Virus record (IMG/VR): IMGVR_UViG_3300033153_008467
Span: 1-57,378 of that record
DNA: 57,378 nucleotides
Origin: a virus
Reading direction: 5' to 3' (one strand)
The translations under genes were made by a program, and so were the position numbers. Positions 1-57,378 of the stretch are shown here, piece after piece (positions within the stretch are counted from its first letter, which is position 1; every line of letters starts with the position of its first letter). The notes under the pieces were generated by a model that was not told the DNA's origin, did no database searches, and was given only the letters and a program-made list of their open reading frames with translations.

Positions 1-1
1 G

Positions 2-196
2 TACGTCCGCTATCGGCGTCGCAATATAGAGGCGGGCTTGTGTCCACGCTGCGGCCGCAAGCCGGAGAGGTTCAAGCTATGTAATCGTTGCAGGGACAAG
101 AGCAATCACTGTCGCCGTCTAGCTGCGAAAGCGGAACCATTCCGCCCACCGTTCCTTACGGAACACGACAAGATGGCCATCGCCGGCATGAGATAA
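2..196 (+). CDS. C-terminal part of a zinc-ribbon protein (5'-truncated)
   Basis: An open frame enters from the left edge and gives 64 residues. Two CxxC pairs are visible (LCPRCGRKP and LCNRCRDK) in a basic context, which is the look of a small zinc ribbon of the kind found in phage DNA-binding or nuclease-associated proteins. The N-terminus lies outside the window, so the catalytic or binding domain is unknown. It precedes a run of short overlapping genes on the same strand. The two cysteine pairs and the basic residues support real coding; the function is not assignable. Confidence 0.6.
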   Translation, partial: YVRYRRRNIEAGLCPRCGRKPERFKLCNRCRDKSNHCRRLAAKAEPFRPPFLTEHDKMAIAGMR

Positions 197-201
197 CGCC
201 T

Positions 202-402
202 GTGAAATACCGAGTCATCAAGGACTGCAAGACGCGAGAGGAGGCGATCGCCAAGAGCGGCCTGCATATCGGGCAGCCGGCGAGGATCGTCGGCCTGATA
301 GCATCGGGCAACATCGACGGTCAGTGGACGGTTATGCCGGAGTTTGAGGTGATGGACGAGATCAACGCTTTACCGCAAGTTGAAACGAAAGATAAGACAT
401 GA
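202..402 (+). CDS. small hypothetical protein
   Basis: This 66-residue frame begins at GTG just after the stop of the preceding gene and ends in a 4-nt ATGA overlap with the next gene. The residues upstream of the GTG look non-biological and lie over the previous gene, which is why the later start was chosen. The shine-dalgarno is weak. The protein is mixed alpha/beta in appearance (VKYRVIKDCKTREEAIAK, then FEVMDEIN). No family was recognised. Confidence 0.5.
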   Translation: MKYRVIKDCKTREEAIAKSGLHIGQPARIVGLIASGNIDGQWTVMPEFEVMDEINALPQVETKDKT

Positions 403-617
403 GCGAGTGGAAGCACTATCGGAAGCGCGGCACGACCGAGATGCGTCCGTACGTGCCGGGCGAGGACTTGAGTGGCGTGTCGGTCAATGATGAGGACAGA
501 GCAGAGGTAAGGGCGGAACGTACCGGCGGTATGATCGCCCGCAACTCAGACAACCATGCGGACCAGTGGTATGTGGCCAAGGCGTACTTCCAAAAGATGT
601 ACGAGGCGGCGAAATGA
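399..617 (+). CDS. small conserved-looking phage protein
   Basis: A 72-residue hydrophilic protein (MSEWKHYRKRGTTEMRPYV, later GGMIARNSDNHADQWYVAKAYF). The motif style, an early MRPYVPGEDL and a later GGMIARN..NHADQWYV, resembles unnamed small phage proteins that accompany other accessory genes. It overlaps both neighbours by 4 nt (ATGA junctions), so it is translated as part of the operon. Function unknown. Confidence 0.65.
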   Translation: MSEWKHYRKRGTTEMRPYVPGEDLSGVSVNDEDRAEVRAERTGGMIARNSDNHADQWYVAKAYFQKMYEAAK

Positions 618-1168
618 CCCGCACGATCATCGCCGGCAACGGCCACAAGCTAGGCTATGTCCACATCCCCTGCACAGGCGGGCGGAGCGTTATGCACGCC
701 CTGGGGCTCCTGCCGAGCCACACGACGGCCGCGGAGCTGCGGAGGCGGCACCCGGACCTGACCGGCACGTTCGCCATGATCCGCTCGCCTCTCACGTTGC
801 TCGTCTCGTGGTACAATCGAATTCACGGGCACGACGAGGACGCGGCAAGGTTCCGCGAGTGGGCGTCGGAAGGGTTCCCGCACAAGCTGATCCCGCTGGA
901 AGGCGGCGGGCTGAAGGCAGACCCGCTGGACCAGTTGGCGTGGATCGACGATGATACTACGGTGTTCCTATATCCTCGCCTTCAAGACGCCGCCAGCTGG
1001 GCGGCCGAGGAATGCAACGCGAGGGTCCGGCGAGTCGCCCAGCATGGCACCTGGGCGAAGACACGGGGCTGGCGGGATTACTACGACGACGCGACCGCCG
1101 ACGCGGTGCGGTCACGGTGGTCGGCGACGTTTGAGCGGTTCGCGTTTCCGAAGACGGAGCTGCGATGA
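614..1168 (+). CDS. sulfotransferase-like P-loop protein
   Basis: The start is the ATG in the ATGA overlap with the upstream gene, giving 184 residues. The N-terminal segment YVHIPCTGGRSVMHALG has the position and shape of the 5'-phosphosulfate-binding loop of sulfotransferases (compare HIPKTGGTS in the Sulfotransfer_2 type). The later FAMIRSPLTLLVSWYNR matches the 3'-phosphate-binding R-x-P...S-W-Y segment. In this family a sulfuryl group is moved from PAPS to a sugar or protein. It is short for the family (usually over 230 residues). It is the first of several such genes in the operon, which suggests sulfation of a phage-built glycan; the acceptor is unknown. Confidence 0.7.
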   Translation: MTRTIIAGNGHKLGYVHIPCTGGRSVMHALGLLPSHTTAAELRRRHPDLTGTFAMIRSPLTLLVSWYNRIHGHDEDAARFREWASEGFPHKLIPLEGGGLKADPLDQLAWIDDDTTVFLYPRLQDAASWAAEECNARVRRVAQHGTWAKTRGWRDYYDDATADAVRSRWSATFERFAFPKTELR

Positions 1169-1374
1169 TGGCTCGCTCTCACAAGAGGCCGTCGAAAGTC
1201 AAGTCCACCCACGACCCGGCAACGCCGGATGCCGATGTATCTCCGCCGCGGCTGGCTGGACGCAGGGCGGCGCGGCGACGTGATCGCACGACAGAACCGC
1301 CGATGGGCGACCCGGACCGCACGAGCTGGTGGCTCGGCTGGTATGATGAGCGGCTAAAGAGGTTCTACGCCTAA
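1165..1374 (+). CDS. small hypothetical protein
   Basis: Sixty-nine residues, very basic at the N-terminus and ending in an aromatic stretch (SWWLGWYDERLKRFYA). It starts in a 4-nt overlap with the sulfotransferase-like gene; a second ATG follows directly. Nothing in it identifies a function. The strong overlap and the conserved-looking aromatic tail argue for real coding. Confidence 0.5.
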   Translation: MMARSHKRPSKVKSTHDPATPDADVSPPRLAGRRAARRRDRTTEPPMGDPDRTSWWLGWYDERLKRFYA

Positions 1375-1410
1375 TATGAGCTGAGGGAAGGGCGGCAAGG
1401 AGGTTGTCCG

Positions 1411-2367
1411 ATGAAGATACTCGTGACCGGCGGGCTCGGCACGATAGGCCGGGGATTGGTGGCGGAACTGAGGTCGCGGGGCCACGATGTGGTGTCGTGC
1501 GATCTATGCCACCAGCCGGACCAGCTCGGTTTTCGGACGGGTTCGGACGTGCCGACCCCACGATACGTGCGGTGCGATGTGGGCTGCTACCGCGAATTGC
1601 AGCAGTTGTTCGACCACCGGCCCGTCGATCTCATGTATCACACTGCCGCCGAGTTCGGCAGGTGGAACGGCGAGGACTACTATGAACGGCTGTGGCAGAC
1701 CGGAGCTATTGGGATGCGCAATATCCTGCGGCTCCAGGAATCGCGGCACTTCCGGCTGGTACACCTCTCCACGTCGGAAGTGTACGGCGACTGGGGAGGC
1801 GTGATGGCCGAGCAGGTCATGGACGAGCAGCCGATCCGACAGCTCAACGACTACGCTATCAGCAAGTGGGCGAACGAGCTACAGATCCGCAACTCGATAG
1901 CCCAATATGACACCAGGACGGTCGTCGTGCGGCTCTTCAACACCTACGGCCCCGGGGAGTATTACTCGCCCTACCGCTCGGCCATCTGCCGGTTCGTCTA
2001 CTGCGCCCTGCGCGGCCTACCGTGGACCGTGCACCGAGGCCACGAGCGGACTTCGACGTACATAGACGATACGGTGAGGACGCTCGCGAACATCGCGGAC
2101 AGGTTTCAGCCTGGCGAAGTGTATAATGTGGGCGGCGGTGAGCCTCATACGAACGAGCATGTGTCCGACTGCGTGGTCGCGGCCACGAACGCTGACCCGT
2201 CGCTCGTACAGTACAAGGACTCCGAGCCGCACACGACCAAGAAGAAGATCGTCGACACCGACAGGGCGAAGAGGGATCTCGACCACAGGATCACGGTTTC
2301 GTTAGAAGAGGGAATCAGGAGGACGGTGGAATGGATGAGGCGAACGTACGTGCCCGGCAAGGGCTGA
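1411..2367 (+). CDS. NAD-dependent nucleotide-sugar epimerase/dehydratase (extended SDR)
   Basis: A 318-residue extended short-chain dehydrogenase. The Rossmann motif TGGLGTIG is at residues 6-13, the HLSTSEVYG strand with the catalytic Ser/Thr at 118-126 and the YAISK (YxxxK) catalytic pair at 148-152. The length and the later NTYGPGEYYSPYRS and NVGGGEPHT segments fit UDP/GDP-sugar epimerases or dehydratases of the GalE/RmlB/GMD group. A strong shine-dalgarno (AAGGAGG) precedes the ATG, so this gene may be the strongest translation start of the operon. It would supply an activated sugar to the glycosyltransferases downstream; the exact substrate cannot be read from the sequence. Confidence 0.88.
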   Translation: MKILVTGGLGTIGRGLVAELRSRGHDVVSCDLCHQPDQLGFRTGSDVPTPRYVRCDVGCYRELQQLFDHRPVDLMYHTAAEFGRWNGEDYYERLWQTGAIGMRNILRLQESRHFRLVHLSTSEVYGDWGGVMAEQVMDEQPIRQLNDYAISKWANELQIRNSIAQYDTRTVVVRLFNTYGPGEYYSPYRSAICRFVYCALRGLPWTVHRGHERTSTYIDDTVRTLANIADRFQPGEVYNVGGGEPHTNEHVSDCVVAATNADPSLVQYKDSEPHTTKKKIVDTDRAKRDLDHRITVSLEEGIRRTVEWMRRTYVPGKG

Positions 2368-2903
2368 AGCTGCACCTCGGCTGTGGCGAGATTCTTTTGA
2401 AAGGCTTCGTCAACCTAGACGTCCGGCCGCTCGCCGGAGTAGACCTTGTCAACGACGCCCGCGAGCTGTACGTGTACCGCGACGGCTGCGCCGACCTGGT
2501 CTACGCCAGCCACCTCCTAGAGCACTTCTGGCCGTCCGAGGCCCGGGCCGCGGTCAAGGAATGGCATCGGGTACTTAGGCCCGGCGGTGTGCTCCGTGTG
2601 GCTGTACCGGACTTTGAGGTCATCGCGTCCCGCTACGCGGCCACGGGCGACGTCTACGATCTACGGGGGCTCCTGTATGGCAGCCGCGAATACCCTGACT
2701 ACCCGGAAGATGCCCATCACTCGTGCTGGGATTACGTGCTGCTAGTGAAGCTACTCAGGACGGTCGGCTTCGTAGATCTGCGGCGGTACGACTGGCGGCA
2801 GACGGAGCATGCGGCGACGTTGGACTGCTCGTCGGCGCACCTGCCACGGGGCGACTTCGAGCACGGGCAACTGATGAGCCTAAACGTGGAGGCGACAAAA
2901 TGA
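2331..2903 (+). CDS. class I SAM-dependent methyltransferase
   Basis: A 190-residue protein beginning inside the 3' end of the epimerase gene (37-nt overlap). Motif I is KLHLGCGEILLKGFVNLD, followed by the acidic strand and ASHLLEHFW...EWHRVLRPGGVLRVAVPDF, the usual motif IV/post-IV layout of Methyltransf_11 proteins found in O-antigen loci. It probably methylates a sugar hydroxyl or a lipid-linked intermediate. The reading frame ends in an ATGA overlap with the next gene. Confidence 0.82.
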   Translation: MDEANVRARQGLKLHLGCGEILLKGFVNLDVRPLAGVDLVNDARELYVYRDGCADLVYASHLLEHFWPSEARAAVKEWHRVLRPGGVLRVAVPDFEVIASRYAATGDVYDLRGLLYGSREYPDYPEDAHHSCWDYVLLVKLLRTVGFVDLRRYDWRQTEHAATLDCSSAHLPRGDFEHGQLMSLNVEATK

Positions 2904-3748
2904 AGGGGACGGTACACTTGCAAGTATACAGCGGGCTCGGGTGCCGCCTACGGTGCGTGCTGGCCGCCGTCACATACACGCAGCGGTCCGGCAAGTCGCT
3001 GCACGTCAACTGGCTGAGGAAAGACAAGTCTCAGACGCTCGGGACCTTTGACGTGTCCTTGAACGAGTTATGGCGCGGCCCATACGAGGTGACAAACAAA
3101 GAGGGCAACTGGGGCGCCAAGCTCTTGACGCCCAAGGACGAGCTAGCGGCGGCGCTGGATACGGATGGCGACGTGTGGATCAGGACGGACACCACGATGG
3201 CGTTCGGCTGCCCCGATCTGGCGGGCTGCCTCCAAACGCACCTGACCCCGACGTCGCTCCTGGCCAATCGCACCGCCGCCTTAATGAAGGGCCTGCCGCG
3301 CCCGATCATTGGGCTACACTTCCGGGACGCGGTCATGAGCCGGTCACGGGCTCCGGACCTGAACTGGTACGTTGACCAGCTTCGCGAGATGCCTGAATGG
3401 CCGGTGTATCTCTGTACCGATACGCCTGAGATGGCGAATGCCGTGCGCGAACGCTTAGGAGATCGGGTACTGATAGCCGAACGGGAAGACGACGAACCGG
3501 TCGGAACGTACAATCGGGCCGGCATCATCCAGGTCGCGGCGGAGCTGTACGTGCTCGCCGCGTGCGACTGGGTGTTCGGGTCGCGGGGGTCGACCTACTC
3601 GGAGCTGGTCGCCCTGATGCGCGGGGCGGAGAAGATCGGGCGGGCGCGCGACGCGAAGAGGATGAAGGCGAACCTGACGGGCGGGCGGTACGCCGACGAG
3701 GCGTGCGGTGTTGACACGAAGGCACTAGCCGAGGTGATAGGAGTATGA
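2900..3748 (+). CDS. NodZ/O-fucosyltransferase-like GT-B glycosyltransferase
   Basis: The ATG in the ATGA overlap gives 282 residues. The start, QVYSGLGCRLRCVLAAVTYTQ, resembles the G-G-L-G-N-R-L opening of NodZ and peptide-O-fucosyltransferase-like enzymes. The C-terminal half has IGLHFRDAVMSRSRAP, then YLCTDTPEMANAV and VFGSRGSTYSELVALM, which match the H-x-R, T-D-x-x and S-x-x-S-E elements that bind the GDP-sugar in that fold. The role is probably transfer of fucose or a related GDP-sugar. Length is close to the family's shorter members. The donor and acceptor are inferred from family only. Confidence 0.65.
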   Translation: MKGTVHLQVYSGLGCRLRCVLAAVTYTQRSGKSLHVNWLRKDKSQTLGTFDVSLNELWRGPYEVTNKEGNWGAKLLTPKDELAAALDTDGDVWIRTDTTMAFGCPDLAGCLQTHLTPTSLLANRTAALMKGLPRPIIGLHFRDAVMSRSRAPDLNWYVDQLREMPEWPVYLCTDTPEMANAVRERLGDRVLIAEREDDEPVGTYNRAGIIQVAAELYVLAACDWVFGSRGSTYSELVALMRGAEKIGRARDAKRMKANLTGGRYADEACGVDTKALAEVIGV

Positions 3749-4395
3749 ACATTCTGGCCATCGGCGCCCACTGGGACGACATCGAGTTGGGCTGCTGTCT
3801 GACGCTGGAACGGCTACGGAAGCAAGGGGCGAACCTGTACGGGGTCGTACTGACGGATTCCGAGACGCACATGGAGACGGCGGAACACGACAGGACGGCT
3901 GAGCAGGCTGCGGAGGAAGGCTTGGCGGCGTTCGCCACGATGGGCATCGAGTTCATCGGCACGCCGCCCGTCGACCAGGGAATGCTGGAATATGACACGC
4001 TGCTCATGCGGGGACTGGACCTGGCTGCCCACGAGCGGAAGATTGACACGGTGTTCACTCACTGGCACGGCGACGTGAACACGGACCACCGGGCTGCATG
4101 GGAACTGTCCCGGGTGGCGTTCCGGCACGTCCCGAATCTACTGTGTTATCGCAGCAACGGGTATAGCGACGGCGTGACGAGGTTCGAGCCCAACCTGTTT
4201 TGCGGTTTCAGCGAGCAGGAGTACGGCCGGAAACTGGAATTGCTAAGGCAGCACGCATCTGCATGGGGCTACCGCGAAGATCGATGGCAATGGGAAATCC
4301 TCAACCAGGAATGGTACTGGGGCCACCTATGCAGCCATGACTACGCCGAGGCGTTCCAGGTCTGCCGGTTGCTGAACCCGTGGGAGGCACCGTGA
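3745..4395 (+). CDS. PIG-L family N-acetylglucosaminyl-type deacetylase
   Basis: A 216-residue PIG-L/LmbE protein. The zinc-binding AHWDDIELG (usual AHPDDxExG) is at residues 8-16 and HWHGDVNTDH (usual H-x-D-x-N-x-D-H) at 106-115. These enzymes remove an acetyl group from GlcNAc-containing glycolipids or metabolites. The Pro of the first motif is replaced by Trp, which is uncommon but leaves the ligands intact. It overlaps both neighbours by 4 nt. Confidence 0.88.
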   Translation: MNILAIGAHWDDIELGCCLTLERLRKQGANLYGVVLTDSETHMETAEHDRTAEQAAEEGLAAFATMGIEFIGTPPVDQGMLEYDTLLMRGLDLAAHERKIDTVFTHWHGDVNTDHRAAWELSRVAFRHVPNLLCYRSNGYSDGVTRFEPNLFCGFSEQEYGRKLELLRQHASAWGYREDRWQWEILNQEWYWGHLCSHDYAEAFQVCRLLNPWEAP

Positions 4396-5090
4396 GACCG
4401 CCGGAGAGCATGCCTGAAGCCATGCGAGCCGCCTTCACTATGGACGGCCGGATACCCGTCGAGGCCGCGTACCGTGACGACACGCGGTCTGAGCCGCTGG
4501 TCCTGACGGAGGCGGCCGTCGACGCCGAGGCCGCCAAGGTACGGGCAGGCGGCTCGGTAGGGTATGCCTACACCACCCAAGAGCTGCGGCAAGCGTTCGG
4601 GCGGTGGCCGATCCAGGGAAAGCGAGTCGCCCTAGTCGGTTGCGTGCGGCCGGACTACCCCGGCATGTGTCTCGCGTACGGGGCCGCGAGCATGACCATC
4701 TTCGACCGGAACCGGATCGTGTCCAATCACCCCAAAATATGGAGTTTCGTCCCGGACCAGTGGGATGGCGAGTTATTTGACGCCGTGGTATCGCTGTCGA
4801 TGGTCGACCACGACGGGCTAGGGCGGTATGGCGACCCGATCGACCCAGAGGCGGACGTGAAGGCGATGGCTTGGTTTAGAGATATCCTGAAGCCGAACGG
4901 GCTGCTCTACTTCGCCGTGGCCGTTAGGACCGACTGCGTGATATGGAATAAGGGCCGGGTATATGGTAAACTCCGGATGCCGCTACTGCTGGAGGGATGG
5001 GATGTGCTTTTTGCACCATCGGCATACCAACGGATGGACTTCCCGAACCGCACGGTGATTGCTCTCTTGGTGCTGAAGGAGGAGCGGTGA
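4392..5090 (+). CDS. DUF268-like methyltransferase-fold protein
   Basis: Start taken as GTG in the GTGA overlap with the deacetylase gene (232 residues). A Rossmann-like region (KRVALVGCVRPDYPGMCLAYG) is followed by SMVDHDGLGRYGDPIDPE, the hallmark of the DUF268 family, and GLLYFAVAV. DUF268 proteins resemble SAM methyltransferases and occur in polysaccharide loci. Enzymatic activity has not been established for the family to my knowledge, so 'methyltransferase-like' is an inference. Confidence 0.75.
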   Translation: MRPPESMPEAMRAAFTMDGRIPVEAAYRDDTRSEPLVLTEAAVDAEAAKVRAGGSVGYAYTTQELRQAFGRWPIQGKRVALVGCVRPDYPGMCLAYGAASMTIFDRNRIVSNHPKIWSFVPDQWDGELFDAVVSLSMVDHDGLGRYGDPIDPEADVKAMAWFRDILKPNGLLYFAVAVRTDCVIWNKGRVYGKLRMPLLLEGWDVLFAPSAYQRMDFPNRTVIALLVLKEER

Positions 5091-5716
5091 CCTACAGTCA
5101 ATTTGACGACGAACGAATAATCGCCCACATCCTGAACAATATCGGCGTCTGCCACCGCAGATGCTGTGAGGTGGGTGCGTCGGACGGATTGCATCACAGC
5201 AACACGGCCTGGCTGGTTCGCGAGTGCGGCTGGCACGGCACCTTTATCGAGTGCGACGAAGACAAGACCGGGCAGTGCCGGGATAACTATGAAGCGTATG
5301 ACAACGCCGTAGCTATTCACGATCGGGCCACCGTCGAGAACATCAACGATCTAGTCCCGGACGAGCTAGACTTCCTCTCGATCGACGTTGACGGCAATGA
5401 CTATTACCTCTGGGAGGCCCTGGCATCTCGCCCCCGGCTGATCTGCATCGAATACAATGAGCGGAAGACGGGGCTGGACGTTCAGCTTTATTGCCCCAAG
5501 CGACTGCGAAGTGAGATCGCTGGCGCATCGCCCGCGGCCTTGATACTGCTTGCCGAGGAGAAGGATTGCGTATTGGTTACGGGGGACTACAGGGGTAATC
5601 TGTTTTTTGTTCCGCGGAAACTACACGAGTCCCTCGCCCTTATTCCTCATGAGGCCATGTGTGATCTGGAGTCGTTTCAGCGAAACCATGGGAGAATGAG
5701 ATATGAAGGTGCCTGA
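5087..5716 (+). CDS. FkbM-type methyltransferase
   Basis: GTG start in a GTGA overlap (209 residues). Motif I is CEVGASDGLHHSN, followed by GTFIECDEDKTGQC, LDFLSIDVDGNDYYLWEAL and LICIEYNE. The S-I-D-V-D-G-x-D-Y-x-x-W segment is characteristic of FkbM-like O-methyltransferases. Such enzymes decorate secondary-metabolite or cell-surface sugars. It sits between two other methyltransferase-fold genes, so three consecutive genes probably modify one glycan. Confidence 0.8.
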   Translation: MTYSQFDDERIIAHILNNIGVCHRRCCEVGASDGLHHSNTAWLVRECGWHGTFIECDEDKTGQCRDNYEAYDNAVAIHDRATVENINDLVPDELDFLSIDVDGNDYYLWEALASRPRLICIEYNERKTGLDVQLYCPKRLRSEIAGASPAALILLAEEKDCVLVTGDYRGNLFFVPRKLHESLALIPHEAMCDLESFQRNHGRMRYEGA

Positions 5717-6335
5717 CCTGCCCGAGGAGGCGCTAGCCTACGGCCGACTGTTCGACCGGACGAAGCTCTCGGACAAGATGACGTGGTGCGGCTGGACGGT
5801 GCAGAAGACGCCCGCAGATATGTGGGTCTACCAGGAGATCATCGCGGCCACGAAGCCGGACCTGCTGGTCGAGATCGGCAGCGGCTACGGCGGGACGGCC
5901 CTGTTCTTCGCCTGCGTGATGGAGTCGTTCGGCAAGGGCCGGGTACTGTCGTTCGACCCGAAGCCCAAGGGCTTGAAGTTTGGGATTCCGACGCCGAAGC
6001 ATCCGCGGCTGAAGTTCGTGACGGACGACGCGAGGCTCCATGTTGACCGTGTGCGGCGAGCGGTCAAGTTGGGCGATCGCCTGATGGTGATTGAGGACGC
6101 GAACCACACGTACTCGGTCACGTCCGGCTGCCTGGAGGTGTTTTCGCCGCTGGTCGCCCGGGATTGCTACTACGTGGTCGAGGACACCGACCGGCACCGC
6201 GGCGAGGGCAACAACGTCTGGCGGGCGGTCTGCGACTTCCTGGAGCAGAACCCCAAGTGGGAGATCGACTGGGCAGCGGAGAAGTATTATCACACGACCT
6301 GCCACGGCGGGTTCCTGAGACGGAGAACCAAGTAG
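5703..6335 (+). CDS. CmcI/cephalosporin-hydroxylase-family methyltransferase
   Basis: A 210-residue protein with WCGWTVQKTPADMWVYQEII, the opening typical of the CmcI family, followed by the SAM motif LLVEIGSGYGGTALFFA, VLSFDPKP and DRLMVIEDANHTY. Despite the 'hydroxylase' name the fold is a class I methyltransferase; family members are common in glycan and rhamnosyl-modification clusters. It overlaps the upstream gene by 14 nt. Confidence 0.8.
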   Translation: MKVPDLPEEALAYGRLFDRTKLSDKMTWCGWTVQKTPADMWVYQEIIAATKPDLLVEIGSGYGGTALFFACVMESFGKGRVLSFDPKPKGLKFGIPTPKHPRLKFVTDDARLHVDRVRRAVKLGDRLMVIEDANHTYSVTSGCLEVFSPLVARDCYYVVEDTDRHRGEGNNVWRAVCDFLEQNPKWEIDWAAEKYYHTTCHGGFLRRRTK

Positions 6336-6337
6336 CC

Positions 6338-7105
6338 ATGTTCATGACGGACAAGCACATCCTGATCGCCGTCAACAACTGCGGGAGCAGCTACGGCTGG
6401 AACCTGCTGAGGGACACGTGCGGCGGGCGACTGATGACGAAGACAAGGCATGCGCCGGTATATGCCATCAAGCCGGAGTGGAGGAAGGGCCGCCGCGTCA
6501 TCGCCCTGCAACGCAATCCGTTCGCATGGTACGTCACCGGCTGGTACAAGAACGACAAGGGCCGCAAGTCGCGTGGCGTAGAGCGGATGACGTTCGAGCA
6601 GTGGTTTTGGTACACCAATAACATCCCATGGCGGCACCTGCCGTCTGAGTATCGTCCGCCACCGGCCGCCCACATCCTGCCTGGGGCGTATACGTTTTTC
6701 CACATGCACTACTGCCTGCGGAACTCGCGGGAAATGTTCGCGACGTATAGGAGCATGGACCAAGTCGACCGGGACTACGACGCCAACCTCGGCATCGATG
6801 ACTGGGTGTTCGCCCACAGCTACTATGAGGACTTTGCCCGCATCCTCGGGCGGCCGCTGGTGATCAACAAAAGTCAGGGCCGCAACTCGCACCCTCATAG
6901 ACCACACCAGGATTACTATACGCCTAAGCTACGAGCGTACGTCGAGAAGAATGATGCATTGTTGCTACGTCGGTACGGGTACACATTCGACGGCCCGGCC
7001 TATAGTTCGGCCGAGCACGTATACCCGGAATGCCCCTCGGCGATGGCTGTCGAGATGACGCAGGCCCAGCGGGACGAAAAGAGAGACGGTAGTTTCAAAT
7101 GCTAA
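6338..7105 (+). CDS. sulfotransferase-like protein
   Basis: Starts at an ATG two bases after the previous stop (255 residues). LIAVNNCGSSYGWNLLRDT stands where the PAPS 5'-phosphosulfate loop would be, and VIALQRNPFAWYVTGWYK matches the R-x-P...W-Y-V-S-x-W 3'-phosphate segment. The P-loop departs from the textbook (P/G)KxGTTS pattern, so sulfotransferase function is a family-level inference. It is followed by two smaller relatives with the same R-x-P-x-x-W-Y-V-x-x-W block. Confidence 0.6.
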   Translation: MFMTDKHILIAVNNCGSSYGWNLLRDTCGGRLMTKTRHAPVYAIKPEWRKGRRVIALQRNPFAWYVTGWYKNDKGRKSRGVERMTFEQWFWYTNNIPWRHLPSEYRPPPAAHILPGAYTFFHMHYCLRNSREMFATYRSMDQVDRDYDANLGIDDWVFAHSYYEDFARILGRPLVINKSQGRNSHPHRPHQDYYTPKLRAYVEKNDALLLRRYGYTFDGPAYSSAEHVYPECPSAMAVEMTQAQRDEKRDGSFKC

Positions 7106-7782
7106 TCGTTGATGACAAATGGCTATTCATCGGGCCGAACAGGCATGGGTCACTGTACGCCGCGGCGGTTCTCCAGGCGGCGTTTCGGTGCCAGCCAGTA
7201 GGCGGTTCGCGCCCTTCCCACACGCCGCTGTGCAAAGTGCCGGCGGAGCAGAGGGAAGGCAAGATCGTCGTCGGCACGGTACGGTGCCCGCTAAGATGGT
7301 ACGTGAGCAAATGGGCGATGTTTTGCAAGGAAAGTCCGCACAAGCAGTATGACTTCCTGACATACTTCTATCGACATTGGGATAAGCCGCACGGGCCTAT
7401 CGGTAAGAATACGCAAGACCTTCCCCTGCCCGTAGCGGACCTCGGCGGCTGGAGCTATAATCACGTGGCGTACCATAGCCTCGACGCGGCATGGGCCCTT
7501 GGACATTTGGATAGCGCAAGCCTGGTGGCACGCAATTCAATCGATGCGCTTCTTCATGCCGACGAAATGCTATGCACAGAGACCTTGTCCGATGACCTAG
7601 TTCGCGTCTTCGGCAAGGCCGTGATCCCGCATCTCAATAAATCCCGAAACGCCACGAATCCGGGCCCATTCGCATCATACTATGGGCCGGAGGAGCTGAG
7701 ACTCGTCCGCGAGAAAGACGGCTGGCTGGCTGTGCATTATCCCGATCTCGACTGCCATGATATATGGAGGCAATCATGCTGA
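7099..7782 (+). CDS. sulfotransferase-like protein, tandem paralog A
   Basis: A 227-residue protein beginning MLIVDDKWLFIGPNRHGSLY, with GKIVVGTVRCPLRWYVSKW as the second conserved block. It is clearly paralogous to the next gene: identical MLIVDDKWL opening, same GPNRHG loop and same WRHWD/YRHWDKPHGPIGKNT region. GPNRHG would take the place of the PAPS-binding loop. The two differ enough to be an old duplication. Neighbours suggest a role in sulfating or otherwise modifying a glycan. Confidence 0.6.
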   Translation: MLIVDDKWLFIGPNRHGSLYAAAVLQAAFRCQPVGGSRPSHTPLCKVPAEQREGKIVVGTVRCPLRWYVSKWAMFCKESPHKQYDFLTYFYRHWDKPHGPIGKNTQDLPLPVADLGGWSYNHVAYHSLDAAWALGHLDSASLVARNSIDALLHADEMLCTETLSDDLVRVFGKAVIPHLNKSRNATNPGPFASYYGPEELRLVREKDGWLAVHYPDLDCHDIWRQSC

Positions 7783-8459
7783 TTGTCGATGACAAGTGGC
7801 TCCTGCTGGGGCCCAACCGGCACGGCAATACATTTTCCAAGCTAGTTGTCGAGGCGGGTTTCCCGGGGCGTACCCGCATGATCTTCCACAATAAGCACTG
7901 GCCTTTGTGCAAGATCCCGGAGCATGAACGCGAAGGCAAGATCATCGTCGGGATTATCCGATCACCGCTGGATTGGTACGTCTGCAAGTGGTGTGTATAT
8001 CGGAACGACCATGTGCAGTCTGATTTCCCGACATTTTATTGGCGACATTGGGATAACCCGCATGGTCAACTCGGAAAGAATACTGAGGACCTGCCTTTAT
8101 CGCCAGCAGGTATCGGGGCATGGAGCTACCAGACGGTCGCGTACAACTGCCTTGATGCCCGGCGTGCTCTGGCGGAGATCAAGACGCAAGATGATCTGGC
8201 CAAGGCATGGCCTAAATTGTGCTCCTTAGACGAGACAATGTTCACGCATAGCCTCCGGAAAGACCTGCCGCGAGTGTTTGGCGATTGCGTCCGGTCGGAT
8301 GCGGAGAAGCGGGGCATACCCAATTCGAGCTATTCCGGCGACTGTATGGTCTGGTATACCCCGGAGATCATCGAGAACATCCGCAGGACGGACGGCTGGC
8401 TCGTCAAGTTCTATCCTCACCTGCCGCACGCCGACAAATTAGGGGTGTTCCCCGAATAG
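7776..8459 (+). CDS. sulfotransferase-like protein, tandem paralog B
   Basis: Start chosen at the ATG that restores the MLIVDDKWL opening shared with the upstream paralog; it overlaps that gene by 7 nt and has GGAGG about 6 nt upstream. The 227 residues contain LLGPNRHGNTFSKLVVEAG and GKIIVGIIRSPLDWYVCKW. Length and block order are the same as in paralog A, so the pair arose by tandem duplication. Confidence 0.6.
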   Translation: MLIVDDKWLLLGPNRHGNTFSKLVVEAGFPGRTRMIFHNKHWPLCKIPEHEREGKIIVGIIRSPLDWYVCKWCVYRNDHVQSDFPTFYWRHWDNPHGQLGKNTEDLPLSPAGIGAWSYQTVAYNCLDARRALAEIKTQDDLAKAWPKLCSLDETMFTHSLRKDLPRVFGDCVRSDAEKRGIPNSSYSGDCMVWYTPEIIENIRRTDGWLVKFYPHLPHADKLGVFPE

Positions 8460-8468
8460 GAGAGGCTG

Positions 8469-9011
8469 ATGCTGCTCGTCTCACGCCACCTCGTCGAATT
8501 CAATATCGTCCCGGCCAACGCCGTGATTCGCGTCAACCTGGCATGGGAAGCAAACCTGCATGAGGCATCGATACACATTCGCGAGTTGTCGCAGCACGTC
8601 TTCCTCGACGTTCCAGGCGATCGCGTCAAGCCGCCGTGCCACCACTACGGCCTGCGCGACGTTATCCATCTCGTCCGGGAGAACCCCAACGTCCGATACG
8701 TCGGCGTCTCCAAGGTCGAGGACTCCGAGGATATTATCGGGTACGTGGTCAAGCTGCCAGAGCGGGCGCTGGTGGTGCCGAAGGTCGAGTCGATCGCCGG
8801 CTGCCACGGCTTCGCGGACGTGGTCCCCGTCCTCAAGGAGCCGAGGACGGCGATGCTGGACCACGACGACCTATTCCACGACCTACTCGACAAGGGCGAG
8901 CCGCCTGGGGCGCTGTACGCCGAGTATATAACGCCCCTGATCGGATTCTGCCGGCTCCATAAGGTGCGGCTCCTGCGGACGGCAGGCGTCGTGTTCTCCG
9001 ATAACGTGTAG
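8469..9011 (+). CDS. TIM-barrel protein resembling pyruvate kinase / HpcH-HpaI aldolase
   Basis: A 180-residue protein with HVFLDVPGDRVKPPCHHY, YVGVSKVEDSEDIIGYVV, LVVPKVESIAGCHGF and TAMLDHDDLFHDLL. The D-x-P-G-x-R-x-K, S-K-V-E and (V/P)-K-x-E-S-x-x-G patterns are those of phosphoenolpyruvate/pyruvate-binding barrels (pyruvate kinase, citrate lyase beta, HpcH). It is shorter than any of these enzymes and lacks the rest of pyruvate kinase. It may form or cleave a keto-acid sugar substituent such as pyruvate. The ATG has a good AGGAG ribosome site. Confidence 0.5.
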   Translation: MLLVSRHLVEFNIVPANAVIRVNLAWEANLHEASIHIRELSQHVFLDVPGDRVKPPCHHYGLRDVIHLVRENPNVRYVGVSKVEDSEDIIGYVVKLPERALVVPKVESIAGCHGFADVVPVLKEPRTAMLDHDDLFHDLLDKGEPPGALYAEYITPLIGFCRLHKVRLLRTAGVVFSDNV

Positions 9012-9028
9012 CGAGAAAGGAACAAGGC

Positions 9029-10060
9029 ATGGTTCGCATCATCGTCGATCCGCGCGTGTCTGGCGGACTACCGATAAAGTATCGCTCGATGCGCACCTTG
9101 ACGTACCTAGCATGGATCGCACGCGACATGGGCCACGATGTAGTTGTGCGGGCCGACCCTGCTGGGATAAAGGCTTTGCGATCGCAACAAACTCGCGACG
9201 GTACGGACGGCTTCGCTTATCTGAATCTCTTGCTGACTATGCCCTTTACCTCTGATGCGGACACGCATTGCGACGTATTGATCTGCACCGAAGAGAAGGC
9301 TTTAAGGCAGCCCCGGCCATCGTGCAAAGTGGCCGCGTGGCGGACAATGAAGGGCGGCGGGGACAAGGCGATTAAGGGCCGGGGGAAGTTCGACCTGCTG
9401 TGCAGCCATGTGCTCTCGCAGCCGGACTGGACGCAGCAGACAACGACGAAAGGCAAGAAGCGTGGCGACGTGCCCCTGAAGAACCCGCTTGGCGGCAAGT
9501 GGTTCCAAGTGCCACTGCTGCCTTTTGAGCGCACGCTGTACCGCATCCACAAGGACGATATGTGGAAAGCATACCTACAGGATGATCTGGAAGCGATGCG
9601 GGCGAAGTACGGTTCGCCCAAAAAGAAGCGGCATGCGGGCTTCGTCGGCCACCCGTGGAGCTGGCGGACGGCGATCGGCCGGACGCTCGACGATTCGCGG
9701 TTCGTCTTCCGCTGGGTTGTCAGCGATAAACGCGAGACGCACCTTCGCCCTAACGACTACCTGCGGTGGCTGTCAGAATGCCGGCTGTCGCTGAATCTCC
9801 CTGGCGATACATGGGCGTGCAGCCGCTTCGCGGAATCAGCGATCATGGGGGTGCCGATCGTGCATCCGCGGGACACGGTCTATCTGACGCCGCCGCTCAC
9901 CGACGATAACGCGGTGCTCGTGTCTGACTGGGCCGAGATGTTGACGTGGGACAAGCTGGACGATCTACCGCGGATCACGGCCAATGCCGACAAGGCGTAC
10001 CGCGAAGGATGGAGCCTACGAGGCCAGTTTCAACAGATGCTGAGAAGGCTGGGGATATGA
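9029..10060 (+). CDS. GT-B glycosyltransferase (exostosin-like C-terminal half)
   Basis: A 343-residue protein. The C-terminal half HAGFVGHPWSWRTAIGRTL ... YLRWLSECRLSLNLPGDTW ... CSRFAESAIMGVPIVHP follows the donor-binding layout of GT-B enzymes (G-x-x-x-W..., L-x-L-P-G, S-R-F-x-E-x-x-x-x-G-x-P). The N-terminal half contains YLAWIARDMGHDVVVRAD, the usual acceptor-side start. A shine-dalgarno (AAAGGA) precedes the ATG. The stop overlaps the next gene by ATGA. Confidence 0.65.
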   Translation: MVRIIVDPRVSGGLPIKYRSMRTLTYLAWIARDMGHDVVVRADPAGIKALRSQQTRDGTDGFAYLNLLLTMPFTSDADTHCDVLICTEEKALRQPRPSCKVAAWRTMKGGGDKAIKGRGKFDLLCSHVLSQPDWTQQTTTKGKKRGDVPLKNPLGGKWFQVPLLPFERTLYRIHKDDMWKAYLQDDLEAMRAKYGSPKKKRHAGFVGHPWSWRTAIGRTLDDSRFVFRWVVSDKRETHLRPNDYLRWLSECRLSLNLPGDTWACSRFAESAIMGVPIVHPRDTVYLTPPLTDDNAVLVSDWAEMLTWDKLDDLPRITANADKAYREGWSLRGQFQQMLRRLGI

Positions 10061-10746
10061 TTGGTATCGTGCGGAAGTATGCCAATGAGCTTGCCCCGAT
10101 AGTCCGCTCCGTGGAGATACAGGGCGGGGCCATGCTACCCAGCGAACTGCTGGCGTTCGCCGCTTTGTGCCGCGACCGGGAGGTGGACGCCGTGATCGAG
10201 TCGGGACGGAAGGGCGGGTATAGCACAGAGGTGCTATGCCGAACGCTCGACGTTCCGATCCACAGCATCGAAAGGAAGGTCGTGGCCGAACGGGACGCAG
10301 CGCTTCGGCAGGAGTTTGGCGACCGGTTAGAGTTGCTGCACGGCGACGGCAAGCAGCACGTCCCGCGGATCGCCGAGCGGTATCGACGCCCGGCCGTGCT
10401 GCTGGACGGCCCGAAGAACACCGGGGCGATGCCCCTGGTTCGCGAGATGCTTCCCAACTCCGTGTTCGTCGGCGTGCACGACGTGTGTCCGTTAAGTTCC
10501 GGGGACACGAGCCAGGCCAACCCGGGGCGGGGGATGGCGGCGGCGTTCCCCGGGGCGTGGTTCACCGATGATGATGCGTTCGTGAAAGAGTACGGCTGGC
10601 TGGATGCGGATTGGATCACTACGGGCGGTTACAAATGCGCCAAGGTGACGCACTACAAGTACGGCCATGGGGAGTTCATCAAGGTGTGCTGCGTGCTCGG
10701 CATCTTGCCCGGCGGGCGATGGGAGACTTCGCATGCCGACGCCTAG
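10057..10746 (+). CDS. class I methyltransferase-fold protein
   Basis: ATG in the ATGA overlap gives 229 residues. VDAVIESGRKGGYSTEVLCR has the form of a SAM motif I (E-S-G-x-x-x-G-x-S-T), IHSIERKVVAERDAAL supplies the acidic residue for the ribose, and PAVLLDGPKNTGAMPLV the D-G-P strand seen in CmcI-like proteins. It probably methylates an operon product; no substrate can be deduced. Confidence 0.65.
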   Translation: MIGIVRKYANELAPIVRSVEIQGGAMLPSELLAFAALCRDREVDAVIESGRKGGYSTEVLCRTLDVPIHSIERKVVAERDAALRQEFGDRLELLHGDGKQHVPRIAERYRRPAVLLDGPKNTGAMPLVREMLPNSVFVGVHDVCPLSSGDTSQANPGRGMAAAFPGAWFTDDDAFVKEYGWLDADWITTGGYKCAKVTHYKYGHGEFIKVCCVLGILPGGRWETSHADA

Positions 10747-11320
10747 CCTGTTCACATGGGTACCTCGTTGCGGCGGAACTAGCGTCTGGAGTTGGATTTG
10801 CCATCACGGCGGGGAGCGGATCAAGTCCCGTCGGAACATCTACGTCTTCCCTGATCTCAACGTGATTGCGGTTATGCACTGGTATTCTGACGTATGGCGA
10901 AAGCGCGTCGACTACCACGGAAAGAAGCGGTTCGTCTTCGGGTTCTGCCGGGACACGTACACGCGGCTGGAGTCCATCGCCGCGTACCGCGGGTGGGCGT
11001 CGCTCGAACAGTTCGTCAAGCGGCTAAACGGCGGATATTGCGTGCCGATGCCGAAGTATGACGCCGGCATGAACTTCGCCGCCCCGCAGTCAAGGTGGCT
11101 GGCAATCGACGGGACGCTTGCCGTCGATTTCCTGGGCGAGCAGGAGCGGCTCGACGAGGACTTCGCCAGGCTGCGGGAGACGCTGGGCTGGCCCGACCAC
11201 CCGTTGGGCCACGAGAACGCGAGGGCCCGCACATTCTCGGACGGGTGGACGGAGGACATGCGGAAGATGGTACAATCAATGTACCGTGAGGACTTTGAGT
11301 TGCTGGGAGGTAAAGCGTGA
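10733..11320 (+). CDS. sulfotransferase-like protein (Sulfotransfer_2 type)
   Basis: A 195-residue protein starting inside the end of the previous gene (14-nt overlap). LFTWVPRCGGTSVWSWICHH gives a recognisable PAPS loop (P-x-x-G-G-T-S) and RFVFGFCRDTYTRLESIAAYR the R-(D/N)-P/T...S-x-x-x-Y segment. This is the copy in the window closest to the textbook carbohydrate sulfotransferase pattern, comparable to heparan/chondroitin 2-O-sulfotransferase-like bacterial proteins. Confidence 0.72.
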   Translation: MPTPSLFTWVPRCGGTSVWSWICHHGGERIKSRRNIYVFPDLNVIAVMHWYSDVWRKRVDYHGKKRFVFGFCRDTYTRLESIAAYRGWASLEQFVKRLNGGYCVPMPKYDAGMNFAAPQSRWLAIDGTLAVDFLGEQERLDEDFARLRETLGWPDHPLGHENARARTFSDGWTEDMRKMVQSMYREDFELLGGKA

Positions 11321-12300
11321 CGAAGATTTTGCTCATCTACGATGTTCCGAACTGGGCATGGGGCTTTCGGGCCCATGATCTCCAGCGGTTCGCCCCCGAC
11401 GGCTTCGAGGTCGAGACAGTCGACTACACGACCCTCGCTGCGAAGTATCCGCCGGAACGGATACGCGACTACTGCGTGTTCAACTTCAGTTGGACGATGT
11501 GCCCAATGAACCTGGTGATGTACGCCAAGCGGAACGTCGCACTCATCACTTGCGGCGGATTGCTCTATGACCGGCAGAGGGAGGGCGACTGGAGAAGTCG
11601 CGTCGTCACGTCGAGTCGGAACACGAAGCGGGCAAAAGAGCGGCTGCCGAACTTTGACGGGCTGATCGCCGTAAACCAGGAAGTCTGTGAAGCGGCCACG
11701 CGGCACAACCCAAATACGGTACGTATCCCTTCCGGCGTCAACACCGACTTCTGGTGCCACAGGCCCATGCGGGAGTACGACGGTCGGCTCCGCGTCGGCT
11801 GGTCCGGCCAGCGGCGGTGCAACGTCAAGGGCCTCAATCAGATACTCAAGCCGCTTGTGGACCGCTGTCCGCAGTATGACTGGCGGGTGAACGACCGCAA
11901 CTTCAACGAGGCGATGAGCCATCAGGAGATGCGAGACTGGTACCACGACGTCGACGTATTCGTAAGCACGTCGATCATCGAGGGAACACCGTCGCCCCCG
12001 TTCGAGGCGGCGTCATGCGGCCGGATCGTGTTGTCGACCGACGTGGGCGTGGTGGCCGACTGGGACTACCTGGGGCAGCGGGACCTGCGGGCCCCGGCAT
12101 ACCGCAACCAGGGCGAGGCCGACAAGACGGTGAACTGGTTCGTCGCCAAGCTAGCCGAACTGGCGAAGTACGCGGAGTCGGACCGGCTGCCGAAGATCGG
12201 CGAGCTGCTGCGCCAATCCGTCGAGGCCAACTACTCGTATGACAAGGCGGGCATCGCCCGCAAATACCTGGAGTTCATCGCCGATGGAACCGAGAACTAA
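11317..12300 (+). CDS. GT4-like glycosyltransferase, tandem paralog 1
   Basis: GTG start in a GTGA overlap; 327 residues. GT-B fold: N-terminal KILLIYDVPNWAWGFRAHDL, linker IPSGVNTDFWCHRP, donor-domain LRVGWSGQRRCNVKGLNQIL, then VFVSTSIIEGTPSPPFEAASCG, the E-x(7)-E donor-binding motif. Two further genes with the same plan follow directly, so it belongs to a local triplication. The likely role is sequential addition of sugars to one glycan. Confidence 0.82.
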   Translation: MTKILLIYDVPNWAWGFRAHDLQRFAPDGFEVETVDYTTLAAKYPPERIRDYCVFNFSWTMCPMNLVMYAKRNVALITCGGLLYDRQREGDWRSRVVTSSRNTKRAKERLPNFDGLIAVNQEVCEAATRHNPNTVRIPSGVNTDFWCHRPMREYDGRLRVGWSGQRRCNVKGLNQILKPLVDRCPQYDWRVNDRNFNEAMSHQEMRDWYHDVDVFVSTSIIEGTPSPPFEAASCGRIVLSTDVGVVADWDYLGQRDLRAPAYRNQGEADKTVNWFVAKLAELAKYAESDRLPKIGELLRQSVEANYSYDKAGIARKYLEFIADGTEN

Positions 12301-13468
12301 GCGCAAGATTCTGGTCGTGTACGATGTGGACGGTTGGGCGCAACATCGCCATGCCGAAGGGCTGAAGCGGTACTCGCCCGACGACCTTATCGTGCATACC
12401 GTTCCGTACGGTACCTACTCCCAGCGGACCGAGTCCTGGCTGCGCCAGTACGCGGCCGTGTACGTGATCTCGCTGTACCTTGCCCAGCGGCGCAAAGGCG
12501 TCGGGCGGCTCGTGTCAAACGTCGCCTCCCACGCCTGGATGTACGAGCGGCTAAACGAGTCCAACTGGCGGACATTCGGGGTGAACAAGGACCGCTGCTA
12601 TCCAGTCGGGATGCAGCGGGTACGCAGACTGGACGCCGTTATATGCCGTAACGACAAGCTCGGCGAATGGGCGCGTAGATTCCATGATTGCGTGTCCGTC
12701 ATCCCGGCCGGCGTCGACCGGGCGATCTTCACGCCGGGCGCGTTTCGCAACAACACCAGACAACTCCGCGTCGGCTGGTGCGCCCAGCTCGGGGGAATAA
12801 CGAGCTTCAAAGGACACGAAGAGATACTCGTGCCGTTGCGTCGCACGCTCCCGCAGTACGACTGGAGCGTCAACACCAGGATGTACGAGGACGCCTACTC
12901 GACCGAGCGCATGGTAGAGTGGTACCGTACGCTAGACGCATTCGTCTCCACGAGCAGCGCCGAGGGCACGCCGAACCCGCCGTTCGAGGCCGCGTCGTGC
13001 GGCGTACCTGTCATCTCCACCGATGTGGGGCAGGTGACCGACTGGGACGACCTGCGAGAGCTGAATATGGTCGTGCCGGACTGGGGAAACGAGCGAGAGG
13101 CCGGCAAGGTAGTCACACAGATAGCCGATCGGCTCCTGAAGCTGGAAGAACCAGGCATACGGCAAGAGTGCCGCGATCGGTTGCTGCAATCCGTCGCGGA
13201 CCACTACGATTACCAGACGGTGGCCCCAGAGACACTGGAGTACGTCATCGCCGATGCCGTGGCTCCCGAGCCGCCCAACAACGTGCCGCCGGACGAGGCG
13301 GCGATCGTAACCGACGCGAGGCGGTGGGATTTTGTGCGGCGACGGTTGGCCAGGAAGCGGCGGGACGCGAAGGACGGTAGGCTGTGGCGATTCGAGCCGC
13401 TCCGCAACTACTACGGGGATACAGTGGACGAAGCTGTCGACGATGCTATCACCGATGAGCGGAGGTAG
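12284..13468 (+). CDS. GT4-like glycosyltransferase, tandem paralog 2
   Basis: ATG start inside the end of paralog 1 restores the shared KILVVYDVDGWAQHRHAEGL opening; 394 residues. It has VIPAGVDRAIFTPG, LRVGWCAQLGGITSFKG and VSTSSAEGTPNPPFEAASCG. Compared with its neighbours it carries about 60 extra C-terminal residues rich in Arg and Asp (DFVRRRLARKRRDAKDGRLW), which may be a binding tail. The rest aligns along the whole length with paralogs 1 and 3. Confidence 0.82.
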   Translation: MEPRTKRKILVVYDVDGWAQHRHAEGLKRYSPDDLIVHTVPYGTYSQRTESWLRQYAAVYVISLYLAQRRKGVGRLVSNVASHAWMYERLNESNWRTFGVNKDRCYPVGMQRVRRLDAVICRNDKLGEWARRFHDCVSVIPAGVDRAIFTPGAFRNNTRQLRVGWCAQLGGITSFKGHEEILVPLRRTLPQYDWSVNTRMYEDAYSTERMVEWYRTLDAFVSTSSAEGTPNPPFEAASCGVPVISTDVGQVTDWDDLRELNMVVPDWGNEREAGKVVTQIADRLLKLEEPGIRQECRDRLLQSVADHYDYQTVAPETLEYVIADAVAPEPPNNVPPDEAAIVTDARRWDFVRRRLARKRRDAKDGRLWRFEPLRNYYGDTVDEAVDDAITDERR

Positions 13469-13471
13469 ATG

Positions 13472-14443
13472 ATGCCGAAGATTCTGGTGCGGTATGACGT
13501 TGACGGCTGGGCATTCCATCGCCGGGCACTCGGCCTGGCGAAGTATCACGGGTCCAGCAGCAACGTGACCATCGCGAGTGATGACCTGTATTCGGCGGGC
13601 GCCGCCGATGATTCCTACGACGCCGTGCTCCTATGCGATATGACTTCGGGCTTCCCTGGTTCACGGGACCACTGCAAGGCAGATCGCGTCGTGCGACTCG
13701 TGGGGTCGCACGGATGGCTCTATCGCAAATACGTCCAGGACGACTGGCGAACCAAAGGCGTGAACGGTCGCAACTCAGAGCGTGCATCCACCATCGTGAA
13801 GGAGTGCGACACGGTAGCAGTCTACAATATGGAGCAGAAGCGGTTTTTTGACACGTTGCATGACGACGTTCGGCTCATGCCGTATCCTGTCGACACCAAG
13901 GTATTCCGTCCTGGCCCCGGGAAGCTCGCAGGCCGCAAGCTCCGCGTTGGCTGGTGCGGTCAGCTCGGCGGCGGCGAGAGCAACTTCAAGGGTTTCGTCG
14001 AGGTCATGGTCCCGCTAATCGCACGGCTCGGGGATCGTTTTGACTGGTCGGTCAATCACCGCGACTTCCGCACGGCCTTGGCTGGGCCCGACTTGGCCAA
14101 ATGGTATCAGTCGCTTGACATATTCGTGTGCACAAGCACGGCGGAGGGCGGGCCGCAGACGGTATTCGAGGCGGCGGCTTGCGGATGCGTGGTGTTATCA
14201 ACGGCCGTCGGGCAAGTGGCCGACTGGAAATACCTGCGCGACCAGAACCTGACGACGCCCCCGCCAGTGAACGCGAGGGCCGTGGCCCGGGTGGTGGACT
14301 GGTTCGTCGAACGGCTGCGGTCCATTGACGGCAACCAGCACGGCAAGTTGAGCCAGGATACGGTACGTGCCGTCCGCAAGGATTACGATACGGCGAAGCT
14401 GGTGCCCGGGCAACTGGCGATGATCGCGGGGGGGAAGAAGTGA
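13472..14443 (+). CDS. GT4-like glycosyltransferase, tandem paralog 3
   Basis: The second of two adjacent ATGs is used to match the PKILVRYDVDGWAFHRRALG opening; 323 residues. Diagnostic segments are MPYPVDTKVFRPGPGKL, LRVGWCGQLGGGESNFKGFV and VCTSTAEGGPQTVFEAAACG. The protein-level similarity to paralog 2 is strongest in the first 15 residues and in the donor site. AGCGGAGG gives a good ribosome site. It ends in a GTGA overlap with the next gene. Confidence 0.82.
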   Translation: MPKILVRYDVDGWAFHRRALGLAKYHGSSSNVTIASDDLYSAGAADDSYDAVLLCDMTSGFPGSRDHCKADRVVRLVGSHGWLYRKYVQDDWRTKGVNGRNSERASTIVKECDTVAVYNMEQKRFFDTLHDDVRLMPYPVDTKVFRPGPGKLAGRKLRVGWCGQLGGGESNFKGFVEVMVPLIARLGDRFDWSVNHRDFRTALAGPDLAKWYQSLDIFVCTSTAEGGPQTVFEAAACGCVVLSTAVGQVADWKYLRDQNLTTPPPVNARAVARVVDWFVERLRSIDGNQHGKLSQDTVRAVRKDYDTAKLVPGQLAMIAGGKK

Positions 14444-15387
14444 ATACCGTCTTTCTGATTAGCAGGTACATGCACGGCGCCAAGGTCGACCGTCACCGGG
14501 CGACTCTTGCCGAGGCGATCGGCCGGCAGCCAGGCTGTACTATCGCCGTCACAGGCCATGGCTGGCCGGGATATGACAGCGACAGAACCGTCTCGCAAAA
14601 CCTCGCCGATTTGAATATCCCCTGCGACGTCTTGCTCATTTACCAGACGGCGTCGGACTATCTCCACAACGCAGTACGGTCCGTTGACGCCCTGCGGTGC
14701 GTGCTCCTGTATGACTGCTACGCGACTGACAAACGGGCGGCCGAGGTCGACGCCGTCGAGCCGCAGATCATCTTTCACACGCACGCGAATGACGCAGATC
14801 GGTTGACCACGATCGCGCCACGGGCAAAGCACGTCCACTTGCCCTTCGGCGTCGACAAGGCCGCGTTCTACTGTGATGACTACGGGGACCGGCCGATCGA
14901 CTGCCTGCTCGTGGGCCAGACGCACGCCGAAATATATCCGCTGCGGGCCCGGTGGAAGAAGCTCGTGGAGTCCGGGGCGATCCCCGGTGAGATCCGCAAG
15001 ATGCCGTCGTACAGGCTAGAGCCCACCCAGTGCGTCCGCCAGTACGCGGAGTGGGGCGAACACATGCGGCGGGCGAAGATCGTGCTCATCGGATCGTCCA
15101 ACTGGAAGTACCCGCTCCAGGTCTACTACGCCGCGGCCATGTGTGGGTGTCTGGTGGTCGCAGACATGCCGGACGATGACGTGTACCAGCAGACTCTCGG
15201 CACGCACCAGGTCGTCGTCGATCCGAGCGCGCCCGATGAGGTGCTTGCCGGCATCGTCAGTCACACGCTGCGAAACGAACTGGAGATACGGCAGAGAGGC
15301 ATCGCCGCGAGGAACACGGCGGCCGAACTCTACACGACGGACGACATGGCCGAGCAGTTCGTCGCCGCGTGCCGGGATATGCTATAG
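14440..15387 (+). CDS. GT-B glycosyltransferase, partner of the convergent gene
   Basis: GTG start in a GTGA overlap; 315 residues. LPFGVDKAAFYCDDYGDRPI and CLLVGQTHAEIYPLRARWKKL lead into RRAKIVLIGSSNWKYPLQVYYAAAMCG, a GT1_2-like donor domain seen in spore-coat and surface-glycan transferases. The convergent gene ending against it shares YPLRARW, RAKIVL..SS and A-D-M-P-D-D-(D/E)-V-x-Q. It closes the + strand operon. Confidence 0.72.
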   Translation: MNTVFLISRYMHGAKVDRHRATLAEAIGRQPGCTIAVTGHGWPGYDSDRTVSQNLADLNIPCDVLLIYQTASDYLHNAVRSVDALRCVLLYDCYATDKRAAEVDAVEPQIIFHTHANDADRLTTIAPRAKHVHLPFGVDKAAFYCDDYGDRPIDCLLVGQTHAEIYPLRARWKKLVESGAIPGEIRKMPSYRLEPTQCVRQYAEWGEHMRRAKIVLIGSSNWKYPLQVYYAAAMCGCLVVADMPDDDVYQQTLGTHQVVVDPSAPDEVLAGIVSHTLRNELEIRQRGIAARNTAAELYTTDDMAEQFVAACRDML

Positions 15388-16407
15388 CCTGCGTCCGCAC
15401 AGGCACTTTTCCACCGCTTGCACAAATCGTTCCGCAAACTTCTCCTGAGTTAGATTTTCCCTCCATAGCCGCCACGCCCCATTGCTTCGCCGCTCCAGGC
15501 TATCCTCGTCCTCCCACGCAGTCCGTACCGCCTCGACCAACTCGGCGTCGCTGGCGTCCGCCTTGACCTCGACGATGTGCTTGCCAAGCCCGCCCTGGAA
15601 CACCTCGTCGTCCGGCATGTCGGAGACGTGCACGGCCCCGGCGGCAGCGGCCTCCGGGAATCTGGCGAGAGCATACTGGTAACGGCTCGAACACCCAAGC
15701 ACGATCTTCGCCCGCCCCAGAAGATTGGCGTACGCCTGGACGTACTGGTTGGCTTCCATCAGGTTTTTGGCCAAGTGCGGCGGCCTGGTGTGCATGTGGA
15801 CCGGCGTTCCGATCGCCACGGACACCTTCATCTGTAGCTCCCGCCACCGGGCCCGCAGCGGGTAGTGTTCCCTCCCGATCGTGCCCGTCAGGATCACCGC
15901 GAGGTCCCGGCCTCGCCATGACCGCCTCGCGGCCCCGAACACGGCCGACTCGGCGCAGTGGTGGATCACCTCGACGGCGACGCCTTGCTTCTCGGCTTTC
16001 TCTAGGCGTGGCCGGTCATTGGCGTGCGACAGAATGCAGAGCCCGACGCGGCGATCAACCATCTGCTTCCATGCGGGCGGGGGCTTCGGGCCGGGCCACC
16101 AAGATTCTTGCTGCTTCTCTACGACCAGGTAGTCCAACCCAAGATCAGCGTAGCCTTTTGCCGCGGGCACCGTGATCCCGCTCACCCGCGTCCCGTCCAG
16201 CTTGTAGACCCAGACAGCATCGCAGTTCGGCATGATCCGCCGCACATTCACGGTCGCCGTTAGCTTCTCATCCCAGTCCGGCCAGCCGACGCCAGAGGTG
16301 TGGAACTCGACGCCGCCATGGTGGGCTACCGCCTCCACGTCATGCCGCCTAGACGCGGAGACCCTGCGATTCCAGAGCAGGGATGGGCAGAGGTAGAGTA
16401 TTCGCAT
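15382..16407 (-). CDS. GT-B glycosyltransferase, convergent paralog
   Basis: Start taken at the ATG giving MRILYLCPSLLWNRR (341 residues), the usual hydrophobic strand of this fold; residues further upstream look non-coding. The donor domain has LTGTIGREHYPLRARWREL, GRAKIVLGCSSRYQYAL and VSDMPDDEVFQGGLGKH. It is homologous to the + strand gene it meets tail to tail; the two stops overlap by 6 nt. It is the last gene of the long - strand block. Confidence 0.72.
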   Translation of the reverse strand: MRILYLCPSLLWNRRVSASRRHDVEAVAHHGGVEFHTSGVGWPDWDEKLTATVNVRRIMPNCDAVWVYKLDGTRVSGITVPAAKGYADLGLDYLVVEKQQESWWPGPKPPPAWKQMVDRRVGLCILSHANDRPRLEKAEKQGVAVEVIHHCAESAVFGAARRSWRGRDLAVILTGTIGREHYPLRARWRELQMKVSVAIGTPVHMHTRPPHLAKNLMEANQYVQAYANLLGRAKIVLGCSSRYQYALARFPEAAAAGAVHVSDMPDDEVFQGGLGKHIVEVKADASDAELVEAVRTAWEDEDSLERRSNGAWRLWRENLTQEKFAERFVQAVEKCLCGRRL

Positions 16408-16472
16408 TAGTCTTTCGAACCCGCAAAAAGTTGCCAACGCTTGTCGTCATGGTATTCTCTCAAAAGGCCCCC

Positions 16473-16673
16473 CTAGGAACAGGTTTCCTGTTCCGCCCCT
16501 ATTAGCCGGCATTTCATCTCAACAGCGTCTTCACCGAACTTGGCAGCAAGTTGAAGCACAACTTCTGGCTCGCAGCACATCTTGGCCGCCTCCGCAACTT
16601 CCTCATCCGTACCCTTCACCGCCACAACAAGCAGCAAGCAGGCGTACATCGTGATCCCTTCTCTGTTTTCCAT
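16473..16673 (-). CDS. small hypothetical protein
   Basis: Sixty-six residues from an ATG preceded by GAGGGG. A short hydrophobic segment (MYACLLLVVAV) is followed by an acidic helix with two Cys (AAKMCCEPEVVLQLAAKFG). No family was recognised. It lies in the only gap between two glycosyltransferase genes and does not overlap either. Confidence 0.45.
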   Translation of the reverse strand: MENREGITMYACLLLVVAVKGTDEEVAEAAKMCCEPEVVLQLAAKFGEDAVEMKCRLIGAEQETCS

Positions 16674-16675
16674 CA

Positions 16676-17368
16676 CTATCCCCTCGGTAAGTGTTGACAG
16701 TCCTCCGCAAACTCCCCTTCCCGCCTCCACCGCGACAGCCTCGGCTCGCGTTTGTTCTTCTTGCCTGCGCGGACGGCCGACACCACCCCGACGTGTCGGG
16801 CCAGCGATGGGTTGTGCATCACGATCCGCAGGCCCTGGTCACGGCACCACAGCTCCAGGTGGTAGTCGGTCTTCGTTCGGTCCAGCGGACGGGGGAACTT
16901 AGCGGCCAGCCGCTCGGCCACCTCCCTCATTACAACCACCGCCACCGCTCCGTGAGACGCGCTCCGCCTAGTTTTGTCCGGCACGGCAAACCAGCCTGGG
17001 CCCTTGGCGTACGCCTTGGCGGCCACCTCGCAGGTGTAGAGGCAGACGAGCCCCGCGTCGGGCCACCGCCAGCCGGCCAGCTCCCGGTCCAGCCACCCCC
17101 GGCAGTTGCGGGCCACCAGGCAGTCGTCCTGGAACACGACCGCCGCGTCGCACGGCGATTCGAGGCAGCCCCGCAGGGCACGCTGGAACTGGGGCCACGA
17201 GCCGATCTTCTCGTTGGCGTAGTCCATCGGCCAGCGGCAGTCTGGCGTGCCCGGCTCCGCGTAGACTATGCCGTCGGGCCAGCCCGCGGCTATGATGCTA
17301 TCTACCGCGTCGGCCAAGTAGAACGCCCCGTCACGCGGGGCCGCGGTCACGGCGACCGACCATCTCAA
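16676..17368 (-). CDS. glycosyltransferase-like protein
   Basis: The best start is TTG, overlapping the upstream stop as TTGA, giving 230 residues; earlier codons look like shadow of the neighbouring gene. It contains WSVAVTAAPRDGAFYLAD, FQRALRGCLESPCDAAVVFQDD and a later HVGVVSAVR. The VVFQDDCLVARN segment is the acidic metal-binding D-D of GT-A enzymes of the GT25/GT2 kind. Substrate unknown. Confidence 0.6.
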   Translation of the reverse strand: MRWSVAVTAAPRDGAFYLADAVDSIIAAGWPDGIVYAEPGTPDCRWPMDYANEKIGSWPQFQRALRGCLESPCDAAVVFQDDCLVARNCRGWLDRELAGWRWPDAGLVCLYTCEVAAKAYAKGPGWFAVPDKTRRSASHGAVAVVVMREVAERLAAKFPRPLDRTKTDYHLELWCRDQGLRIVMHNPSLARHVGVVSAVRAGKKNKREPRLSRWRREGEFAEDCQHLPRG

Positions 17369-18093
17369 TGCAGCTTCTCCCGCTTGAATCCAAGCTCCGT
17401 CCTCAGCCGGAACATCTCCGCCATCTTGTCCTCGTTCCCGATCCCGAACCAGTTGCGGGCAGGCTCCCCCAAGTGCAGCACGTCGAACGCCAGCCATACG
17501 CGGCGGTGCTCTGGCCATCGGAGCAGAAAGTCCGTGTCGTATCCGCCGGCATGAATCCAGTTGTCTGCGAACCACGGGCCCGGCTTCAACGCTGGGTCGG
17601 CGGCGTGAAAGAATTGGCAGTAGCCGGGCTGCTCAGGGTCAAAGTACCGCTCCCACCGGGACCAATCATCCGAGCCGTCATAGTCGGCCGGGTTGCGACA
17701 CAGTCTCCGCCACGGAGTTGCGATCGTGCCCTGCCGGACTTGTCCGACACGATTCCGGTCGCCTACCCAGAACTGCAAATCATCCCGCCATGCGTCGTCG
17801 AACTCCACGTCAGCCGGCAACATCGTGTCCGCATCCCACACGCAGAACCAGCCGTCGAGCTCTATGAGGTCGACGCCTTGGCCTAGGGCCTTCCCTTTAT
17901 TCAAGGATGCCCCATCCTCGTAGAAGGCGTCCGTCCGCAGCACATCGACGTTGCCGAACGGATCACATACCGCCGGCGTCTCATCGTCTGTCGTCGAGGT
18001 CACCACCAACACCCGTTCAAAGTGCGGGGCGTTACGTGGTAGGGTAAGTGCCAATAGTTTTGAGTAGCCTACGCTAACGGTGATCGACTTCAT
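17365..18093 (-). CDS. GT-A glycosyltransferase-like protein
   Basis: Start chosen at the ATGA overlap with the radical SAM gene; 242 residues. KSITVSVGYSKLLALTLP begins a nucleotide-sugar fold, GWFCVWDADTMLP provides the D-x-D metal motif, and the C-terminal half is rich in Trp, Asp and His (FADNWIHAGGYDTDFLLRWP). It resembles GT2-like proteins found in phage and surface-sugar clusters. Confidence 0.65.
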   Translation of the reverse strand: MKSITVSVGYSKLLALTLPRNAPHFERVLVVTSTTDDETPAVCDPFGNVDVLRTDAFYEDGASLNKGKALGQGVDLIELDGWFCVWDADTMLPADVEFDDAWRDDLQFWVGDRNRVGQVRQGTIATPWRRLCRNPADYDGSDDWSRWERYFDPEQPGYCQFFHAADPALKPGPWFADNWIHAGGYDTDFLLRWPEHRRVWLAFDVLHLGEPARNWFGIGNEDKMAEMFRLRTELGFKREKLH

Positions 18094-18974
18094 TGTAGCC
18101 TGTACCTCAACGGTTCCCAGTCCTCCGGCGGTTGCCAATCGTCTACGTTGTACACGACGTACCGCCCCTGCTCCATTCGGGGGCTGCCCGTCTCTTGCAA
18201 GGCGTGGATCATCCCGGGGCTCACGTCGTCCATCCGGTCCCGGTCTCGCCTCGGCAGCAACGGAAGGCATACGCCGCACTGTGGACAGAATCGTTCGATT
18301 TGTTCTCGGTAGTCGGCCAAGTCATGCCGCCAGCAACCCGGCGTGATCGGCATCCCGCCCGGCCCCTTGAACAGCCAGTCCATCGCCCCGGCCACCTCGC
18401 AAAAGAAGAACCCCTTCGGCGTGATGGAGCCCGACCACTCGCGCTGCAACGGGCATGAGTCGATCAGCCGCCACATGGCGTCCTCGTTCCGGACCACTTC
18501 CCTGATCGCCACGAGCACCGGCTGGTGCATACTTGACGCCCCCCGCTGGTGGCGGTTCCAGTTCAGATAGCCGCCAGCGTCAATGGGGACGGGCCGCACG
18601 GTATCCGTGGGACGCCCCAGGAGCCGCGTCACGGCGTCCGCGAACCGGTGGGCCGGATAGTCCACCGAAGTCCAGAGGCCGCGATGGCGGGCCTGGGGGA
18701 CAGCCTGGCAGGCTATCTCGACGATCTCGGGGAACTGCGGGTGTGACAGGGGTTCCCCGCCACATATCCCCACTACCTTCCGGCGGCCGTACAGGTCGGG
18801 TTCGCTATCCGTCGGGAACTCGGCCAAGGCTGCGAACGCGGCTTTGACGGTGGCGAGGTCCATCACATACGGCTCTGCCTGGTGGGGGCAGAGGCGCGTA
18901 CAGTTGGAACAGCTAGACGGGCAGACATTCGTGATATCCACCTGCAAGGCCCACATTTTGCGCGGAGGAATCAT
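18090..18974 (-). CDS. radical SAM protein with C-terminal cysteine cluster
   Basis: A 294-residue radical SAM enzyme. VDITNVCPSSCSNCTRLCPH gives the CxxxCxxC [4Fe-4S] ligands plus one extra Cys, GICGGEPLSHPQF is the glycine-rich SAM motif, and SITPKGFFFCEVAGAMDW with CWRH and CPQCGVCLPL form a further Cys set that could hold an auxiliary cluster (SPASM-like). It belongs to an operon of glycan genes, where such enzymes epimerise or deoxygenate sugars. The reaction is not known. Confidence 0.78.
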   Translation of the reverse strand: MIPPRKMWALQVDITNVCPSSCSNCTRLCPHQAEPYVMDLATVKAAFAALAEFPTDSEPDLYGRRKVVGICGGEPLSHPQFPEIVEIACQAVPQARHRGLWTSVDYPAHRFADAVTRLLGRPTDTVRPVPIDAGGYLNWNRHQRGASSMHQPVLVAIREVVRNEDAMWRLIDSCPLQREWSGSITPKGFFFCEVAGAMDWLFKGPGGMPITPGCWRHDLADYREQIERFCPQCGVCLPLLPRRDRDRMDDVSPGMIHALQETGSPRMEQGRYVVYNVDDWQPPEDWEPLRYRLQ

Positions 18975-19507
18975 CCCTTTCCGCCTACCAAGATTGTCTG
19001 TAGTCCGAGGTCATGGATTGATGGTGCGGTAATACCAGCTACCTCCGCCGCATCCTGGATCTGATCTACCGTCCAACCGCAAGAGAAGTCCCCCGTATGG
19101 TTGACGCCAATATCCGCCACGGGCTTCGATAGTCCGTCTTCCGTATGCTGAGGAGAGCGGAATTGGAGAACGGCCCGGCCGCCGGAGGCCAGCACGCGAA
19201 CGGTGGTTGCGACATGCTCCTCGAACTTCTCGGCCACCTTATCTGCAAGCCGCTCGTGAATATCGACGCCGATTATCGTGCGAACACGGGGGGCAAGCGG
19301 TATCATCCATTGGCCATAACCCGCACCGATCTCAAGCACAATATCCTTGTCCATCGGCTGTGCTAGTCGATCAAACCAAGGCGGCATTTCCTTGTAGATA
19401 CGCCAATCCCTGTGCTGCTCAGAGTTCGGGAAATACCCTCGCTCAATCCGCTCTCGCCACGTCCGCAGTGACCATTCGGTAGCGGTTTCTGGTTTCCCGT
19501 CGCTCAT
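18971..19507 (-). CDS. class I SAM-dependent methyltransferase
   Basis: Start at MSDGKPETATEW in the ATGA overlap with the upstream gene; 178 residues. IVLEIGAGYGQWMIPLA is motif I, TIIGVDIHERLADKV motif II, and VLASGGRAVLQFRSPQ resembles the motif around strand 5. The protein is short, missing part of the usual C-terminal subdomain. Probably a sugar methyltransferase. Confidence 0.72.
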   Translation of the reverse strand: MSDGKPETATEWSLRTWRERIERGYFPNSEQHRDWRIYKEMPPWFDRLAQPMDKDIVLEIGAGYGQWMIPLAPRVRTIIGVDIHERLADKVAEKFEEHVATTVRVLASGGRAVLQFRSPQHTEDGLSKPVADIGVNHTGDFSCGWTVDQIQDAAEVAGITAPSIHDLGLQTILVGGKG

Positions 19508-20307
19508 CGTGCCTCTACTACGCATAGCGGCCGAAGCTCGGCCTCGTCAACGTACTCCTCCTGCCCGAACGGCCCCACGACGTGGCGAAGGCCAGCCCTG
19601 TCCCGCGTCATCGCCTCGCCATTGCCCGGTACGTCACGGCCCTGGGCGGATAGTACAATGTCACCGCCATACCAAAACGCCTCGACGCCACCAGCCGCCC
19701 ACCGCTTCGTGAGCTTCGATGCCGGGGTGGACTGATTAGCCGTGTCCCGCCTCGACCACCGGTACTCGTAGAGCACTTCCGGGATATGCACCTCGGTCAT
19801 CGCCAGCCCGCTCTCCGTCATGGGCGTGTACCAGAACACGTCGTCGTTGTATCCGATCCACGGCACGAAGCCGCACCTGACGGCGATGTCCCGTCGCCAT
19901 GCTGAGAGGTGATTCGCCCGCATGCCGTACATGCCGGTGCCACGTAGCTCGGACCAGTCATTATTGCGAAGCTCGAAGATCAGCGTCGTCCGGTTCTTTC
20001 CGTTGATCGTCCGCTGGACGTTGAACGTCACGAGGTCGGGGCGGGCATCGCGTATCGCGTCCGACAGTCGCCCGATATATCCAGGGGCCACCGCGTCGTC
20101 GTCATCGACGAAGGCCAGGTAGTCGCCACGTGCCGCCCGCAGCAGGGCGTTCCGCTTGGCGCCCGACGGCACGCTTCCGGCGTCCTCGTAGATCAAGACC
20201 TCCACGCCGCCGACGGCCACGGCCTGCTGCCCAAGCGAGTCTAGGAGCAGCCTCGCCTTCTCCGCCCTGCCGGCCAGCGTGGGGATCAGTATTGACAGGT
20301 TTGTCAT
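19504..20307 (-). CDS. GT2 family glycosyltransferase
   Basis: MTNLSILIPTLAGRAEKARL is the standard GT2 start, and the ATG lies in an ATGA overlap (267 residues). AFVDDDDAVAPGYI gives the D-x-D site, with R-N-x-x-x-x-x-A-x-G-D-Y upstream as usual. DAVAP and CGFVPWIGYNDDVFW supply further acceptor-site elements. A conventional inverting transferase. Confidence 0.85.
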   Translation of the reverse strand: MTNLSILIPTLAGRAEKARLLLDSLGQQAVAVGGVEVLIYEDAGSVPSGAKRNALLRAARGDYLAFVDDDDAVAPGYIGRLSDAIRDARPDLVTFNVQRTINGKNRTTLIFELRNNDWSELRGTGMYGMRANHLSAWRRDIAVRCGFVPWIGYNDDVFWYTPMTESGLAMTEVHIPEVLYEYRWSRRDTANQSTPASKLTKRWAAGGVEAFWYGGDIVLSAQGRDVPGNGEAMTRDRAGLRHVVGPFGQEEYVDEAELRPLCVVEAR

Positions 20308-20810
20308 CCCGCGTTGTGCCTCACGTCCCATTCTGCAATCGCCGCCTCATAGTTGCCTTCCGCACGGATCATGTTCCAAAACGTCGGCCATTGCTCCCTG
20401 GCCGTCTCTAGCCAAAAGATCATATCCCACGGCAGCAGCCCCAGATAGCCGCTTACCATGTCGTGCAGGCGCTCGGCCCCCCCGTGCGGATCGGACGGCC
20501 AGACGGGAACCCACAGATCGCGGTGGTGATCCACCGTCAGCCTGCCGGACTCGGATCGCTTCCTCGCCCATGACTCGATGGATGCTTCTCGCTCGCGGCG
20601 GAGCCAGACGAACAGGGCCTCCGGGTACATCCGTCTCAGCCGCGGCACGACGGGGAACAGGCAGCCGCCCACGGCGATATGGTTGTCCGGGAAGTCCAGG
20701 TCGGGGAAGTCCCCGTCATGCGACGCCGTGAAGTTGGTCATGTGTGAGCACGCCCGCCAGAACGTGGTCGATCCGCAGCGGCCCGTGCATGGGACAAACA
20801 CCCTCACCAT
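20304..20810 (-). CDS. sulfotransferase-like protein
   Basis: Start at MVRVFVPCTGRCGSTTFWRA, giving 168 residues. V-P-C-T-G-R-C-G-S-T-T is a clear PAPS 5'-phosphosulfate loop (compare GxGRSGTT). The centre, ALFVWLRREREASIESWA, replaces the usual R-x-P-x-x-x-x-x-S. The short length suggests a minimal enzyme. It is the only sulfotransferase-like gene on this strand. Confidence 0.65.
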   Translation of the reverse strand: MVRVFVPCTGRCGSTTFWRACSHMTNFTASHDGDFPDLDFPDNHIAVGGCLFPVVPRLRRMYPEALFVWLRREREASIESWARKRSESGRLTVDHHRDLWVPVWPSDPHGGAERLHDMVSGYLGLLPWDMIFWLETAREQWPTFWNMIRAEGNYEAAIAEWDVRHNAG

Positions 20811-21502
20811 CGCCCCCTCGGGCACTTGAACGTGCCCAGCTTGAGGTTCTGGATCACTCGCCCGTCGCCGTACTCTTCGCACTCCTCGCACACCCGGAGG
20901 AGCATTTCCACCTTCGCTGGCGTCCGCACCTTCCCGCGTGCCAGCCGCCACTCGGCCAGCGCCGTCGCCGTGTCGGAACAGGAGCGGTCCGTCGTCGCCG
21001 CCCACTTCCCGGCCGGGCAGGTCTCCGTGGCCATCTTAATCTTGTTGCTGACGGCCAGCCCCTTCGCTGAGAGCCTGCACCCGCACTCGGCGCACTGGGC
21101 AACGCCGTCGACTACCCGGTGTTTGGGACATGGCTTGCAGATCGTCTCGTAGATTCTCCGCACCTCGTCGTCGCTTCGCACGGGGAAGCCGGCCCGTGCC
21201 CATCGTAGCAGGGCCTTCGTGTAGTGGCCGGCCAGCTCTCGGATGCCGAGTCGCTTCAGGCCGTCGTCGATCAGCTCCTTGCCCTGTTCGGTCAACTTCG
21301 CGGGGGCATCGCGGCACCCATGCCGCCCAACGTCCGGGCGATTGGCCCTCACGTCAATGACACCCTGCTCGGGCGGTTTGATTTTCTCTTGCTGCGGCCG
21401 ACAGCGGCGAACGAACGGCTGCTTCTCTCCGCGCCCTTTGCCGAATCCGCATATGGGGCAAACGTATTCGCCGTTCTGTTCTATCGGTTTACAAAGTATC
21501 AT
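20804..21502 (-). CDS. zinc-ribbon protein with a duplicated CP-G-(K/R)-W module
   Basis: A 232-residue protein. An N-terminal CPICGFGKGRGEK pair is followed by the block YTKALLRWARAGFPVRSDDEV...ICKPC...CAECGCRLSAKG...NKIKMATETCPAGKW, a pattern I associate with unnamed phage tail-region proteins. The C-terminus repeats the last part in shorter form (RVCEECEEYGDGR...TFKCPRGRW), so the metal module is duplicated. It starts directly after the Cys-rich gene (ATGA overlap). Confidence 0.65.
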   Translation of the reverse strand: MILCKPIEQNGEYVCPICGFGKGRGEKQPFVRRCRPQQEKIKPPEQGVIDVRANRPDVGRHGCRDAPAKLTEQGKELIDDGLKRLGIRELAGHYTKALLRWARAGFPVRSDDEVRRIYETICKPCPKHRVVDGVAQCAECGCRLSAKGLAVSNKIKMATETCPAGKWAATTDRSCSDTATALAEWRLARGKVRTPAKVEMLLRVCEECEEYGDGRVIQNLKLGTFKCPRGRW

Positions 21503-22902
21503 GCCGCAGTCAACCTTACTTTCATACCAGACAAATCACACGCCCACCCGCACGTTCCGGTAAAGTAATTCTCAAGTTGGATGTCTAAACTACCGCAAGG
21601 TAGAGGAAAGGCAAGGTCAGAACGGGTCCATACAAACCCGTCGTAAGTGCCGAACATAGAAAGCTTTATTCTTCCTGAGTTTCCGCTGCGACCAAATTCC
21701 AGTAAGAACCCGTACGATAAGCAACCCCCACCTATGCAAATATTCCCACCTGTATCAAGATAGTAGGAGCTAGGCCCAGCCCCTTGAATCCCGCAACCCC
21801 CGGCTTGCTCGCAATCACATCGTTCGAGATAGTAGATACCATTCAGATTCGGGCAGTCATCGCACGCGGCTGGGGATCTATTTGCAACTCCACTAATCTC
21901 TAGTTTGAATTGATCAGGTACGCTCGCCCCGCAGTTATCACAGAAGTCGTCGCTATCGTTTGTGTATGTAGTTCGTGTGGCGCCGTGAGCAGCTACTACC
22001 GTGCAGGTCGTGTTCGTTCCGTCGCAAGCCGCATCCTCAGGTTGGGACAAGAGAGGAAGGCTTTCGTTGAAAGCCATGCAATCGGGCTTGGTCGTCCCGA
22101 AGTTCTTCTGCCATGTTTGTTGCGTTCCGCCTGTAACCGTCAGTAGGTAGTCATCCCCAGACTTACTGAGAGTTGCGGTGAACACAGTCGACTGCCCACA
22201 CATCCAGCAAGTCTGCCCCCCCCCTGTCCATGCGCAGTCAGAGCCCGTGAGATAGGTGGTTCTTGCCATGCACTCGCATTGGTCGACATGGCAGAGAGCT
22301 CCCGTTGCCCACCCCGTGATGGAGATGGCTAAGGCGTCGGGGGCTTCCATGTCTTTGCAGTAATCATCGCAGCAGTCGGTGGGGCAATTCGCCTCCGATA
22401 CGGTAATCACGCAAGTGGAGTTGGAGCTATCGCAATCTCCGCTAGACGTCGCGTGATTCAGCGTATGCTTGATACAACAGTCGGGGGGATCGTCAGCGTA
22501 GGTCTTCGACCAGACGTGACCGCCTAGAGTCACCGTGATCGCATACGTTTCAGCACCGTAGGGCCCCGTCTCCTTTGTGACCTCAAGCGAAATCTCGTCT
22601 GGATCGCAGTTAGACCCGATGCAACGGTTGGACCAGCGGCAATTATTATCCGCATCCTGAGGGAGATAGTATTGGCGGTTGAGTTTCGAGCAAGCACCGC
22701 ATTCCCCCTCAACAATACCGAGTATTTGCACTGCCCAGCAACAAGGGGCGTTGAGCGATGCGGATAATTCCTTGCAGTTCTCGCAGATGCAGTTGCACTC
22801 TGCCTCGCAGCAGCAATCATCGTCGGTCGCGACGCCGTCGACGGAAGCAGAGCTTTCGGTTAAGACCTTGCCCGCCCAGATTTGCACCTTGCCGTCGGCC
22901 AT
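21499..22902 (-). CDS. Cys-rich repeat protein, possible tail-tip/receptor-binding protein
   Basis: A 467-residue protein in which roughly one residue in ten is Cys. After a short N-terminal segment (MADGKVQIWAGKVLTESSAS) come CCCEAECNCICENCKEL and three repeated modules built as C-x-x-L-N-(G/R)-x-Y-Y-L ... C-x-W ... with beta-strand-like stretches between (ITVTLGGHVWSKTY, FTATLSKSGDDYLLTVTGG, GFLLEFGRSGNSGRIKL). Its place just downstream of the tape measure and two tail proteins points to the tail tip. Disulfides would need assembly outside the cytoplasm or a metal role instead. Family unknown. Confidence 0.6.
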   Translation of the reverse strand: MADGKVQIWAGKVLTESSASVDGVATDDDCCCEAECNCICENCKELSASLNAPCCWAVQILGIVEGECGACSKLNRQYYLPQDADNNCRWSNRCIGSNCDPDEISLEVTKETGPYGAETYAITVTLGGHVWSKTYADDPPDCCIKHTLNHATSSGDCDSSNSTCVITVSEANCPTDCCDDYCKDMEAPDALAISITGWATGALCHVDQCECMARTTYLTGSDCAWTGGGQTCWMCGQSTVFTATLSKSGDDYLLTVTGGTQQTWQKNFGTTKPDCMAFNESLPLLSQPEDAACDGTNTTCTVVAAHGATRTTYTNDSDDFCDNCGASVPDQFKLEISGVANRSPAACDDCPNLNGIYYLERCDCEQAGGCGIQGAGPSSYYLDTGGNICIGGGCLSYGFLLEFGRSGNSGRIKLSMFGTYDGFVWTRSDLAFPLPCGSLDIQLENYFTGTCGWACDLSGMKVRLTAA

Positions 22903-22903
22903 G

Positions 22904-23596
22904 TCAGCACGCCGTGTTGTCTGCGATCTCGCCCGGCACGGACAGGAGGATCAGGCCGGTCGACGCCCCCGTGCCGACGTAGGCCGCGATGGCATACGCG
23001 CTGCGCCCGCCCTCCCCGGCCGGGAGGTACGTCGTGTCCGTGTACCGACCCTGCTCCGGCGTGACGCGAGAGGCGAGCGTTGTTCCTGATAGTGACTTCA
23101 CCTCATACGTGACGGAGCACGTCGTGCTGGCATCGCCATTATCGCCGCCATCTTTTTCGACCGTAACCACCGACAGAGACCCGCCGCCGCCTTGAGCCCC
23201 CAGCATTTCCCACTCGCCACGGTCAGCCATGTAGATAGCGTAGCCCCGCTGCCCGTCGACGGCTTCGCACCCAGTGCTCTCGTCGCCCCCCAGCCCGTCA
23301 TGCACCTTGAACTCGGTACCGGCGTCCGCCTTGTAGCGGTCCGTCTCGCCCTGCCACTCCACAAGCCGAGCCGCGGCCGAGCTTTCCTGGTCGAGGTCAT
23401 CCACCATCTCGACCCGGCGGATCAGCATGCGGGATACCAGGCGGGCCAACTGTCCTAACGGGCCAGACATGCCGCCCGGCGTGGTGAACGCCGACGTCTC
23501 CTCGGCACTCTGGATCAGCTCGTTGACCGTCTTGGCCTTGAGCCGCTGACCCTTATCGTATCTGCGGGGCTCGAAGTCCCGGCGCCGGAAGACCAT
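22904..23596 (-). CDS. tail-associated structural protein
   Basis: Start either at GTG three bases upstream (GTGA overlap) or at the ATG used here (TGATG junction); 230 residues. Basic N-terminus (VFRRRDFEPRRYDKGQRL), a helix (TVNELIQSAEETSAF), then beta-rich Gly/Ser-containing sequence ending IADNTAC. It lies between a tail protein and the Cys-rich protein, and probably links them. No specific family was recognised. Confidence 0.55.
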   Translation of the reverse strand: MVFRRRDFEPRRYDKGQRLKAKTVNELIQSAEETSAFTTPGGMSGPLGQLARLVSRMLIRRVEMVDDLDQESSAAARLVEWQGETDRYKADAGTEFKVHDGLGGDESTGCEAVDGQRGYAIYMADRGEWEMLGAQGGGGSLSVVTVEKDGGDNGDASTTCSVTYEVKSLSGTTLASRVTPEQGRYTDTTYLPAGEGGRSAYAIAAYVGTGASTGLILLSVPGEIADNTAC

Positions 23597-24501
23597 CACG
23601 GCCCCTCCTGGAAGAGCTTCGCGAAGTCGAACGTGTCATACACCGTCCGGTCAGGGTCAACGGCAGCCACGCCAGCGTCGACTTTTATCCGATGGATCTT
23701 GCACCAACCAGACGATCTGTCATTCGCAGGGGTATCCTCATCCACGACGGCCTTGCGGTAGAAGTGGTTCCAGGTGACGTCCACGTCCGCCTGCTGGTAA
23801 TCCTCACCCTTCATCTTCCGCTCAGCGAACGTGTACGATAGGCTGTACTGGATCGTGCCGTTCAAATCGAACACCCGCTCCTCGCTCGCACCGACGAACA
23901 GGCAGGTCTCCGCCTTGAGCCCGAGCTGATCCGTCTTATTGACTTTGCCGGCCGCGTCGTCAATGTCGTCCCACGGCGGGTATGTCACGCCCCGCCAGGT
24001 GAACGTGTGGGTGATGACCGGCATGACAATGCCCGGTGAGACGTCGCCCGGCAGCTCCTTGTCATCCGCCCACCGGAACGCCTTGTCCGGCATCGTCATC
24101 ATCTCGGCCGACATCGCCTTCGTGTGCGACAGGTACGTCCCGCTCGGAGGCGTCGGGTCGTTCGGTGATACGGAGTAGTTCAGTAGGTCGCCGCGATACT
24201 TGACGTGGACCTCAATCAGCGGTGAGTAGGGGTCGGCCGAACCGTGCGGCGGGTCGTTCGCGGGCACCGACCCCGCCCGCCCGATCGACGTGCCGTACAT
24301 CCATGTGTACCGCGGGTGCTGCGGGCGAGCCGCGTACGTGAACCCCCAGCCCGGCACGAAGACGGTCCCAAACATCTCGTAAGAGAGGGCCGTCAGATCC
24401 TCGCCGGCGATCACCAGGCGTCGCGTGCACTCGGCCTGCCCCGCGTCGAAGTCGATCGACGGGCCGAGTTCGTCAAGCTCCTCTACGATCGTCACCGCCA
24501 T
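23596..24501 (-). CDS. tail structural protein
   Basis: A 301-residue protein, Trp/Tyr-rich in the centre (VFVPGWGFTYAARPQHPRYTWMYG) with many predicted beta strands. It directly follows the tape-measure gene (1-nt gap), the usual place of the distal-tail or tail-hub protein in siphoviruses. Sequence alone does not decide which. The length suits a Dit-like protein, but no diagnostic motif is visible. Confidence 0.5.
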   Translation of the reverse strand: MAVTIVEELDELGPSIDFDAGQAECTRRLVIAGEDLTALSYEMFGTVFVPGWGFTYAARPQHPRYTWMYGTSIGRAGSVPANDPPHGSADPYSPLIEVHVKYRGDLLNYSVSPNDPTPPSGTYLSHTKAMSAEMMTMPDKAFRWADDKELPGDVSPGIVMPVITHTFTWRGVTYPPWDDIDDAAGKVNKTDQLGLKAETCLFVGASEERVFDLNGTIQYSLSYTFAERKMKGEDYQQADVDVTWNHFYRKAVVDEDTPANDRSSGWCKIHRIKVDAGVAAVDPDRTVYDTFDFAKLFQEGP

Positions 24502-24502
24502 G

Positions 24503-26734
24503 TCAGGCCAGCCCCTGGAGTAACCACTTCCTTAATTCCTGCACGTCCACACGCAATCCTTTTATCTCGTCAAGCTGCTTCTTGGGAATGTCCTGGCTGA
24601 TTCCCTGTTGTGTAGTCTTCCAGAACTCTATCAGTCCCATGAACTGCGGCTGCCAGGGCTCTTCCTTCTTCGGCTCTGGGACGTAGATGTACTGTCGCTG
24701 TCCCCCACCTTCCTGGGTGACAATCTCTGTGGGAATCGCCCCTTCTACTTTTTTCCCGAACTTCTGAAACGCCTTCTTGAAATCCTCTAGTGACAGCTCA
24801 ATAGTCTGCGGCCCCGTTCTCTGGTATGGCGTTGGCAGCTTAGCCGACGGTTGCCACGAGCCAAACCGCCCTCCCTGCTGCTCCGGTGCTACCGCTAGAC
24901 CAGGTTCTCCGATCATTTCCGCGATCAAGTCCCGGACGGTTTCTGGAATCTCCACTTCTGGCGCAGCCGTCGCCCTCACGTCCTGCAACGCCTTGGCGAG
25001 CAGGCCGAGTTCTCCTTTCAGTTGCTGCGCTCTCTCGACGGCGGCCTGCCGTTCGTTCAGGTACGTCCTCTGCTGAAAACCCGCTGGGGCCTCCCTCGCT
25101 TTTTGTGCGGCGTCCTTTGCCGCCTTGGCCCACGCTTTCGCTTTTGCATGCGTGGCCTTGATCGCATTGGTGAGGTCATCTGCCCTCCGTTGGGCCTTGG
25201 GTGATAACACCATTCTCGGTTTCTCTTCCCCTGACGGTTCGCCTTCTCCCTTTGTCCGACCCCACTTCTCGCGAGCTACGGCTAACTTCTCTTCGCGGTT
25301 GAGCTTCTTTATCGCCTCTGCCGCATCTTCGGCACCAGACTTGAGCCCAAATAACGCCTTCGTGTTATTACTAAGGGTAGTCCCGAATCCTTCCCCTGTT
25401 AGCCTCGATTGAACGAATGTCTGAAGCAGTAAGGCGATTCCCCCTGCCAGTAATGTTAATCCTCCGCTAGCTAATGCGGCCTGAGTCGTCATCGCCATCA
25501 TCACGCCGACAACGAGCCGCATGCTTCGCAACACCACGGGGATGAGCACCGCCAGTGTTGACCAGCGTACTCCCATCTCAAGTAGGTGAAGCGTCTGCTT
25601 GACAGTGGCGCTGTCGCCCTTCGCTATTGCTGACGCCATATCCCTCAGGTGATCCACGAACTTGCGTAGCTTCGGCGATAGCTCTTTGCTGATTGCGTTA
25701 TCTATGCCCTCGAAAGCTGACCACAGCAGCTTCAGCGAGCCGAATAGCGTATCGAGCGGGACATCCGCCACCCGCTGGGCAGTCCCGCCCGCGTCCTTTA
25801 GCTTGGCCTGCATATCGCGGATCGCATCGCCGCCGACAGACAGCAGCTCCAGCATCCCGGGCCCGGCCCGCATGCCGAACGCCGTCATCATCCGGCCCAT
25901 ACGGTCCATTTCACCCAGCGGCTCCATTGCCCGGTTCAGGTCGTCGAAGATGTCGGCCAGCGGCCGGAGCCCGCCAGACGCATCGGTGATGGCAACGCCC
26001 AGCCCCTCGAATACGTCCTTCAGCTCCTTCGGTTGGGCCGCCATCCGTGCCAACGCACCGCGCAAAGTTGTACCTGCTTGCGAAGCCTGAATACCTGCGT
26101 TGCTCACGGCCATGAGCAGGGCCGTGACCTCCTCCAACTCCACGCCCGCCGTCTTCGCCACAGGGCCGACGTACCGGAACGCCTCGCCCAACTGCGACAG
26201 CGTCGTGTTGCTGGACGTGAACGCCTTAGTCAGCACGTCCATCGTGTGGTTGAGGTCCTTGGCTTCCAGCCCCATCCCGGCCATGACCTTGGCCGTGATG
26301 TCCGCCGCCTGGGCCACGTCCATCTGCCCCGCCGCCGCGACGTTCAGCGTCGCTGGCATCGCCGCCATGATCTTGTTGGCGTCGAACCCCGCTAGGGCGA
26401 AGTAGCTCATCGCCTCGGCCGATTGCCGGGCGGTGAACACGGTCGTCCGACCGAGGGTGAGGGCCTGCGTCTCCAATGCATTGAAGCTCTCGCCCGTCGC
26501 CCCCGTCAACGCCTTGACGCGGGCCATGCCCTGCTCGAAGCCGCCGCCGATCTTCAGGGCCCCCGCGGTCGCGGCACCGGCGATCAGCAGGCCGAACTTC
26601 GCCTGCCTCGCCACGGCGTCCATCCGGTGGATCGATGTCGTCAGCGTCCGGTGGGCGGACGCCAGCCCGCTCTTGAAAGCGTCCATGCCGGTGAGATAGA
26701 TCGGGACGTATCCTTCGCCGAACTTCAAGGCCAT
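24503..26734 (-). CDS. phage tail tape-measure protein (TP901 type)
   Basis: A 743-residue protein. Residues about 60-235 contain FEQGMARVKALTGATGESF, SAEAMSYFALAGFDANKIM, VAQAADITAKVMAGMGL and GIQASQAGTTLRGALARM, the conserved core of PhageMin_Tail/TP901 tape measures. A hydrophobic stretch around residues 400-440 (VVGVMMAMTTQAALASGGL) and a long charged helical region follow. It sets tail length; at about 1.5 A per residue this suggests a tail near 110 nm. It starts with a 1-nt overlap after the frameshifted chaperone, as in lambda. Confidence 0.93.
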   Translation of the reverse strand: MALKFGEGYVPIYLTGMDAFKSGLASAHRTLTTSIHRMDAVARQAKFGLLIAGAATAGALKIGGGFEQGMARVKALTGATGESFNALETQALTLGRTTVFTARQSAEAMSYFALAGFDANKIMAAMPATLNVAAAGQMDVAQAADITAKVMAGMGLEAKDLNHTMDVLTKAFTSSNTTLSQLGEAFRYVGPVAKTAGVELEEVTALLMAVSNAGIQASQAGTTLRGALARMAAQPKELKDVFEGLGVAITDASGGLRPLADIFDDLNRAMEPLGEMDRMGRMMTAFGMRAGPGMLELLSVGGDAIRDMQAKLKDAGGTAQRVADVPLDTLFGSLKLLWSAFEGIDNAISKELSPKLRKFVDHLRDMASAIAKGDSATVKQTLHLLEMGVRWSTLAVLIPVVLRSMRLVVGVMMAMTTQAALASGGLTLLAGGIALLLQTFVQSRLTGEGFGTTLSNNTKALFGLKSGAEDAAEAIKKLNREEKLAVAREKWGRTKGEGEPSGEEKPRMVLSPKAQRRADDLTNAIKATHAKAKAWAKAAKDAAQKAREAPAGFQQRTYLNERQAAVERAQQLKGELGLLAKALQDVRATAAPEVEIPETVRDLIAEMIGEPGLAVAPEQQGGRFGSWQPSAKLPTPYQRTGPQTIELSLEDFKKAFQKFGKKVEGAIPTEIVTQEGGGQRQYIYVPEPKKEEPWQPQFMGLIEFWKTTQQGISQDIPKKQLDEIKGLRVDVQELRKWLLQGLA

Positions 26735-27533
26735 TAGAGAATCCCCTCCGCCTTCATCATCGCCTCGACCTTCTCACACCGTGCCTCTGCGGATTCCAGC
26801 TCCCGACGCATCTTCTGATCGGCCGGACGCATCCAGTAGTCCAGCTCGTAGTCGGTCATCCGTCGCACCACGTCCTTCGGTATGTTGTGCTCCGCCTTCA
26901 TGAAGCGAAACACGCGCGGCCACGGGATATTCCAGGGGGTGGCTAGCCCGACCTCGTCGCCCCCTCTGGGGCCCTCGTCGAGGTCGGGCCAGTCTCTTTT
27001 CCCGCCATGTCCTGCCCGCTGGCCATGTTCACCGCCTGGTGGAACGCCAGGATCGCGGCGTTTTCCGCCTCGGCCGCCAGCCGCTCCATGTTGTCGGCCT
27101 TCTCGACGTTGTCGCGGATCATGGCGGCGACATGCTCGGCAAACAGGTCGGAGACCTCGGCCTCCGTCAGGAACGGCATCCTTTCCGCCTTCTCGCCGTC
27201 CTTCGGCGGCCACTTCATCGTGCGGCTGCCGTACCATATGGTTCCGGCCCGCGTGCCGAGCCAGTTGAGGATATCGGTCGGAAGCTGATCCTGAATCTCA
27301 CACGCCTTGTCGACGCAGAACTTGAGGAAGTCCTTCCGCTCCTCGGGGCGTTCCGCGAAGTAGGTGGAGCTGGCCTTCGACTCGTACAGGTCCATCGCCT
27401 TCGGGTGGCGACGGATGTACTCCGTCTCCGCCGCGGGGTAGAACTCCTGTATCCGCCCGAAGACTAGCACCTCCTTGCCGCCATAGGTGGACGGCATCGG
27501 CGTGCCAAACGCCCTGGCCGTGGGCCCCAGCAT
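26734..27533 (-). CDS. tail assembly chaperone, -1 frameshift fusion (GT-like) product
   Basis: The upstream gene, read through a -1 slip at GGA-AAA, gives a fusion of about 266 residues: 179 from the first frame, then RDWPDLDEGPRGGDEVGLA and FRFMKAEHNIPKDVVRRMTD to a C-terminus ending MKAEGIL. The second frame has no good start of its own between the slip site and the end, which supports expression only as a fusion. Corresponds to lambda gpGT, the minor product that contacts the tail-tube protein. Confidence 0.78.
26943..27533 (-). CDS. tail assembly chaperone, short (G-like) product
   Basis: Start at MLGPTARAFGTPMP, preceded by AAGGAGG; 196 residues. Mostly helical (FCVDKACEIQDQLPTDILNW, ERLAAEAENAAILAFHQAV). 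It ends at TAG 51 nt after a slippage heptamer, and a second frame carries on toward the tape-measure gene. By analogy with lambda gpG it is the main, unshifted chaperone that coats the tape measure during tail assembly. Confidence 0.8.
   Translation of the reverse strand: MLGPTARAFGTPMPSTYGGKEVLVFGRIQEFYPAAETEYIRRHPKAMDLYESKASSTYFAERPEERKDFLKFCVDKACEIQDQLPTDILNWLGTRAGTIWYGSRTMKWPPKDGEKAERMPFLTEAEVSDLFAEHVAAMIRDNVEKADNMERLAAEAENAAILAFHQAVNMASGQDMAGKETGPTSTRAPEGATRSG
26997..27003 (-). promoter_or_regulatory. programmed -1 ribosomal frameshift site
   Basis: The - strand reads G-GGA-AAA in the phase of the upstream gene (codons GCG GGA AAA GAG), a canonical X-XXY-YYZ slippery heptamer close to lambda's GGGAAAG. 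The zero frame stops 51 nt later; the -1 frame is open for 87 residues up to the tape-measure start. GC-rich sequence follows and could fold as a stimulator. Confidence 0.82.
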
Positions 27534-27547
27534 GCTCACCTCCTTTC

Positions 27548-27958
27548 TCAGACTATGGCCCGCGTAGGCAGCGTCCAGTCGCCGTCGCTCTGCCAACTGA
27601 TCACCACCTCCGTCGGCAGCCCCGCCCTGGCGTTGGCGCTTTCGGCGAAGGATACGATCTTCGCCGGCACCTCGTAGTAGGCGTCCGGGTCGATCACGTA
27701 GTCATCGTATAGCTTCAGCGTGACCTGCGTGTTGCTCACCGGGGCCGCGACCTCGGGCGGCGTGTCCCGGTCGACCTTGATCGTGACCGAGCCGTTGAGC
27801 TGCTCTTGCCCGGTCCAGGTCTTTTTCTTGCCCGCCCCGCCGAACACGCCCTCCTGCTGAACGTCAGCTTCCCACGTGAAGCTCCACTCGGAGCCCACCG
27901 TGGCGAGCCCGCTGCCGAGGTCGATATGGGCGTCTTTACCCATCACTACTCTGGTCAT
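27548..27958 (-). CDS. probable major tail (tube) protein
   Basis: Start at MTRVVMGKDAHIDLGSGLAT (136 residues), with AAAGGA upstream. It is beta-rich (GSEWSFTWEADVQQEGVF, NTQVTLKLYDDYVIDPDAY, LPTEVVISWQSDGDW), small, and sits just upstream of the chaperone pair, where siphoviruses keep the tail-tube gene. Assignment rests on size, position and secondary-structure look; the 190-residue protein upstream is an alternative. Confidence 0.5.
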   Translation of the reverse strand: MTRVVMGKDAHIDLGSGLATVGSEWSFTWEADVQQEGVFGGAGKKKTWTGQEQLNGSVTIKVDRDTPPEVAAPVSNTQVTLKLYDDYVIDPDAYYEVPAKIVSFAESANARAGLPTEVVISWQSDGDWTLPTRAIV

Positions 27959-27978
27959 CTCGCATATCCTTTTTTCTC

Positions 27979-28007
27979 TTGACAAACGTTGGCATAATGA
28001 CTACACT
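27979..28007 (+). promoter_or_regulatory. sigma70-like promoter for tnpB, nearly leaderless
   Basis: TTGACA (27979-27984), a 17-nt spacer, then TACACT (28002-28007; 4 of 6 matches). Transcription would begin around the ATG at 28014, leaving almost no 5' leader and no room for a shine-dalgarno. Alternatively TTGAC is the target-adjacent motif at the element's left end. Confidence 0.5.
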
Positions 28008-28013
28008 GTCACT

Positions 28014-29129
28014 ATGTCCAAACGCACGATTAAATGTAAGCTCGCCCCGACGTTATGTATGTCCGACGCACTTGTCGAGACGTGCTCGGTGTTTGCAGAT
28101 GCCTGCAATGACATCCTTTTGACAGCTCTGGCCGAGAACGCCAGCAATAATATCCACCTGCACAAGCTGGTCTACGCGGACATCCGGCGGCAATTCGGGC
28201 TGTCGGCAAACCTTACAGTCCGGGCAATCCGCCGTGTCTCGCAGGCTATGACAGCCGCCAAAAGACGCGGCAGGAAGCCCAGAATGTTCCGGCCGACGAG
28301 CGTTGACTACGACGCCCGCATCTTCGCCTACAGGAAGGCTGACGAGACTGTCTCGCTCACAACAACCCGCGGGCGCCTTCACGTCCCGCTCGTGCTGGGC
28401 GATTACCAGCGGGAGGCGTTGCGTGACAAGCGACCGACAGCGGCGACGTTGGTTCGGTCTGGCGAACAATGGTACATCCACATCGTTGTTGAAGATGAAG
28501 ACGATCCGCCGAAAGACGGGCCCCCTTTGGGCGTCGATCTTGGGATAACCAACACGGCAACGCTGAGTACGGGCACGATCCACAGCGGCAAGGATCGGCA
28601 GACTTTCAAGAACAAACGAAATAGTGTCCGGGCCTCGCTCCAATCTAAGGGGACGCCTGGAGCGAAGCATGTACTGAAACGCCTCTCTGGCCGCGAACAT
28701 AGGAGAATCCGACACGAGAACCACGTACTGAGCCGACGGATCGTTGACGAAGCCCAAAGGCACGAATGCGGCGTTATTCGCATGGAACGGCTCCGGGATA
28801 TTCGGCAGCGAACCAAGATTCACAGTCGCCATTTCAACCGCATGATCTCCGGTTGGTCGTTCGGGCAGTTGCAGCAGTTCATAGCCTACAAGGCCCGCCG
28901 CCTGGGCATCGCTGTTGAACTGGTCAATCCCGCGTACACCAGTCAGACTTGCCACCAATGCGGCCAACGCGGTAAGCGAAATGGCGAACGTTTTTCGTGT
29001 ACAACCTGCGGTGTCTCCCACGCGGACGTCAACGCCGCGTTGAACATCGCAGGCGGGGGCGCCTGTAAGCCGTCCCGAATTGGCGAATTGTGTATCTCGC
29101 ATGGTTCAGTCAAAAGCCCGTTGCTTTAG
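28014..29129 (+). CDS. tnpB: TnpB-type RNA-guided transposon nuclease (IS200/IS605 or IS607 group)
   Basis: A 371-residue complete-looking TnpB. The RuvC sites are present: D175 in GVDLGITN, E258 in RMERL, D338 in HADVNAALNIA. The zinc ribbon is C313, C316, C329, C332. The N-terminal wedge (KCKLAPTLCMSDALVETC) is present as well. It runs against the surrounding tail genes and fills the gap between two of them without breaking either. The last codons (SPLL stop) run into the right-end hairpin, typical for these elements. No tnpA is present, so it would be a non-autonomous or domesticated copy. Confidence 0.92.
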   Translation: MSKRTIKCKLAPTLCMSDALVETCSVFADACNDILLTALAENASNNIHLHKLVYADIRRQFGLSANLTVRAIRRVSQAMTAAKRRGRKPRMFRPTSVDYDARIFAYRKADETVSLTTTRGRLHVPLVLGDYQREALRDKRPTAATLVRSGEQWYIHIVVEDEDDPPKDGPPLGVDLGITNTATLSTGTIHSGKDRQTFKNKRNSVRASLQSKGTPGAKHVLKRLSGREHRRIRHENHVLSRRIVDEAQRHECGVIRMERLRDIRQRTKIHSRHFNRMISGWSFGQLQQFIAYKARRLGIAVELVNPAYTSQTCHQCGQRGKRNGERFSCTTCGVSHADVNAALNIAGGGACKPSRIGELCISHGSVKSPLL

Positions 29130-29160
29130 TTGCGGGTTGCTTACCTCGCGTACCTCCCAA
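29105..29160 (+). ncRNA. putative right-end/omega-RNA 3' hairpin of the TnpB element
   Basis: The end of tnpB and the next bases read CCCGTTGC-TTTA-GTTGCGGG, an imperfect hairpin with the TTTAG loop common at TnpB right ends. In this family the guide is the host sequence immediately after the element, so the guide would begin near 29140-29150. The exact element boundary cannot be fixed without an uninterrupted relative. Confidence 0.4.
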
Positions 29161-29200
29161 GTCTTGGGAACTGCGGCGAACACTGGCCGCCGCCTTGCCG

Positions 29201-29773
29201 TTACATGATGCCTGCTATGGCGATGTCGTAGCTGATGTCGCCGCCGCTCGCCTCGCTGCCCGCGTGCTCGATCTGCAATATGTCATGCGTCGCCGGCGAG
29301 ATGCTGTACCCGTCGCGTGGCGCGCACAGCCCGATCTTGCCGTCCGACCGCAGGAGCAGTTGCGCGTCCTGGTCTCCGTTGAAGAGCGACGCCCACGCGT
29401 CGCCCCCGGCCCCGCCGATCAGCAGGTCCTCGCCGGCCGTTGGCGTCGCCGTCGTGTCGTCCGTGTCTCCGGCGACCACGCCTCGGTTGTGGACCATCAG
29501 GACCTTGATCGACGTGAACTCGATCGTGTTGCCGTACTGGTCTGCGAGCCCGCCCCGTAGATCGAGCAAGTCCGTCCCCGACGCCAGGGTCAGTGTTCTG
29601 CGTGCGACCCAAAGCGTATCGCACTGGTTGTCGCCCTTGCCGGAGGTCAGGAACTCCGTCAGGAACCGTAGGTAGTCCTTGTACTCGGCATAGCGCGTAT
29701 TCCCCGCCTCCACCGCGTCGCGGTAGACGAAGTCGAATCGCGCGTTGAATGTGCCCGTGAATGTCACAGTCAT
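29201..29773 (-). CDS. phage structural protein, probable tail component
   Basis: A 190-residue protein: MTVTFTGTFNARFDFVYRD, then LLDLRGGLADQYGNTIEFTS, DLLIGGAGGDAWASLFNG and a C-terminal GGDISYDIAIAGIM. The beta-rich pattern L-L-I-G-G-A ... W ... ending in Y-D-I-x-I-x-G recurs in phage structural proteins. It could be the tail-tube protein instead of its downstream neighbour. The tnpB element lies directly downstream. Confidence 0.5.
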   Translation of the reverse strand: MTVTFTGTFNARFDFVYRDAVEAGNTRYAEYKDYLRFLTEFLTSGKGDNQCDTLWVARRTLTLASGTDLLDLRGGLADQYGNTIEFTSIKVLMVHNRGVVAGDTDDTTATPTAGEDLLIGGAGGDAWASLFNGDQDAQLLLRSDGKIGLCAPRDGYSISPATHDILQIEHAGSEASGGDISYDIAIAGIM

Positions 29774-29831
29774 ATCGTGCTTCTCCTCTCGATGAGAATT
29801 GAATTGCCAGACCGTCCCGCCATCCCCCTCG

Positions 29832-30260
29832 TCAGGCCGGCCTCCGTCTCCAGTAAGTCACGTCATAGTCAATTGCGCATGCCCACCGATCCTCTGCCGC
29901 CTGCTCGGTACCCTGGCCTATCTTCGTCAATCGCACGTCACGCAACCCCGCGGCCGACAGTGGCAGCGAGAACGAGTCGAATACCGCGTTGACCAGCTCC
30001 GCGTGGTCCCTCACCAGCTCCAGGGTCGCGTCGACGATCTCGAAGTTGAACGATTCCTGAACGAACACCCACCGGTCGAACGCGCCCTCCTCGTTGCTCT
30101 CCTGCGGGTCGACCATCGTGCAGTACGGCACTGGCACGTCGGACGGGGACCCGACCTCGCCCGAGTGCAGCTCATCGAACGGGCCGATGTCACTCGCCCC
30201 GGCGATTAGGGAGGTGGCCGCATCGAACGCCGTCTTGATCGCGTCGTATAGGTCAGCCAA
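29832..30260 (-). CDS. tail completion / tail terminator-like protein
   Basis: Best start is TTG (LADLYDAIKTAFDAATSL), eight bases before the upstream stop, giving 142 residues. The layout of an N-terminal helix, a YCTMVDPQESNEEGAF stretch and the C-terminal WACAIDYDVTYWRR resembles small tail-completion proteins of HK97-like phages (gpU-like). It lies between a gp10-like protein and tail proteins, which fits. Confidence 0.5.
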   Translation of the reverse strand: MADLYDAIKTAFDAATSLIAGASDIGPFDELHSGEVGSPSDVPVPYCTMVDPQESNEEGAFDRWVFVQESFNFEIVDATLELVRDHAELVNAVFDSFSLPLSAAGLRDVRLTKIGQGTEQAAEDRWACAIDYDVTYWRRRPA

Positions 30261-30930
30261 TCTTGATGCCCCCTTTTGCTGAGAACGCCTTCGCCTCACT
30301 AAGTATCAATCTCTTCAGCCGCCTCCTGTTTCTCTTCAGCGTCCTCCATAGGTACGGTCGCTTCTTTAACCTGAAGCCCTTCGCCTTCATCGTGTAGACC
30401 CACTTGCCTTTGTAGCCGAAGACCATCACCTTCTTTCTCTTCGGCCTCCGGGCTGGTATATACGCCCCTTTCTCCAGGGAGACGCCGTACTTGACTTTCG
30501 TCCCGACTACAACCATCAATCGCTGCCGGTCCCCCGACCAGAAGATCGACCGCGCCAGCTTGCCCGTATCCCGCTTCGGCGGTTGCCCTGGCTTCGATCG
30601 GTTGAACTGCATCGGCTTGCCGGCCGCGCGGCGCTTGAAAAACTCCGGCTCACTGCCACCCTTCCCCCGCCGCCAACGCATACCGCGTCCCAGCTCACCA
30701 GTCCGCGTGAACTTTCCCCGCATCCGCTCCGAACCTTTAATTTTTTTGTAGCCAAACGCAGGCCGCCTCCGCCCGCCTCCGCCCGCCCTGGCCGGCTTGC
30801 TGATCGCCTCTACTACGAGCGCTCGCCCTGCGGCCGCCGCCTTCCTTAATCCGCGGTAAAGTTCCCTCTTCATTCCCGCGAATTGCTTGTCGCCGTGCCA
30901 CTTCACCCTCGCCCTACCCGGCGTCGCCAT
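30253..30930 (-). CDS. HK97 gp10-like tail component
   Basis: A 225-residue, extremely basic protein (KRELYRGLRKAAAAGRALV, then PPKRDTGKLARSIFWSG and YGVSLEKGAYIPARRPKR). The D-T-G-x-L-x-R-S-I ... V-G-(T)-x-x-x-Y-x-x-x-x-E-x-G order is that of the HK97-gp10 family. A C-terminal RPYLWRTLKRNRRRLKRL helix matches too. Longer than the usual 110-150 residues because of Arg/Lys-rich inserts. Confidence 0.68.
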   Translation of the reverse strand: MATPGRARVKWHGDKQFAGMKRELYRGLRKAAAAGRALVVEAISKPARAGGGGRRRPAFGYKKIKGSERMRGKFTRTGELGRGMRWRRGKGGSEPEFFKRRAAGKPMQFNRSKPGQPPKRDTGKLARSIFWSGDRQRLMVVVGTKVKYGVSLEKGAYIPARRPKRKKVMVFGYKGKWVYTMKAKGFRLKKRPYLWRTLKRNRRRLKRLILSEAKAFSAKGGIKIG

Positions 30931-31283
30931 TATTGGTTCCGCCCCCTCTCCTCACAATCGATCCGCCACAGCCGGTCCAATCCGGCCTGGTTTACCGGCT
31001 CTCCGATCTGCTCTAGCACTTTGCCAGCCAGCCCGGCCGGCATCACCACCGTCCACTGGTCCCCGTGCGACGAGCCCGGGTCGCTGCTGAAGTACGCTAC
31101 GTGCGTCACCACGTACTCCCGCTGGTCAAGCACGAGTGAATCGTAGCTCGATCGCGGCTGAAGGAAGCACCGCTTCGCCGCCGTCCCCGAGTGCGCGAGC
31201 GCCTGGCTGCCCGCCGTCCCGACCGAGACCGTCCGGGGCTGGTGCGTCATGCTGTGCCGGCTGCACTGCGACTCGATGCTCAC
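30930..31283 (-). CDS. head-tail joining protein-like
   Basis: GTG start in a GTGA overlap with the zinc-finger gene; 117 residues (VSIESQCSRHSMTHQPRTVS...). Beta-strand pattern with YVVTHVAYFSSDPGSSHGDQ and WTVVMPAGLAGKVLEQIG. Size and position between gp6-like and gp10-like genes suit a head-closure protein; sequence motifs are weak. Confidence 0.45.
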   Translation of the reverse strand: MSIESQCSRHSMTHQPRTVSVGTAGSQALAHSGTAAKRCFLQPRSSYDSLVLDQREYVVTHVAYFSSDPGSSHGDQWTVVMPAGLAGKVLEQIGEPVNQAGLDRLWRIDCEERGRNQ

Positions 31284-31474
31284 CCGTTCTTCATCTCCGG
31301 CTTGCCGAATGATTTCAGTAGCTTGTCCGCCTCCTCGGCCGACGCGACGCGAATCAGGTTCGAGCATAGCAGCGTCCCCGGCAAAGGCGAGTCGTCGACG
31401 AACGCCTCGCCGCACTGGACGCACGCGGCGTGCTTGGCCGACTTACCCGCGTACACCTCGCTCAGTTTCCTCAT
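31280..31474 (-). CDS. small zinc-finger protein
   Basis: Sixty-four residues from MRKLSEVYAGKSAKHAACVQCGEAF to MKNG. The CVQCG pair plus a later Cys (LPGTLLCSNL) may bind zinc. It lies between the gp6-like connector gene and the joining-protein gene, overlapping the latter by 4 nt. Function unknown. Confidence 0.5.
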   Translation of the reverse strand: MRKLSEVYAGKSAKHAACVQCGEAFVDDSPLPGTLLCSNLIRVASAEEADKLLKSFGKPEMKNG

Positions 31475-31485
31475 CCCACGTTCTC

Positions 31486-32220
31486 CTAGAGTTTGCGGCC
31501 AACATGGATGTACGGCACCAGCAGCTTCCTCGCCTTCTTCGGAAGCCGCGACGCCACTTCCTCCACCGCGTAGGTTCCCGTCCAGTCGCCCATCCGCTCC
31601 GACTTCAATGCCCCGCCGCCGGGGCCCCACGACGCGAACTCCTGCCGCACCCCCAGCAGCACCGCCAGCTTGATCGGTGACGCCATCCCCGTCGTCAACT
31701 GGCCCGCCGTCCACCCCGCCGTGTACTGGACTTTGATCGTCCCCGGCCGGCTCGGCCACGGCCCCCCCCTTCGGACCAGGATGCCCGACCGACACATGCC
31801 GCTCTCGTGCTGCCACACCCAGTAGTCGTCCCCTGCCGTCAGTTCCGATGCGGCTGGGAAGTCCCCGCTCTGCTGCCCACCGTAGGCGTCCGCGTCCTCG
31901 TAGACCGCCGATACGGCCGTCACGGGCACTTCTGGCAGGATCAGCCGATTGCCCGCGGAGACCGACGCCGCCCTTAGCTCCACCGCCTTATCGCCACGCT
32001 TGACCCACATGCTGCCGAGGTCCGCGGCGAAGGCACCGCCCGCGTCGACCATCGGCAGGTAGTGCGTGTACGTCGCCTGCTCGATCGCCGTGCCGGTGAA
32101 GTCCTTCACCGCCTGCTCGACAGTCGGGAGGACCGAGTTCAAGAATGCGGTCTCGCTGGCCGTGGCACTCCCCGCCTTGCCCAGGAACGGCAGCACATCG
32201 GCGAACAGGTCAGCAATCAT
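31486..32220 (-). CDS. head-tail connector (gp6-like)
   Basis: A 244-residue protein starting MIADLFADVLPFLGKAGSAT. Helical N-terminus (ETAFLNSVLPTVEQAVKDF), a middle with PEVPVTAVSAVYEDADAY, then GTIKVQYTAGWTAGQLTTG and PIKLAVLLGVRQEFASWG. The I-x-V-x-Y-x-A-G segment followed by a helix is typical of HK97 gp6-like connectors (Phage_connect family). Confidence 0.7.
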   Translation of the reverse strand: MIADLFADVLPFLGKAGSATASETAFLNSVLPTVEQAVKDFTGTAIEQATYTHYLPMVDAGGAFAADLGSMWVKRGDKAVELRAASVSAGNRLILPEVPVTAVSAVYEDADAYGGQQSGDFPAASELTAGDDYWVWQHESGMCRSGILVRRGGPWPSRPGTIKVQYTAGWTAGQLTTGMASPIKLAVLLGVRQEFASWGPGGGALKSERMGDWTGTYAVEEVASRLPKKARKLLVPYIHVGRKL

Positions 32221-32224
32221 CGAT

Positions 32225-32590
32225 CTAATCCCCTGGTTGAGCCCGCAGTTCCGCCCTGATCGCGTCCAACGCCTCATGTGACGCCTCGCTCAGGCCCAGC
32301 TTCGCCGAGGCGTCATCCATGACGTCGCAGGCGTGCAGGCCGATCCTCCGCACCCGGTCGACGTGCTTCTCCTCGGTTTCCATGTGGCCCACCAGGCGTT
32401 CGGACAACTTCTTCTGCATGGTGTTCGCCGACTCTACGTACTTGATGTGGGTGGCAGCTACCTTCTCGACCGGCCCGTCCTTGCCGAACATCCGCCTGGC
32501 GATCCATGCGACCACCGCCCCCACGAAGACGAGCACGGCCACGGCCACGCCCTGGTCGAACCATCCGAGCATTGAATCGGCGAGCAGCAT
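32225..32590 (-). CDS. single-pass membrane protein
   Basis: A 121-residue protein. Residues about 10-35 (VAVAVLVFVGAVVAWIARRMF) form one transmembrane helix followed by a charged cytoplasmic-type helix (KLSERLVGHMETEEKHVDRV). It could be a holin or a spanin-like accessory, but the position inside the connector operon gives no support, and no lysis genes were found nearby. Confidence 0.5.
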   Translation of the reverse strand: MLLADSMLGWFDQGVAVAVLVFVGAVVAWIARRMFGKDGPVEKVAATHIKYVESANTMQKKLSERLVGHMETEEKHVDRVRRIGLHACDVMDDASAKLGLSEASHEALDAIRAELRAQPGD

Positions 32591-32632
32591 CGTTGCGTCT
32601 CCAGTTCTGCCGGGCACTCCCGGCGTTTTCCG

Positions 32633-32950
32633 TTATACGTCGCCACGCGACATCACCGCGTAGCCTTTGAACGGGTTCCCCGTGGTAATGAGCCGGAACC
32701 CGCGGCCGGTCTTCGCCTTCGGGCAGTGCTCGATGTTCTCGAACGGGCCGATCGTTATCTGCGTGTCCGCCAGGACCTCAAACGCCGGTATCAGAATCTC
32801 ACCTGTCGTGCTCTGGAGTGCGATGGTGCCGTTGGCCGTCAATGATCCGGTGAGATACCACAGCCTCGCGTTGTGGCTCGGGGAGGCTGCAAGGATGATC
32901 GTAGTCCCCGCCGCTGCCTGGTTAATTGGTGTCCGCGTATACGTCAGCAT
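32633..32950 (-). CDS. small virion-protein candidate
   Basis: A 105-residue beta-rich protein (TIILAASPSHNARLWYLTGS, ADTQITIGPFENIEHC). No recognised family. The neighbours are structural genes, and the fold looks like a small beta sandwich, so a decoration or tail-accessory role is possible. Confidence 0.5.
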   Translation of the reverse strand: MLTYTRTPINQAAAGTTIILAASPSHNARLWYLTGSLTANGTIALQSTTGEILIPAFEVLADTQITIGPFENIEHCPKAKTGRGFRLITTGNPFKGYAVMSRGDV

Positions 32951-32968
32951 CGCACAGCTCCTCTTTTG

Positions 32969-33367
32969 TTATGTTTTGCCGACGTCGCCGCCGGGCGTCG
33001 CCAAAAAGTGTATCGCTCCGATCTCACACGTCTTGATCGCATCCGCAGGTGCCGTCTCGCTGTCGTCTATGACCGCGACCTCAGCGGTGTACGCCCCGAA
33101 CAGCGAACCGGTATCCCCCTGGGCCAACCGCACCGTCACCTGGGCGTACGTCGTTGAGCCGTCCCCCACTTCGTCCACCGTCACCACGGACCCGTTGGCC
33201 GTCGCCGCCACGCTGTCGAGGTCCAGGTCTGGCGCGCCCGTGCCGCGGCCGACCTTGCACCGCACCACGTCCGTCCCGGCCAGCACGAGGTAGCCCCCGC
33301 TGACCGTCTTCAGCGTGACGGTGAAGTCAACCGTCCGTCCAGCTTCCGCGACGACCTCGAATGCCAT
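32969..33367 (-). CDS. small beta-rich structural-region protein
   Basis: A 132-residue protein (VVAEAGRTVDFTVTLKTVSG, YAQVTVRLAQGDTGSLFGAY, TAEVAVIDDSET). The alternating hydrophobic strands suggest an immunoglobulin-like or baseplate/upper-collar domain. No signature motif was seen. Confidence 0.5.
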   Translation of the reverse strand: MAFEVVAEAGRTVDFTVTLKTVSGGYLVLAGTDVVRCKVGRGTGAPDLDLDSVAATANGSVVTVDEVGDGSTTYAQVTVRLAQGDTGSLFGAYTAEVAVIDDSETAPADAIKTCEIGAIHFLATPGGDVGKT

Positions 33368-33376
33368 GTTGAAACC

Positions 33377-33529
33377 CTATCTTGTCATTCTCGGAAGATG
33401 TTTCCACCCTTCGCGATCACGCCATCGGCCAGTGATGCGAAGCGCCTCCATGGCAGTTTGGTACTTCCACATCAAGTAGCGGCCAGCCCAACAGAGCTTT
33501 GTGATTTTGAACGCCTGCCGTTTCTTCAT
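33377..33529 (-). CDS. very small basic protein
   Basis: Fifty residues from MKKRQAFKITKLCWAGRYLM; basic and aromatic. The ATG lies in an ATGA overlap with the repeat-containing gene upstream. Function unknown. Confidence 0.4.
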   Translation of the reverse strand: MKKRQAFKITKLCWAGRYLMWKYQTAMEALRITGRWRDREGWKHLPRMTR

Positions 33530-33753
33530 GACTCCCTCTTGGCCCAAGTCGTGTCGCCCGGGCCCGTCCGCGTTACGGCGACGCTGCCCGGGCCCGCCCG
33601 CGTTACGGCGACGCTGCCCGGGCCCGCCCGCGCCCATTCCGTGTCGCCGGGGAACTTCGGCACAGCGGTCACGCCCGTACCTCGCCACGTGCCGCAGGCG
33701 AACGTCGCGCCTGCGAACGTATGGCTCTCGAATGTATCCTTTGCGCTAGCCAT
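33526..33753 (-). CDS. small protein with Gly-Pro-Gly tandem repeats
   Basis: A 75-residue protein whose second half contains the decapeptide repeat (R)AGPGSVAVT twice in perfect copy plus a degenerate third. The DNA repeat is a perfect 30-bp tandem. The N-terminus is rich in Thr and aromatic residues (DTFESHTFAGATFACGTW). Overlaps the fibre gene and the next small gene. Confidence 0.45.
   Translation of the reverse strand: MASAKDTFESHTFAGATFACGTWRGTGVTAVPKFPGDTEWARAGPGSVAVTRAGPGSVAVTRTGPGDTTWAKRES
33571..33630. repeat. 30-bp perfect tandem repeat (two copies)
   Basis: Two identical 30-bp units, starting CGTTACGGCGACGCTGCC and ending GGGCCCGCCCG, lie in the small Gly-Pro-Gly gene; a partial degenerate copy precedes them at 33554-33570. 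Each unit is 10 codons, so copy-number change keeps the frame. Confidence 0.9.
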
Positions 33754-35375
33754 TAGTTGTACGCGATCCCCGATCGGTTTCCGCTCGCGTCTACCGTAAC
33801 TACCACGGTCTTGACCGACCCTTCGTAGTCCTTGAATGTCTCGATACCCGTCCCCGCCCCGCTGATTACGCCGCTCGTGATCGCCCCGATCCGTCGCAGG
33901 GCCTCGGCCATCGTCACCCCGGCTACCAGCGTGTCGACATTGAGCACGTCAAGGACCTGGGCGTTCACCTGGGCCGGCGTAGCCAGCGTACCGATCTGCG
34001 TGTCGAGGTTCGCCGAGCTAAGACCGACGGCTGTTCGCACACCGGCCGCGTCGAGGAAGCCCGTAGCCGTAGTACAGCTCGTCAACGTTGAGCCCGTACC
34101 TAACGCGGCAACTACTGCCGCCGCATCATGCGTGCTCAGGCCGCTCACGTCTGCTTTGTAATCCGCCGGTGTTGACAGTGCTCGGTTCTCTGCCGTCCAT
34201 ACTGCCGCCGCGTCATGCGTACTAAGACCTGAAACATCCGCCTTGTAGTCAGCGGGTGTTGATAACGCCCTACTACCCGCAGTCCATACGGCTGCTGCGT
34301 CGTGAGTCGAGGGGGCGTAATCGTTAATCGCTTTACGGACGGCCAGGGCAATGATATTCGAGGCATAGACTGTTGACCCCACGTCCGCTGCAAAAGTCGC
34401 GTTGTCGATGGCCGCTGCTGCAATGGCCGCTGCATCAATGGCCCCTGCTGCAAAGGACGATGCCGTAATGCCCCCAGCCAGTACCGTATGAGCGTCTTGG
34501 TAGCACTGCGGGTAAATCTCGTAAACCGTGTCAGCCCCAGGGTTTGTCACCCAATTCGGCTCAATGTCTGCCGTCACGGTGTCGCCAGTGTAGTCGTGGA
34601 TATGGCGGCTCTGGCCCACCCCTGTACCGCCTGTCAACACGATCCGCGTCGCGTTGTACCAATCGTCGTTCGCGTTTTCCCCCGCCTCAAGTTGGATTGT
34701 GCTAGCCGTGCCCCCTTGTGCCGTACCATCTGAGAGCACTACAGCCGCTTCAGCTTGCCGCAACCTTCGCCCTGCACTTGTCGCAATATTGTGCGTTGCC
34801 CCGGTAAGTATCTCATCCCAGATAGCATCGGCCATAGCTAGGGCGTAGGTGCTAGTCTTCAATACGAGGTCGAGGCCAGTAGCAGCTACCTTGCCGCCGG
34901 TACTTCCGAGGAATACCCCGCCCGACGCCCCACCGACTTCGGCGGGCAACGCCGTTCCAGTAAGCCCTCGTGTTTCGCTGTAGTTGTCACAGGCGGATTT
35001 CAGATTGGCAGCAGCAGCAGCATTGCTATTAACTTGGATCGCATCTGCCGGTACTGGGGCTAAGGTAAACGACCCGACAAAGCCCGTCGGGTTCTGCGAG
35101 TCAACTAGCAGGGTGCAAAATACCCCATACGTATTGCCAGCCGCAAAGCCGTTTCCGTCCGTTGCCGCTACCGCGATCTCGTGTGCACCCGCCGGATAGT
35201 TGGCGTGCGTCAACAGCGTTGCCGCACCGCTCAGCGTAGGGATAGCATCCGCAGCAGCTCCGCCAAGCCGAACGTCATAGACCGGCGTAGCCCCATCGTT
35301 GCCGGAGCCGCTCGTGTCGTTCGCACCGAACCAGAAGTAGATCGTGTCTTCTAATGTTGCGTATTGGTGGCTCAT
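33753..35375 (-). CDS. fibre-like virion protein with 29-residue repeats
   Basis: A 540-residue protein. The N-terminal 110 residues (YATLEDTIYFWFGANDTSG ... GTYGVFCTLLVDSQNPTGF) look like a beta-sandwich attachment domain; the middle is Ala-rich helical (AGAIDAAAIAAAAIDNATF). Residues about 355-430 hold two nearly identical 29-residue repeats beginning STHDAAAVWTA and ending DYKADVSGL, plus a partial third. A C-terminal SGVISGAGTGIETFKDYEG beta domain closes it. This composition is common in unassigned marine phage fibre-like proteins. Confidence 0.6.
   Translation of the reverse strand: MSHQYATLEDTIYFWFGANDTSGSGNDGATPVYDVRLGGAAADAIPTLSGAATLLTHANYPAGAHEIAVAATDGNGFAAGNTYGVFCTLLVDSQNPTGFVGSFTLAPVPADAIQVNSNAAAAANLKSACDNYSETRGLTGTALPAEVGGASGGVFLGSTGGKVAATGLDLVLKTSTYALAMADAIWDEILTGATHNIATSAGRRLRQAEAAVVLSDGTAQGGTASTIQLEAGENANDDWYNATRIVLTGGTGVGQSRHIHDYTGDTVTADIEPNWVTNPGADTVYEIYPQCYQDAHTVLAGGITASSFAAGAIDAAAIAAAAIDNATFAADVGSTVYASNIIALAVRKAINDYAPSTHDAAAVWTAGSRALSTPADYKADVSGLSTHDAAAVWTAENRALSTPADYKADVSGLSTHDAAAVVAALGTGSTLTSCTTATGFLDAAGVRTAVGLSSANLDTQIGTLATPAQVNAQVLDVLNVDTLVAGVTMAEALRRIGAITSGVISGAGTGIETFKDYEGSVKTVVVTVDASGNRSGIAYN
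34137..34310. repeat. 87-bp coding repeats in the fibre-like gene
   Basis: Two 87-bp units encode 29-residue repeats that differ at two residues (AGSRAL versus AENRAL); a third, partial unit follows at about 34100-34136. Several third codon positions differ between the units, so the duplication is not recent. Confidence 0.75.
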
Positions 35376-36208
35376 GCGATCAGGGCTCCGTCAAACAGGT
35401 CGGCGCCAAGATTGGCTTTTTGGATCTGGTTCATAATCGCACCTACAGGAGGGGCTACCGCGGCCGGGAGCACCAACGGGCGCGGACGGAACATCGCGTA
35501 GGGGTCGGCATAGAGTTGTTGGATTTCTTCCGGCATAACGGCGCGGCCCCAGATGCCCGTGTTGATGAGTCTGCCATCCATCGAATCGACGGCAGCGCCG
35601 CTCGCACCATAGTTTCCCAACCGCCAAATCGTAAAAGGGCCAGCGAGGGCGGTAGGAACACCAAGCTGGACGGCATCACGATACAGAGTATACTTTGCCC
35701 CATCATGCTGGATAAAGTAATGGTGTAGTCCAGTCACAGCGAAAGCGAAGGTCTGGGTGCTTGTACCATTGGCGTCATTATACAGGTAATAGTAAGGCGA
35801 AGCAGAGCCGATCAGGATTCGCGTGTATTTTCCCGCTGTGAAATCGTAACCGAAGAGGCCACCCCAACTCACGTACAGCGAGTCGATGTCTGCCCAACAT
35901 GAGAAAGCCCAAGGTTGTGTCCCCAGGGCAATGGGTGTTTCCAGTTCGATGTAATCGCCACTACCCTCTCCGGCGTGCTTAACACCCCACCCCATCTCCG
36001 TCAAACCCCACGCTGTTGCTGGGGGTATATTGGTGAGCGTGCCGTGGTTCTTCTTGCCTGGACTCCAATCGTGCAACGTCAAACCAGTTGGACCGAGCGA
36101 GGGCGACCACAAGCCGACACAATCTTTCCACAACCCTGGATTCGCAGACTCCGCCGCACAGGTAGCGAAACCTTCCTTGTAGGTCGGGACTACAATGTTT
36201 CGGCTCAT
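35372..36208 (-). CDS. LamG/concanavalin-like virion protein
   Basis: A 278-residue protein. GLWSPSLGPTGLTLHDWSPG, WGVKHAGEGSGDYIELETP, PWAFSCWADIDSLYVSWGG and HHYFIQHDGAKYTLYRDAV trace the strands of a LamG jelly-roll, ending in WGRAVMPEEIQQLYADPYA and FRPRP, a tail seen in many phage LamG proteins. Probably a carbohydrate-binding virion surface protein. ATGA overlap with both neighbours. Confidence 0.78.
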   Translation of the reverse strand: MSRNIVVPTYKEGFATCAAESANPGLWKDCVGLWSPSLGPTGLTLHDWSPGKKNHGTLTNIPPATAWGLTEMGWGVKHAGEGSGDYIELETPIALGTQPWAFSCWADIDSLYVSWGGLFGYDFTAGKYTRILIGSASPYYYLYNDANGTSTQTFAFAVTGLHHYFIQHDGAKYTLYRDAVQLGVPTALAGPFTIWRLGNYGASGAAVDSMDGRLINTGIWGRAVMPEEIQQLYADPYAMFRPRPLVLPAAVAPPVGAIMNQIQKANLGADLFDGALIA

Positions 36209-36786
36209 GCCGCTGCCTGGATGTCGGGGATAACCGGGGTGACCGTGATGTGGGTCTCGTCCATTGCCACGGCTGTGTCTCGGAATTTACTGCTTGTGTT
36301 GTTCACGACGACCAGTACGCCGTAGCGATTCGGCACGTAGAACTTCCTGATCGCTGTATCAATATTCACCACTTGATTGAGCACCGTCATCGCACCGAGG
36401 TACATCAACTGCGGAAGCCCTGCTACAGCATACACTCCATCCGCCCCTGCGATGTTGCCGGGGTTGCCCGTTGCTGGCGTCACACTTGGTGACGGGGCCC
36501 AGTAGAAGTCGACCGTGCCCCCGGCATCTGGAGCAGCCTCCCATTCGATGCAAGCACCAAGCATCCATTGCTGTGGCCACGCAGCACCGAGGTCAGCAGT
36601 CTTGGTTGATTGCCTGGCAGCCGCCGCGGCAACGCCGGTTAGGTCGAGCTGTACCTTTGTGCCCGTACCAATCCGAATATCATTGGCTGCGGTCGTCGGA
36701 GGCCCCGCTCCAGCATTGGGAAAGTCCGTCGCATCAGCGAACAGAAGCCCAGTCGCGTGTACTTGGAGCACTTGTTGCGTTGCCAT
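36205..36786 (-). CDS. virion-associated beta-rich protein
   Basis: A 193-residue protein (VLQVHATGLLFADATDFPNA ... ACIEWEAAPDAGGTVDFYW ... KFYVPNRYGVLVVVNNTSS). The order of strands resembles phage decoration or fibre-shaft proteins. It is cotranslated with the LamG protein and probably works with it. Not further identified. Confidence 0.5.
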   Translation of the reverse strand: MATQQVLQVHATGLLFADATDFPNAGAGPPTTAANDIRIGTGTKVQLDLTGVAAAAARQSTKTADLGAAWPQQWMLGACIEWEAAPDAGGTVDFYWAPSPSVTPATGNPGNIAGADGVYAVAGLPQLMYLGAMTVLNQVVNIDTAIRKFYVPNRYGVLVVVNNTSSKFRDTAVAMDETHITVTPVIPDIQAAA

Positions 36787-37181
36787 TACATCCTCACTTG
36801 CTCAATGTGCCCGGGATACACGAAGGCCAACCCAAGCTCTTCGCACCGATCAACCGTCTTCGTTTGCAACGCCACCAGGTTCGCTCGGGTAACGGTTCCC
36901 GCAACCCAAATGGCTGCAATCTGAGCCCGGATGTTCTCGTTGGAAACATCCACGTCACCAGCTACCAGAATTGCAATCCATGCGTCGCGTGCTACGGCAG
37001 AAAGAGCCACGTACTCTGTGCCGACGACGGCAGCTTGCAGTTTGCCGGCACTGATGGTCTCAACGTCTACTGCCCGATTCACGAGGTGCATATCGGCCGC
37101 CACTTCAGTAGCAGTCATGTCCGCGTACCCACGCCCAAGTGGGTCGAGCAGCACTTCGGGCCCGAGGATTGCGTTGTTCAT
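36786..37181 (-). CDS. hypothetical virion-region protein
   Basis: A 131-residue mixed protein (LGPEVLLDPLGRGYADMTAT, NIRAQIAAIWVAGTVTRANL). The D-P-L-G-R-G-Y-x-x-M segment near the start is like phage proteins that follow LamG genes, but I cannot name the family. Overlaps the next gene by 1 nt. Confidence 0.5.
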   Translation of the reverse strand: MNNAILGPEVLLDPLGRGYADMTATEVAADMHLVNRAVDVETISAGKLQAAVVGTEYVALSAVARDAWIAILVAGDVDVSNENIRAQIAAIWVAGTVTRANLVALQTKTVDRCEELGLAFVYPGHIEQVRM

Positions 37182-37230
37182 TCACCCACCGCCTTTCTGT
37201 TCGTTCACCACTCCATCGGCTCGCCGCCGC

Positions 37231-37359
37231 CTACTTCGTCGCGTACCCCCGCCCGCTGCCACCGCACTTCGGGCACGGCACCTTGCGACCTTTCAGCTTC
37301 TTGCTTGGCACTACGCGACGACCGCCGCAGAGCCGGCACACCTGGTCCTTGCTTCGCAT
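37231..37359 (-). CDS. DnaJ-type zinc-finger microprotein
   Basis: Forty-two residues: MRSKDQVCRLCGGRRVVPS then VPCPKCGGSGRGYATK. Two C-x-x-C-G-G motifs make a half DnaJ zinc finger. It starts within the 3' end of the glycosyltransferase gene. Two other genes in the window use the same C-x-x-C-G-G-(S/T)-G motif. Confidence 0.6.
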   Translation of the reverse strand: MRSKDQVCRLCGGRRVVPSKKLKGRKVPCPKCGGSGRGYATK

Positions 37360-38294
37360 ATCCGGTTCTCCAGTTGGCTGACGCGGTCCTCGTAAGAATG
37401 GTGCCGAAGCACCCATTGCCGGGCCCTATCTCCGATAATACGCCGCGTATTGACACTGTGCGCGTAATCCGTGACCAGTCGAAATAGATCCCCGTGTGTC
37501 TTGTAGGCCGCGTACTTCGTCTGGCCGTCCTGTCCTGGTAGCCCCGGCGACCACCGCCTGACATGGCACGCACCCATGCCAAGCACGAGCCAGAACTTGT
37601 CGCTCCAGTAGCCCGGTAAATCGGATCGCACCCCGCAGTCCACCACGACCGCAGCATCGCTCACCAGCCCCGGCAGCTTCTCCGGCGGAACGAACGGCAC
37701 GTACTCGACGCCTTTGAGGCCACCGTAGTTGCCCTCCTGGACCGCCCATCCGACGCGGAGACCGGCGCCCACCATGGCCGCCACGTCCTCCCGCCGCTGC
37801 CTCCAGCGAGTCGTGCCGAGCACCAGGGCGTCCCATCGGGGATGCTCCCGGTGCTCGCACTCGCCGATCCAGTGCGGGCACGCCTGGTCGAACCACTCCG
37901 CGTTGACGCCCAGCTCGCGGTACTCGGCCAGTAGCGACCGCTCCTTGACCAGGGCCAGGTCGCACGACCGCAGTCCCCGCATGAGCGGCGTCTCGGCCAT
38001 CTTCTGGCCGTCCCACTGGAACAAGAGCGGCTGCTCGGCCAGCGGCTTCGGCGCGAACGCCACTAGGTCGAACATCCACCCGACCCGGAAGCATCCGCTC
38101 CGCTGCCGCGGGCCGACGTGGTTCTGAAGCCACTTCGGCTCCCAGATCGACACGTCGGCCCACCGCTCGGCCTTGGCCACGTCGTCCGAGAACGCCGCGC
38201 ACCGCACCTCGTGGCCCGTCCGCTCCAGGGCGGCTGCCACCCAGGTGTACTTGCCCCATCGCTGGTGATGCGCGGAGATGACGGCGAGCTTCAT
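37311..38294 (-). CDS. GT-B glycosyltransferase inside the structural operon
   Basis: Start at MKLAVISAHHQRWGKYTWVA (ATGA overlap), 327 residues. The N-domain runs LERTGHEVRCAAFSDDV and the donor domain LVSDAAVVVDCGVRSDLPG, YWSDKFWLVLGMGACHV, with C-terminal HHSYEDRVSQLENRI typical of GT1_2. It is separated from the glycan loci by more than 16 kb and sits directly downstream of the capsid-region genes, so it may glycosylate a virion protein. Confidence 0.65.
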   Translation of the reverse strand: MKLAVISAHHQRWGKYTWVAAALERTGHEVRCAAFSDDVAKAERWADVSIWEPKWLQNHVGPRQRSGCFRVGWMFDLVAFAPKPLAEQPLLFQWDGQKMAETPLMRGLRSCDLALVKERSLLAEYRELGVNAEWFDQACPHWIGECEHREHPRWDALVLGTTRWRQRREDVAAMVGAGLRVGWAVQEGNYGGLKGVEYVPFVPPEKLPGLVSDAAVVVDCGVRSDLPGYWSDKFWLVLGMGACHVRRWSPGLPGQDGQTKYAAYKTHGDLFRLVTDYAHSVNTRRIIGDRARQWVLRHHSYEDRVSQLENRICEARTRCAGSAAVVA

Positions 38295-39013
38295 GCGTCG
38301 GCCTCCTCCATCTCTTCGATGCCGCGGCGCTTGCGGTACTCGGGCCATAGGCCCATGTTGAACCACTTCATCTCCTCGGCGGTCCGCGGCAGCGACCGGC
38401 TCCCGCCCACTCCGCCCATCGCGACCACCCGCTGCGACCACTCGGGGATGACCTTCGCCACGTCCTCGTCGGACAGCGTTAGTTGCCCCGTGTCCTTGTC
38501 TATCGCAAGCAGCGACTTCCAGTCCTGCACAACGCGGGCGAAAGATATCTCGTAGTCCTCCTCCATCTCGTCGACCGGGCGGATCGTGTGCGACCGCACG
38601 GCGCGCCGCATGTGCTCCAGCCACGTCGCCACTTGGACGTTCGTCAGCTTCAGCTCCTTCTCCCGGATCGGCCGAACTTCGTTAACGAATACGTCGCGGA
38701 CCGGTGAGCTTTTGATGAGGCCGTCAATCTTGTCGAGTATCGGCCGGTTCTCCTCCCAGGCGAGCGGGTCGATCAGCCGGCCCATCTGCATGCCAATGTT
38801 CAGGATCACGTGCTGCCCCGGCACCTTCGGCATGTGGGAGGCGATCTTGCCGAGGTGCCCCCTGGCCCCGGGCGTCAGCTTCGTCAGGTCGTGCCGGCTC
38901 CGCAGACGCCGCTGTGGTCCGAAGTCGTTCTCGCACGGCGGGAACCCGAACCGCTCCCCCTTGGGGCAGTCGATCTCGATCACGAGGTCGTCTGCTTTGA
39001 AGTGCTTCGCCAT
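38291..39013 (-). CDS. hypothetical phage protein
   Basis: A 240-residue protein with a good ribosome site (GGGAAGGAA). It begins MAKHFKADDLVIEIDCPKGE and contains LEHMRRAVRSHTIRPVDEME and DWKSLLAIDKDTGQLTLSDE. The C-terminus is acidic (RRGIEEMEEADA). It follows the capsid terminator and is cotranslated with the glycosyltransferase. Function unknown. Confidence 0.6.
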   Translation of the reverse strand: MAKHFKADDLVIEIDCPKGERFGFPPCENDFGPQRRLRSRHDLTKLTPGARGHLGKIASHMPKVPGQHVILNIGMQMGRLIDPLAWEENRPILDKIDGLIKSSPVRDVFVNEVRPIREKELKLTNVQVATWLEHMRRAVRSHTIRPVDEMEEDYEISFARVVQDWKSLLAIDKDTGQLTLSDEDVAKVIPEWSQRVVAMGGVGGSRSLPRTAEEMKWFNMGLWPEYRKRRGIEEMEEADA

Positions 39014-39046
39014 AGTACGTTCCTTCCCTCGTTGTTGAACCCGGAA

Positions 39047-39091
39047 CCAAAAAAACAGCCCGACGCCCGACTACACCGTCAGGCATCGGGC
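39047..39091 (-). terminator. Rho-independent terminator downstream of the capsid gene
   Basis: On the - strand GCCCGA and TCGGGC bracket a short loop and are followed by TGTTTTTTT. A second, U-less hairpin (11-bp arms, 39150-39176) stands between it and the capsid stop. Together they would cut transcription after the highly expressed capsid gene. Confidence 0.75.
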
Positions 39092-39195
39092 CCGCCGAGG
39101 GAAGGCGGTTCCGGAAAACACCCTCCCCGTCCTCTCGTGTTGAAGCCCGGCCCGCGAGGCATTGAGCCCCGCGGGCTACCAGGCTGAGATTTCGG

Positions 39196-40869
39196 TCATA
39201 CCGCCAACGACTGGTCGAGGTCGGTGATCTTCATGCACGCTCCGGCCAGCGTCAGTTGTCCGCCGAACCGGGCCCGCAAGAGCAGCATCTTCTCGTTCTT
39301 CCGGAAGAGGGTGTAGCCCTCCGCCGTCTCGCGGAACTGGCTGCCGAGCCGGCGGATGAGCTGGTACTCGTTGAGGGCGCAGTACGCGGCCGAACCCTCG
39401 GAGACGTGCTCCTCGATCGCCACGTTATGATCCATCAGCGTGTAGTTCTCGTGATCCATGCCCGGCTTGAGCACGCGGCGGGCGTCCGAGGTGCCCACGG
39501 GCACCTGGCACATCCGCTTGTACATCAAGTCGGACGTCACGAACCGGGAGTTCCGCCCCGCCTTCTGGCGGCGGGCCTTCGTCAAACCGAAGATCAGCTC
39601 CTCGATGTCGTTGACGGTGATCGCCCCGGACGTCCCATTGCTGGAGCCCATGGTGTTCGTCCCCGACTTCGTGAAGATGCCCTCGGGCTCGGTCGTCCCG
39701 TCGCCGTTGGCGATCTGGTTGTCGAGCCACTCCCGCAGCCGCTCGCCCATCCGCATCGGCAGTTCGCGTCCGAAATTGATCGGCGTGTCGCTGAGCCAGT
39801 CCATGCCCAACTGGAGGCCAACCGAGCACGTGAAGATCGTCGTGTCGAGGTTGCCGATCAGGCCCGTGCAGTCGAACAGCGAGATGTTCGAGCCCTCCGC
39901 CGTGTTCGACGTGACCGAGATGGCCCCCGCCAGATAGGCCCCGTCGACGACGGCCCCGGCCGGCAGGTCCATGATCGACACGTACGGCACTAGCTCGCCG
40001 TTGAGGATCGGGTCCATGAAGAGCTGGTCGTCGAACGCCCGCGGCACGGCATACGACCCGCCGCTGGTCGTGTCGCTTAGAAGCGACACCTTGACGCCCC
40101 CGGGCATGCTGTCCAACCGCTGAGCCCCTTTCCAGGAGGGCACCAGCGGGGTCGGCTCGCCGCACACCCACTCCGCCTTGTCGAGGCAGTGCTGGACGAG
40201 CTGCCGCTCGTGGTCCGTCAGGTGCGGCGTGTCGGTCAGCTTCCCGCCCCCGAGGATGTTCCACTTCGCCCACGCCCCGCACATCGCCGCGTCCGCGTCG
40301 GAGATGTCGTAGAGCTGCCGGCAGTGGTTCTGGGCCACTCGCGCGTCCTTCGCCCCGTACATCACCGGCTGGCCAGCCAGCGGGTGGGGCCTGTCTCGGC
40401 CACCTGTGACAAGGCGGTCGGGGAACTTGGCGGCCTGCTTCGTGGACGAGTATCCATACGCCTCGATCGGCGACTTCATCCGGCCGGGGCCGCTCGGGGC
40501 CGCCCTGGCCGACGCCATGATCAGCTTGTCCGCGTCCGTCGGCTCCTCGGGCGGGCCGTCATCGACGGCCGTCGTCTCGGGCGCGGCCTCCAGCTTCTCC
40601 ATCCGGTCGGCCAGCTTGCCCAGCGTCTCGTTGACCGGGCCCATCGCCTGCCCGACGGCCTTGCCGATCAGGTCGGCCGCGGCCTTCATGTCGGCGTCGG
40701 GTTCGGCCGGCTTCTCGACCGGCTCGCCCTGGCTCATCTTCTGGATCTGGCCCCACGTCAGGTCGCCCTTGGTGTGTGCCTCGACGACGGCGGCCTCGAA
40801 CTGTGCGTCGTCCGCGTCCGCCGGCACGCCGAGGTGCTCGTTGGCGTAAGCCTTGAGCGTCTCGTTCAT
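39196..40869 (-). CDS. HK97-fold major capsid protein
   Basis: A 557-residue protein with a strong ribosome site (AGGGGAT). The first about 110 residues are acidic and helical (MNETLKAYANEHLGVPADAD ... LGKLADRMEKLEAAPETTAV), like the delta/scaffold domain removed by the prohead protease. The rest carries the HK97 fold: SGGSYAVPRAFDDQLF, REWLDNQIANGDGTTEPEGI and KNEKMLLLRARFGGQLTL at the C-terminus. It stands next to the protease gene, as usual. Confidence 0.9.
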   Translation of the reverse strand: MNETLKAYANEHLGVPADADDAQFEAAVVEAHTKGDLTWGQIQKMSQGEPVEKPAEPDADMKAAADLIGKAVGQAMGPVNETLGKLADRMEKLEAAPETTAVDDGPPEEPTDADKLIMASARAAPSGPGRMKSPIEAYGYSSTKQAAKFPDRLVTGGRDRPHPLAGQPVMYGAKDARVAQNHCRQLYDISDADAAMCGAWAKWNILGGGKLTDTPHLTDHERQLVQHCLDKAEWVCGEPTPLVPSWKGAQRLDSMPGGVKVSLLSDTTSGGSYAVPRAFDDQLFMDPILNGELVPYVSIMDLPAGAVVDGAYLAGAISVTSNTAEGSNISLFDCTGLIGNLDTTIFTCSVGLQLGMDWLSDTPINFGRELPMRMGERLREWLDNQIANGDGTTEPEGIFTKSGTNTMGSSNGTSGAITVNDIEELIFGLTKARRQKAGRNSRFVTSDLMYKRMCQVPVGTSDARRVLKPGMDHENYTLMDHNVAIEEHVSEGSAAYCALNEYQLIRRLGSQFRETAEGYTLFRKNEKMLLLRARFGGQLTLAGACMKITDLDQSLAV

Positions 40870-40897
40870 CGTGATCCCCTTTCATTTGGGGTGAAAG

Positions 40898-42748
40898 TTA
40901 GCGGCGGACCATGCCGCCGAGTCTACAGAGGGCCGCTACGAGCCCACATCTTCCACCGCCATTCCCCTCGGATGTTTGCTCAGGTGTATCGATTATGACA
41001 TTGGCCGCTTTGAGCGCGGCGACAATCCCGTCAACTTCCGTAGCCTTGTCCTCCTCGTCCCCCCCCGCCGACTTCAGCACCGCGTCCAGGTCCGACATAA
41101 CGCTCCGGGCCAGCGCCTTCGTCTCCCGATCAACGTCCCGCTTGCCGATCGCCTCCGCGTTGCCACGGGCATCTCGCAGCAGGCCCTCGTTGGCCTTGGA
41201 CAAGGAGCGGCCGGACTTGATGTCGCTGAACACAGCCTGGGCGACCGGGGCCGTCTTCTCCGGCTGGTGGGCTGTCAAGTGCGATACCACCCGTTCCAGG
41301 TCCGTCCCGGCCAGCCCGCTCACCTGCCCCGCCCGGGCCTTGGCGTTGTTCACGCCGTTGATGCTCGCCTTGCCGGCGTTCGCGTGCCCCGGCGGGAAGT
41401 GATGCGGCAGCGATAAGTCGCCGAACGTCCCACCCCCGGCGTCCCATGCGAAGTGCTTGACGATCTTGGCCTTCTCGGTGGCCGATAGGTCGTCCCACTG
41501 CTTGTCGGTGAAGTCGGAGAGCGTCGGCTTTTTCCAGTCGCCCTTAACCGCCTCGCCGCCGCCCCCGGGCGGGTTGGGAGGGACCGACTTCTCAACGAGA
41601 TCAACGGCCCTGCCCGGCCCTGGTCGCTCCATGCGGCGCATCTCTCCGCCGCACTCGGTACATTTCAGATCGCGGCAATGCTCATCCGTCTCGATGGTGT
41701 GACCGCAGTCCAGGCATTCACAGGTGTACACCTCACCGTCCGCATCCTTATCACCAGTCTTAATCAAGACGGTCTGGTCCGCACGCGGCACGACGTGCGC
41801 CCCGCCGCTCCGTTCGTCGTTCAGCAGCGCGGCGGGCTCTGGCAACGGATCGCCATCGACTTCTGCTGCCGCGTCCGGGACGGGCTCCGGTTCGGCCTCG
41901 CCGCCACCGCCCTCCCTGTCCGGGATCAGGGCCGGCTCGTCGCTAGGGTCTTCGTCGTCCGCCGTCTTCTCAAGCGTCGCCCCTTGCACCACCACCAGCC
42001 GCTCATCGTATAGCTTGCCGGCCCAGCCCTTCATCATCGGGGCGACCAGCTTCTCGCGAGAGAACGCCGTTATGAATGCGTCCACGTTGCTGGCCACCGC
42101 GACCACTGACCGCTCCATGATCTCGTAGCGGTGGATGTGCCACCCGACGAACTGCTCGTCCTTGTCCAGCATCTCCTCGTAGGCGGGGTCGTCCTCGTCC
42201 TCATTGTTGTCCGGCAGGAAGCCGTGGCTCATTCGCTTCAGGGCCCCGAAGTCGATCAGCGTCGCCACGTCCCGGGCAAGCAGCCCCAGCGGCGAGCCAG
42301 GATTCGGGGAGTTGACGATCGCCAGCTTCTCCGCGTACCGCTTCGCGTTGTGGACCGTCGACTTGAGGGGCCGGCCGATGATGCTGTCGTACATGTGGTT
42401 CAGGAGCAGCGGCCCGTCCATGTCCGGGCGGGCCCCCTGGCTGTCCAGGATGTCGCGGTCTCGGTCCTTCCGCGTGGCCGTGATCGTCGCCTCGAACGTC
42501 ATCAGCGGCGTGCGGGGGTCGGGGTCGTCGGCCTCTTTCAGACGGCTGCCCTTGATGATCGTATCGGCGTCGCAGTAGACGGGCTGGCCCTCCGCCCGCT
42601 TGAGCGCCCGGTCGAACGCCTCCCGGTCCGTCGCGTATGCCTCCAACTGCCGAAGGTACGTCGACGCCCGGCCGATACCCCACCGGCCACCCTTGCGGTC
42701 CGTTAGACGCTTCAGGATCGCCTCAGCCGCGTGATCTTGCCGGGACAT
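40898..42748 (-). CDS. prohead serine protease with appended zinc-ribbon and C-terminal domain
   Basis: Start at the ATG of MSRQDHAAEAILKRL, behind AGGGGA; 616 residues. The first about 250 hold the protease: DRDRDILDSQGARPD, LLLNHMYDSIIGRP (catalytic His), ALKRMSHGFLPDN (Ser) and HRYEIMERSVVAVASN. Then comes an acidic Pro-rich linker, a zinc ribbon (CECLDCGHTIETDEHC and LKCTECGGEMRR) and a tail with HFPPGHANAGKASING and a long helical part. The usual protease is about 200-250 residues, so two thirds of this protein is extra. Confidence 0.8.
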   Translation of the reverse strand: MSRQDHAAEAILKRLTDRKGGRWGIGRASTYLRQLEAYATDREAFDRALKRAEGQPVYCDADTIIKGSRLKEADDPDPRTPLMTFEATITATRKDRDRDILDSQGARPDMDGPLLLNHMYDSIIGRPLKSTVHNAKRYAEKLAIVNSPNPGSPLGLLARDVATLIDFGALKRMSHGFLPDNNEDEDDPAYEEMLDKDEQFVGWHIHRYEIMERSVVAVASNVDAFITAFSREKLVAPMMKGWAGKLYDERLVVVQGATLEKTADDEDPSDEPALIPDREGGGGEAEPEPVPDAAAEVDGDPLPEPAALLNDERSGGAHVVPRADQTVLIKTGDKDADGEVYTCECLDCGHTIETDEHCRDLKCTECGGEMRRMERPGPGRAVDLVEKSVPPNPPGGGGEAVKGDWKKPTLSDFTDKQWDDLSATEKAKIVKHFAWDAGGGTFGDLSLPHHFPPGHANAGKASINGVNNAKARAGQVSGLAGTDLERVVSHLTAHQPEKTAPVAQAVFSDIKSGRSLSKANEGLLRDARGNAEAIGKRDVDRETKALARSVMSDLDAVLKSAGGDEEDKATEVDGIVAALKAANVIIDTPEQTSEGNGGGRCGLVAALCRLGGMVRR

Positions 42749-42923
42749 ATTCAATCCCCTGCTTGCCGTGTTGCTTTTTCCACGCCTTGAACGAGTTCCG
42801 CTTGGCCCGCTCCTCGTCGGCCGCGATCTCGGCCCGCCGGCAGTCCGGGCACGGCGACACGTCGATCTTATCGCCGACCACGACCACCCGCTCCCCCGAT
42901 CCGCCGCACGTCTCGCAGGCCAT
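42723..42923 (-). CDS. DnaJ-type zinc-finger small protein
   Basis: Sixty-six residues starting MACETCGGSGERVVVVGDKI, with CPDCRR later and a basic tail (AKRNSFKAWKKQHGKQG). The C-E-T-C-G-G-S-G motif is DnaJ-like. The 3' end overlaps the protease gene. A role in assembly chaperoning is conceivable but not shown. Confidence 0.6.
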   Translation of the reverse strand: MACETCGGSGERVVVVGDKIDVSPCPDCRRAEIAADEERAKRNSFKAWKKQHGKQGIEYVPARSRG

Positions 42924-43017
42924 CCCCGCCACCAATAAAAAAGGGCCCCGATCGACTCGGCATTACTTGCCGCCGTCGAACGAAGCCCGGTGTTCCCGCT
43001 GTTCGTCCTATGTGCCC

Positions 43018-43043
43018 GATAAGATCAGTAGGCTGATCTTATC
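43018..43043. promoter_or_regulatory. perfect 11-bp inverted repeat, possible operator
   Basis: GATAAGATCAG - TAGG - CTGATCTTATC is a perfect 11-bp palindrome with a 4-bp centre, in the AT-rich gap before the 66-residue zinc-finger gene. There is no U-tract on either side, so a terminator is unlikely; a dimeric-regulator site fits better. Confidence 0.5.
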
Positions 43044-43055
43044 GCAATATACATC

Positions 43056-43283
43056 TTAACTTGTTGCCCTGTCGGGTGTTACAACCTGTTCAACCTTCGG
43101 CCGGACGGTTACCACCTGCCCGGCCTGCCACACGATCTCAATACCCGTGCGGCCGAAGAAGTCCGTCCCGGCAGCCGCCAGGTGGGCCCGGAACGCCTGC
43201 TCTGCCTGGCCTAGGAGGCTCGCAGTCTCGCCCGCCACGGCGTTGATCTTCGGGCCGAAATCGTGGCCCACGAGCCTGTCCAT
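43056..43283 (-). CDS. small hypothetical protein
   Basis: Seventy-five residues from MDRLVGHDFGPKINAVAGET, mainly one helix (SLLGQAEQAFRAHLAAAGTDF) and two strands (GIEIVWQAGQVVTVRPKVEQ). Conserved-looking but unnamed. Confidence 0.5.
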   Translation of the reverse strand: MDRLVGHDFGPKINAVAGETASLLGQAEQAFRAHLAAAGTDFFGRTGIEIVWQAGQVVTVRPKVEQVVTPDRATS

Positions 43284-43343
43284 TACCGTCACTCTACCCG
43301 TCTGGTTTGGATGTGTCAACCGTTTTTCCGGCCTGAGCCGTGA

Positions 43344-43670
43344 CTACGGACAGCCGATCGGTGGCTTGCCGAGCACGGCAAGTGTTTCGGAGTCGATCCC
43401 GTCTACCTTGGCCTTGACCTCGATCATGGCGTCGACCAAGGCGTTCCACTCGGTTGCCGTGGGCCTCTCGCCCGGCAACCGCTCAGGAAACGCTATGCCA
43501 CGGATACTGCGCCTGCACGGATTCCTGCGGGCCGCGTTACACATGCAGCCTAGCTGGAACTCTTGCCGGCCGTGTGGACGCGGGCGCCTGGTTCGTCCGC
43601 TATGAAACAGGCCAATGACCGCCGCCGCGACTGACGCGGCGACACCGCCGAAGAATGAACGCCTAAGCAT
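43344..43670 (-). CDS. exported or membrane-anchored small protein
   Basis: A 108-residue protein whose first 22 residues (MLRRSFFGGVAASVAAAVIG) form a positively charged, hydrophobic leader; R-R-S-F-F could be a twin-arginine signal. The middle has three Cys, then PTATEWNALVDAMIEVKAKV. No family was recognised. Confidence 0.5.
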   Translation of the reverse strand: MLRRSFFGGVAASVAAAVIGLFHSGRTRRPRPHGRQEFQLGCMCNAARRNPCRRSIRGIAFPERLPGERPTATEWNALVDAMIEVKAKVDGIDSETLAVLGKPPIGCP

Positions 43671-43713
43671 TGTCCTTCTCCCCTCGGTTAGAACGCAGAC
43701 TGACTTGCCTTAG

Positions 43714-43938
43714 TCAATCGGGTCTGCAATAAACCGTATCACCGTCCTCGGAAAGCTCTACGCGTGCGCCCTGCATGGCCGCGCAGTCGACGTGCTTTGA
43801 CCAGTATTTGATGTTCTCGCACTGCCGCCGGAGATTGTCGAACGTGGACAAGGCGTTTCGCCCATCCTTCTCCACCGCCTCCGCAGATCGTTCTATCGCG
43901 TCGGCCAACAGCTCGATTCGCCTACTCAACTCACTCAT
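43714..43938 (-). CDS. small helical hypothetical protein
   Basis: A 74-residue protein from MSELSRRIELLADAIERSAE, preceded by GAGGGGGGAAGG. Long helix, then QCENIKYWSKHVDCAAMQGA and a strand pair. It follows the portal gene. Confidence 0.55.
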   Translation of the reverse strand: MSELSRRIELLADAIERSAEAVEKDGRNALSTFDNLRRQCENIKYWSKHVDCAAMQGARVELSEDGDTVYCRPD

Positions 43939-43955
43939 TGGCCTTCCCCCCTCGG

Positions 43956-46900
43956 TTAGAAAACAGAAACCGGAGTGCACCGGCAGCCGCATCGGAGATG
44001 AGGCGGCAGCGAATGGTGTCCCGGGTACGGCACCTTGTAGCCCGACACGTTGAACAAGCCGTCGGGCGAATCGGGGCCCGGAGCGACGACGCCATTCAAT
44101 GCCCGATGCTCGGGCCGCAAGTACTGGTCGTCGGTCACGGTCCACCGCTTGCCTCGGATGAGCCCCTGCTGTAGTAGCTCATCTTGCTGAGCATTGTGCC
44201 CGGAATTAAGTAAACCTGTCGTGTTCCCTGTGTATAATTGGGCAGCGTTGAAGTATCCGTGAACCGTAGTAAGGTTGTAGACATGCCCAAACCAATTCGG
44301 GACGCAGACAAGATTCGAGACGCGGTCAATCTCTATGCGTCCGGCCTTAGTTGCCGAGAGGTTGCCGAGAAAACCGGAACCAGCGGACACTGGGTCCGCC
44401 GTAAGTGCCGAGAGGCTGGTGTCATGCGGTCGCGGTCTGAATCTGCGACTTCGTGGCAAGGTCTCGCCCCGGATATGGCCGATCGCGCCGTGACCATATA
44501 CCGGTCCGGCAAGAGCTATCGCACCGTGGCTGGCATCTTGGGCGTTGGCCCCGACGCCGTACTTGGAGCGTTGCGGCGTGCCGGGGTCAAGTGCCGATCG
44601 TTGTCCGCCGCACGCCAGACACTTCTGGCCACGGGCTATCGCAGCAATACCAAAAACCTGCCTGAATTGATGATCGTTGCGGACTACGCTTCGGGTATCC
44701 AAGTTCGAGACATCTGCCTGAAATACGGTATCGCCAAAGGCACCGTGAGGCGACTTGTCTTGAAACACGGCGGCTGCATGCGAAGCTTCCCAGAATCCAT
44801 GGCATCCATCGATCGGGAGGCCGCGAGCGAACGGTGCGCTGTGAACTGCCATTACAAGACATCTCGCGTCGGTTGGGGTGAGGATGCCGTCTACGGCGAA
44901 CTCGTCAACCGCGGCAAATCTCCCGATCGACAGTATCCCGTCGGGACGAAGAACATCGACATTGCCCTCCTGCCCGTCGCCGTGGAAATCTGGCTCTCCG
45001 CTTCGTTCCCGAGCCGAGAAGATTACTGCCGAAAGCGAATCAAATATCTCTCCGATCGTGGCTGGACATGCCTTTACGTTCTGATCTCGCGACGGACGCG
45101 GCGGCTCGACGTTGGGCCGGTGTGCGATGAGATAATCCGATTCCGTCAGCTCGCACAGGGGCACCCATCCGCGAACCGTGAGCATTGGGTGATTCGGGGA
45201 ACCGGTGAGTTCGCGGCCCGATTCGGTGACGACTTTGAACATCGGGCCCCGGTAGAATCGCCGGTAGGCTGCCGTGAGTACCGCCCCGTCAACCGGAGTG
45301 TCCCCAGCTAGGCACTCGGTCCGGTAGATGTTCGCCGACCTCGCCACCGTCGTCTGCGAGCCCAGCACCCCGTCCGTTACCCCGGGCACCGTCGGCGAGT
45401 CCCCGATCCGCACAATCATCTCGTACTCGCTCTCGCCAGCCGCGATCCCCTCGCTCATCGTCTTCGCCAACGCCTTCCGCGTCGTCTGGTTGATGTTCGG
45501 CGAGAAGTTCTGCGTCAGGATCGTGTCCAGCTCCGCCTGCATGGCGGCCTGGACCGCCGGCGACAGCTCCGATGCCTCGATGAACTGCTTGCTGCGATGC
45601 GGCGACAGCTCCCGCATAGCCCCGTCCAGGATGATCGACTCGCACGTCGGCCCGACCGCCGCGATCAGCCGCTCGTCCCAGTCCACCGAGTCGAACACCT
45701 CGGCCACGATCGCCTCGGCCGACACGCCCGCCAGCCCCGAGCCGGCCAGCTTGTGAAAACGCCTCTGCACTTCCTCCCGCTGGTCCTTGAAGAACTCCGT
45801 CACCACCACGTCCAGCCGCTTCTCGTGCTGCCCGTGGGCCTTCAGCCACGCCTGGGCCCGGCGGTCCTCCGGCGACTTGGCGGCGGCCAGTCCGGCAGTG
45901 GGCAGCGACTTGGCCGGCTCTACGGGCATGAGCACCTGCGTCGGCGGGGCGGCCATCGTGTCGCCGTCCGCGATCTCGCCGAGCCCAAGCAGCCCGGCCC
46001 GCAGCTCGTTGCGGTTGCAGCTCTGGTACTTCGCCAGCACCTCCCAATCCGCACGCCGCTCCTCCCGGTCGTCCGGCGTGTACGGCTCGACCCACATCAC
46101 CAGCCGGTCACGGCCGTTCGAGAACCGCGGGGCGAACTTCTTCGACATCACCTTGCTGATCAGCTCCAGCCGGGGGTTGATCGTGAAGTCGCCGAAGTGC
46201 CGCCGAGCCTCCGCCGACGCCGCCCGGCTCGACGGCTCAGTGGCCCCCATCACGTACGGGTGGCTACCGATCCCCTGAGTGATCCGATCGTACGTCGACT
46301 TGCCACTATCGAGGAAATCCATCTCCTCCACCGTGTTACTTATCCTCTCCAACTTCTTGAACAGGGCGCTTAGCAATATCGGCGTCCCCGTCCGCTGTGC
46401 CCCGACCCACCGCTGGGCGATGGCTGTCTCCATCAATAGGTGCATGTGCTCCGGCAGCATCGGCGTACCGTCTTCCTCCTCCTCATCCGCGGGGTCGCCG
46501 GCGAAGATCGCGTATCGCGGGAACATACCATTCTCGAATAGGGCTTCCTGGGCAAGCTGGATCGACTCGTCCGTCCGCACGGCCCGATGCTGCGCCTCGA
46601 CTGGCGACCTGGAACCTAGCAGGCTCGACGGATCGGGATAGTGATAGAGGATGATCTCGTGGCCGGGAACATCCTTGCTCTCCATCCCGCCGCCCGGGAA
46701 AACCTTCCAGCCAGAGAACAGCCCGCCCTCATGGTCCGGCACAACCCACGACGTGGGCAGCGGCCAGACGACGTGCCCCCCTTGGGTCCGACGCGCGCTC
46801 GTCTTCGTGTCCCACCAGTAGGCTCTCCCGGTCAAATCCATGTTGACGACCGTCAGCCACAATAGGTGCCAGTCGGTCATCACCGGGTTGGGGTCCTCCA

Positions 46901-47330
46901 GCAGGTCGAGGGCCCGGTGCGTCTCGTGGATCTCCAGATCGGGGGCCGAAGCCTTGAGATGCTTCGGTAGCAGAACCTCGCGGCCGTCGTTGGTCCGGGC
47001 CCAGAACGCCGTCTCCATCCCGTTGACCGGGCGGATGGACCGGATCGACCGGGCGGTCGCTCGGGACGAGTCCGGCTTCCGCAGCTTGGCAATACGGACG
47101 TCTTGCCCCGCCACGGTGTTCGCGATCGGCCTGATCGCCGCCTGAACCACGCCACGGAAGTGCAGGTAGTCGGACTCGGCGCCCAGGTCGCGGGCCATCG
47201 ACGGTATGACGGGTCCCAGGGCCACGCCTCCCTCGGCGAGCCCGGTGCCTGCGACGGCGCGGAACTGGGCGACGCGTGCGCGGCTCTGGGACCTGAGATT
47301 GCTGGCACGCTCGGCGGCTGCGACGGTCAT
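43956..47330 (-). CDS. portal protein fused to a MuF-type head protein, with intein
   Basis: The ATG in the TAATG junction with the upstream gene gives 1124 residues. The first half is an HK97/SPP1-like portal: WVGAQRTGTPILLSALFKKL, YDRITQGIGSHPYVMGATEP and EARRHFGDFTINPRLELISK. The second is a MuF (SPP1 gp7-like) domain: RKALAKTMSEGIAAGESEYE, RSANIYRTE|TTGLLNSGHN and HLRCGCRCTPVSVF. The intein occupies residues 673-1036; after splicing the protein is 760 residues. Fusion of portal and MuF is known in other phages. Because both functions are essential, splicing must be efficient. Confidence 0.88.
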   Translation of the reverse strand: MTVAAAERASNLRSQSRARVAQFRAVAGTGLAEGGVALGPVIPSMARDLGAESDYLHFRGVVQAAIRPIANTVAGQDVRIAKLRKPDSSRATARSIRSIRPVNGMETAFWARTNDGREVLLPKHLKASAPDLEIHETHRALDLLEDPNPVMTDWHLLWLTVVNMDLTGRAYWWDTKTSARRTQGGHVVWPLPTSWVVPDHEGGLFSGWKVFPGGGMESKDVPGHEIILYHYPDPSSLLGSRSPVEAQHRAVRTDESIQLAQEALFENGMFPRYAIFAGDPADEEEEDGTPMLPEHMHLLMETAIAQRWVGAQRTGTPILLSALFKKLERISNTVEEMDFLDSGKSTYDRITQGIGSHPYVMGATEPSSRAASAEARRHFGDFTINPRLELISKVMSKKFAPRFSNGRDRLVMWVEPYTPDDREERRADWEVLAKYQSCNRNELRAGLLGLGEIADGDTMAAPPTQVLMPVEPAKSLPTAGLAAAKSPEDRRAQAWLKAHGQHEKRLDVVVTEFFKDQREEVQRRFHKLAGSGLAGVSAEAIVAEVFDSVDWDERLIAAVGPTCESIILDGAMRELSPHRSKQFIEASELSPAVQAAMQAELDTILTQNFSPNINQTTRKALAKTMSEGIAAGESEYEMIVRIGDSPTVPGVTDGVLGSQTTVARSANIYRTECLAGDTPVDGAVLTAAYRRFYRGPMFKVVTESGRELTGSPNHPMLTVRGWVPLCELTESDYLIAHRPNVEPPRPSRDQNVKACPATIGEIFDSLSAVIFSARERSGEPDFHGDGQEGNVDVLRPDGILSIGRFAAVDEFAVDGILTPTDARCLVMAVHSAPFARGLPIDGCHGFWEASHAAAVFQDKSPHGAFGDTVFQADVSNLDTRSVVRNDHQFRQVFGIAAIARGQKCLACGGQRSALDPGTPQRSKYGVGANAQDASHGAIALAGPVYGHGAIGHIRGETLPRSRRFRPRPHDTSLSALTADPVSAGSGFLGNLSATKAGRIEIDRVSNLVCVPNWFGHVYNLTTVHGYFNAAQLYTGNTTGLLNSGHNAQQDELLQQGLIRGKRWTVTDDQYLRPEHRALNGVVAPGPDSPDGLFNVSGYKVPYPGHHSLPPHLRCGCRCTPVSVF
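44233..44238 (+). promoter_or_regulatory. -10 element for the nested endonuclease gene
   Basis: A perfect TATAAT lies inside the C-terminal edge of the intein (antisense of the Gln-Leu-Tyr codons CAA-TTA-TAC), 44 nt before the ATG. The -35 region is poor. A TAAGG stretch ahead of the ATG could serve as ribosome site. Confidence 0.45.
44283..45311 (+). CDS. homing-endonuclease-like protein, nested antisense in the intein
   Basis: A 342-residue protein starting MPKPIRDADKIRDAVNLYAS. Three HTH repeats come first: SGLSCREVAEKTGTSGHWVR, SGKSYRTVAGILGVGPDAVL and SGIQVRDICLKYGIAKGTVR. Then a Vsr-like nuclease domain from about residue 197: GEDAVYGELVNRGKSPDRQY, PVGTKNIDIALLPVAVEIWL and RIKYLSDRGWTCLYVLISR. 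The E ... N-I-D-I-A ... V-E-I order matches the EDxHD family (I-Bth0305I group). The family His after V-E-I is not where expected (SASFP), so activity is uncertain. An in-frame ATG 15 codons upstream is possible but leaves no leader after the TATAAT. Confidence 0.85.
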   Translation: MPKPIRDADKIRDAVNLYASGLSCREVAEKTGTSGHWVRRKCREAGVMRSRSESATSWQGLAPDMADRAVTIYRSGKSYRTVAGILGVGPDAVLGALRRAGVKCRSLSAARQTLLATGYRSNTKNLPELMIVADYASGIQVRDICLKYGIAKGTVRRLVLKHGGCMRSFPESMASIDREAASERCAVNCHYKTSRVGWGEDAVYGELVNRGKSPDRQYPVGTKNIDIALLPVAVEIWLSASFPSREDYCRKRIKYLSDRGWTCLYVLISRRTRRLDVGPVCDEIIRFRQLAQGHPSANREHWVIRGTGEFAARFGDDFEHRAPVESPVGCREYRPVNRSVPS

Positions 47331-47713
47331 TACGTTCGCCTCCTGGGCTGGGCCACCATTCCCCCGAACGCTTCGCATGCGTTGAGCACCGCCGTGTGGG
47401 CCCCGAACATAGCCATCACGTTCTCGTGGGCCGTCTGGAACGCCTCGACCTCGGCCGTACGGGCCGCTACCTGGGCCTCAGCTTCGGCCAGCTCGGCGCG
47501 CAGCCGGCGAACCTCGACCGCCGCGTCCTCTTCGGCCAGGACCAGCTGGCCCTCCAGCCTGACGATCCGGCCCCGCAGCACCTTGGCCTCGGCCCGCAGC
47601 CGACGCTCCTCGGCGGACGACCGGCATTTGCCCAACCGCCGGGCAATCCACCCCGTCACGACCGCCCACAGGCCCCAACATCTTCCCTCGATAGTCCGGA
47701 CGGCTCGCCACAT
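47330..47713 (-). CDS. membrane-anchored coiled-coil protein
   Basis: A 127-residue protein. The first 27 residues (WGLWAVVTGWIARRLG) are hydrophobic enough for one membrane segment; the rest is a coiled coil (RLRAEAKVLRGRIVRLEGQL, AAVEVRRLRAELAEAEAQVA). It is the first gene of the portal operon, starting almost at the predicted transcription start. The plan recalls spanins or Rz-like proteins, but no lysis context was seen. Confidence 0.55.
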   Translation of the reverse strand: MWRAVRTIEGRCWGLWAVVTGWIARRLGKCRSSAEERRLRAEAKVLRGRIVRLEGQLVLAEEDAAVEVRRLRAELAEAEAQVAARTAEVEAFQTAHENVMAMFGAHTAVLNACEAFGGMVAQPRRRT

Positions 47714-47720
47714 GATATGG

Positions 47721-47750
47721 TATAATGACAGGTGTCGAAGCGGTTGTCAA
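47721..47750. promoter_or_regulatory. overlapping divergent promoters
   Basis: On the + strand an extended -10 (TGG-TATAAT, 47718-47726) would start the RNA-array transcript near 47733. On the - strand TTGACA (47745-47750), a 17-nt spacer and CATTAT (47722-47727) would start the portal operon. The two -10 hexamers share five base pairs, so RNA polymerase can occupy only one at a time. Confidence 0.6.
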
Positions 47751-47780
47751 CCTCGGGCGGCAGTCCCGCCCCCCCAGAAT

Positions 47781-47801
47781 GGAGGATTGAAGATGAATTA
47801 G
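47781..47801 (+). CDS. candidate dipeptide minigene (Met-Asn-stop)
   Basis: A consensus GGAGG (47781-47785) is followed after 7 nt by ATG-AAT-TAG (47793-47801). It is the first translatable unit of the array transcript. Minigenes of this kind (lambda bar) act through peptidyl-tRNA drop-off; chance occurrence is possible. Confidence 0.3.
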   Translation, partial: GGLKMN

Positions 47802-47814
47802 TGCCGTTGCGACC

Positions 47815-47973
47815 AAGCCCCCGGCGGCGTGGACAGCAACACGCCCGAATAGAAGTAGCGTCATAAGCTGGCCCGCAGAATCCGACAAGAGCCAGTACGA
47901 GACTACCTGCTTGCGCCCCAAGTGCCTCGGAGGATCAAGGGGAAGCCGGTGCAATTCCGACTCGGGGGCTTTT
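47815..47973 (+). ncRNA. structured RNA element 1 (copy A of a repeated RNA)
   Basis: AAGCCCCCG (47815-47823) pairs with CGGGGGCTT (47963-47971), closing about 159 nt and running into a U-rich end. Just inside the 5' arm is the hairpin GGCGTG-GACAGCAA-CACGCC (47826-47845). Just inside the 3' arm is GGAAGCCGGTGCAATTCCG, a stem with the 7-nt T-loop-like UGCAAUU. The interior has another stem (GCTGGC/GCCAGT). Not protein-like in any frame. Confidence 0.6.
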
Positions 47974-48126
47974 CTTATCCGTACACGCCAGGCCGGACAC
48001 GCGAGAAAGTGCAGCCAGGGTCCGGCTGAAGGTGGCTGTCATCAAGCTGGCACGGTGCGCAGTGCCCGCCCTGGACGACGGCGACGGCAAGCAGCCAGCC
48101 AAATAGTCGTCCTTTTGCACTCCACC

Positions 48127-48310
48127 AAGCCCCCGGCGGCGTTGACAGTGAAACGCACGCAACTCCCAGCCTACCGAGAGGACAACGTGTACGAGGCCTC
48201 GCAAGGGCTCACGACATGGCGGCGAGCGCACCGCTACGCGGTCGGCAGTGGGAAACCGCAGGCATTGCGTCCTGCCGGAAGCCGGTGCAATTCCGGTCCG
48301 GGGGCTTTTT
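48127..48310 (+). ncRNA. structured RNA element 2 (copy B of the repeated RNA)
   Basis: AAGCCCCCGG (48127-48136) pairs perfectly with CCGGGGGCTT (48298-48307), followed by UUUUU. The 5' hairpin is GCGTT-GACAGTGA-AACGC (48139-48156): compared with copy A one G-C pair has become U-A, while the GACAG loop start is kept. The 3' hairpin repeats GGAAGCCGGTGCAATTCCG. Interior stems differ (ACCGC-TAC-GCGGT, GCAGG/CCTGC). The two copies are 312 nt apart at their 5' ends. Confidence 0.65.
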
Positions 48311-48321
48311 CACCAATCCAG

Positions 48322-48451
48322 CGGCGACCGTTAAGTATCCTAGGTAGCGTCCGTCAAACGGCCCACGAAATCCTGGTCAGGGGTCGGCCTATGACTTGTG
48401 TCCGAAGGGACGGAAAGTCAGGTGCGGAATGGGTGACGGTCGCCGTTGTTT
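48322..48451 (+). ncRNA. structured RNA element 3
   Basis: CGGCGACCGT (48322-48331) and ACGGTCGCCG (48436-48445) form a perfect 10-bp closing stem around 104 nt, followed by TTGTTTC. Inside, GACTT-GT-GTCC-GAAG-GGAC-GGA-AAGTC is a stable two-tier hairpin. The element is preceded and followed by the same AATCCAGCGGCG sequence (48315 and 48453). Confidence 0.5.
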
Positions 48452-48458
48452 CAATCCA

Positions 48459-48545
48459 GCGGCGGGTCGTCACACGGCCATGGGCGGGGACGTCATGTTT
48501 GGATTTGGCCGACGCGTCTCACGACGGTCGGCCCGCCGCGTTTTT
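48459..48545 (+). ncRNA. structured RNA element 4 with terminator-like end
   Basis: GCGGCGGG (48459-48466) pairs with CCCGCCGC (48532-48539), followed by GTTTTT. An inner hairpin GGCCGAC/GTCGGCC lies near the 3' side. The 87-nt element ends 24 nt before the start of the next gene and may attenuate or process its transcript. Confidence 0.45.
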
Positions 48546-48569
48546 CTCGCAGCCACAGGGAGCGGACGA

Positions 48570-48839
48570 ATGAAAGATCTTGTACAGATTATCAGCGACA
48601 ATCCAGGATGCGTTGCCATTATCGACAACGATAGCTGGTGCCTACGGAAAGACCCGCCCTTGCCGCCAGATTTCGACAAGTGGTCATGGGATGAGCAAAA
48701 CAAGTGGAACAATCAACAAGAGTTAGCCCATTCTGACGAGGAGCTGAAACCCTTGGGAGGGTTCGGCGGCGGTTGCTATGGCGGCGACATTCTACAGGCG
48801 CTGGCCAACATTGTCGGAATCCGTGTGGAGAGTGTGTGA
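48570..48839 (+). CDS. small hypothetical protein
   Basis: Start at MKDLVQIISDNPGCVAIIDN, after AGGGAG; 89 residues. A typical small globular protein with an acidic Trp-rich middle (DFDKWSWDEQNKWNNQQ) and a Gly-rich segment (GGFGGGCYGGDILQALANI). The longer frame upstream runs through RNA elements 3 and 4 and looks non-coding. Function unknown. Confidence 0.6.
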   Translation: MKDLVQIISDNPGCVAIIDNDSWCLRKDPPLPPDFDKWSWDEQNKWNNQQELAHSDEELKPLGGFGGGCYGGDILQALANIVGIRVESV

Positions 48840-48969
48840 CGTGGTGACACCCGACCGGGGCCACTGATAGCCGGGCACGTGATCCGGCGCCGCGTGGCGG
48901 GCGTACAACTTTTCCAGGTTCTCCGTCCGCTGCGCTTTTTATCTCACTGACACGTCGAGGGAGAGAAGC

Positions 48970-49410
48970 ATGTCCAAAGCTGTTGTCGTCTGCCCTGAGT
49001 GCGGGGCTGGACTCGTCAACCTCGTCAGCGGGGCCCTTTGCCCCAACGGCTGCCACGGGGTCTTGCAGCCCAAGTTGTCCGCCGAGGCTAACCGGGCCAA
49101 CGTCCGGGCCTACCAGATCGCCCAGTTGCCCAGGGCCGTACACATGGTCGGCTGGCGTGACAAAAAGGGCGGCTTCGCCGACTGCCGGATGTACGTCCTC
49201 GTCGGCGGCGATGCTGGCCGCCTCGTCTACCGTCGTGTGCCCCGTATGTCGCAGTCGCTCAACAAGTGCCCCGAGGACCATCTGCTCGCTAGCCTGGACG
49301 GCCGGGCGATCGAACTGATTCCGTTTGTCACCCACCCGTTCGGCATCGCGGCGCCCTGCGAGATGGTGCTGCAACTGATCCCGCTGTCCGAAGAGAAAAA
49401 GGGGGACTGA
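48970..49410 (+). CDS. zinc-ribbon protein
   Basis: A 146-residue protein with VVVCPECGAGLVNLVSGALC PNGC at the start (C-x-x-C ... C-x-x-x-C), followed by a mixed alpha/beta domain (YQIAQLPRAVHMVGWRDKKG, YVLVGGDAGRLVYRRVP). AGGGAGAG precedes the ATG. The 130 nt before it hold no gene. Function unknown. Confidence 0.65.
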   Translation: MSKAVVVCPECGAGLVNLVSGALCPNGCHGVLQPKLSAEANRANVRAYQIAQLPRAVHMVGWRDKKGGFADCRMYVLVGGDAGRLVYRRVPRMSQSLNKCPEDHLLASLDGRAIELIPFVTHPFGIAAPCEMVLQLIPLSEEKKGD

Positions 49411-49411
49411 C

Positions 49412-50122
49412 ATGCCGGTCCGATGGTGTCCGAAGTGCGGAGGTAGCCGGTATGGTCCTGGCTCTGGCCGCGTGCCCAATCCGAACCGCCGCTGGTGGCA
49501 GTTCTGGAAGACGATCATGTGCCCGGCGTGCGGGGGGACGGGATACATGAAGCCGCCAGGGCCGCCGCCCAAAGCCCCTTCACCGCCACCGCCCCGGGAT
49601 TATGATAGGGCGCCACGCTACCGATACGGACCGCCAAGAGAAAGGCCAACGCCGAAGCCGCGGCCGAAGCCGCAAGCGTGCGATAGCGGCACCCCAATCC
49701 CTGACGAATTGCAGGCCCCGCTTGACTTCATCCTGAAACGGATGCCGATGTGGCCCCACCCGGATATTCGCGTGGCAGTGGCCCCGGATGGCCGCATCAC
49801 GTTCCGTTCGCTTACCGATCTGGATGCGTACGTCGAGCTGCAAACGAGGAGGGCGAGCCTTCCACCGAATGTGGCAGCCAGCAAGGGCAGCGTACCCGAC
49901 ATGCCGGAGCCGCCACCGCCGCCACCCAGAAATCCACTGGCGGAGGTGGGTGCGACCGCAGATGAAGTAGCCAAGACATGCAAGAGATTGGCCGAAGCCG
50001 GCAAGGTAGGAAGCGAGGCGGGTGAGCGATTACGAGAAGCGATGGAACCCCCGCCGCCACCGGCCCCCCCTCCACGGCGCCGCACCTGCGACGGGAGCGG
50101 CAAGCCGCCGCCGAAACCGTAG
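49412..50122 (+). CDS. proline-rich protein with DnaJ-type zinc fingers
   Basis: A 236-residue protein. The first 45 residues contain CPKCGGSRYGPG and CPACGGTGYMKPPG, two DnaJ-like units separated by WWQFWKT. Pro/Arg-rich stretches (PPGPPPKAPSPPPPRDYDR, ERPTPKPRPKPQ) surround a small folded domain (LDFILKRMPMWPHPDIRVAV, DLDAYVELQTRR). A helix (LAEAGKVGSEAGERLREAM) and the tail CDGSGKPPPKP follow. Possibly an adaptor protein. Confidence 0.6.
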   Translation: MPVRWCPKCGGSRYGPGSGRVPNPNRRWWQFWKTIMCPACGGTGYMKPPGPPPKAPSPPPPRDYDRAPRYRYGPPRERPTPKPRPKPQACDSGTPIPDELQAPLDFILKRMPMWPHPDIRVAVAPDGRITFRSLTDLDAYVELQTRRASLPPNVAASKGSVPDMPEPPPPPPRNPLAEVGATADEVAKTCKRLAEAGKVGSEAGERLREAMEPPPPPAPPPRRRTCDGSGKPPPKP

Positions 50123-50217
50123 CCCCTACCGACGGGGGGCGTTGCTGGTATTTCTGCGTTTTCCGTCGCAATGCCCCCCAGTGGCACTAGCCCACCACCT
50201 AATCCCGAGGATCGACC

Positions 50218-50488
50218 ATGACCGTAATCCGCACGACGCACCAATGCGACTGGCCCGGCTGTTGCAACTCGATTGACGAGACCTGCCCGGGCGAACTCTC
50301 CGAACGCGGCTGGGAATCGCGTTGCGATGGCAGATACATCGTCTGCGACGTACACCGATGGCATAGCGTGGAAGACCGACCATTTCTTCAACCTCGGCTT
50401 GAGCAAAGTGTATATCTGTGAATCTTGCGCCAACGCCATCACGGCTCAACAAGTAGCGCGGCTCACGAAGCAATCTGCTAGCCCATGA
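50218..50488 (+). pseudogene. small Cys-rich protein gene, possibly frameshifted
   Basis: The first frame starts MTVIRTTHQCDWPGCCNSID and runs to RYIVCDVHRWHSVEDRP (67 residues). The third Cys pair of a likely zinc site, YICESCANAITAQQVARL, is in a second frame (50273-50488) overlapping it. A shift between about 50350 and 50400 would join them into about 90 residues with a balanced Cys set. Either a real frameshift, a programmed one, or two separate genes. Confidence 0.4.
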
Positions 50489-50509
50489 TCCGCTTCCACG
50501 CCTTCGTCC
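50477..50509. repeat. copy of the terL 3' end
   Basis: About 33 bp nearly identical to 50841-50876 (differences: two fewer C, and T to C near the end). On the - strand it encodes TKAWKRIMG-stop, the exact terminase C-terminus. The two copies flank a 331-bp segment containing one small + strand gene. Confidence 0.85.
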
Positions 50510-50513
50510 AGCG

Positions 50514-50855
50514 GTGTCGACTATGAATATCATGGCTCGCTGTAGCTGTCTTATTGGATATCACGACTTTCCTGATCAACAGGATTTCTGCACGCATCTA
50601 GGGCATCCCACCTTCGGAGCACACAGCCGACATTATGTGTGTCGCCAGTGCGGGGCGATGAAGACCACGCCGCTTGGGCACGGCGAGCCTTATATCATGT
50701 CCGCCTCAAAGGCAATGCGGGTAATTTATCTGTGGGATATTATTCGGCATAAGCATCGGTGCGTAGCTGGTTGGCGTGGGATGGTTGTGGCTAATATTCC
50801 GTCAACCGTTAGGCTTGATGATGTGAAGATTAGCTGGGATGCTAGCCCCCCATGA
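50514..50855 (+). CDS. small zinc-binding protein between terL-tail repeats
   Basis: A 113-residue frame, perhaps starting at the second ATG (MNIMARCSCLIGYHDFPDQQ). Cys/His pattern C-x-C, C-x-H-L-G-H and YVCRQCGAMKTTPLGHG suggests one or two zinc sites. The last 14 nt overlap the opposing terL 3' end. Its placement between two copies of that end suggests insertion by recombination. Confidence 0.5.
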   Translation: MSTMNIMARCSCLIGYHDFPDQQDFCTHLGHPTFGAHSRHYVCRQCGAMKTTPLGHGEPYIMSASKAMRVIYLWDIIRHKHRCVAGWRGMVVANIPSTVRLDDVKISWDASPP

Positions 50856-52557
50856 TCCGCTTCCACGCCTTTGTCTTCGTCACGTCGTAGTTCGGGTCCG
50901 CCGACTCCAACGCCCTGACGCGACGCTCCGCCCTGGCGCGGGTTCGCATCCGCCAGACGGCGAGGCAAAGCGCGTCCGATCTATCCGGTGAGTGCCCCAG
51001 TATCTCCCGAAGGCACAGCCCCGACGTCTGCCCGGCCTTGCGGCCCTTGGGGGGTAAGAACATCTTGCCCTCGCCGTCCGTCATACGGGGGATCAGCGAC
51101 AGCTCGTCAATCAAGGCGTCGACCTCGGCCCGCAACGCGGCGTTCGGCGGCAAGGTGAACGCTCTATGCCACCGCCGCTTGCCGTCCCCTGTCTCGACAG
51201 ACAGCCACTTCCTGGCTACCTCCGGGCTCTTCGGATCGGACGGGTCCTCTAGCTCCAATCCGGGGTCAACCTGCTTCCGAAGCTCGCCGTAGAGGCAGGC
51301 CCGGAAGTTGACGTACTCGCTCTTGAGCCGCTTGGGCACCGCCTGGCCGAACTGGATCGCCTGGGCTCGCCTCCCCATCTTCCGCAGCGGGGCTACGATC
51401 GCCGACAAGCCGCTGCCGGCCTTGTCGACGGCGATGTTCTCCCAGGGAACGTCCCACGTGTCCTGCATCTCGCACGTGATCTCCAGCAACCGGCTGGTCC
51501 GCGGCAGCCCGTCGCTGTCCCTCGGAATGCCCGACCCGCTCAGCGTCCGCATACCGCATACTCCGAGCTGATCCACCACGGTCCAGCACGCCATGTCGCC
51601 GCCGCCCTCGAACGAGTCGACGCCCATGTATTTGGGCAGCGTAGCCCGATGCTCCCGGTCGATCATGTGCCAGGCGTCCCGGCCGTACTGAAGCCACCCC
51701 CTCGGGACAATCACCTGCTCCGCGAGGTTCTCGGGGAGCTGCCCGTGCAGGCAGGCGGACACCCAGTATTCCGGGTTCTCCTTGAGCCGGTGGCAGTAGC
51801 TCGGATAGGTCATCAGCCCCGCTATCACCGGCGGGGGGCACGGCCCGACCCGCCCGCCCTTGTCCCAGGCGATGCCGCGGGCCACGTTGGGCGACTGGCG
51901 GGCGTCGATCCGGATGATCAGGCGCCGGTACTTGCCGGGCCGGAACTCGTCCTCCTGGGACTTGCCGCGGATGATGTCCGCGTAGTAGCCCGATAGCTTC
52001 AGCGGGTTGCCGATGGACACGATCCGGTGGGCGATGCCCTCAATCGCCCGGCACTGCTCGCTCGCTACGCCGGATGACTCGTCGATCACCACGAGGATGG
52101 TCGGGTGGTCCTCGTCGCCCGGCAGGTGCGTGCCCATCAGGTTCTCGACCTGCCGCACGGCCAGGAACTTGATCCAGTCGTCCTCGTACGGGCGGCCGTC
52201 AGGCTTGAGCCGGCGGATCAGGAGGTGCTTCTGGTCTATCCCGAGCGGCTGCCTTGCCTCGCGGATCGCCCGTCCGAACTCGCCCCAGATGGCCTGTTTC
52301 ATCTGGCCGAGGCTCGTGGACGTGCAGATGACCTTGCATGGCCACCGTGTGCAGTAGAACCATAGGGCGGCGCGGGCGGAGATCCAGTCCTTCCCGGACT
52401 CCAGGCACGACGACACCGCCGTCATGTAGTTGTCGCGCGTCGAGAGCAGGATCTCCCGCTGCTTCATCCACATATCGCAGGAGTCGGGCCAGACGAAGGC
52501 GAAGAATGCCTCGGGATCGTCTACCCACCTCTGGAGTATGCTCGCGGGGCCGTCAAT
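50842..52557 (-). CDS. terL: large terminase subunit, likely ATT start
   Basis: With the ATT start the protein has 571 residues; the first ATG is 28 codons later and would remove RWVDDPEAFFAFVWPDSC, which resembles the conserved N-terminus of terminases. A GGGAGG site is 6 nt before ATT, and ATTGA overlaps the upstream stop. The ATPase has a deviant Walker A (SSCLESGKDWIS) and Walker B ILVVIDESSG; the nuclease has GVDSFEGGGDMACW and GHSPDRSDALCLAVWRM. It cuts and packages the genome together with the portal. Confidence 0.88.
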   Translation of the reverse strand: MDGPASILQRWVDDPEAFFAFVWPDSCDMWMKQREILLSTRDNYMTAVSSCLESGKDWISARAALWFYCTRWPCKVICTSTSLGQMKQAIWGEFGRAIREARQPLGIDQKHLLIRRLKPDGRPYEDDWIKFLAVRQVENLMGTHLPGDEDHPTILVVIDESSGVASEQCRAIEGIAHRIVSIGNPLKLSGYYADIIRGKSQEDEFRPGKYRRLIIRIDARQSPNVARGIAWDKGGRVGPCPPPVIAGLMTYPSYCHRLKENPEYWVSACLHGQLPENLAEQVIVPRGWLQYGRDAWHMIDREHRATLPKYMGVDSFEGGGDMACWTVVDQLGVCGMRTLSGSGIPRDSDGLPRTSRLLEITCEMQDTWDVPWENIAVDKAGSGLSAIVAPLRKMGRRAQAIQFGQAVPKRLKSEYVNFRACLYGELRKQVDPGLELEDPSDPKSPEVARKWLSVETGDGKRRWHRAFTLPPNAALRAEVDALIDELSLIPRMTDGEGKMFLPPKGRKAGQTSGLCLREILGHSPDRSDALCLAVWRMRTRARAERRVRALESADPNYDVTKTKAWKRIMGG

Positions 52558-53425
52558 CGCTCGCCTCCCTCGGGTCGACGCACCGCAGCGCGACCATCCC
52601 GCCCGGCAACGATCGCCGCGTTACGTGGAGCCCCCGATAGGACGCACGCAAGGCTGTTGTGGTCGCTTGCCTGGCGGTCATCGTCCGCTCCTGTCCGTCC
52701 AGTAGGCGATTCACCTCGGCCGTGCTAGTGCGCGGAGCCCGCTTCGCCCGGTCATACTGCCCAACGGGGCGCTTCTGGATTCCACGGAGCACATAAGCAG
52801 CGGTGGTAATGCAGCTCGTCCCGAGAATCTCCACCGCAACCTCAGTCAGCGACATGCCGGAGCGGTACGCTTTGCCTGCTCTATACCGTTGGTAGAATCG
52901 CTTCTGTCGTCGGTAGTTCACCCGCCATTGCTCGCGTTCTCGATGGTTCAGCCGGACCATAGGGTTATGCCTTGGTCCGCTCTTCCGGCTTGGCTCGCCA
53001 GCCCTCTTTAGGATTTGCCGAACTCGTTCTTGCGTAATGCCGAGCTGTTGGCCGACTTCTCGCATCGTGAGCGGCTGGCGGTACAGGGCGACTGCGGGAT
53101 GGTTGGTGAAGTCCTTCCGACTCGCTACGTATGCACACCGCCGGCAGCGTTTTGATTCAGGGGATTTCCGAGCACCGCACTCAGGGCAGGTTGGACGGTG
53201 ATCACTGGGGCGCAAACCCTTGTTACGTCTTTTCACGTCCTCCGCCCACTGGCGGCATTTGCGGCAGAGCCCGGTCGTCGAGTGCGTCTGGTGCACGCCG
53301 CACCGCTCACACACTTTTCGCGCGTCGCTGTAGCTCACCCCGGCATACTCAGCAGCCAATCTCGGCTGCACGCCCAGCGCCCGATACCCAAGATATAGCC
53401 GCTTCCCCCGCTTGAGCTGCATCAT
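52553..53425 (-). CDS. zinc-ribbon/HTH DNA-binding protein between terS and terL
   Basis: A 290-residue basic protein. VCERCGVHQTHSTTGLCRKC and CPECGARKSPESKRCRRC form two zinc ribbons; LTMREVGQQLGITQERVRQI is a sigma-region-4-like HTH; SGMSLTEVAVEILGTSCITT a second one. The HTH style and R-S-G-x-S spacing recall the repeats of the nested endonuclease at 44-45 kb. No nuclease motif is visible. It could be a regulator, a packaging factor, or the binding half of a free-standing homing protein. Confidence 0.7.
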   Translation of the reverse strand: MMQLKRGKRLYLGYRALGVQPRLAAEYAGVSYSDARKVCERCGVHQTHSTTGLCRKCRQWAEDVKRRNKGLRPSDHRPTCPECGARKSPESKRCRRCAYVASRKDFTNHPAVALYRQPLTMREVGQQLGITQERVRQILKRAGEPSRKSGPRHNPMVRLNHREREQWRVNYRRQKRFYQRYRAGKAYRSGMSLTEVAVEILGTSCITTAAYVLRGIQKRPVGQYDRAKRAPRTSTAEVNRLLDGQERTMTARQATTTALRASYRGLHVTRRSLPGGMVALRCVDPREASD

Positions 53426-53631
53426 CCCCTCCCCATAAACGGCCCCGGCCCGATCGTCACGTCATACGACGACGGCTCGCAGTACGGGCAGTCGTCGTCC
53501 CCGTCGTCATCGTCGTCCCCGCCAAGCCCGATGGTCACGCGAATGCTATCGTCTATCGCGTACACTTCGATGACGTCCTCGGGCCTCACGTCCTCCATGA
53601 GTATCTTGCTCGCGGTCACTTCGATCCGCAT
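53422..53631 (-). CDS. small Asp-rich protein
   Basis: Sixty-nine residues: a beta-rich start (MRIEVTASKILMEDVRPEDV), an acidic run (GGDDDDDGDDDCPYC) with a Cys pair, and a short tail. Overlaps both neighbours. Function unknown. Confidence 0.5.
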   Translation of the reverse strand: MRIEVTASKILMEDVRPEDVIEVYAIDDSIRVTIGLGGDDDDDGDDDCPYCEPSSYDVTIGPGPFMGRG

Positions 53632-53789
53632 GCGTGGTCCTCCCCGTCTTGTGATCCCCCAATCCCGTCAAGGCGGCCGGCGATACCCTCTAGCCGCTCG
53701 CACCACACCGTCGTGTCTCGCGGTATACCTTCGTAGCGAATCACATGAGCCAGCTCCCGCAACCTGTCGCCGTCAGTCGGATTCCCCAT
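53616..53789 (-). CDS. small hypothetical protein
   Basis: Fifty-seven residues starting MGNPTDGDRLRELAHVIRYE and containing TTVWCERLEGIAGRLDGIGG. The ATG lies 17 nt inside terS and its stop overlaps the next gene, so it fills the only gap in the operon. The helical pattern (a leucine every three to four residues) supports real coding. Confidence 0.5.
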   Translation of the reverse strand: MGNPTDGDRLRELAHVIRYEGIPRDTTVWCERLEGIAGRLDGIGGSQDGEDHACGSK

Positions 53790-54453
53790 CACCGCCTCCC
53801 TCGTTGAGTTCCCCGTTGCCCCCGCCCTCCGGCCCCGGCAGCATCGGCACCCCGTCCGGCCCCCGGACCATCACCTGCCCGTCCTCCGAGATGATCGTCG
53901 GCATCGCGTTGCCGTGCTCCTGGACGTGCTGCACCAGCGCGAAGACGGCCGCGATCTGCGTGCCGCCGCCCACCGGCGCCTCCTGCGGCACGGGCTTGTA
54001 TAGCCCGAATAGCCGGCAGTGCATGTCGATCCCGCGGAACGCCTTGTCGAGGTACGCCGTATCGCCGCACCGTTCCGTCAGCTCCGTGCGAGTCTTCGTG
54101 ACCGGCCAGTCCTCCGGCTTCACGCCCGCCTCGGCCTCCAGTTCCTGGATCACCTTCCGCAACGGCTGCTTGGATCGCTTGTATTCCTCCAGGCACTCGT
54201 CTACTAGCTTGCGGACCTCGGCGTCCGCCTGGGCCCTTGCCGCTTCGACGGCCTCGGGGACCGCCTTCCGCCATTGGGCCTTGGCCTCGTTGAAGTAGCT
54301 GGTGATCGTCGCGGGGTGCAGGCCCAACTGCCTGGCGATCTGCCTGTGGTTCAGGCCGAGGTCGCGTTCCAGCCGGACGGCCTCCGCGATGTTGGCCTGC
54401 CGCCGCTCCATGGCCCGGCGTATCTTGCCGTTGGGGGGTCGGTGCTTGGCCAT
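53773..54453 (-). CDS. terS: small terminase subunit
   Basis: A 226-residue protein. The N-terminus has HTH LGLNHRQIARQLGLHPATIT, then a long helix (AARAQADAEVRKLVDECLEE), the KAFRGIDMHCRLFGLYKP segment typical of Terminase_2-like proteins, and an acidic Gly-rich tail. It recognises the packaging site. Lies three genes before terL. Confidence 0.72.
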   Translation of the reverse strand: MAKHRPPNGKIRRAMERRQANIAEAVRLERDLGLNHRQIARQLGLHPATITSYFNEAKAQWRKAVPEAVEAARAQADAEVRKLVDECLEEYKRSKQPLRKVIQELEAEAGVKPEDWPVTKTRTELTERCGDTAYLDKAFRGIDMHCRLFGLYKPVPQEAPVGGGTQIAAVFALVQHVQEHGNAMPTIISEDGQVMVRGPDGVPMLPGPEGGGNGELNEGGGDGESD

Positions 54454-54480
54454 TCAGGGGTGCTCCTACTCTTGGGGGGG

Positions 54481-55281
54481 CTACACATCCATGCCGGCTA
54501 CTTCAGCTAAGTCCAAGCCGAGCACTTCCTTGTAGCTTTCCTTCCACCGCACTTTAGGTTCGTCTCTCAACGCTGTGTACACCCGCTGAATAGCTTCGTC
54601 GGTTTGTCCCGCTTCAATCCGCCGCAACTCTGTTTCGCTGGTATCTGGGATACACCGGCTCCGAAGCTGGTTCAGCTTGCCAATCCAAATCGTATCGCTA
54701 ATGTACGACTCTACTGTACGGAAGAGATTAACCGCCTTGTCCGCGTCAAGCAGCGGCTCACACGAAACCGAGGTGGCATAGCCCTGTTTATGGGCGTATC
54801 GCAGACTGGCAAACCGTTCCTCGAACGTCGGGGCACCCGGCTCCCAATACGCCAAGATTGATTCGTCCATTGCCCCGATCGTGAAACGGAACAGGATCAA
54901 TTCGCGGAACATCCGCGTCTCCCGACAGATTGCTTGGATACACTCTAGGTGCGGCTTGCTGACGATCAGCAGCTCATTGCCCGCCCGGAGGTGCTTGTGG
55001 ATCACCCCAAGACATGGTCCGAGGTGCTCTGGCGTGATGTCGTGAGTGGTCGGAAACATCACCCGGCCGTTGACCGGCTTGCGATGTTTGCGTACCTGCG
55101 CCACCCGAATGCGATTGTACGACTCGCCCCACTCTTCGTAGCTGCCAATCTGTCGCCGCCGCATGGCGTTGGCCCGAGCGTAACAGTAGCGACATTTGTG
55201 CGTGCAGCCGAGAACGATGTTGTCGGACTCGACCGACCATTCCCGCGTGCCACTAATTCTGGTAGACTTGTCGCTAGACAT
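54481..55281 (-). CDS. radical SAM protein (SPL-like/phage type)
   Basis: A 266-residue protein with VLGCTHKCRYCYARANAMRR (CxxxCxxC cluster site), GRVMFPTTHDITPEHLGPCL, LLIVSKPHLECIQAIC and SVSCEPLLDADKAVNLF. This layout is like phage proteins of the Gp37/Gp68 and spore-photoproduct-lyase-like groups, with a closing EVLGLDLAEVAG. The substrate (a nucleic acid?) is unknown. Confidence 0.75.
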   Translation of the reverse strand: MSSDKSTRISGTREWSVESDNIVLGCTHKCRYCYARANAMRRRQIGSYEEWGESYNRIRVAQVRKHRKPVNGRVMFPTTHDITPEHLGPCLGVIHKHLRAGNELLIVSKPHLECIQAICRETRMFRELILFRFTIGAMDESILAYWEPGAPTFEERFASLRYAHKQGYATSVSCEPLLDADKAVNLFRTVESYISDTIWIGKLNQLRSRCIPDTSETELRRIEAGQTDEAIQRVYTALRDEPKVRWKESYKEVLGLDLAEVAGMDV

Positions 55282-55291
55282 GCGGTACCTC

Positions 55292-55939
55292 CTAGTTAGG
55301 TTCCGGGTGTTCAGAACGGCCCGGGGTTGCCGCCTCGCGGCCGTTCGCTTTGGGTTCCAACCTTACCCCGATATATCGAGCACTCAGGTTTGCCAAGCTG
55401 TTCGGGTGGCCGAGGCTTGGCACATACGTCGCCTCCATCATCTCTATTATTTCAACCAGGTCGCAAACCCCTGTCAAGACGTAACTTACGGCCATTTCCG
55501 CAATATGCGACATGATTGTCCGTGGTACTTTCAGCCCCCCCAATCCTAGGGCTTGCTTCTCGTAAGCCGACAGATTCACGCCCATCATTCCGCCGTATCC
55601 CCGAGTCAAAAACACCGTCGTGGGCCGGGTGATATTCGGCAGCATGGCCTCCCAGTGCTTCCAGGGACCCCCGTAGGTATCGATATCCACCACATTCTGG
55701 GGCCAGCCCGGCTGGGCCAGTGCCCGCGCAGAATCCAGCTTGAGTCGGCCCGGCTTCACCTTGACATCAAGCCCCCAATAGGTGGCAACAAAAAATTCAC
55801 TCCGTAAGTGCTTCCAAATCACTCCGTCCCCCTGGCAGCAGTCGATCACGTCCGGCGGCTCAGGATGGTATTTTGACAGAAAGTATCGACGTAATTCCAG
55901 CTTCGCTTCCAGATTCAGATTGTCGGTTTTCTTAGCCAT
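55292..55939 (-). CDS. methyltransferase-fold phage protein
   Basis: Start at MAKKTDNLNLEAKLELRRYF (215 residues), 8 nt before the ParB-like gene's stop. VIDCCQGDGVIWKHL looks like a SAM motif I and YWGLDVKVKPGRLKLDSARA motif II; NVVDIDTYGGPWKHWEAML is motif IV-like. Related phage proteins are annotated only as possible methyltransferases. Activity is an inference. Confidence 0.6.
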   Translation of the reverse strand: MAKKTDNLNLEAKLELRRYFLSKYHPEPPDVIDCCQGDGVIWKHLRSEFFVATYWGLDVKVKPGRLKLDSARALAQPGWPQNVVDIDTYGGPWKHWEAMLPNITRPTTVFLTRGYGGMMGVNLSAYEKQALGLGGLKVPRTIMSHIAEMAVSYVLTGVCDLVEIIEMMEATYVPSLGHPNSLANLSARYIGVRLEPKANGREAATPGRSEHPEPN

Positions 55940-56489
55940 CGTTTGCTGTCGTCTCCAGCACAACGCCCTCCATGCCCGCCAAGCCGTCGATCATCTCGGC
56001 AATCTCGCCGAAGCGGACCATGGGCAAGCCGATCAGCACCCATGTCATTCGTGGCGGTGCCTTCGTCGGCAACTGTTTCAATTCCACTTCGGCTGCCTTC
56101 AACACCTCCGCGTCCCCGAACCCCGTCGCTGCCAGCAGCTCCGCGTCGCCCTGCATGGACCGCAGCAGGGCCGCCAGGCCGGGCTCGTCCCACGAGGCGA
56201 GGATGGCACTCTGGTTGTCGGCGACGCCGTACGCCGCGGCTTCAGCGCCCTCCAGGTCGGACCACCGTACCTCGATGTGCGTCCAGCCTAGGTCGCACGC
56301 CGCCTGCCACGTGCCGCTCCCGGCATGAATGACCCCGTCCTGCGTCACGACAATCGGCTTCTGCTGATCCCACCGAGTCAGGCTCCGCTTGATGGCGTCA
56401 ATGTTCTCGGGGCTGTGCAGCCGCACGTTAGCCGGGTCCGGCCCTACCGTGTCGATGGGCACGCTTTCTACCACGCCTGGCTCTGGCAT
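55932..56489 (-). CDS. ParB/Sulfiredoxin-fold protein
   Basis: A 185-residue protein. VPIDTVGPDPANVRLHSPEN, KPIVVTQDGVIHAGSGTWQA and AYGVADNQSAILASWDEPGL are the conserved blocks of the ParB N-terminal (ParBc) domain, including the G-x-x-R/G-x-G loop (here GSGT). Phage versions often accompany DNA methyltransferases and terminases. It may act as a nuclease, a CTPase or a DNA-binding adaptor. Confidence 0.82.
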   Translation of the reverse strand: MPEPGVVESVPIDTVGPDPANVRLHSPENIDAIKRSLTRWDQQKPIVVTQDGVIHAGSGTWQAACDLGWTHIEVRWSDLEGAEAAAYGVADNQSAILASWDEPGLAALLRSMQGDAELLAATGFGDAEVLKAAEVELKQLPTKAPPRMTWVLIGLPMVRFGEIAEMIDGLAGMEGVVLETTANDG

Positions 56490-56493
56490 CGCT

Positions 56494-56718
56494 TCAATTC
56501 CCCGCTTGCTTCATCGCCTCGTGCCCCTCCGGCGCCCCGTAGAACCAGAGCAGGTCAACGTGGCACGATTCGCCGTCCCACGGATCGATCGATGTATAGT
56601 AGCCGCGGGGCCTGCAAACCACGATGAGCTTCTCCGCCGTGACGAATGGGCCCCACGAGGACAACCGCCGGTATCCGCCGTCCAGCGGGCCGCCTTGGAA
56701 ATGGATGACGACAGTCAT
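56494..56718 (-). CDS. small hypothetical protein
   Basis: Seventy-four residues ([20 protein letters not shown]), with an aromatic and His-containing second half (CHVDLLWFYGAPEGHEAM). The G-G-P-x-D-G-x-x-x pattern at the N-terminus is frequent in small phage proteins of unknown role. Confidence 0.55.
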   Translation of the reverse strand: MTVVIHFQGGPLDGGYRRLSSWGPFVTAEKLIVVCRPRGYYTSIDPWDGESCHVDLLWFYGAPEGHEAMKQAGN

Positions 56719-57059
56719 GGCCGTTTCCCCTCGATCAGTTTCACGGCTGCAGCCACGTGCTCGCGGAACTCCCCCCGGCCTGCGCCAAACGACACGTCAC
56801 TGGCCACCGCCACCAGGGCCAGCATAACGTGCGACGTGGCTTCCAGCAACGATTTCCCGTAGAGGTATCCGCCGACCTCGCGGTCCGCCGCGAGATACTC
56901 GTCTATCTCTTCAGCCGTCGCCCGTATTTCCCGGGCCTCAGCCGCCCACGCCGTCTGCTGGGCCAGGTCTCGCCGATCGGCGAACTTCGACTCCGCCTTC
57001 CGCAGCCGACGGATGAGACTCTTCAGCGTCCGTCTGGCCGTCCGCTCGTCAGGCGTCAT
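56715..57059 (-). CDS. small helical hypothetical protein
   Basis: Start at [20 protein letters not shown], overlapping the end of csrA by 11 nt; 114 residues. Long helices ([40 protein letters not shown]). Function unknown. Cotranscribed with csrA. Confidence 0.55.
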
Positions 57060-57234
57060 CACTCTTGCCCTCCTGTCTACGGATCGCGTCGTAGATCTCG
57101 CGGCGGTGGACCGGCACTTCTTTCGGGGCGTCGATGCCGAGACGCACAACTTCGCCCCGGATCTCCACGACGGCGATCATGATGTCGTCGCCGATCACGA
57201 TTTGCTCGTTCTTTTTCCTTGACAGCACCAACAT
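57049..57234 (-). CDS. csrA: CsrA/RsmA-type carbon-storage regulator
   Basis: The standard 61 residues from [20 protein letters not shown]; the key RNA-binding residues (L4, R6 near the start; [18 protein letters not shown] with R44 region) are present. CsrA dimers bind GGA in 5' leaders and repress or stabilise mRNAs. Its own ribosome site AAGGAGGA carries GGA, so autoregulation is possible. A phage copy may re-program host metabolism or regulate phage leaders. Confidence 0.92.
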
Positions 57235-57268
57235 CTCTAGTCCTCCTTGATAGTGAAACACCGCCCCT

Positions 57269-57277
57269 ATTATAGCA
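57269..57277 (-). promoter_or_regulatory. extended -10 promoter of the csrA-terminase operon
   Basis: On the - strand TGC-TATAAT, a perfect extended -10, lies about 35 nt before the csrA ATG; no good -35 is present. AAGGAGGA (57241-57248) is the csrA ribosome site. The remaining bases to the window end show no gene. Confidence 0.65.
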
Positions 57278-57378
57278 CACGCCGGCCGATCCGACGAAGG
57301 TACTCCTGCTGCACGCCTCGTCGTTCAGCTCATAAGATCGCTTCCTGCGGGCAGTCGTCCCGGTGCGCCGAATGCGAT

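Follow-up and report, generated by a model that had tools for sequence, protein, structure and literature searches.

In the homing elements known so far, the nuclease is encoded in frame, within a loop of a non-coding intron or between two split halves. Large inteins that carry an in-frame LAGLIDADG or HNH domain contain the nuclease in the middle of their Hint domain and home as a unit, while fractured genes, reportedly described by Dassa et al. (2009; cited in PMC3229294), consist of a split intein and split host gene with an EDxHD endonuclease gene between the halves. The EDxHD enzyme I-Bth0305I (PDB 3r3p; PMC3943268) is described with group I intron enzymes and not with an overlapping coding strand. 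Antisense homing endonuclease genes occur in nuclear rDNA group I introns, where the splicing element is a non-coding ribozyme. An antisense nuclease within an intein is not described in the open-access literature that we searched, phage intein papers included (subscription papers and preprints were outside the scope), and PMC6776784 describes the intein of phage Snoke without mention of one. The locus analysed here, in an IMG/VR virus record of 57,378 bases (the window), is very likely a mobile intein whose homing endonuclease is encoded antisense in the same DNA, with expression, splicing, cleavage and homing being inferred.

The sense gene is a portal–MuF fusion of 1140 codons (43956..47378, − strand), whose product of 1140 aa matches the profiles Phage_portal (PF04860, 4.9e-25), Phage_Mu_F (PF04233, 3.2e-5) and Intein_splicing (PF14890, 2.5e-4). 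An intein of 364 codons (44223..45314, −) interrupts the RTE motif of MuF, starting with C1, ending in TGN364 and followed by Thr as the +1 residue. It separates an N-extein containing the portal and the first part of MuF, which ends in SANIYRTE (45315..47378, −), from a C-extein containing the remainder of MuF, from TTGLLN to CGCRCTPVSVF (43956..44222, −). Intein_splicing was found in all 42 members of the intein family, and C1, N41, H42 and N364 are invariant, as is P43. The AlphaFold model of the sense intein is good only at residues 1–67, in parts of 80–135 and at about 325–364, and the fold search showed that the modelled part resembles known inteins. The N-terminal splicing region (residues 1–66; 45117..45314, −) includes block B, TGSPNHP, and the C-terminal region (residues 325–364; 44223..44342, −) includes block F, GHVYNL, and the terminal TGN, with blocks at pLDDT 93–97 in both regions (from residue 331 in the latter). 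Inteins at the RTE site end in Gly-Asn rather than His-Asn, and Gly is the penultimate residue in the window. Residues 145–321 (44352..44882, −) mostly have pLDDT below 50 and appear to be an open but unstructured translation of the antisense gene. No nuclease domain was found when the sense frame of the intein family was searched by profile. Residues 80–130 of the sense alignment (A3) contain a conserved module, P..I..IF..L...DFHGDG..G.VDV, which is modelled with fair to good confidence and exactly overlaps the antisense nuclease core.

On the + strand, the antisense gene comprises 342 codons from an ATG (44283..45311), or 357 codons from an in-frame TTG at 44238, and is supported by its reading frame, profiles, tblastn matches and AlphaFold model. 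The two frames are codon-aligned, with + position 2 opposite − position 2 and + position 3 opposite − position 1. The ATG (44283..44285) lies opposite the His codon (CAT) of GHVYNL, and a Shine–Dalgarno-like AAGG (44271..44274), 8 nt upstream, lies opposite the Asn-Leu codons of the same block. In 75 of 92 non-redundant loci the start codon is opposite the His of GHV[YF][ND]L (8 loci have no recognizable block F), reading ATG in 63 and GTG in 12 of the 75; the corresponding CAT accounts for only 36% of extein His codons (p 2e-17). Because His and start codon are equivalent at this position, it is the codon choice, and not the His itself, that counts as evidence for a start. A Shine–Dalgarno-like core opposite the Asn-Leu codons following this His is present in 71/75 loci, and the block F Leu codon is CTC or CTT in 63/75, against a background of 40%. 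At the other end, the stop codon TAG (45309..45311) lies opposite intein codon 2 (CTA, Leu), a codon that is CTA or TTA, and thus an antisense stop, in 16 of 17 RTE-site inteins compared with 8% of extein Leu codons. The start and ribosome-binding site opposite block F and the stop opposite codon 2 therefore place the nuclease gene wholly inside the intein. The initial annotation, which had proposed an antisense gene ending exactly at this codon, was correct in that respect; its promoter-like TATAAT at the opposite edge (44233..44238, +) exists as a hexamer and candidate −10 element, but a promoter role is unsupported, since no −35 element was found and a promoter scan gave nothing above shuffled sequences. 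Reading frame length was rejected as evidence for the gene, because other antisense ORFs of 200–350 aa are present in the GC-rich window. That the gene goes beyond chance is shown by helix-turn-helix (HTH) profile matches, by tblastn matches to antisense strands of other phages, and by the AlphaFold model (mean pLDDT 88).

The model of the antisense protein consists of three HTH units and an alpha/beta core. HTH 1 (residues 7–44; 44301..44414, +) is supported by HTH_23 (2.8e-9) and model helices, HTH 2 (residues 63–99; 44469..44579, +) by model helices, and HTH 3 (residues 122–161; 44646..44765, +) by HTH_7 (2.1e-7 to 2.5e-7) and the model. The Vsr/DUF559/I-Bth0305I-like core (residues 178–293; 44814..45161, +) is supported by profile, fold match and conservation. 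Identification of the nuclease required a family profile, because the window protein alone matches a nuclease profile only weakly (E 0.14); a single-sequence PDB search returned only unrelated matches, and viral scans with single proteins found little. With the family, PDB 3hrl (endonuclease-like) is matched at 2.7e-5, and 24/47 members match MTES_1575 and 5/47 match DUF559. The best nuclease match in Foldseek is the catalytic domain of I-Bth0305I (3r3p, two chains), which is good by probability (0.98 and 0.95; TM by target 0.57) but not by E-value (0.07–0.12, best 0.068), and no match to I-Bth0305I was found here at the sequence level. E200, D226 and E235 show little or no variation, while the His following E235 (residue 242) occurs in only 18/47 members. 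A Vsr-like nuclease fold is shown computationally, and cleavage by the protein is inferred. The proposal of a Vsr/EDxHD-type nuclease gene antisense within an unsplit intein held, with the Vsr-like type being what the family profiles and the fold support, and neither finding that would have refuted it was obtained, i.e. a + frame without any profile match to Vsr/EDxHD proteins or homologous inteins with regularly interrupted antisense frames; these frames stay open. A second HTH protein region elsewhere in the window (52655..53119, −) matches the nuclease profile in the DNA-binding part alone (1e-7).

Compared with the described systems, the locus resembles fractured genes in that an intein is associated with a Vsr-type homing nuclease encoded apart from the splicing domain. 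It differs in that the intein is in one piece and shares its DNA with the nuclease gene, which runs on the opposite strand; the sense frame is open across the insertion, as had been expected, and there is no split intein, that is, no separate ORFs around a nuclease gene. The similarity to I-Bth0305I lies in the fold of the catalytic domain and in a multi-domain organization with a separate DNA-binding region, which in the antisense family is an HTH array. As in the large inteins, Hint and nuclease are encoded together with the nuclease in the middle, but here the sense frame contains no nuclease domain and the nuclease is a separate protein of the opposite strand. The nuclear rDNA group I introns likewise have a nuclease gene antisense to the host gene inside a splicing element, whereas here the strand opposite the nuclease gene is itself translated and has to be kept open.

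Which strand selection acts on was determined from codon positions in two phage groups. Among three Gordonia phages, differences at sense positions 1 and 3 number 136:83 in the middle of the intein and 6:54 in the splicing ends (Fisher p 1e-13, counting pairwise differences among three genomes). In an ungapped comparison of eight Guernseyvirinae phages over 1860 bases, position 1 accounts for 54–74% of the changes in intein codons 91–225, for 10% in block F/G and for 15–23% in the exteins, and in distant pairs the protein identity of the middle is about 52% in the sense but 70% in the antisense frame. Because the substitutions in the middle fall on sense first and antisense third positions, it is the antisense protein that selection keeps there, and the sense frame is merely kept open. 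The requirement for an open sense frame also explains why Leu TTA and CTA and Ser TCA are missing from the antisense frame, with none in any of eight diverse phages compared with 2.0 to 13.6 expected per gene from the phages' codon usage (summed log10 probability −33, only if the phages are taken as independent). At the catalytic strand, per-codon entropies indicate constraint on both strands, with antisense P-V-A-V-E235 opposite the sense motif DFHGDG (residues 109–114, F110 invariant; 44973..44990, −). Distances between splicing domains and between nucleases are correlated (r 0.61–0.64), with the shared ancestry of the hosts not removed. Both reading frames, the antisense selection and the nuclease and Hint folds are shown computationally.

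The arrangement is not a single oddity but represents a widespread class of inteins. A tblastn search of phage genomes with the antisense protein gave matches over about 90% of its length in 29 records, including Gordonia, Aggregatibacter, Pseudomonas, Cronobacter and Vibrio phages, the matches lying antisense to genes of other phages that contain an intein. Same-frame antisense homologues lie inside inteins of Gordonia, Rhodococcus, Salmonella, Pantoea, Edwardsiella, Cronobacter, Vibrio, Pseudomonas and Aggregatibacter phages. In the annotated records inspected, the match was always antisense to a single annotated gene, namely a MuF or head gene with the exception of Rctr197k (annotated as head morphogenesis, dCMP deaminase by profile), and none of these annotations included an antisense gene; such genes are missed because annotation pipelines reject antisense overlaps. 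All 12 inteins that were dissected, i.e. that of the window, those of nine phages from tblastn and two from IMG/VR, have a homologous ORF placed in identical register to the sense frame (alignment A1), and 12 further genome loci also carry the antisense gene. Seven phages found via the sense intein alone (ViaConlectus, SE1, BPS11Q3, AH01, MSW-3, Vibrio 1.113 and REQ3) had been intended as controls free of the antisense gene and failed as such, since all of them carry it (profile E-values 1e-33 to 1e-56). In AT-richer phages the antisense strand of the exteins is full of stops and that of the intein is open; Vibrio phage 1.113 has 20 stops antisense to its MuF gene, yet a 326-codon stop-free stretch over the intein. 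In IMG/VR, the antisense gene retrieved 196 relatives and the sense intein at least 572. Among the best 80 of the latter, found by the sense splicing motif, the nuclease is present at profile level in 74 of 74 non-duplicates, although this sample is biased towards similar copies. In a separate set of 80 loci, 79 have no sense stop in the matched span. Besides MuF, interrupted at two sites, the host genes include those for a UDG–DNA polymerase A (UDG-PolA), a dCMP deaminase and a putative metallopeptidase.

The intein and its nuclease move as a whole unit, as indicated by exact empty sites and by near-identical inteins in diverged flanks. In the relative L101, the MuF C-terminus is 71% identical and reads SANIARTE-TTGVLN, which is the window's insertion site, empty; L101 has a related antisense-bearing intein at a second MuF site, before CRC, and this CRC site is empty in the window. 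In Guernseyvirinae, the empty genes of SP049, Shemara and XY2 contrast with an exact 816-bp insertion (272 codons), and empty SP049 and SE1 are 91.8% identical over the joined exteins. The SE1 MuF gene is common to 512 phage records, 70 of which cover at least 80% of it, i.e. with the intein included. PMC6776784 also documents intein presence and absence for Snoke, LSPA1 and K1ind2. In the SE1/W5 pair the inteins are 99.5% identical and the flanks 88.1 and 85.7%, and in VSe101/MET the inteins are 99.1% and the exteins 87.4 and 91.7% identical. The check suggested in the initial annotation, whether the whole block comes and goes together, thus came out in its favour in both the Guernseyvirinae insertion and the L101 empty site. 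Exact empty sites, presence and absence of the whole unit and recent transfer between phages are shown computationally, the last by indirect evidence from sequence only; the SE1/W5 excess in particular probably reflects such a transfer. Stronger constraint on the intein could explain some of the excess in distant pairs, but does not easily account for SE1/W5.

The frequency of damaged copies is underestimated because the searches favoured similar copies. Across 92 loci, the profile span contains no antisense stop over its first 93%. Erosion of the nuclease does happen, since one copy (L179, from 2501) is shortened to an intein of 191 residues, lacking the first catalytic Glu together with some of the HTH region but with an intact sense frame; it may be a step towards a mini-intein. 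Another (L139) has a single antisense stop about 14% of the way through the profile span, within the HTH region, which could mean either inactivation or a later start. A copy apparently broken in both frames (L040) was rejected as such, as it shows a short internal duplication that is probably an assembly error. Frameshifted copies were not seen, and we infer that this may be because, with the shared codon register, an indel disrupting the nuclease frame would disrupt the host protein as well.

In the mechanism that we propose, the sense strand would be translated within portal–MuF and the intein would splice itself out via its Hint ends, with most of its middle only a tolerated spacer. The antisense strand would give a separate, free protein, whose three HTH units would recognize and whose Vsr-type nuclease would cut intein-less MuF at the insertion site, so that repair from an intein-bearing copy would insert the entire unit including the nuclease gene. 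Such a nuclease could be expressed independently of the head gene and be free of the splicing domain while remaining inseparable from the intein DNA. A bolder reading, which we consider likely, is that of a distinct and widespread class of mobile elements with a splicing protein and a homing nuclease on opposite strands in a locked codon register, where the ribosome-binding site, the start and, in one subgroup, the stop of the nuclease gene are built from essential splicing blocks, and where selection on the host gene would police the nuclease against frameshift decay.

The alternative that survives best, though we regard it as unlikely, is that the antisense protein is a real nuclease-like protein with another role, such as a DNA-binding regulator, exclusion of competing phages or DNA processing, and merely a passenger in the intein. 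In its favour, the HTH units are similar to those of regulators, not all nucleases of the DUF559/MTES_1575 type are homing enzymes, and there are no cleavage data. Against it, complete nesting inside the intein, exact gain and loss of the unit, greater similarity of inteins than of flanks and varied host genes are what homing predicts; the two readings are not mutually exclusive, because a homing enzyme can also exclude competing phages. Less probable still is that the gene is an unexpressed relic, kept only because the sense frame cannot be broken. The shortened copy L179 could be taken to support this, but sense selection alone would neither leave antisense third positions variable with antisense residues fixed nor favour ATG and stop codons, and the absence of stops from the first 93% of the profile span in the 92 loci is a further argument against it. 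A mirror artefact, in which the antisense ORF is open opposite a conserved GC-rich sense protein without being a gene, is consistent with the long antisense ORFs of the window and with a frame relation that mirrors sense conservation onto the antisense strand, but is all but ruled out, as the codon-position test refutes it (conservation in the middle follows the antisense and not the sense codon positions) and it is contradicted by HTH and nuclease profiles matching the antisense frame only, by a model confidence of 88 for the antisense protein against below 50 for the sense middle, and by AT-richer phages with stops antisense to exteins and none antisense to the intein.

A mobile intein with an antisense homing nuclease would explain how a free-standing nuclease travels with an intein. 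A single DNA here codes on both strands over about 230–340 codons, with the nuclease core superimposed on a conserved sense motif, and the arrangement recurs in phages of different bacterial phyla and in different host genes, across hundreds of phages, with an assignable function for each strand. It would give a natural system for studies of dual-strand coding, and would be a source of many new nucleases whose target sites can be predicted.

In one locus (L071), the sense ORF at 1589–6241 encodes a UDG–DNA polymerase A protein in which Intein_splicing matches two stretches, one or both of them with the antisense gene. A MuF gene in another locus (L038, 3908–4975 and downstream) has motifs suggestive of two inteins, one at the RTE and one at the CRC site. 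In KX853510 (L010, 616–1968), a dCMP deaminase with an antisense-bearing intein is annotated as head morphogenesis, so that the annotation tracks the intein and not the host protein.
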